DNA of 22,900 nucleotides from a virus: IMG/VR virus record IMGVR_UViG_3300042549_000360, positions 1-22,900 of that record; one strand, written 5' to 3'. A program made the translations under genes and the position numbers. The notes under the pieces were generated by a model that was not told where the DNA came from, did no database searches, and saw nothing but the letters and a program-made list of their open reading frames with translations. The number at the start of each line of letters is the position of its first letter. Positions within the stretch are counted from its first letter, which is position 1. Positions 1 to 22,900 of the stretch are shown piece after piece.

Positions 1-906
1 TCACGCGCACAACTGCTCAAAGAATTACTCCCCGGCTTGAACGCTTTGTTCGGTCTTGAGTACGCTAAATACGGCGAAGAGCACAAAGAAATCTACGAAA
101 CAGAGACTTCTGAGCGTAGCTTTGAAGAAGAGACAAAGCTGTCTGGCTTTGCTGCTGCACCAGTCAAAAACGAGGGTTCTGCCATCGCTTATGACAACGC
201 ACAGGAAGCATGGACTGCACGTTACACCCACGAAACCATTGCGATGGGCTTCTCCATCACAGAGGAAGCTGTGGAAGATAACTTGTACGACAGCCTGTCT
301 TCACGCTACACCAAGGCTTTGGCCCGTGGTATGGCTTACACTAAGCAGGTCAAGGCTGCGGCGGTTCTGAACCAAGGCTTTACTGGTTCCGGCAACCCCA
401 CTTATGGTGACGGTCAAGTTTTGTTCTCGACAGCACACCCCTTGGTCTCTGGTGGTGTTAACAGCAACACGCCCGCTACTCCCGCCGACTTGAACGAAAC
501 ATCGTTGGAAAACGCTGTTATTCAGATCGCTGCTTGGACAGATGAGCGTAGCTTGCTGATCGCTGCAAAGCCCCGTAAGTTGATTGTTCCTCCTTCTTTG
601 ATGTTCGTTGCTACACGTTTGCTAGAAACCGAACTCCGTGTTTCTACTGCTGACAATGACATCAACGCATTGAAGAACAACGGCTCAATCCCTGAAGGCT
701 ATACCGTTAACCACTACCTGACAGACACCAATGCTTGGTTCTTGTCTACGGATGTGCCTAACGGCTTGAAGCACTTCGTGCGTACCCCCATGTCTACAGG
801 CATGGACGGTGACTTTGACACAGGTAACGTTCGTTACAAAGCCCGTGAGCGTTACAGCTTCGGTGTGTCAGACCCATTGGGTATCTTCGGTTCACCCGGA
901 GCTTAA
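1..906 (+). CDS. Major capsid protein, Mu gpT-like (5' end outside window)
   Basis: This frame is open from base 1 and ends with TAA at 904-906, so 301 residues are visible and the start lies upstream. The protein would form the icosahedral head shell. The fragment begins with a conserved capsid-type segment (LLKELLPGLNALFGLEYAKY). It continues with an acidic segment and RSFEEETKLSGF, then FSITEEAVEDNLYDSL, a helix rich in Ala/Lys, and GDGQVLFSTAHPL near residue 140. It ends with YLTDTNAWFLSTD, FVRTPM and RYSFGVSDPLGIFGSPGA. This order matches the Mu gpT-type major head subunit found in many environmental tailed phages. The missing N-terminus is probably short, because the family usually begins only a little before the LPGLNALFG motif (inference). 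The gene is followed at once by an intrinsic terminator, which fits a highly expressed capsid gene whose transcript is largely separated from the following genes. Confidence 0.9.
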   Translation, partial: SRAQLLKELLPGLNALFGLEYAKYGEEHKEIYETETSERSFEEETKLSGFAAAPVKNEGSAIAYDNAQEAWTARYTHETIAMGFSITEEAVEDNLYDSLSSRYTKALARGMAYTKQVKAAAVLNQGFTGSGNPTYGDGQVLFSTAHPLVSGGVNSNTPATPADLNETSLENAVIQIAAWTDERSLLIAAKPRKLIVPPSLMFVATRLLETELRVSTADNDINALKNNGSIPEGYTVNHYLTDTNAWFLSTDVPNGLKHFVRTPMSTGMDGDFDTGNVRYKARERYSFGVSDPLGIFGSPGA

Positions 907-926
907 TATTTCTTTGGAAATATTTG

Positions 927-955
927 AAAAGGGGCCTTGTGCCCCTTTTTCTTTT
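927..955 (+). terminator. Rho-independent terminator after the capsid gene
   Basis: A 9-bp perfect stem pairs AAAAGGGGC (927-935) with GCCCCTTTT (941-949) around a 5-nt loop CTTGT. It is followed by a T-rich tract that runs through 950-955 and beyond, interrupted by single C and G residues. The stem begins 21 nt after the capsid stop codon. All genes downstream are in the same orientation with no comparable terminator, so this probably sets capsid transcript abundance relative to the rest (inference). Confidence 0.92.
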
Positions 956-965
956 GTTGTATATT
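937..965 (+). promoter_or_regulatory. Weak sigma70-like promoter candidate
   Basis: TTGTGC (937-942) and TATATT (960-965) are separated by exactly 17 nt. The -10 matches TATAAT at 5 of 6 positions, but the -35 matches TTGACA at only 3 of 6. A start about 7 nt downstream would place the RNA 5' end near 972, just before the structured leader at 975-1049. This is the only non-coding region in which a promoter for the downstream operon could sit. The match is weak and could be chance; phage-encoded or alternative polymerases would not need it. Confidence 0.22.
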
Positions 966-1049
966 GTCCCTAATCCGGGCTTATCCGGTGCATTGAACAG
1001 TCCCGGCTGACGACATACAGATCAATGCACTTAACTTGTATGTAAGGAC
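966..1049 (+). promoter_or_regulatory. Structured 5' leader RNA with interlocking helices
   Basis: Four complementary pairs can be read directly. A: CCGGG 975-979 with CCCGG 1002-1006. B: GTGCATTGA 988-996 with TCAATGCAC 1022-1030 (9 bp, perfect). C: ACATACA 1013-1019 with TGTATGT 1037-1043 (7 bp plus a G-U). D: GTCC 966-969 with GGAC 1046-1049. A and C are sequential hairpins whose loops contain the two halves of B, so B is a loop-loop pseudoknot or an alternative conformation. D would close a three-way junction and pair with part of the Shine-Dalgarno AAGGA (1044-1048) of the gene starting at 1055. A second CCGG (985-988) can replace the 5' strand of A. The linker CTGACGA (1007-1013) between A and C resembles a hammerhead core strand, but the other core elements are absent. 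A translational switch or a processed or ribozyme-like RNA is inferred, not shown. Confidence 0.55.
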
Positions 1050-1054
1050 ACATC

Positions 1055-1657
1055 ATGGCATTGACCACATTCTCCGGCCCAGTCAAATCGTTAAACGGTT
1101 TTATCGGCGGCACAGCTTCTTCCCCTATTGTTGAAACCACTGCTGGCAACGTATCTGAGTCTTACGCTACAACGTCTGCCACTACTGGCGACACACGTCT
1201 TAGCTACAACAAGCTAACGTTTACCTCTACAGGTTCTGGCGAAACTTTCCGTGCTTTTTCTGTTGTGACCGGTACAGGCGCTGCAACAGGCGGCACAATC
1301 AACGGCGCACACATTTCCTTGAGCGTTGACGGTGCATCAGCCACTGTTTCTGGTGCTGCTAATGCACTTCGTGCTACTTTGGGTGGCAGTGATGCTACTC
1401 CCGGTGGTACTTTGGCAGTTCTCCAGTTGGACACCGCCTACACAGTTAACGCTTCTTTGCCTGCAACTGCTTCGTTCATTCGCGTGACTGACAGCGGTAC
1501 AAACACAGGTGAGATTCCTTTGTTTGCAAACATTGAAACTGGCCCAGCCGCGACTTGCGCCCCAACTGCAACTAGCGTAACTACTGTTGGTAAAGTAATC
1601 AAAGTAATGATTGCTGGTACTGTGTACTACGTACCTGCTTACACTACATTTGGTTGA
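1055..1657 (+). CDS. Putative head decoration / minor capsid protein
   Basis: This 200-residue protein has no Cys until near its C-terminus and is dominated by Thr, Ser, Ala and Gly in alternating beta-strand patterns, typical of exposed virion proteins. It starts MALTTFSGPVKSLNGFIGG and ends with a conserved-looking strand pair, GKVIKVMIAGTVYYVPAYTT, seen in many small phage proteins encoded next to the capsid gene. The ATG at 1055 is preceded by AAGGA at 1044-1048, good spacing for a ribosome binding site, and by the structured leader. Position directly after the major capsid gene, size and composition suggest a decoration protein or head-fibre subunit on the capsid surface. No catalytic motif is visible. 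It could instead be another surface structural protein; the assignment rests on synteny and composition. Confidence 0.6.
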   Translation: MALTTFSGPVKSLNGFIGGTASSPIVETTAGNVSESYATTSATTGDTRLSYNKLTFTSTGSGETFRAFSVVTGTGAATGGTINGAHISLSVDGASATVSGAANALRATLGGSDATPGGTLAVLQLDTAYTVNASLPATASFIRVTDSGTNTGEIPLFANIETGPAATCAPTATSVTTVGKVIKVMIAGTVYYVPAYTTFG

Positions 1658-1658
1658 T

Positions 1659-1829
1659 ATGCAGATTACCAAGGAATTCTTGGAATCTGAGATTTGTGAA
1701 CTTGAGACTGAAACACAGAAAGCGCAAACCTTTTTGACTCAGGCTCAAGCCACAATCCAAGCGTACAAGATGCTTATTAACAGGCTAGACGCACCGGAAT
1801 TGGAGCAAAAAAATGACGATGCAATATGA
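1659..1829 (+). CDS. Small coiled-coil phage protein
   Basis: The ATG at 1659 follows the previous stop (TGA 1655-1657) by one base, in the motif TTGATATG, and gives a 56-residue product. Nearly the whole protein is predicted to be helical with heptad-like spacing: MQITKEFLESEICELETETQ, then KAQTFLTQAQATIQAYKMLI and an acidic tail. Short proteins of this kind, with a FL.SEI.EL...AQ.FL..AQ.A..AY pattern, recur in environmental phage head modules, but I know no assigned function. A longer in-frame start at 1611 lies inside the preceding gene and is not needed. The 3' end overlaps the next gene by 17 nt and contains a run of seven A residues (1807-1813). A scaffold- or chaperone-like role is possible but unproven. 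Confidence 0.72.
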   Translation: MQITKEFLESEICELETETQKAQTFLTQAQATIQAYKMLINRLDAPELEQKNDDAI

Positions 1830-2328
1830 TGTAAAACAAGGGCATTTAAACCAAAGTGGGTTTTTTGTTCTTGGGCGGAACCGTGTTAAAGGCGTTTCTT
1901 TTTATGGTGGTAGCGGAACTTTAGTTTTGTTTGATACAACCACAGCCCCAGTAACTTCAAGCGTAACTTATGCTCGTACAGGCACGGTTGTAACTGTTAC
2001 CAAAACTGCTCACGGCTTGTCTACGGGCGCTGTTGTTGGTATTCACTTTGCTGGTGGTTCTGGCGGCGCGGCTACAGATGGTAACTACACAATTACTAGG
2101 ACAGGCGCTGACACGTTTACGCTTACGGACATCAATACTGGGACTATTACAGGTTCTCCAGCAGCGCTTTATGTCAGTGGCGCAAATCGTTGGCTAATGA
2201 CATACGAAACTCACGCAACAGACGAGTTCCAAAACGCTCCCATTATTCCCGGCGAAGGCGTATTAGCAGTAAATGGAATTTACGCTTATATGAGCGCAAT
2301 TGACGCGGCGCAGATTTATTATGGCTAA
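1813..2328 (+). CDS. Virion structural protein with FCCH-like inserted domain
   Basis: 171 residues. The outer parts (residues 1-48 and about 122-171) contain GGSGTLVLFDTT and a C-terminal PGEGVLAVNGIYAYMS strand segment, like small phage structural proteins. Between them, residues about 51-110 carry a compact module reading VVTVTKTAHGLSTGAVV, then DGNYTITRTGADTFTLT. This is the pattern annotated in phages as a ubiquitin-activating E1 FCCH-like domain; here it would be a beta-barrel decoration, not an enzyme. The same module type reappears in the nozzle-like protein (16990-19077, residues about 108-168). The start at 1813 has GGAG at 1802-1805 at good spacing; an alternative ATG at 1819 would shorten it by two residues. 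It overlaps both neighbours, suggesting translational coupling. The exact place in the virion is unknown. Confidence 0.7.
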   Translation: MTMQYDVKQGHLNQSGFFVLGRNRVKGVSFYGGSGTLVLFDTTTAPVTSSVTYARTGTVVTVTKTAHGLSTGAVVGIHFAGGSGGAATDGNYTITRTGADTFTLTDINTGTITGSPAALYVSGANRWLMTYETHATDEFQNAPIIPGEGVLAVNGIYAYMSAIDAAQIYYG

Positions 2329-2566
2329 GAGTCCAGCATGGCAGAGGAAAGAAGGCAAGTCCGAGAAGGGCGGCTTGAACGCCAAGGGTCGGGCCTCCGC
2401 GAAAGCGCAAGGTATGAACTTGAAACCTCCCCAGCCGGAAGGCGGCTCACGGCGCGACTCCTTTTGTGCAAGGATGAGTGGCATGAAGAAGAAGCTAACC
2501 TCTGCCAAGACAGCCAACGATCCAGATTCACGGATCAACAAGAGCCTACGGGCGTGGAACTGCTGA
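2321..2566 (+). CDS. Small basic conserved phage protein (DUF6321-like)
   Basis: Starting at the ATG at 2321, which overlaps the previous gene by 8 nt, this encodes 81 residues rich in Lys and Arg. It contains SPAWQRKEGKSEKGGLNAKG near the N-terminus, then PPQPEGGSRRDSFCARMSGM and, at the C-terminus, TANDPDSRINKSLRAWNC. I recognise this as the pattern of the DUF6321 family from phage genomes; the family's function is unknown. The near-absence of hydrophobic core residues and the high positive charge fit a nucleic-acid-binding or disordered virion protein. Another frame (2338-2571) is also open across this region, but it looks like a shadow: it has no family resemblance and no ribosome binding site. 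The family call is from memory and should be checked with a profile search. Confidence 0.8.
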   Translation: MAKSPAWQRKEGKSEKGGLNAKGRASAKAQGMNLKPPQPEGGSRRDSFCARMSGMKKKLTSAKTANDPDSRINKSLRAWNC

Positions 2567-2567
2567 C

Positions 2568-2759
2568 ATGAGCGATTCACACGAAACGACAAAGCATGTT
2601 GTTGATGCGCTGTCAATAATGACTGTTGTAGGAACCCTAGTGGAAATGTTGCCGTCTATTGCCGCAATCTTCACAATTGTGTGGACGGTGATCCGCATTT
2701 GGGAAACTAAAACAGTTCAAACTTTACTGGGTCGCAACAGTGCGCCTAAGGAAGAATAA
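2568..2759 (+). CDS. Holin-like small membrane protein
   Basis: 63 residues with a polar N-terminus (MSDSHETTKHVVDA), two closely spaced hydrophobic stretches (about residues 14-27 and 28-45, split by Pro29) and a short basic/polar tail ending in PKEE. Size and topology resemble class II holins and other small phage inner-membrane proteins. It starts one base after the previous stop. It lies about 13 kb upstream of the endolysin and its associated membrane proteins, so a lysis role is less secure than for the genes near 15.7-16.5 kb. It may be an auxiliary holin, antiholin or unrelated membrane protein. Confidence 0.65.
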   Translation: MSDSHETTKHVVDALSIMTVVGTLVEMLPSIAAIFTIVWTVIRIWETKTVQTLLGRNSAPKEE

Positions 2760-2761
2760 TC

Positions 2762-3601
2762 ATGGCTGGGATTGACACACTACTAAAAGGCGCTGTTAGC
2801 GCTCTTGCCAAAGATAAAGTGTCGCCATTTCTGTCGCCCAGTCAGAGGGATTTTCTCGCCTTGATACTTAGCCCTCAAGGATATCTTCTTGATAAAGGTG
2901 TTAACGCAGCCGCTAATGCGTTGGGGTATGGCGATCAGTACCGTGAGCTAAAAGGTGGGGCTGAGGGTAACAAAGAGTATTACAAAGAAGTAATGCGCGA
3001 CACCATTGGTAATTCATTGCCTGACTCAATTGGGGATTTTGTACGCGCTACGCCTAGAATATCAGAGGCGGATCAAATCCCTGCTGGGACATATACGGCT
3101 TTTGATCCGGAGACGCAAACTTACGTACAGCGAGAATCGTCTAACCCAGTAGCAAAAGCTGACCCTGCTAAATTTGAAGAGTATGTTCGCAATGACACCT
3201 ACGGCACATTAACCCCGGGCCAAAAGCAGTATGTTGGCCCACTTTCTGAAGACAATCCAATATTTGAAAATCGGGTTGAAAATCTAGCCTATGATTTAAA
3301 TTCAGTGCCTGTTAGTGGAATACCAAAAGGTCTAGACCTTGACCATTTACGTAGTTTAATTTTTGGCGCTAACCGAGACGTTGGGCCACTAGGGGAATAC
3401 GATCAAACCAACTTAAATAATGAGTACGATTTTCTATCTAGCCTTGGCGAGTATCGGGTTGATTCTAACGAACCTATGGGCGATATTGGTTTCTCTTCCC
3501 ATGATTATGGCGGTGGTGGTGGCGGCGGTGACCGTGGAGACTTTGATTATAGTTTTTACGAAATGGCTAAAGGTGGTCGAATTCCACGAGGTAAAAAATA
3601 A
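2762..3601 (+). CDS. Hypothetical protein with Gly hinge and basic tail
   Basis: 279 residues, no recognised family. The N-terminal 60 residues are helical and Ala/Leu-rich (KGAVSALAKDKVSPFLSPSQ), followed by an acidic, Tyr/Asn/Pro-rich middle. A run of seven glycines sits around residues 248-254. The C-terminus is basic and reads YEMAKGGRIPRGKK, a short AKGG tail echoed in the next protein (AKGG three times). The last base of its TAA stop is the first base of the next ATG (TAATG at 3599-3603), so the two genes are tightly coupled. Start: ATG 2762 in an AATCATGG context with AAGGA about 10 nt upstream. Its place among head genes and lack of enzyme motifs suggest a virion or assembly component; a scaffold-like or internal head protein is possible. 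No function is claimed. Confidence 0.7.
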   Translation: MAGIDTLLKGAVSALAKDKVSPFLSPSQRDFLALILSPQGYLLDKGVNAAANALGYGDQYRELKGGAEGNKEYYKEVMRDTIGNSLPDSIGDFVRATPRISEADQIPAGTYTAFDPETQTYVQRESSNPVAKADPAKFEEYVRNDTYGTLTPGQKQYVGPLSEDNPIFENRVENLAYDLNSVPVSGIPKGLDLDHLRSLIFGANRDVGPLGEYDQTNLNNEYDFLSSLGEYRVDSNEPMGDIGFSSHDYGGGGGGGDRGDFDYSFYEMAKGGRIPRGKK

Positions 3602-4062
3602 TGCCAAGCACAAGTAAAAAGCAACACAATTTCATGGCGGCGGTGGCTAACAACCCATCGTTTGCTAAGAAAGTAGGCGTCCCACAGTCCGTGGGCAAGG
3701 ACTTTAATCAGGCCGATAAAGGCAAATTTTCTAAAGGTGGCGATATGAAAAAGATGAATATGGGCGGATACGCAGACGGTGGCATGACCATGGTCAACAA
3801 GGGCGGCAAGATGGTTCCTGACTTTGCTGCTGACGGCAAAGGCAAAATGGCTAAAGGCGGCATGGCCCATAAAGATGTAAAGATGGACAAGGGCATGATG
3901 CAGAAGGCCGTGAACAAACACGAAGGTCGCTTGCACAAAGGTGAGTCTATGACCAAACTGGCTAAAGGCGGCACTGCATCTAGCCGCGCTGACGGTTGCG
4001 CTACAAAAGGCAAAACCAAAGGCACCATGATTAAAATGAACATGGGCGGCAAAGCCTGCTAA
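3601..4062 (+). CDS. Lys/Met/Gly-rich basic low-complexity phage protein
   Basis: 153 residues. By my count there are about 28 Lys and 17 Met, giving a strong positive charge. The N-terminus, KKQHNFMAAVANNPSFAKKV then GVPQSVGKDF, looks like a short helical domain seen in many phage proteins, distantly like the DUF3008 style. The rest is low complexity built from KGG and MGG elements: MKKMNMGGYADGG, MAKGGMA, LAKGGTASS and a closing IKMNMGGKAC. KMNMGG is repeated at both ends of this tail, encoded near 3751-3767 and 4034-4050. Suggested roles include DNA- or membrane-associated internal head protein, but nothing proves this. It starts on the TAATG overlap with the preceding gene. Confidence 0.75.
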   Translation: MPSTSKKQHNFMAAVANNPSFAKKVGVPQSVGKDFNQADKGKFSKGGDMKKMNMGGYADGGMTMVNKGGKMVPDFAADGKGKMAKGGMAHKDVKMDKGMMQKAVNKHEGRLHKGESMTKLAKGGTASSRADGCATKGKTKGTMIKMNMGGKAC

Positions 4063-4071
4063 GAAGTCATC

Positions 4072-4248
4072 ATGGCAACCGTAAAACCAGCCGCTAAAGT
4101 AGTTAAGTCTTTAAAAAAGGCTGGGTTTTACGGCGCGAGTAAACCCAAACGGCTGGGTATTATTAACAAAGTTACGACTAAACCGCAACGGATAGAAATG
4201 GTTGATAAATTGTTTCTAGCCAAGAAAGCTAAAGGTAATCCAAAATGA
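4072..4248 (+). CDS. Small basic protein, 58 aa
   Basis: An ATG at 4072, in the same TCATCATGGC context as other genes here, opens a 58-residue frame ending at TGA 4246-4248. The protein begins MATVKPAAKVVKSLKKAG and ends LFLAKKAKGNPK, with about 14 Lys and only two acidic residues. It fills what would otherwise be a 180-nt gap and ends in an ATGA overlap with the next gene, the junction type used throughout this operon. Both facts argue that it is real despite its length. The upstream AAGAAG (4061-4066) could serve as a weak ribosome binding site. No family is recognised. It belongs to the cluster of small cationic proteins at 2321-4750. Confidence 0.68.
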   Translation: MATVKPAAKVVKSLKKAGFYGASKPKRLGIINKVTTKPQRIEMVDKLFLAKKAKGNPK

Positions 4249-4520
4249 TGGCCTGTCGTGGTATGGGAGCTATGCTCCCAAGTAAAATGCCCAAAGGTGT
4301 ACGCAAGGCGCGTAGGGATGATACTGACTTCACGCAATACGCTGAAGGCGGTAAAGTCAACGAAGCTGGTAATTACACTAAACCTGATTTGCGTAAGCGA
4401 ATTGTGTCTCAAGTAAAAGCCGCAGCTACCCACGGTACAGGCGCAGGGCAATGGTCTGCACGCAAAGCACAACTTGTGGCTAAAAAATACAAAGATGCTG
4501 GTGGAGGGTACAGAGATTGA
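4245..4520 (+). CDS. Basic phage protein with GQWSARKAQ motif (DUF5872-like N-half)
   Basis: 91 residues. An N-terminal MACRGMGAM segment and a linker with FTQYAEGGKVNEAGNYTKPD are followed by a conserved block: LRKRIVSQVKAA, GAGQWSARKAQLVAKKYKDA, then GGGYRD at the very end. The GQWSARKAQ...GGGY pattern is what I associate with DUF5872, found in phages, algae and bacteria. As I recall, longer members continue directly into a second segment (SLxxW...RYLP) that is encoded here by the next gene instead. The start ATG at 4245 overlaps the previous stop (ATGA). Codons for GGG in GGGYRD also supply the Shine-Dalgarno (GGAGGG 4503-4508) for the next gene. Function unknown; the charge suggests nucleic-acid contact. 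Confidence 0.75.
   Translation: MMACRGMGAMLPSKMPKGVRKARRDDTDFTQYAEGGKVNEAGNYTKPDLRKRIVSQVKAAATHGTGAGQWSARKAQLVAKKYKDAGGGYRD
4503..4508 (+). promoter_or_regulatory. Strong RBS supporting a TTG start at 4517
   Basis: GGAGGG lies 8 nt before TTG 4517-4519, near-ideal spacing, and is embedded in the GGG codons of the upstream gene. It supports translation of the downstream gene from TTG, whose last two bases with the following A form the upstream stop TGA (4518-4520). No ATG is available in this frame near the start of the conserved region. Confidence 0.7.
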
Positions 4521-4750
4521 AAGCTCCTCAGAAATCGCTCAAGGACTGGGGCGACCAGAAATGGCGCACCAAGTCTGGTAAACCGTCGAGTAAGACGGGA
4601 GAACGGTATTTGCCTGAGAAAGCTATTAAATCTTTGACTCCAGCAGAATACGCTGCGACTACTAAAGCCAAGCGTGCAGGTAAAGCATCTGGCAAACAGT
4701 TTGTAGCGCAGCCCAAAACTATTGCAAAGAAAACGGCAGGATTTAGATGA
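4517..4750 (+). CDS. Small basic phage protein, TTG start (DUF5872-like C-half)
   Basis: 77 residues from TTG 4517, which overlaps the preceding stop as TTGA. The sequence runs KAPQKSLKDWGDQKWRTKSG, then GERYLPEKAIKSLTPAEYAA, KRAGKASGKQFVAQP and KKTAGFR. The SLxxW...W.TKSG...RYLP.KA...L...E.A.T..KR...GKQ.V pattern matches, from memory, the C-terminal portion of longer DUF5872-type proteins whose N-terminal portion is the preceding gene. The two halves are in different frames (this one is at -1 relative to the first), joined by termination-reinitiation geometry and a strong internal Shine-Dalgarno. The 3' end overlaps the next gene as ATGA. Function unknown. Confidence 0.75.
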   Translation: MKAPQKSLKDWGDQKWRTKSGKPSSKTGERYLPEKAIKSLTPAEYAATTKAKRAGKASGKQFVAQPKTIAKKTAGFR

Positions 4751-5673
4751 CTACTACCGGCACCACACTGTTCAACATGGACTTCACGGAGATCGCCGAG
4801 GAAGCGTGGGAGCGTGCGGGCCGTGAAATGCGTTCTGGTTACGATTTGCGTACGGCGCGTCGTTCCATGAACCTGATGACTATTGAATGGCAGTCTAAGG
4901 GTATTAACATGTGGACAATGGAGCAGGGAATCATTAACCTGACTCCGGGGCTTAGCACTTACGCCCTACCAACGGACACGATTGACTTGTTAGAACACGT
5001 CATTCGTACTGGGTCCAACACTGCGTCTACGCAGGCGGACTTAACCATTACACGCATTAGCGTCTCTACTTATGCAACTATTCCAAACAAGCTTAGCCAA
5101 GCTCGCCCAATTCAAGTCTGGGTGCAAAGACTTTCTGGCGAAACTAATCCTACGAATTCGGTCTTGGTGGGCGCGATTACGTCAACGGACACCACAATAA
5201 CGCTTAGTACAGTAGTTGGCTTGGCTGGGGCTGGGTTTATCCGCCTTGGCACAGAAGACATCTACTACACTTACGTTACTGGCAACACGCTAGGCGGTGT
5301 ATATCGTGGCCAAAACAATACAACTGCGGCGGCACAAACTGATGGTACTGCAGTCTTTGTACCCCAACTACCAGCCGTAACAGTCTGGCCTACGCCGGAC
5401 AATTCAACGCCCTACCAGTTCGTATACTGGAGACTCAGACGCGTTCAAGACGCTGGGGCTGGTGTCAGTACTGCAGACATGAACTTCCGCTTCCTACCAT
5501 GCCTTGTAGCGGGTTTGGCGTATAACATTGCGGTCAAAGTGCCTGAGTTAGTGTCTCGGGTTGAGATGCTAAAGATGATGTACAACGAGGCGTTTGAGAT
5601 TGCCGCTGGCGAAGACAGAGAGAAAGCCGCAGTTCGGTTTGTACCGCGTCAACAGTTTATTGGTAGCACGTAA
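4747..5673 (+). CDS. Head-tail connector/adaptor-like virion protein
   Basis: 308 residues. The N-terminal region (FTEIAEEAWERAGREMRSGY, then ARRSMNLMTIEWQSKGINMW) and the C-terminal helical region (FRFLPCLVAGLAYNIAVKVP, EMLKMMYNEAFEIAAGEDRE, RFVP at the end) have the pattern of head-completion/tail-accessory proteins such as P22 gp4 and T7 gp11-like adaptors. These form a ring below the portal and attach the tail. The middle (about residues 136-205) carries a beta-rich insertion with TDTTITLSTVVGL, DIYYTYVTGNTLGGVYRGQN and AAAQTDGTAVF, an exposed-domain pattern common in phage structural proteins. It starts on an ATGA overlap and ends on a TAATG overlap. It is one of two adaptor-like genes here (the other is 6532-7383); which contacts the portal is not clear from sequence. 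Confidence 0.7.
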   Translation: MTTTGTTLFNMDFTEIAEEAWERAGREMRSGYDLRTARRSMNLMTIEWQSKGINMWTMEQGIINLTPGLSTYALPTDTIDLLEHVIRTGSNTASTQADLTITRISVSTYATIPNKLSQARPIQVWVQRLSGETNPTNSVLVGAITSTDTTITLSTVVGLAGAGFIRLGTEDIYYTYVTGNTLGGVYRGQNNTTAAAQTDGTAVFVPQLPAVTVWPTPDNSTPYQFVYWRLRRVQDAGAGVSTADMNFRFLPCLVAGLAYNIAVKVPELVSRVEMLKMMYNEAFEIAAGEDREKAAVRFVPRQQFIGST

Positions 5674-6056
5674 TGGGAAATAGGTTTGCATCCGGCAAAA
5701 AAGCGATTGCCATGTGCGACCGCTGCGGCCAGCAATACCTACTTAAAAAGCTTAAGACAGAAGTCATTAAGCAAAGAAAGTATCAGTTGTTGGTTTGCCC
5801 TGAGTGCTGGGACCCCGACCAGCCGCAGTTGATGTTAGGTACGTTTCCTGTTGATGATCCGCAGGCTTTGCGTAATCCACGCAAGGACACAACGTACGTT
5901 ACGGCAGGCGTAAATAGTATTGGTAATTTGACTGGTGGTTCGCGAGACATCCAGTGGGGCTGGGCACCTGTAGGCGGGGCTAGATTAGATGATGATGGTT
6001 TGACACCAAACTACTTGGTGGCAACGACATTTGTTGGTACAGTAACGGTATCTTAA
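5673..6056 (+). CDS. Zinc-ribbon phage protein
   Basis: 127 residues. Two CxxC pairs, Cys15/Cys18 (CDRCGQQY) and Cys42/Cys45 (CPECWDPDQPQL), form a probable zinc ribbon with a basic stretch between them. The N-terminus MGNRFASGKKAIA and the following FPVDDPQALRNPRKD and SRDIQWGWAPVGG segments form a recognisable conserved protein in environmental phages, located among head-tail joining genes. The C-terminus is beta-rich and ends in a Val/Thr strand. Zinc ribbons of this type often bind nucleic acid or stabilise small folds; here a structural or morphogenetic role is inferred from position between the two adaptor-like genes. The start ATG shares its A with the preceding TAA (TAATG). Confidence 0.8.
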   Translation: MGNRFASGKKAIAMCDRCGQQYLLKKLKTEVIKQRKYQLLVCPECWDPDQPQLMLGTFPVDDPQALRNPRKDTTYVTAGVNSIGNLTGGSRDIQWGWAPVGGARLDDDGLTPNYLVATTFVGTVTVS

Positions 6057-6066
6057 GGAGCTTAAA

Positions 6067-6255
6067 ATGGCATATACAAAATCAGCCGATGGCATTGCTA
6101 AAAAAGGTAAGACTGATGTTCAAGTCTTTCCTACCAGCGGCCCTTCCCAAAAAGAAATGATGGGCGGAAAAGGTAAGGGTAAGGGTAAAACCAATGCAGA
6201 CATGAAGTCTATGGGTCGTAACTTGGCAAAGATTGCCAATCAGAAGCGAGGTTAA
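6067..6255 (+). CDS. Small Lys/Gly-rich basic protein
   Basis: 62 residues with a good Shine-Dalgarno (AAGGAG at 6055-6060) before ATG 6067. The middle contains KEMMGGKGKGKGK, encoded by a short tandem GGTAAG repeat around 6170-6190, followed by MKSMGRNLAKIANQKRG, a basic possibly helical tail. It has the same cationic Gly/Lys/Met character as the genes at 3601-4750. No family is recognised. It is separated from the zinc-ribbon gene by 10 nt and from the next gene by 2 nt. Confidence 0.68.
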   Translation: MAYTKSADGIAKKGKTDVQVFPTSGPSQKEMMGGKGKGKGKTNADMKSMGRNLAKIANQKRG

Positions 6256-6257
6256 TC

Positions 6258-6521
6258 ATGGCTACATTTAGCAAAAAAATGATGGGTAAAGAAGTTGGCG
6301 ATGCTGCGGTCTACGCTACACCCCATACTATGACGGGTAAAGTAGTTAAAGCTACTGACAATCCCGGTTCTGGCCCTGACCACAGTGATGCCGGAACAGT
6401 TAATATGGCTGTAGGTAACGTCTATCGTCGTGCACAGCCAGCAGCTAAAACATCTGGCATTAAAATGCGTGGAGCAGGTGCGGCGACTAAAGGTGTAATG
6501 TCTCGCGGCCCGATGGCATAA
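6258..6521 (+). CDS. Small basic hypothetical protein
   Basis: 87 residues, start ATG 6258 in a TTAATCATGGC context two bases after the previous stop. It begins MATFSKKMMGKEVGDAAVYA, contains a GSGPDHSDAGTVNMAVGNVY segment and finishes with a basic, Gly/Met/Ala-rich tail ending MSRGPMA. Hydrophobic content is low and net charge positive. The position just upstream of an adaptor-like gene suggests a head-completion or packaging-associated role, but I recognise no domain. Confidence 0.66.
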   Translation: MATFSKKMMGKEVGDAAVYATPHTMTGKVVKATDNPGSGPDHSDAGTVNMAVGNVYRRAQPAAKTSGIKMRGAGAATKGVMSRGPMA

Positions 6522-6531
6522 GGTTTAGACA

Positions 6532-7383
6532 ATGGCAATGACTTACGCCCAACTCGTGGCTGCGGTAGTTGATTACACGCAGAACACGTTTGACACGACT
6601 GCAATCAATACGATGATTAAGCAGGCGGAGCAGCGCATCTATAACACGGTGCAGATTGCTAACTTGCGTAAGAATGTCACTGGCGTTTTGTCTAATGGAA
6701 ACAAGTACTTAGCGTGCCCGGAAGACTTTCTTTCGACATACAGCCTTGCTATCTACCCTTACAACGCAACAACTGCTACGGGAACGGCTGGTCAAAAGAC
6801 TATTGTTGTAGCAAGTACAACTGGTATCGCTGCTGGGCAGCAGGTCACAGGCACAAACATCGGCACTAATGCAATTGTGCGTAGCATCAGCGGAACGACT
6901 GTAACCCTGACTGTGGCTAATAGCGGTACGGTTAACGGTGCAGTGGTATTTCAAGGCGATTATCTGTATTTGCTAAACAAAGATGTAAACTTCATCCGTG
7001 AAGCTTATCCATTGAGCGCAGAGTTATCTGAGCCTAAGCACTACGCCATTTTTGGCCCGCAGTCAGCTAACGTAAATGAGTTGTCGTTTATTCTTGGCCC
7101 TACACCTAGCGCCAATTACTACGCAGAACTGCATTATTACTACTACCCAGAATCTATTGTGACTGCCCTGACTACATGGCTTGGCGATAACTTTGACTCT
7201 GCATTGCTGTATGGCACTCTGTGTGAAGCCGGTGTTTACATGAAGAGCGCACCGGAAGACGGCATGTACAAAACGTACCAAGAACGGTACGTTCAAGCTA
7301 TTGCACTTCTCAAGAATTTGGGTGATGGCAAGCAACGTGCTGACGCATACCGCGATGGCCAGCTTAGAGTGGCTGTTTCATGA
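6532..7383 (+). CDS. Phage adaptor protein (SU10/gp11-like)
   Basis: 283 residues. The N-terminal helix pair (MTYAQLVAAVVDYTQNTFDT, then INTMIKQAEQRIYNTVQIAN) followed by beta segments ending in CPEDFLSTYSLAIY is the hallmark layout of podovirus adaptor proteins that bind under the portal (SU10 adaptor type). The central insert (about residues 85-142), with GQKTIVVASTTGIAAGQQV and SISGTTVTLTVANSGTV, is a beta-barrel decoration like those in appendage proteins. The C-terminus returns to the core with YYYYPESIVTALTTWLGDNF, then LCEAGVYMKSAPEDG and a long helix. It would join the portal to the nozzle-like protein encoded at 16990. The 3' end overlaps the next gene as ATGA. Confidence 0.78.
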   Translation: MAMTYAQLVAAVVDYTQNTFDTTAINTMIKQAEQRIYNTVQIANLRKNVTGVLSNGNKYLACPEDFLSTYSLAIYPYNATTATGTAGQKTIVVASTTGIAAGQQVTGTNIGTNAIVRSISGTTVTLTVANSGTVNGAVVFQGDYLYLLNKDVNFIREAYPLSAELSEPKHYAIFGPQSANVNELSFILGPTPSANYYAELHYYYYPESIVTALTTWLGDNFDSALLYGTLCEAGVYMKSAPEDGMYKTYQERYVQAIALLKNLGDGKQRADAYRDGQLRVAVS

Positions 7384-7796
7384 GCAACATTCTTCAGACC
7401 CAAACGACCAGCTTTAAAACAGAGCTTTACACGGGCGTTCACAACTTAGCTACCAATACGCTAAAGATCGCCCTGTACACGGCTAATGCTGATTTAAATG
7501 AAGCTACAACTGTTTACACAACATCTGGTGAAGTTACCGGTGGTGGGTACGTTGCGGGCGGTGTAACCTTGACTGGCGTAACCATTAGCTCTTCTGGGTA
7601 TACAGCCTATGTAGACTTTGCCGATGTGGTGTTTAACGCCGCTGTGACGGCTCGTTGTGCCTTGATCTACAACGTTACTCAGGGTAATAAATCCATTGCT
7701 GTGTTGGACTTTGGGTCTGACAAAACATCTACCAATTTCACCATCACAATGCCTGCTAACACAGCCACGGCAGCATTGATTCGTTCTTCTAATTAA
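7380..7796 (+). CDS. Conserved phage virion protein, tail-associated
   Basis: 138 residues starting on an ATGA overlap. The sequence includes TNTLKIALYTANADLNEATT, GGGYVAGGVTLTGVTIS, a FADVVFNAAV.ARCALIYN strand series and VLDFGSDKTSTNFTIT. I recognise this as a recurring small phage structural protein, usually found among tail genes. It is predicted to be all-beta with no catalytic motif. It is the first gene of the appendage block, directly after the adaptor gene, and is followed by a clear AAGGAG site for the next gene. Confidence 0.72.
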   Translation: MSNILQTQTTSFKTELYTGVHNLATNTLKIALYTANADLNEATTVYTTSGEVTGGGYVAGGVTLTGVTISSSGYTAYVDFADVVFNAAVTARCALIYNVTQGNKSIAVLDFGSDKTSTNFTITMPANTATAALIRSSN

Positions 7797-7806
7797 GGAG
7801 CCTCAC

Positions 7807-8370
7807 ATGAGCTTGGACAAAATCACCGCTACCGACCAAGTAGCAGCAATCACAAAATACAACACCACGCCTACTGATGAGATGGCTATCCACGGTACAT
7901 ACCATGCTGTTTGCTACAGCATTGATGGCTTCGTTAAGTGGGACGAACCCATCCAGAACTTGGTAACGACTGTTGGCAAGAACTTGACCTTGGATACTAT
8001 CCTTGGTAACTCAGCCGCTGGCGCAGTTGTGATGGGCTTAAAGGGCGTGGGTTCTGCTAACGTGGCTGATACACAAGCATCTCACGCAGGCTGGTTAGAA
8101 GTGGGTGGCACTAACGCTCCTGCATATTCTGGCAACCGCCCAACACCATCTTTTTCTGCCGCAGCCGCTTCTAGCAAGGCTACGTCTTCTGCCGTGTCAT
8201 TCTCTATGACCAGTACAGGTACTGTGGCGGGTTGCTTTATCAACATTGGCGGTAGCGCAACTAAAGATTCAACCACTGGCACATTGTTCTCTGCTGGTGA
8301 TTTCTCTAGTTCTAAGGCTGTTGTTAACGGCGACACAATTGCAGTTACGTACACATTAACACTGACTTGA
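7807..8370 (+). CDS. Beta-rich virion/appendage protein
   Basis: 187 residues with a strong ribosome binding site (AAGGAG 7795-7800). The N-terminal half (ITATDQVAAITKYNTTPTDE, VKWDEPIQNLVTTVGKN) is mixed. The C-terminal half is a Ser/Ala/Thr-rich beta region ending in DTIAVTYTLTLT. The pattern resembles small phage tail or fibre proteins that appear next to the 7380-7796 gene type. No enzyme motif is seen. It is followed by the TTGATATG junction that is also used at 1654-1661. Confidence 0.65.
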   Translation: MSLDKITATDQVAAITKYNTTPTDEMAIHGTYHAVCYSIDGFVKWDEPIQNLVTTVGKNLTLDTILGNSAAGAVVMGLKGVGSANVADTQASHAGWLEVGGTNAPAYSGNRPTPSFSAAAASSKATSSAVSFSMTSTGTVAGCFINIGGSATKDSTTGTLFSAGDFSSSKAVVNGDTIAVTYTLTLT

Positions 8371-8371
8371 T

Positions 8372-9208
8372 ATGGCGTTAGCTTGGGGTGACGGCACATG
8401 GGGTGAGAACGCATGGGGCGGGGGAGAAACTTTCCCTGTCAGCGTTACAGAAACTGCCCTACTTGCTGATTCACTTGCGGCTGGGTTGTTGATTGAGGTA
8501 AGTATTGAAGAGTCGTTGACAAACGGCACTACGTGGGGTCAAGACGCTTGGGGTTCTGGTTCGTGGAATGGCACAGAAGGCATTCAGGATATTCAGACTG
8601 TAGTTCTGACAATGAATGTGGCAGTGGATGAATCTGCCGCTATTGCTGAAGACCAGTCTGTTGTTGCTGGGTTTGTGGGTTCTGTAACTGAGACAATGGC
8701 TATTGCTGATGCGAATGCGGCGATAACCAGCTACAACGAAAGCGTAGCAGAGTCTCAGGCCATAACGGATGATGAGGCCGCGCAGACAAGTTATACAGAG
8801 AGCGTGTCGGATTCTTTGGGAATTGTGAGTGTAGAGGAGGCGGTTGCTACATTCTTGGGTGATATATCGGAGTCGATTGCAATAGCAGAAGCACAGGTGG
8901 CTGTGCTGATTATGACCATCAACGAGTCGATGGGTATTGCAGAAGGAACGACTGTAGGGACGTATTACACAGAGTTTTTAACTGAGTCTGCGGCGATCAC
9001 GGACATTAACAATGGTGGTGCAAACTACCAAGTAAGCCAGTCAGAAACGATGGCGATAACAGAAACAAATGGTGGGCGATACTTGTGGGAAATTATTGAT
9101 GACACACAAGGCGTTACATGGCAAAATATCAGCAATCCGCAAACACCGGGCTGGGCTGCTGTGGATACAACAGAATCGCCCGGTTGGACACAAATTTCTA
9201 CTCAGTAG
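8372..9208 (+). CDS. Repeat-built tail fibre-like protein
   Basis: 278 residues made almost entirely of repeats. Two Trp/Gly blocks (WGDGTWGENAWGGG at 6-19 and WGQDAWGSGSWNG at 55-67) precede about eight copies of an approximately 20-residue unit with the core E-[ST]-x-[AGS]-[IL]-x-[DE]. These include DESAAIAE at about 86, VTETMAIAD at about 105, AESQAITD at about 126, SESIAIAE at about 166, NESMGIAE at about 184 and SETMAIT at about 224. The C-terminus has WQNISNPQTPGWAAV and GWTQI, another Trp-Gly turn pattern. Such regular acidic repeats suggest a stacked beta-solenoid shaft. An appendage role is inferred from composition and from the flanking fibre genes. Confidence 0.65.
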   Translation: MALAWGDGTWGENAWGGGETFPVSVTETALLADSLAAGLLIEVSIEESLTNGTTWGQDAWGSGSWNGTEGIQDIQTVVLTMNVAVDESAAIAEDQSVVAGFVGSVTETMAIADANAAITSYNESVAESQAITDDEAAQTSYTESVSDSLGIVSVEEAVATFLGDISESIAIAEAQVAVLIMTINESMGIAEGTTVGTYYTEFLTESAAITDINNGGANYQVSQSETMAITETNGGRYLWEIIDDTQGVTWQNISNPQTPGWAAVDTTESPGWTQISTQ

Positions 9209-9217
9209 GAGCAATAG

Positions 9218-10033
9218 ATGGCAAATACCTCGCTAATTGGCTTGACGCTACCGACCACAGGTACTTTATCTGGTACTTGGGGCGACACAGTCAATAACGC
9301 CATTTCCCAAATTGTTGACGTTGCTGTTGCGGGTACGCAGACAGTTTCAACAGATGCAGACGTTACACTGACCCTTACAACCGGCACTGCTGCAAGCACC
9401 GGCCTGACATCTACAAGCTCTCAGTATGCAGTTCTTCTGTGCACGGGCGCACGTACAGCGGCGCGTAACATTAACACCCCCAAGCAGTCTAAGACCTATG
9501 TTGTTATCAACGATACGTCTGGCGGTTTTGCAATCACAGTTCGCGGTGGCCCCACATCTCCCACGACTGGCGTAACGGTTGCGGCTGGTACACGGGCAAT
9601 TATTGCTTGGAACGGTTCTGATTTTGTAAACGTAGGCGGTGGCTCTGCGGCAGGTTCCAATACACAGGTTCAGTTTAATAGCTCTGGTTCATTTGGTGCT
9701 TCTGCTAACCTGACCTTTGACGGCACAACGCTGACTGCCAATGACATCATTGATTCTTCACTGACAGCCAGCAAGCCTGTATTCACAAACGGCAGTAAGA
9801 ACTTGGTGTCTACTGGAACTCTTGGTGTTGACCAAGGCGGTACAGGTCTAACCACTTTGACTGCTAACAACGTGATTTTGGGTAATGGAACTTCCACACC
9901 TACTTTTGTTGCACCCAGCACAAACGGTAATGTTTTGGTGTCTAACGGCACTACGTGGACATCTGCTGCACCTGCGGCATCTGGTGTATCTCAGGCGCGT
10001 GCAACAGCTATTGCGCTGGTCTTTGGCTTTTAA
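9218..10033 (+). CDS. Tail fibre-like protein with GGTG motif
   Basis: 271 residues, with AGGAGC about 8 nt before ATG 9218. The N-terminal 140 residues (LTLPTTGTLSGTWGDTVNNA, then a Thr-rich strand region, ARNINTPKQSKTYVV and GTRAIIAWNGSDFVNVGG) match a virion-anchoring module common at the start of phage tail fibres. The second half has the fibre-type motif GVDQGGTGLTTLTANNVILG and NGNVLVSNGTTWTSAAP. It ends QARATAIALVFGF without a visible large receptor-binding domain, so it may be a fibre base or a short spike that associates with the neighbouring proteins. Confidence 0.72.
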   Translation: MANTSLIGLTLPTTGTLSGTWGDTVNNAISQIVDVAVAGTQTVSTDADVTLTLTTGTAASTGLTSTSSQYAVLLCTGARTAARNINTPKQSKTYVVINDTSGGFAITVRGGPTSPTTGVTVAAGTRAIIAWNGSDFVNVGGGSAAGSNTQVQFNSSGSFGASANLTFDGTTLTANDIIDSSLTASKPVFTNGSKNLVSTGTLGVDQGGTGLTTLTANNVILGNGTSTPTFVAPSTNGNVLVSNGTTWTSAAPAASGVSQARATAIALVFGF

Positions 10034-10042
10034 GGAACTATC

Positions 10043-10438
10043 ATGGCAAATCCAAATCTTTTCGCCGCGACCACAGCGTCAGGCACAACTACATACCTCA
10101 CACCCGGTGGTACAACCGCAGTGGTTCTTGTACCTAATGCCGCATCTAGCGGTCAGGTGTTTAAGATCAACCAGATTGTTGCGGCTAACGTAAACGGCTC
10201 TGCGGCAGTGGATACCACAGTGTCCATCTACACCAACGGCGCTGTGGCTCAAGGTTCTGCTCCTTCGGGCGGTACAGCTTATCCAATCGTGTCTACAGTG
10301 TCTGTCCCTGCTGATGCTTCGTTGATCGTGACTGATAAGACCACTGCCGTATATTTGATGGAAGGCTCATCCATTGTGGTGACATCCGGCACAGCCAGCG
10401 GTATTACATACAGCATCTCATACGAAGTCATTAGCTAA
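10043..10438 (+). CDS. Small beta-structured appendage protein
   Basis: 131 residues; AAGGA lies 7 nt upstream of ATG 10043. It is an all-beta sequence rich in Thr, Val, Ala and Gly: TTTYLTPGGTTAVVLVPNAA, GQVFKINQIVAANVNG, VDTTVSIYTNGAV, then IVSTVSVPADASLIV and AVYLMEGSSIVVTSG. The pattern resembles one immunoglobulin- or jelly-roll-like domain used in phage decoration or fibre-linking proteins. It lies between a fibre-like gene and the two large repeat proteins. Confidence 0.66.
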   Translation: MANPNLFAATTASGTTTYLTPGGTTAVVLVPNAASSGQVFKINQIVAANVNGSAAVDTTVSIYTNGAVAQGSAPSGGTAYPIVSTVSVPADASLIVTDKTTAVYLMEGSSIVVTSGTASGITYSISYEVIS

Positions 10439-10452
10439 ACGGGGAGCAGTTC

Positions 10453-12498
10453 ATGTCCAATCGCTACAAAGGCGCGGTCATTTCCGCAACGCCTCCCACT
10501 ACTACGGGTGGTGAAAGTGGAGTTGCGTCTGGCGCATGGACATTAGAACAACAGATGCAGTTGCAAGCGGCAGGGTTGTGGCCTGTGGCTCCTCCAGACC
10601 CTAGTTTGTTTATTGAGAACCTGTTCAGCACATACCTTTACACAGGTAATAACTCTACTCAGACCATCACCAATGGCATTGATTTGTCTACTAAGGGCGG
10701 ATTGGTTTGGGTGAAGAACAGAACAGGCGCTTACCACCATACCTTATGGGACACAGTGCGTGGGGTACAAAAGTACTTGTACACAAGTGCTACCAACGCA
10801 GAATCCACAGATGCTGGGTCGCTAACTGCGTTTAATTCAAACGGTTTCTCTCTAGGCAACAGTGACCAAAATTGGAACAACAGCGCATCGAGCTACGTCT
10901 CATGGACATTCCGAGAGCAACCAAAGTTCTTTGATGTTGTGACTTATACAGGGACTGGTGTTGCTAGAACAGTAGCGCACAACCTTGGAAGCGTTCCCGG
11001 TTGCATCATCGTCAAACGAACAAACGCTGTTGGCGAATGGCCGGTCTATCACCGAAGCCTTGGGAATACCAATAGGGTGTTTCTTGATTTAACAAACGCA
11101 ACTGGAGCCGCTTCACAGTTCTGGAACGACACAACGCCTACAGCAACTGAGTTTACGGTTGGCACGGGGGACTTGGTAAATCAAGTGGGGGACACCTACG
11201 TTGCATACATCTTCGCCCATGACGCAGGTGGTTTTGGCCTAACTGGTACAGACAATGTGATTTCGTGTGGGTCTTATACAGGTAATGGTTCTGCCGATGG
11301 GCCAACAGTTTCTCTTGGATACGAACCACAGTGGTTGCTGATTAAAAATGCTTCAGCGGCTGAATCGGGCGGTCTTGTTTGCAACTGGCGGATGTACGAC
11401 AATATGCGAGGATGGGCAACAGGTGGGGATGAGGCTAGGTTATTTCCCAACCTAACAAATGCTGAAAACTTTGCTAACGATGTAGATTTAACGTCAACAG
11501 GATTTAAACTTACTACCACTGCTGGCAATGTTAATGGCAACGGTGAAACGTTCATCTACATAGCCATTCGTAGAGGCCCAATGAAAGTGCCTACTGTGGG
11601 GACTAGTGTGTTTAGTCCTGTTGCGTACACTGGGGACGGCACAACTAGACTTTACTCAGCGGGTTTTCCAACTGACCTATCTATAAACATGGCGCGAAGT
11701 CTATCGTTGCGTTCACCTTGGTGGGCAGATAGACTTCGTGGGGGAACTGTTCAAGTGTTTTCTGATGGGGCAGGCGCTGAAGGCGGAGGTGGTGACTTTG
11801 CGTTTGATAATCAAACAAGCATATATGTTAGTACTGTTCGTATAGCCAGCGGACAAACATATATAGATTGGTGTTTCCGTAGAGCGCCCGGCTTTTTTGA
11901 TGAGGTTTGTTATACAGGGACAGGAGCTAACAGAACTGTGACGCACAACTTGACTGTTACACCTGAGTTGATGATTATTAAAGGGCGGTCTGATGCAACT
12001 GCATGGGAAGTTTATTGTTCTGCCCTTGCCAATACTGAATACCTTGTTTTAAACACAACTGCGGCTAAAGCCACGGGTGCAACTAGATGGAATAGCACAA
12101 CCCCAACATCTTCTGTGTTTAGCGTTGGTACAAGCACAACAACAAATAATAGTGCGGCAACCTATGTTGCTTGGCTCTTTGCAACCTGCCCCGGTGTTTC
12201 CAAAGTTGGCTCATACACAGGAACAGCCACCACACTACAAATTGACTGTGGCTTTACGGCAGGTAGCCGTTTCGTTCTCATTAAACGCACAGACTCTACA
12301 GGCGATTGGTATATGTGGGATTCAGCCCGTGGCATTGTTGCTGGCAACGACCCCTACCTGTTGCTAAATACTTCTGGTGCTGAAGTCACGGGTACAGATT
12401 ATGTTGACACATACAACGCAGGGTTTGAAATTAGCTCAACTGCGCCAGCCGCAATCAATGCCTCTGGTGGAACATACATCTTCTTAGCAATCGCTTAA
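10453..12498 (+). CDS. Large repeat-containing tail fibre protein, copy 1
   Basis: 681 residues. A short N-terminal leader with SGAWTLEQQMQLQAAGLWP (about 26-44) is followed by about six degenerate repeats of roughly 100 residues. Most contain a strand such as GGLVWVKNR, PGCIIVKRT, PQWLLIKNA, PELMIIKGR or SRFVLIKRT, then a Trp/Tyr-rich turn, and a closing Y[VI]xxxF or IYIAIRR segment (for example YVSWTFREQP, YVAYIFAHDAGG, YIFLAIA). I associate this layout with a phage receptor-binding/fibre family (DUF7483-like, from memory). The next gene (12508-14559) is a paralogue of nearly equal length with the same repeat order. The ATG has GGGGAG upstream (10441-10446). It is likely part of the distal tail appendage. 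Confidence 0.75.
   Translation: MSNRYKGAVISATPPTTTGGESGVASGAWTLEQQMQLQAAGLWPVAPPDPSLFIENLFSTYLYTGNNSTQTITNGIDLSTKGGLVWVKNRTGAYHHTLWDTVRGVQKYLYTSATNAESTDAGSLTAFNSNGFSLGNSDQNWNNSASSYVSWTFREQPKFFDVVTYTGTGVARTVAHNLGSVPGCIIVKRTNAVGEWPVYHRSLGNTNRVFLDLTNATGAASQFWNDTTPTATEFTVGTGDLVNQVGDTYVAYIFAHDAGGFGLTGTDNVISCGSYTGNGSADGPTVSLGYEPQWLLIKNASAAESGGLVCNWRMYDNMRGWATGGDEARLFPNLTNAENFANDVDLTSTGFKLTTTAGNVNGNGETFIYIAIRRGPMKVPTVGTSVFSPVAYTGDGTTRLYSAGFPTDLSINMARSLSLRSPWWADRLRGGTVQVFSDGAGAEGGGGDFAFDNQTSIYVSTVRIASGQTYIDWCFRRAPGFFDEVCYTGTGANRTVTHNLTVTPELMIIKGRSDATAWEVYCSALANTEYLVLNTTAAKATGATRWNSTTPTSSVFSVGTSTTTNNSAATYVAWLFATCPGVSKVGSYTGTATTLQIDCGFTAGSRFVLIKRTDSTGDWYMWDSARGIVAGNDPYLLLNTSGAEVTGTDYVDTYNAGFEISSTAPAAINASGGTYIFLAIA
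10894..10946 (+). repeat. Conserved segment shared by tandem fibre genes, copy 1
   Basis: This 53-nt stretch matches 12937-12989 at 52 of 53 positions by direct comparison, much higher than most of the two genes. It encodes the YVSWTFREQPKFFDVV region at the boundary of repeats 1 and 2. A second exact block of 27 nt is shared at 11593-11619 and 13639-13665. Confidence 0.85.
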
Positions 12499-12507
12499 GG
12501 ACAAAAC

Positions 12508-14559
12508 ATGAGTACAAAGTACACCGGCGGTTTCATCACAAAGTCTCCAGTAGCGCCAACAACAACGGCGGCTTCTGGTATCTGGACGCTTGACCAACAA
12601 CAGCAAGCCCAGAAAGCCGGTACTTGGCCCAGCCCACCTATATTCATTGAGGATTTGTTCTCAACGTATTTGTATGCGGGTAACAGTTCTACACAGACAA
12701 TCACCAATGGCATTGACTTGTCGGGTCAGGGTGGCTTAGTTTGGATTAAAAATCGCCAAACAAGTATTGGGGTTCCTATTGGTCACATTTTGACTGACAC
12801 TCAAAGAGGAGTTACAAAATTTCTTCGCTCACAAAGCACATCCGCTCAAGAAACATCGGCTTCAAGTATTACGGCTTTTAACTCAACAGGTTTTAGTTTT
12901 GGCTCTGATACTAACATTAACTATTCTGGCGACACTTACGTCTCATGGACATTCCGAGAGCAACCAAAGTTTTTTGATGTTGTGACTTACACTGGGACAG
13001 GTAGCATAAGAACTGTTGCTCACAATCTTGGTTCCACACCCGGCTGCATGATTATTAAGCAAACAAGCGCATCTGGTGAAAATTGGGGCGTTTATCACAG
13101 GTCTTTGGGTGCAACAAAACGGATGTATTTAAATACAACGGCCACTGAAGCTACTAATGTATCTTTTTGGAACGATACAGAACCCACAAGTACTGAATTT
13201 ACTGTAGGCGCGGAAGGTACTGTGAATTCTAATGGCGCGTCTTATGTGGCATACCTCTTTGCCCATGACGCAGGGGGCTTCCCTGTTTCTGGCGGTGGTT
13301 CAACCAATGGTATTTCGTGTGGGTCTTATGCTGGCACTGGGTCAAACGTAGTTGTTAATTTGGGGTATGAACCACAATGGGTAATGATTAAAAACATCAC
13401 AACAAGCGGTGGTGGTTATGATTGGTACATGGCTGACAATATGCGGGGCATTCCCATGTCGGGGGATACGCCCATGCTACAAGCCAACCTATCAGACGCA
13501 GAGAGTGGTGCTAGTCAAGGACACGCATTAGAACTTAACGCTACGGGATTTACAGTAACTTCTCCTTTTGGCGCTTTAAACAATTCCGGCAACACCTACA
13601 TCTACATAGCCATCCGCCGTGGCCCAATGAAGACCCCAACTGTGGGGACTAGTGTGTTTAGTCCTATTGCCGCGGTTTCTGGAGTGCAGACTACAAACTT
13701 TCCCGTTGATATGCAAATACTGTCTTTAAGAGATTCTGCATCTGCCTTGTTGAATCATCAAGTTATTGATAGATTGCGCGGTGTTAGTTCTACTTCAACT
13801 GCTCAAGGAAATTACTTAAACACAACAAGCACAGCCGCAGAAACTAGTGCAAGCCCTTTTTCGTCAATTCTTATGAGTAATGTTGGGTTTCAGGTTGGAA
13901 ATAATTATGCTGGTGGGAGTGGTGTTTTCCATTCTTTCCAACGAGCCCCATCGTTTATGGATGTGGTTTGCTATACAGGGACGGGGGTTGCAAGGACTGT
14001 GACGCATAACTTGGCAGCAGTGCCTGAGTTGATGATTGTGAAAAACAGAACCACCACACAATTTTGGGTTGTTTATTCTGCATTTACGGGAGCAACGCAA
14101 GCACTTCAATTGAATACCAATATTGCCGCGGCTACATCTGCTGGAAATTGGAACAACACAGCACCAACAAGTTCAGTATTTACTGTTGGAACATTTGGAC
14201 GAGTAAATGAATCTGGCTCAAATATGGTTGCTTATTTGTTTGCTACAGTTGCAGGCGTTTCTAAAGTAGGCTCATACACAGGCAACGGCTCTAGCCAAAC
14301 TATTGCTTGCGGTTTCACAGCAGGTAGCCGTTTTGTACTCATCAAACGCACAGACTCTACGGGTGATTGGTACGTCTGGGACAGCGCACGGGGTATTGTG
14401 GCTGGTAATGACCCACACTTAAGTTTAAACACTACGGCGGCTGAAGTTACAACAGACGATAGCGTAGACACTGATAACTCAGGGTTCATTGTTAATCAAG
14501 ATGCCGCAACAGACATCAACGTCACATCAGCAACCTACATCTTTCTCGCAATTGCTTAA
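12508..14559 (+). CDS. Large repeat-containing tail fibre protein, copy 2
   Basis: 683 residues, paralogous to the preceding gene along its whole length. The leader SGIWTLDQQQQAQKAGTWP and FSTYLYAGNSSTQTITNGID correspond to the copy 1 sequences, and the same six repeat units follow in the same order, ending in YIFLAIA. Identity is uneven: blocks such as YVSWTFREQPKFFDVVTYTG and KTPTVGTSVFSP are nearly unchanged at DNA level. The fourth repeat, around residues 390-475, is strongly diverged. It has AAGGA 7 nt upstream. Two fibres with the same base but different variable parts may give alternative or hetero-oligomeric receptor binding (inference). Confidence 0.75.
   Translation: MSTKYTGGFITKSPVAPTTTAASGIWTLDQQQQAQKAGTWPSPPIFIEDLFSTYLYAGNSSTQTITNGIDLSGQGGLVWIKNRQTSIGVPIGHILTDTQRGVTKFLRSQSTSAQETSASSITAFNSTGFSFGSDTNINYSGDTYVSWTFREQPKFFDVVTYTGTGSIRTVAHNLGSTPGCMIIKQTSASGENWGVYHRSLGATKRMYLNTTATEATNVSFWNDTEPTSTEFTVGAEGTVNSNGASYVAYLFAHDAGGFPVSGGGSTNGISCGSYAGTGSNVVVNLGYEPQWVMIKNITTSGGGYDWYMADNMRGIPMSGDTPMLQANLSDAESGASQGHALELNATGFTVTSPFGALNNSGNTYIYIAIRRGPMKTPTVGTSVFSPIAAVSGVQTTNFPVDMQILSLRDSASALLNHQVIDRLRGVSSTSTAQGNYLNTTSTAAETSASPFSSILMSNVGFQVGNNYAGGSGVFHSFQRAPSFMDVVCYTGTGVARTVTHNLAAVPELMIVKNRTTTQFWVVYSAFTGATQALQLNTNIAAATSAGNWNNTAPTSSVFTVGTFGRVNESGSNMVAYLFATVAGVSKVGSYTGNGSSQTIACGFTAGSRFVLIKRTDSTGDWYVWDSARGIVAGNDPHLSLNTTAAEVTTDDSVDTDNSGFIVNQDAATDINVTSATYIFLAIA
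12937..12989 (+). repeat. Conserved segment shared by tandem fibre genes, copy 2
   Basis: Partner of 10894-10946, with a single difference (C/T) about 36 bases in. The offset between matching blocks is 2,043 nt here and 2,046 nt for the later 27-nt block, so the pair is an in-register tandem gene duplication with small indels. Confidence 0.85.
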
Positions 14560-14571
14560 AAGGAGCACATC

Positions 14572-15099
14572 ATGGAAATTCGTTTACGTTCAACAGGTGA
14601 AGTTATGTATGAGAGTGAGTTCCGTACTCGCTTCGCTCAGAACTTGCCACCCCGCCCAGTAACACAAGAGTGGCTTGACAGCTACATCAGCGACCCCGCT
14701 GGTGACATTGTGTTTGAAGGCCCACAGGCATCAGGCGGTACGGTATATCAGTACAGCCAACGCTCTGGCGTGGAGCAACTTGACGGCAAGTGGTACACAA
14801 AATACATCCTTGGCCCAGTGTTCACAGACCGCGCCGCATCAGAAGGTCAGCCTGCCCAAACAGCCGCCGAGCAGGAAACTGCTTACAAGGCAATGAAGGA
14901 CGCAGAGCAAGCCGCATCTGTACGTGCATCCCGTACCCAGAAGTTAAATGACTGCGACTGGACACAGATTGCCGACAGCACTGCTGACAAAGCTGCATGG
15001 GCTACATACCGCCAGCAACTCCGTGACATCACGGGTCAAGCAGGTTTCCCTTGGACAATCACTTGGCCTAAAGACCCTAACTGGGTTGAGCCTGCCTAA
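14572..15099 (+). CDS. Tail fibre assembly chaperone-like protein
   Basis: 175 residues, with AAAAGGAG before ATG 14572. The C-terminal domain has NDCDWTQIADST (about 126-137), AAWATYRQQLRDITGQAGFP (141-160) and WTITWPKDP. This is the signature of phage tail assembly chaperones of the Phage_tail_APC type (PF16778, from memory), which help fibres fold or attach. The N-terminal 85 residues (MEIRLRSTGEVMYESEFRTR and LDSYISDPAGDIVFEGP) form a domain also seen in such proteins, and an acidic, Ala-rich helix links the two. The location directly after two large fibre genes supports the assignment. It could also be a minor virion component. Confidence 0.78.
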   Translation: MEIRLRSTGEVMYESEFRTRFAQNLPPRPVTQEWLDSYISDPAGDIVFEGPQASGGTVYQYSQRSGVEQLDGKWYTKYILGPVFTDRAASEGQPAQTAAEQETAYKAMKDAEQAASVRASRTQKLNDCDWTQIADSTADKAAWATYRQQLRDITGQAGFPWTITWPKDPNWVEPA

Positions 15100-15101
15100 T
15101 C

Positions 15102-15194
15102 ATGTGGGACTGGGCTGAAGCATTTATTGCGGCGGCCTGTTTAGTGGCCTTCGTCATCTATGGCACTTACATAATTGCATGGAGTATGGTGTGA
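15102..15194 (+). CDS. 30-aa single-span membrane peptide
   Basis: ATG 15102 lies two bases after the previous stop, in the CTAATCATG context used by other genes here, and opens a 30-codon frame ending at TGA 15192-15194. The peptide is MWDWAEAFIAAACLVAFVIY followed by GTYIIAWSMV, one hydrophobic span from about residue 8 to 28. It fills an otherwise empty 98-nt gap, and the next gene starts three bases after it ends. Its position at the head of the lysis-type membrane cluster suggests a role there, but single-span peptides of this size cannot be assigned by sequence. Confidence 0.55.
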   Translation: MWDWAEAFIAAACLVAFVIYGTYIIAWSMV

Positions 15195-15197
15195 TAA

Positions 15198-15485
15198 ATG
15201 CGTTGGCTCATACTGTTACTGCTGTTGGGGCTAGTTGGAGCCGTAGCCAAGAATGGATGCCATGTGCGCGAGTTCTATGGGATAGGCCACACCATCCACA
15301 ACCCCACAGAACGCCATCTTCAAATGGTGCTGTGGCTAAAGAACAATGCGCCTTATTGCAAATCCGAAGACTACGTGGTCATTTGGAACAACTTGCCTTC
15401 ATGGGCGGGTACAGCAGATTCAGCAGAAACTAGAGGGCTAATACTTCGTGGATACAAAGATGCAGTTGATCGGGAAAAGAAGTGA
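15198..15485 (+). CDS. Exported or membrane-anchored hypothetical protein
   Basis: 95 residues. It starts MRWLILLLLLGLVGAVAKNG, a strong signal peptide or N-terminal membrane anchor with a Cys at residue 21 (AVAKNGC). The soluble part (REFYGIGHTIHNPTERHLQM, Cys54, VVIWNNLPSWAGTADSAETR, LILRGYKDAVDREKK) has no recognised domain. The Cys near the end of the hydrophobic segment could suggest a lipoprotein, but AKNGC is not a good lipobox. Being two genes before two holin-like proteins, it might be a spanin or lysis accessory; no coiled coil or Pro-rich region typical of spanins is visible. It overlaps the next gene by GTGA. Confidence 0.66.
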   Translation: MRWLILLLLLGLVGAVAKNGCHVREFYGIGHTIHNPTERHLQMVLWLKNNAPYCKSEDYVVIWNNLPSWAGTADSAETRGLILRGYKDAVDREKK

Positions 15486-15721
15486 AGATCAGTTACGACA
15501 AGTGGTATCCAGTAGTGCAACCTACTGCGACCACGCAGACAGATGTGTTTGCCAAACGGGTGGAAAGGCTGGATGCTGAACGAGCAGTACAGGTGCAGAT
15601 TGACAAACAGGTCAAGAAGTTCCACCAGTATGAGTATGAGATTTATGAATACAGGATGCGGCAGGTAACCATAAACATTGACATCAACAACTTGAAACGC
15701 GAGATTGACAAACTTGTATGA
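15482..15721 (+). CDS. Small coiled-coil protein, GTG start
   Basis: 79 residues from GTG 15482, which overlaps the previous TGA (GTGA); no ATG is available nearby in frame. The product starts MKISYDKWYPVVQPTATTQT. It is then almost all charged helix with Glu/Lys/Arg heptads (DVFAKRVERLDAERAVQVQI, HQYEYEIYEYRMRQV, INNLKREIDKLV). No membrane segment. It ends in an ATGA overlap with a two-span membrane protein. It may partner the adjacent membrane proteins, but I recognise no family. Confidence 0.68.
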   Translation: MKISYDKWYPVVQPTATTQTDVFAKRVERLDAERAVQVQIDKQVKKFHQYEYEIYEYRMRQVTINIDINNLKREIDKLV

Positions 15722-15999
15722 CCAAGAAACCGATACCCAGACCAGTCAGGAAGCCACAGATGGAGACAAAAGAAAAGCTGACGCTGTGGGTCACCCTCAT
15801 GGTAAGCACGACCCTGTGTATCTCCGTATTGGCTATGGTGGTCAGCTTTATGTTGGGTCTTTGGGCCAAGGAAGTGGACAACGCAGAAATTTTCAAGATG
15901 ATTTCACCCGCTTTTTCTACTCTTATCGGCGGCATGATTGGGTTCCTGTCTGGTATCAAACTTATGCAAAACGATGACAAAAAGGACTCTAAATGCTAA
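15718..15999 (+). CDS. Holin-like two-span membrane protein
   Basis: 93 residues. The basic N-terminus (TKKPIPRPVRKPQ) is followed by a hydrophobic span at about 22-49 (LTLWVTLMVSTTLCISVLAM and VVSFMLGLWA), a short polar loop (KEVDNAEIFK), a second Gly-rich span at about 62-81 and a charged tail ending KKDSKC. Topology and location two genes before the endolysin fit a holin or antiholin. Start ATG 15718 overlaps the previous stop; the 3' end overlaps the next gene by 7 nt. Confidence 0.7.
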   Translation: MTKKPIPRPVRKPQMETKEKLTLWVTLMVSTTLCISVLAMVVSFMLGLWAKEVDNAEIFKMISPAFSTLIGGMIGFLSGIKLMQNDDKKDSKC

Positions 16000-16508
16000 C
16001 GCTTCTCTCAACCCTAATCTCGTTCCTAATGGGCGGCTTGCCTAAGTTGTTGGATTTTTTCCAAGACCGTGCCGACAAACTGCACGAACTAAACCTTGCT
16101 CGGCTACAGATTGAGCGTGAGTTGGAACTGCGTAAAGCTGGCTTTGAGGCGCAGGAACGCATTGAACATATTCGGTCAGAGCAGTTGGCAACCGAGAGCG
16201 CAGCCAATACCCAGCAAGTCCTGATTGGGGCACAGCAAGCTGAAATGCAAGCAATCTACGCCCACGATGAGAGTTTAAACGAGGGAACATCTCAGTGGAT
16301 GAAGAACCTGAGAGCCAGCGTTCGCCCAGTCATTACCTATGGCTTCTTCTTCCTGCTCTTGTTTGTGGATGTTGGCCTGTTTGCCTACGGCTGGCACAGT
16401 GGTGCTACGTTTGTAGAGTTAGCCGAGATGCTGTGGGACTCTGACACCCAAGCCCTGTTTGCTTCTATCATTGCTTTCCACTTTGGTGGTCGGGCGTTTG
16501 GTAAATGA
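15993..16508 (+). CDS. 3TM-type holin-like protein
   Basis: 171 residues. A short hydrophobic N-terminus (LTLLSTLISFLMGGLPKLLD) is followed by a long charged helix with coiled-coil potential (about 24-90; RADKLHELNLARLQIERELE), then two membrane spans: RPVITYGFFFLLLFVDVGLF (111-130) and ALFASIIAFHFGGRAFGK (154-171). The LRASVRPVITYG and closing FGGRA patterns resemble the GTA-type 'holin of 3TMs' family (PF11351, from memory). It overlaps the endolysin gene by ATGA, the classic holin-endolysin arrangement. It would make the inner-membrane lesion that releases the cytoplasmic endolysin. Confidence 0.8.
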   Translation: MLTLLSTLISFLMGGLPKLLDFFQDRADKLHELNLARLQIERELELRKAGFEAQERIEHIRSEQLATESAANTQQVLIGAQQAEMQAIYAHDESLNEGTSQWMKNLRASVRPVITYGFFFLLLFVDVGLFAYGWHSGATFVELAEMLWDSDTQALFASIIAFHFGGRAFGK

Positions 16509-16981
16509 ACATCTCAGAAAAGTGCCTGCACATGATCCGCCACCATGAGGGGGTTAGGCAGAATCCGTATAAATGCCCAGCAAAATTGTGGACAGTGGGC
16601 GTTGGGCACGTCATGTTTCCAGAGCAGGGCAAGCTCAAGATAGACCAGCGGGATGCGTTTGTACCACCGCCAGAGTCTATGCGTAAGCACAGCATGGAGG
16701 AAGTTAATGAAATACTTAAGGCCGATCTTGCTAGGTTTGAGCGAGGCGTGGCTACCTATTGTCCTGTTCCTCTTACTCAAGGACAGTTTGACGCACTGGT
16801 ATCATTTTCATTTAATGTTGGGCTAGGCACACTCCAGCGGTCAACCATGCGTCAAAAGGTCATTCGCGGTGATATGGAGGGTGCGGCAGAAGAACTCTTG
16901 AAGTATTGCATGGCGGGGGGTAAAATTCTCAAAGGGCTACAGAAACGTCGCATTGACGAACGAGCCGTGTTTCTATCGTAG
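16505..16981 (+). CDS. GH24 endolysin (lysozyme)
   Basis: 158 residues, cleaving peptidoglycan glycan strands at lysis. The catalytic region reads IRHHEGVRQNPYKCPAKLWT then VGVGH. Glu15, Cys24 and Thr30 fall at the +9 and +15 spacing of the T4 lysozyme triad Glu11-Asp20-Thr26. The Asp position is therefore Cys, as in phage P1 Lyz (Glu42-Cys51-Thr57). The GH24 substrate-lobe motif TQGQFDALVSFSFNVG is present, and the C-terminus has a helical RRIDERAVFLS segment. There is no N-terminal signal or SAR span, so release depends on a holin, and the gene directly upstream is a good candidate. A segment at about 37-66 (MFPEQGKLKIDQRDAFVPPP) is an insertion relative to short GH24 enzymes. Confidence 0.92.
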   Translation: MNISEKCLHMIRHHEGVRQNPYKCPAKLWTVGVGHVMFPEQGKLKIDQRDAFVPPPESMRKHSMEEVNEILKADLARFERGVATYCPVPLTQGQFDALVSFSFNVGLGTLQRSTMRQKVIRGDMEGAAEELLKYCMAGGKILKGLQKRRIDERAVFLS

Positions 16982-16989
16982 GACAACCG

Positions 16990-19077
16990 ATGGCGCTTAA
17001 AAAACTTGTACTAAAACCGGGCGTTAACCGGGAGAACACCCGTTATGCAAACGAAGGTGGCTGGTATGAGTCCGACAAAGTGCGGTTCCGCCAAGGCACA
17101 CCTGAAAAGATTGGTGGCTGGGCACGTATATCTGTGTCTACATTCCAAGGTTTGTGCCGTTCATTGTGGAACTGGATTACTTTAGATAACTTAAACATTA
17201 TCGGAGTAGGCACTAACTTAAAGTTCTATTTGGAAGTGGGTGGGAACTACAACGACATCACCCCTCTTCGGGCAACAGCCATTCTAAGCAACCCGTTTGC
17301 CACAACTAATTTGCTGACCCTAGTTACCGTTACAGATACGGCCCACGGCGCAATCACGGGTGATTTTGTAACGTTCAGCAACGTAGCCCCTGTAGGTGGC
17401 CTTGATTTAAACGGCGAGTATTCCATTACCGTTGTTAATCCCAATACATACACAATCGTAGCGGCTACGGCGGCTACGTCTACTGTGGCGGCAGGGGGCG
17501 GCAGCACTGTCAATGCAGTCTATCAAATTAACACAGGTGATCCATACGAGATTCCATTGTCGGGCTGGGGTGCTGGTACGTGGGGTGCGGGTGTCTGGGG
17601 CTTTGGTGGTACGTCTACCTCTGCCCTGCGTCTGTGGAGCCAGAACAACTTTGGTGAAGACTTGGTTTATGCCTACCGTGGCGGCCCAATCTATTATTGG
17701 GATGCTGGTTATGGTGTAGACCCATCCATTTGTACAATCACCATAGCGTCCCCTGCGGTAGTTACAGCGGCGTTTAGTTTGCCCAATGGCTCTCCAGTCA
17801 TTCTTACTAACAGTGGTTATCCTGCGGCACTCCCTACAGGCTTGTCACCCGGAACTATTTATTACGTGATTAACTCTAGCGGTAACACGTTTAATCTGGC
17901 TTTGACGGTTGGTGGTGCGGCTATTACCACTACAGGAACCCAGTCTGGCGATCACTACATCATGCCTAACGGTATAGACATTGCAAGTCTGTCGGGCGCA
18001 TCAGACTGCCCAATCATCCAGAACTTTGTATTTGTATCTGACATCAGCCGGTTTGTGTTTGCTTTTGGCTGTAATGATCTAGGCTCTACCACACAGAATC
18101 CTATGTTGATTCGCTGGTCGGATCAGGAGTCTGTGGTCAACTGGACACCCTCTGCCACTAATCAGGCCGGTAGCGTTACGTTGTCCCACGGCTCAAGCAT
18201 TGTGACTGCTGTTCAAACCCGCCAAGAGATTTTGGTTTGGACTGACTCTGCCATCTATTCTCTCCAGTACATTGGCCCGCCAGTGGTTTGGTCAAGTCAA
18301 TTGATGGGTGACAACATCTCTATCCTCGGTCAGAACGCAGCCACCCAAGCTTCTGGTGTTGTGTACTGGATGGGCGTGGATAAGTTCTATATATACGATG
18401 GCCGTTTACAGACATTACCTTGCGATCTGCGCCGATACATTTATCAGGACATTAACCTCCAGCAGAACCAACAAGTCTTTGCTAGCACCAATGAAGGCTT
18501 TAACGAAGTCTGGTGGTTCTACTGCGCGGCTGGTAGTTTGGTTGCTAACCGTTATGTGGTTTACAACTACCTTGAAAAAGTCTGGTACTACGGCACGATG
18601 GAGCGCACGGCATGGTTAGATTCTGGCTTGCGTGACTTCCCTATTGCCGCTACGTACAACTACAACTTGGTTAATCAAGAATTTGGCTTAGACAACAATG
18701 AAACCGGAACACCTGCTGGGATTGAGGCTTACATCTCATCTTCTGAGTTTGACATTGAAGATGGTGAGCATTTAGGCTTTGTCTGGAGGATGCTCCCTGA
18801 TTTGACATTCTCAGGCTCTGATGCTTCGCCAACTCCGCAAGTCGTTTACACGCTCTATCCTTTGCAAAACTCAGGCTCTGGAACTGGCACGGCGGTAACA
18901 GGCAATGTAACTAAACAGACTGGCGCTCAGTACACAGTGACTGAAGGCTTTACCGGGCAGATCAATACCCGTGTCCGTGGTCGCCAGCTTATCTTAAAAG
19001 TAAGCTCTACAAACCTTGGCACAACATGGCAGCTGGGTGCTACCCGTATTGACATCAGACCGGACGGCAGACGATGA
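16990..19077 (+). CDS. Large tail nozzle-like structural protein
   Basis: 695 residues. The N-terminus (MALKKLVLKPGVNRENTRYA, GGWYESDKVRFRQGTPEKIG) and the later core (RWSDQESVVNWTPSATNQAG, TRQEILVWTDSAIYSLQYIG, YWMGVDKFYIYDGRLQTLP, YVVYNYLEKVWYYG) show repeated propeller-like W/Y strands. These are typical of podovirus nozzle/tail-tube-B or P22 gp10-type stabilisation proteins. Insertions include an FCCH-like domain (about 108-168, TVTDTAHGAITGDFVTFSNV), a Trp-Gly motif WGAGTWGAGVWG (193-204) and another beta domain (about 245-323). It lies after the lysis genes rather than beside the adaptor genes. It would form the tail nozzle below the adaptor (inference). It overlaps the next gene as ATGA. 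Confidence 0.72.
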   Translation: MALKKLVLKPGVNRENTRYANEGGWYESDKVRFRQGTPEKIGGWARISVSTFQGLCRSLWNWITLDNLNIIGVGTNLKFYLEVGGNYNDITPLRATAILSNPFATTNLLTLVTVTDTAHGAITGDFVTFSNVAPVGGLDLNGEYSITVVNPNTYTIVAATAATSTVAAGGGSTVNAVYQINTGDPYEIPLSGWGAGTWGAGVWGFGGTSTSALRLWSQNNFGEDLVYAYRGGPIYYWDAGYGVDPSICTITIASPAVVTAAFSLPNGSPVILTNSGYPAALPTGLSPGTIYYVINSSGNTFNLALTVGGAAITTTGTQSGDHYIMPNGIDIASLSGASDCPIIQNFVFVSDISRFVFAFGCNDLGSTTQNPMLIRWSDQESVVNWTPSATNQAGSVTLSHGSSIVTAVQTRQEILVWTDSAIYSLQYIGPPVVWSSQLMGDNISILGQNAATQASGVVYWMGVDKFYIYDGRLQTLPCDLRRYIYQDINLQQNQQVFASTNEGFNEVWWFYCAAGSLVANRYVVYNYLEKVWYYGTMERTAWLDSGLRDFPIAATYNYNLVNQEFGLDNNETGTPAGIEAYISSSEFDIEDGEHLGFVWRMLPDLTFSGSDASPTPQVVYTLYPLQNSGSGTGTAVTGNVTKQTGAQYTVTEGFTGQINTRVRGRQLILKVSSTNLGTTWQLGATRIDIRPDGRR

Positions 19078-19745
19078 GCTACATCATTACGTCTGACTTT
19101 GAACTAAACAAGGTAGCCGCACCTAACCTGCCGCTACCTCCAAACGAGTACGACCGTATATATTTTGACCAGATGCTCAATGTGTTGCGTCTGTATTTCA
19201 ACAGGATTGATGCGTTAACCACGCAGTTGATGACCTCCGGCTCAATTGATCCTAGTTTAATTAACAACCCCAATGGGTTGTTCTTTAGCACGGTAGATCA
19301 GACGCTTGCCGCAATAAACACGGGCTATCCTATTACGTTTAACCAAACATACCTAAACAACAACGTAGCCCTACAGACTGCCAGCACTTCTAAAATTGAG
19401 GTGGCTGTGGGTGGGGTGTACAACTTCCAACTGTCGGCTCAGTTAAAAAGCACCAATGCTTCAGCTAAAGATGTGCAGATTTGGATTAAACGAAACAACG
19501 TTACGATTGGTTATTCTGCTCATAAATACACAGTTGAAGGTTCAGACAACCACATGAACGTGTCTTGGAACTTCAACATTGATTTGGCGGCTAATGAGTA
19601 CATTGAGATGTACTGGGGTGCAGACAATACAAACGTTACGATGGAAGCGATTCCTGCATCTGCCCCATATCCTGCTGTTGCTTCAGCGGTAATGGCAGTA
19701 AACTATGTTGCGCGGTTACCTGATCCACGCCCAACTCCTCCTTAA
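19074..19745 (+). CDS. Fibre-like protein with C-terminal jelly-roll domain
   Basis: 223 residues, ATGA overlap start. The N-terminal part (APNLPLPPNEYDRIYFDQML then NVLRLYFNRIDALTTQL) is a helical virion-binding segment common in phage proteins. From about residue 95 onwards the pattern ALQTASTSKIEVAVGGVYNF, QLSAQLKSTNASAKDVQIWI, YIEMYWGADNTNVTMEAIP and a terminal valine-rich strand resembles a C1q/TNF-like jelly roll, a frequent trimerisation or receptor-contact fold in phage spikes. It ends in a Pro-rich tail. A short spike or head-fibre role is inferred. Confidence 0.7.
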   Translation: MSYIITSDFELNKVAAPNLPLPPNEYDRIYFDQMLNVLRLYFNRIDALTTQLMTSGSIDPSLINNPNGLFFSTVDQTLAAINTGYPITFNQTYLNNNVALQTASTSKIEVAVGGVYNFQLSAQLKSTNASAKDVQIWIKRNNVTIGYSAHKYTVEGSDNHMNVSWNFNIDLAANEYIEMYWGADNTNVTMEAIPASAPYPAVASAVMAVNYVARLPDPRPTPP

Positions 19746-19754
19746 GAGACAGAT

Positions 19755-22700
19755 ATGGCAATTGATTATTTTGCGCAACAATTTGGCAAAGATGTCGTTG
19801 AGGATACTGCGCCACCTCCCCCTGATTACAGGCAAATGGTTTTAGATGCCTATGGCACTATCGGTCGTGCCGGCGTTGGCGAAGCTGCAAATCAAGTTGA
19901 CGCTGCGGGCGCAGACGCGTGGACTAAAGCGTTAGAAACTGGACAAATTAAACCAGAAGACTGGAATGCTACATTTCAAACTGCGGTTCAAGACTACATA
20001 GCCACCAACCCAGATGACAAATATAGCCAGTACGTAAATAACTATCTTGGTAATAAAACTGCTGATACAAGTACCGGTGGAATTACTAATTTACTTACAA
20101 CAGGCGCAACTGCCGATACATCAGGAGCAGCCACTACTGCGGATACCAACACAGCTACTGCTGTAAACACACCTAACTACAGACAAATGGTGATAGATGC
20201 CTATGGCACTATTGGACGCACCGGCGTTGGTACCGAGGCAAATCAAATTGACCAAGGGGGTCTTGACGCATGGACTGCGGCACTGCAATCTGGGCAAATT
20301 AAACCAGAAGACTGGAATGCTACGTTTCAAACCGCCGTTGCCGACTACTTATCAAATAAGCCTGAAGATAAATACAGTACTTACGTTGCAGACTACCTGA
20401 CAGATACCAAACCTGCTGCGGTTGCAGGTGTCGTTGACCTGTACGAAGACATACTAGGCCGTGCTCCTGATGCCAAAGGCTTAGGGGACTGGTACCAACA
20501 GTTTGGCGCGGAGATCAGTCCAGAAGAACGTGTTCAATTTAGAACTGCGGCTAAAGCTGAATTAGATAGCCGAACTCAAGACTTGTATAGCGAATTTATG
20601 GGTCCGGGAAGAATTGCAGAGCAGGGGGGTTTGGACTACTGGAGAGAACGTTTTGGTGCCGAAATCGACGCCTCTGAACGGGAACAGTTCCGTCAAGCCG
20701 CCGCCGCAGAGTTGTCTGGTGCGTTTGGCGCGGGTGGTGCTAATGCGCTAGCTGGTTTTAAATATGCCAAAGACCTTGGCATCAGTGATGCTGGTTTAAA
20801 AGCAACTCTTGGTGAAACTTTATACAACCAGTACCAAAATCAACTCAAAAGCACTACTACCACAAGCATCAACAACATTATTGCAGACAACTCCCTAACG
20901 TTCGAAGAATCGCAAACAGTTGCCAACTTAGCCCGTAATCTTGGGTATAACTCGCAACAACTTGCCGACCTGACGGGTAAAGACAAGTCTCTGTTTGACA
21001 CTATCCTGACAAACTATGACACCAACCGCACCAAAATTATTAACGATACCCTCACGGGCGCAAACGTCCTGACAGACGCTGATAGGGTGCTTGCTAGTTA
21101 CGCTTTAGAAAAACAGTTTGGCTTTACTGATGAGGACATTTCAAAAGCTACTGGCGTTGATGTCAACGTTATCAAAAACAGCTTAACCCCCGTCAGAAAT
21201 TTTGAGGCGGACTTCTCAAAAATTGCCAACAACACGGACTCAACCACGCAGCAAATCAAAGATTTTGTAGCTAGCGCAAAGGCAAACGGAGCCGTTAACA
21301 AATTGTATGGCGAGGCTCTGACTGGGTACGAAACTAAGATTGCCGAGCTTGAAACAAAGTGGAGTAGGTATGGGTCTGACGCTATTCAGTCAGAAAATCT
21401 GTTTCAGCAACTAAACGCTCAGAGGAACGCACTAGGCGGTCAGTATTTCCAAGGTGTGTTTGGCGACTTGGAGAACTCCGCCGCGCTACTTGTCAAAAAA
21501 GGGTTAGACACTGTTGGTGATCTTGGTCAGAAGGACAAATTTATAACAGCATCAGTAACCGAAAATCTTACCACGGCTGATGGACGACGAGTTTTTAAAG
21601 AGGGCAATGACTATCTTGTACCAATAACGGACTCTGAAGGCAATGGTACGGGCAAGTTTGAGAAGGTTGACTCTTCCAAAGTTATAAAAAAATACTTTAA
21701 ATATGAAGACGATGGCTACGGAAATGACGTTGCTAAACCGCTTTCAGAAACAGAATTGGCAACAGTTAAAGATGGCAAGTACCAACAGAAAATTGGTAGC
21801 GTTGTCATTGACAAGGACACTGGTGCAGAGCTTACTGATACCACAGGACAACTTGCTTTCCAAAAGAGCGGTGGCGCTTTCACCGGTAAAAACCATTGGT
21901 TAAATGCTAAGTTCACACCAGAAGGTGTGGCATACCTTACGGCAACTACAGAAAAAACAGGAATTAACGCGTTCGTAAGCGAGATGGGGCCAATGGTCAT
22001 TTCGATTGCGGCGATGATCCCGGGGCCGCACCAGCCGTTTGCTCAGATGGCAAATGCGGCGATAGCCGTCTCTCAAAAGAACTACCTTGGTGCCGTGCTA
22101 AGTGGCTTAAATGCCGCTAGTTCTTTTGCTGGAAGCGAATTGACAATGTTGAAAACAGCAGAAGCCGCTGGGGACATTGTCAATACCTCGCGAATTCTTG
22201 ATCTGCAAAGCACAATATCAGACATCAAGCTGGCTCAAACCGCAACTTCTGGGTTTGCCGCTTTGAAAGCTGACAACATTGCTGGTGTCATTAACGCAGG
22301 TTTGTCGGCATACGGCCAAACTGGTGGGACACTGCCATCCGGCGTCACAACAGCTATGCAAACCGCAAACTTTGTAGGCGCACTTAATGCCAATAACACC
22401 TCTGCTGCTTTGGTTGCGCTTGGTGATTTGACTGGCAGTAAAGACCTGTACGTTGCAGCTTCTGCAACAAACTTGATTGATGCGTTGCAGAGTGGTAACG
22501 AAGCAAACATTATAAAAGCGGGCATAGTGTTTGGTAATGCTTTTCAAGCAAGTAATAATACCGCTACAAAAACAACAGACACTAAAACTTCTGACGCGTC
22601 AGATGTAATTAATACTTTACAAACTGCTGGTTTAACTGAAGATACCACACCCAGTGGTTTGCAATTGGCTGGCGTGACTACTGGAACAGCTTCCGATGCT

Positions 22701-22900
22701 GGAAGTAACTTAATTGAAGTATCTGGAACACCAATTTTTGCTGGTGATGCTAGGGCGTCTAAAATTAAACCCCCTGCTGGTTATGCACTCGCATCGCAAG
22801 ACGATCCCGTGATGCAAGAAACGGCTCGGTACGATGATAACGATAAGCCGTTACCTAAGTCAGATGGAACTTATTACGACATCACCCAGAACGCTTGGTT
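19755..22900 (+). CDS. Giant virion protein with DUF4214-like repeats (3' end outside window)
   Basis: From ATG 19755 the frame is open to the window edge: at least 1,048 residues with no stop by codon-by-codon reading. Residues about 25-98 and 142-215 are two close copies of a module (YRQMV.DAYGTIGR.GVG..., GQIKPEDWNATFQTAV.DY). Two related DUF4214-like units follow (DLYEDILGRAPDAKGLGDWY at about 228-247, and GGLDYWRERFGAEIDASERE at about 291-310). Helical segments and a Gly/Ala-rich hydrophobic stretch (about 737-795, with MVISIAAMIPGPHQPFAQMA and NYLGAVLSGLNAASSF) come later. Size, absence of a signal peptide, helical Ala/Gln-rich composition and a membrane-active-looking segment suggest an ejected internal virion protein of a podovirus. 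It may be a different structural or host-contact protein. Start has AAGAGAC upstream. Confidence 0.75.
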   Translation, partial: MAIDYFAQQFGKDVVEDTAPPPPDYRQMVLDAYGTIGRAGVGEAANQVDAAGADAWTKALETGQIKPEDWNATFQTAVQDYIATNPDDKYSQYVNNYLGNKTADTSTGGITNLLTTGATADTSGAATTADTNTATAVNTPNYRQMVIDAYGTIGRTGVGTEANQIDQGGLDAWTAALQSGQIKPEDWNATFQTAVADYLSNKPEDKYSTYVADYLTDTKPAAVAGVVDLYEDILGRAPDAKGLGDWYQQFGAEISPEERVQFRTAAKAELDSRTQDLYSEFMGPGRIAEQGGLDYWRERFGAEIDASEREQFRQAAAAELSGAFGAGGANALAGFKYAKDLGISDAGLKATLGETLYNQYQNQLKSTTTTSINNIIADNSLTFEESQTVANLARNLGYNSQQLADLTGKDKSLFDTILTNYDTNRTKIINDTLTGANVLTDADRVLASYALEKQFGFTDEDISKATGVDVNVIKNSLTPVRNFEADFSKIANNTDSTTQQIKDFVASAKANGAVNKLYGEALTGYETKIAELETKWSRYGSDAIQSENLFQQLNAQRNALGGQYFQGVFGDLENSAALLVKKGLDTVGDLGQKDKFITASVTENLTTADGRRVFKEGNDYLVPITDSEGNGTGKFEKVDSSKVIKKYFKYEDDGYGNDVAKPLSETELATVKDGKYQQKIGSVVIDKDTGAELTDTTGQLAFQKSGGAFTGKNHWLNAKFTPEGVAYLTATTEKTGINAFVSEMGPMVISIAAMIPGPHQPFAQMANAAIAVSQKNYLGAVLSGLNAASSFAGSELTMLKTAEAAGDIVNTSRILDLQSTISDIKLAQTATSGFAALKADNIAGVINAGLSAYGQTGGTLPSGVTTAMQTANFVGALNANNTSAALVALGDLTGSKDLYVAASATNLIDALQSGNEANIIKAGIVFGNAFQASNNTATKTTDTKTSDASDVINTLQTAGLTEDTTPSGLQLAGVTTGTASDAGSNLIEVSGTPIFAGDARASKIKPPAGYALASQDDPVMQETARYDDNDKPLPKSDGTYYDITQNAW
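19824..20048 (+). repeat. Internal tandem module repeat, copy 1
   Basis: Encodes residues 24-98 of the giant protein. A 29-nt block at 19944-19972 is identical to 20295-20323, an offset of 351 nt (117 codons). The flanking protein sequence is also closely matched, indicating a fairly recent in-frame duplication. Confidence 0.85.
20175..20399 (+). repeat. Internal tandem module repeat, copy 2
   Basis: Encodes residues 141-215 of the giant protein, partner of 19824-20048. The region between the copies encodes a Thr/Ala-rich linker (residues about 101-139). DNA differences are mostly at synonymous positions in the conserved core, so the protein module is under constraint. Confidence 0.85.

Follow-up and report, generated by a model that had tools for sequence, protein, structure and literature searches.

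Pseudoknots of the H-type are found at the ribosome-binding site in the leaders of S15 and of the S4 alpha operon, as well as in the SAM-II and preQ1 riboswitches. The motif Mu-gpT-DE, which was reportedly first described by Weinberg et al. in 2017, is typed in Rfam as 'Gene; sRNA', and a literature search of limited coverage found no functional study of it. Its Rfam accession is RF03012 (PMC7657543). As regards phage mRNAs, the translational operator of T4 gene 32 carries a pseudoknot at its 5' end (PMC535899). The RNA that is the subject of the present analysis lies in a 22.9-kb phage record in IMG/VR (IMGVR_UViG_3300042549_000360), positions 1 to 22,900 of which constitute the window, i.e. 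the whole stretch of DNA that was analysed. As judged from sequence comparison, this RNA is most likely an unrecognised, larger version of the known orphan Mu-gpT-DE and a translational control leader.

The window begins within a major capsid gene (1-906, on the forward strand like the leader elements and the downstream gene described below; its 5' end lies beyond the window), the product of which matches the phrog_371 major head protein (E 8e-21) and the Pfam families Phage_capsid_4 and Mu-like_gpT, and it was the last of these matches that pointed to the orphan motif Mu-gpT-DE. The non-coding gap between the end of the capsid gene at 906 and the next start codon at 1055 had been described as the seat of the leader, and it does hold it, but it also contains, ahead of the leader, an intrinsic terminator (926-950; 10-pair stem, 5-nt loop and T-rich tail), which is also present in homologous spacers, and then a -10 box, TATATT (960-965), whose spacing to the first paired strand of the leader, strand a, is conserved across leaders. 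A -10-like hexamer begins 15 nt 5' of strand a in 120 of 186 leaders, and a hexamer match of at least 5/6 is present in 153 of these 186 versus 49 in shuffles, while no sigma-70 consensus pair passes a promoter scan in the window itself. The leader begins about 10 nt after the -10 box, with the transcript start probably at about 971-974, and the fixed distance between hexamer and strand a suggests that the leader RNA probably forms the 5' end of its own transcript. The capsid gene is often separated from the leader by an inserted gene that resembles a GIY-YIG or HNH homing endonuclease (loci L443, L134, L146, L121, L141, L006 and L016).

The gene downstream of the leader (1055-1657) encodes a protein of 200 aa for which neither PHROG nor Pfam provides a match. 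In an alignment of 30 relatives its N-terminus, MAxTTFSGPVxSxNGF, is conserved and its C-terminal part is exchangeable; across this gene and its homologues the first 16 codons are kept and the remainder is swapped for seemingly unrelated domains. The product thus appears to be a head protein of modular build whose N-terminal arm is conserved, and this modularity, together with its place after the capsid gene, suggests that it is probably a head decoration or fibre protein. The label 'decoration' rests on gene position and modularity because the AlphaFold model of the protein is too poor for a fold search (mean pLDDT 52). A collection of isolated phages contained no match to the leader RNA or to the downstream protein, and the genome matches obtained in GTDB are contigs binned into MAGs (Nitrosomonadales, Armatimonadetes and a 'beta proteobacterium'), which are too unreliable for naming a host. 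Elsewhere in the window, at 10453-14559, two adjacent and similar long ORFs of 681 and 683 aa look like a tandem-duplicated tail or adhesin-like gene.

Three complements had been recognised in the preliminary description, namely CCGGG (975-979) with CCCGG (1002-1006), GTGCATTGA (988-996) with TCAATGCAC (1022-1030), and ACATACA (1013-1019) with TGTATGT (1037-1043), and all of them are present in the window at these positions. The inventory was incomplete, as two 3-bp stems had been missed: c (998-1000/1007-1009), with 99.5% of cells paired, and f (1035-1037/1044-1046), with 91.9%. The three earlier helices, trimmed or extended, and these two new stems make up the five helices a, b, c, d and f, the strands of which follow one another in the window RNA in the order a, b, c, a', c', d, b', f, d', f'. 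The plan is that of two tandem modules, each composed of a strand, a linker and a 3-bp hairpin whose 6-nt loop captures the strand, and the two module linkers, b and b', pair with each other. In the first module, strand a (975-979) pairs with a' (1002-1006) within the loop (1001-1006) of hairpin c (998-1009), a hairpin that occurs in the variants CAG/CTG, CTG/CAG, CGG/CCG and CTACGT/ACGTAG. Strand b (987-996) forms 10 bp with b' (1022-1031), the first of these pairs being G-U in the window, and is separated from hairpin c by an unpaired A (997) that is invariant in 67 of 67 aligned leaders and likewise in the Mu-gpT-DE class. In the second module, strand d (1013-1018) pairs with d' (1038-1043), which takes up the entire loop of hairpin f (1035-1046), with CTT (1035-1037) and AAG (1044-1046) as the two sides of its stem and CTT/AAG, CTC/GAG, GTG/CAC and GCG/CGC as its covariants. 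Two conserved and unpaired junctions flank strand d, ACG (1010-1012; ACG in 160 and ACT in 15 of 187 parsed leaders) and AGA (1019-1021; AGA in 166 and CGA in 8 of 187, its G and A being invariant in the alignment of 67 leaders). The geometry is fixed in the 187 leaders, with a b-c junction of mostly 1 nt, 3 nt between c' and d, 3 nt between d and b', and 6 nt in both loops.

Helices a, b, c, d and f use separate bases and can coexist. Of the two possibilities raised before, a kissing fold or mutually exclusive conformations, coexisting helices are therefore sufficient, and a real alternative pairing is limited to strand a, whose positions 975-978 can also pair with strand e (CCGG, 985-988). 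In the main clade this a:e pairing is retained with covariation (CCAGG..CCTGG, CCAA..TTGG, CCGA..TCGG), and it is missing from most of a distant class of leaders; the hairpin might act as a switch or form as an intermediate during transcription. Only a few of the unpaired residues are conserved (A, AC and GA), which does not point to a known binder.

Relatives were gathered as 160 IMG/VR loci via the downstream and capsid proteins, 62 of them with both genes and an intact spacer, and further leaders were obtained from a scan with the core pattern, counts from which are lower bounds. Covariation was evaluated in an alignment of 67 diverse leaders, aligned by sequence only. In a first test, comprising the three helices of the preliminary description and one new 3-bp helix, 22 of 24 pairs changed on both sides; for the five helices with adjusted ends, 25 of 27 pairs do so across the 67 leaders, including 4 of 5 pairs in a, all 10 in b (95.2% of cells paired), 3 of 3 in c and 6 of 6 in d (93.5% of cells paired). 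Altogether 92.3% of cells are paired, compared to 25-47% when partners are slid by 1-3 columns and 80% after shuffling, and 231 cells are changed on both sides versus 55 in shuffled and 23-38 in slid controls. The compensatory changes that had been proposed as a check were thus found in 988-996/1022-1030 and in 1013-1018/1038-1043. The latter range is what remains of the proposed 7-bp helix, whose outermost pair, A1019-T1037, is not conserved and is unpaired in 45 of 67 leaders; T1037 pairs with A1044. In the distant class, of which L132 is an example, most paired positions differ from those of the window and every helix is kept (CTAGG/CCTAG for a, CTG/CAG for c, TAGTAG/CTACTA for d and GTG/CAC for f in L132-like leaders). 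Among 234 distinct leaders the number of pairing types amounts to 36 for a, 139 for b, 24 for d and 12 for f, counts that are anchored by the parser described below and hence not independent of the model. One leader per record is present in 22 of 24 long phage records.

The arrangement is also improbable by chance. None of 20,000 mononucleotide shuffles of 966-1049 reproduced the 5+9+7 arrangement, and any perfect 9-bp complement occurred in 125 of 20,000. A parser that encodes the five-helix plan without sequence preferences fits 189 of 204 distinct leaders, and under this five-helix grammar the window scores 66.3 versus a best score of 50.1 among 300 dinucleotide shuffles. Nested minimum free energy folding of the leader gave no signal (z -0.25); such folding is blind to the leader because every helix crosses another, and a check based on folding only would have discarded it. 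Rfam searches of the window at gathering and permissive thresholds returned nothing credible, and the Rfam 15 riboswitch and ribozyme families gave no gathering-score match in the window or in 13 divergent loci. The leader is, in other words, a strongly conserved RNA that is missed by both nested folding and Rfam searches.

The Shine-Dalgarno sequence AAGGA (1044-1048) has its first three bases in the 3' side of stem f. It had been proposed that a 4-bp helix, GTCC (966-969) with GGAC (1046-1049), sequesters this site, and the complement does exist in the window, but it is not conserved (37.0% of cells paired versus 36.3% in shuffles), and GTCC falls in the stretch from the -10 box to the probable start of transcription. 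The broader proposal that the fold masks the ribosome-binding site is borne out by another element, stem f, which lies beside the d helix and pairs the AAG of AAGGA, that is, about half of the Shine-Dalgarno sequence. In 154 of 187 leaders AAGGA or GAGGA starts exactly at the 3' side of f, and the start codon usually follows 8-9 nt after this stem. Stem f consists of 3 bp and is unstable by itself, so that masking requires the kissing helix formed by d as well. In the subclass with GTG/CAC, the Shine-Dalgarno sequence is located 0-2 nt after f, outside the stem, and the exact mode of masking would accordingly vary across leaders. A different pairing is seen in the divergent leaders L085, L095, L112, L115 and L148, in which strand d, CCTCA, pairs with the Shine-Dalgarno sequence itself, TGAGG (L085 and L148 read by eye).

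The preliminary description recognised no named RNA family, which agrees with the Rfam results, yet the leader proves to be a positional and structural relative of Mu-gpT-DE. The RF03012 model finds nothing in the window, whichever of the thresholds is applied, and none of 75 records of window kin scores above its gathering cut-off of 49 bits, whereas 10 of 10 tested loci fetched with the RF03012 core, which served as positive controls, score 67-76 bits. The best RF03012 score on one related leader, 9.2 bits against the same cut-off, falls exactly on the leader, and in this alignment the RF03012 consensus CUGACAG..CUGACA..GACAG is ordered as b-A-c-c'-AC-d-GA-b'. Helix b and hairpin c thus occur with the junctions of RF03012 (CUG-A-CAG...CUG-ACA...GA-CAG), the unpaired A, AC and GA being present in both RNAs. 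What the two share is the locus, after a Mu gpT-like capsid gene (Pfam Mu-like_gpT) and before a MAxTTFSGPV gene, as well as the strand order b-A-c-loop-c'-ACx-d-xGA-b', the invariant junction residues and a d pairing located 3' of b'. At RF03012 loci the capsids are mostly 62-82% identical to that of the window, and the next gene has the MAxTTFSGPV N-terminus. Two elements of the window RNA are absent from Mu-gpT-DE, namely hairpin f and strand a, the latter paired with the loop of c; helix b comprises 10 bp compared to about 4 in Mu-gpT-DE, c has 3 bp compared to up to 8, and d' precedes the Shine-Dalgarno sequence in the window, whereas d pairs with the start codon in Mu-gpT-DE. A model built from the window type, R1, misses RF03012 leaders, and neither an unbroken series of intermediates nor a model finding both types was obtained. 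Homology of the two types, which have no mutual model match, is argued from position, gene and core.

Frequencies of the two types were drawn only from two capsid scans, because the loci of the pattern scan are selected by sequence. The scan around the window's own capsid yielded 58 leaders of the window type and none of Mu-gpT-DE, and the second, unselected scan yielded 60 of Mu-gpT-DE and 7 of the window type at the locus; in the two unselected scans, 125 of 137 loci parse as one of the two types. When all loci with a capsid end and a next gene are considered, a partly pattern-selected set, 508 of 527 parse as either type. On a tree of 202 capsids the leader type changes 6 times, at least 4 of these changes being forced by well-supported branches, and because the types swap on this tree they may represent replacements rather than steps of one series. 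Two capsid relatives, L638 and L607, have a leader behind the capsid gene that conforms to neither of the types (GTAATAATGCTCGGTATATATC..GCAGGCATATGGAG) and is possibly a third architecture at the same locus.

Leaders of the Mu-gpT-DE type engage the Shine-Dalgarno region itself through strand b, which reads CCTG or CTTG and pairs with CAGG in CAGGAG or with CAAG in CAAGGAG. The partner of their strand d, AGCCA or ACCCA, spans the start codon and codon 2 and reads U-GGC-U or U-GGG-U. In 61 sequences 95.1% of cells are paired, compared to 20-42% in slid controls. Codon 2 agrees with d at 159 of 160 loci, with Ala (GCN) facing GCC in 136 and Gly (GGT) facing CCC or ACC in 23. The exchange between Ala and Gly requires 7 changes on the best tree, of which only 2 lie on well-supported branches, and this covariation, although seen at many loci, reflects a modest number of independent events. 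A pairing of d with the start codon that covaries with codon 2 argues that Mu-gpT-DE is a leader rather than a free sRNA.

From these comparative data, the reading we favour, and hold to be probable, is that the window RNA forms the 5' end of its transcript and controls, in cis, the translation of the gene at 1055, and that it is a divergent and more elaborate relative of Mu-gpT-DE. The five covarying helices fold the stretch that extends from just behind the promoter to the Shine-Dalgarno sequence into one compact pseudoknotted body, and they uphold the loop pairing of the preliminary description. In the window type, stem f pairs the first half of the Shine-Dalgarno sequence while strand d holds the loop of this stem, and the folded RNA would deny the 30S subunit access to this sequence; in the Mu-gpT-DE type, access to both the Shine-Dalgarno sequence and the AUG would be denied. 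Translation of the decoration-like protein would thereby be held down, or timed apart from that of the capsid protein, whose gene would be transcribed separately, upstream of the terminator. The fold might be opened by a host factor, by a ligand or by a phage protein, for example the capsid protein, or it might unfold spontaneously and so set a fixed rate. Regulation that involves the C-terminal domain of the downstream protein, whether as autoregulation or through a regulator recognising this domain, was considered and judged unlikely, since in the alignment of 30 relatives the domain is exchanged under the same RNA. A more far-reaching version of this proposal, which we put forward only tentatively, regards the leader as an undescribed fold of two 'strand plus kissing hairpin' modules with paired linkers and pseudo-two-fold character, forming with Mu-gpT-DE a superfamily of interchangeable leaders that switch translation of decoration genes and possibly sense the capsid protein. 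If this were true, capsid-protein sensing by the leader would couple decoration to capsid supply.

Other functions have to be weighed against translational control. Only a few nt separate the fold from the probable transcription start of what is probably a highly expressed structural gene, and it has no known protein or ligand partner. These features would suit a 5'-end stabiliser, one that shields the message for an abundant structural protein against 5'-dependent decay and abuts the Shine-Dalgarno sequence only as the leader is short. We find this unlikely, as a stabiliser needs neither the Shine-Dalgarno sequence inside the 3' stem, as is seen in most leaders, nor a start-codon pairing that covaries with codon 2 in the Mu-gpT-DE type. 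The two pairings of strand a, with energies of -5.1 and -8.2 kcal/mol, invite comparison with a ligand riboswitch, in which a small molecule would toggle this strand between e (local hairpin) and a' (pseudoknot), and both the conservation of the a:e hairpin in the main clade and the compact pseudoknotted fold adjoining the Shine-Dalgarno sequence would be in keeping with it; however, the loss of the e pairing from most of the distant class, the absence of strand a from the Mu-gpT-DE type, the very few conserved unpaired residues and the finding of only phage structural genes downstream render a riboswitch quite improbable. An RNA acting on RNA polymerase in processive antitermination at the start of a late operon, as HK022 put or EAR elements do, would suit a leader that occurs once per genome at the 5' end of a transcript probably running into the tail genes, but would require neither a fixed distance to the Shine-Dalgarno sequence nor start-codon pairing, and with a literature search that gave no support it is given very little credence. 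Least probable of all is a free small RNA or a self-cleaving ribozyme, which the Rfam label and the compact pseudoknotted shape might suggest, since in the window no terminator separates the RNA from the gene, the gene's Shine-Dalgarno sequence and start codon belong to the folds, the flanks of the fold lack the conserved residues that a cleavage site requires, and no ribozyme family in Rfam matches. Readings as hammerhead, HDV-like, pistol or twister were discarded on their strand order, which differs, and no Rfam model matches.

Among the systems mentioned at the outset, the S15, S4 alpha, SAM-II and preQ1 RNAs differ from the window leader in topology, which consists here of tandem kissing modules, and in the gene concerned, and none of them gave a credible Rfam match. 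The T4 gene 32 operator is closer in that a phage mRNA pseudoknot upstream of the ribosome-binding site is used for translational control, and a GIY-YIG homing endonuclease gene (segG) adjoins the gene 32 leader in some phages. The gene 32 pseudoknot, of about 28 nt, is followed by a less structured stretch before the Shine-Dalgarno sequence and is bound by gp32, whereas the window leader includes the Shine-Dalgarno sequence itself in the fold. As for Mu-gpT-DE, an orphan filed as sRNA would gain a specific function that can be put to the test, that of a translational leader burying the Shine-Dalgarno sequence and, in one type, the start codon, and the same role would extend to a much larger set of unregistered relatives, of which there are at least 120 for each of three subtypes. 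At this locus two RNA architectures have been exchanged for one another with no change of position, gene or apparent task, which makes it an unusually clean natural experiment on the evolution of RNA folds.
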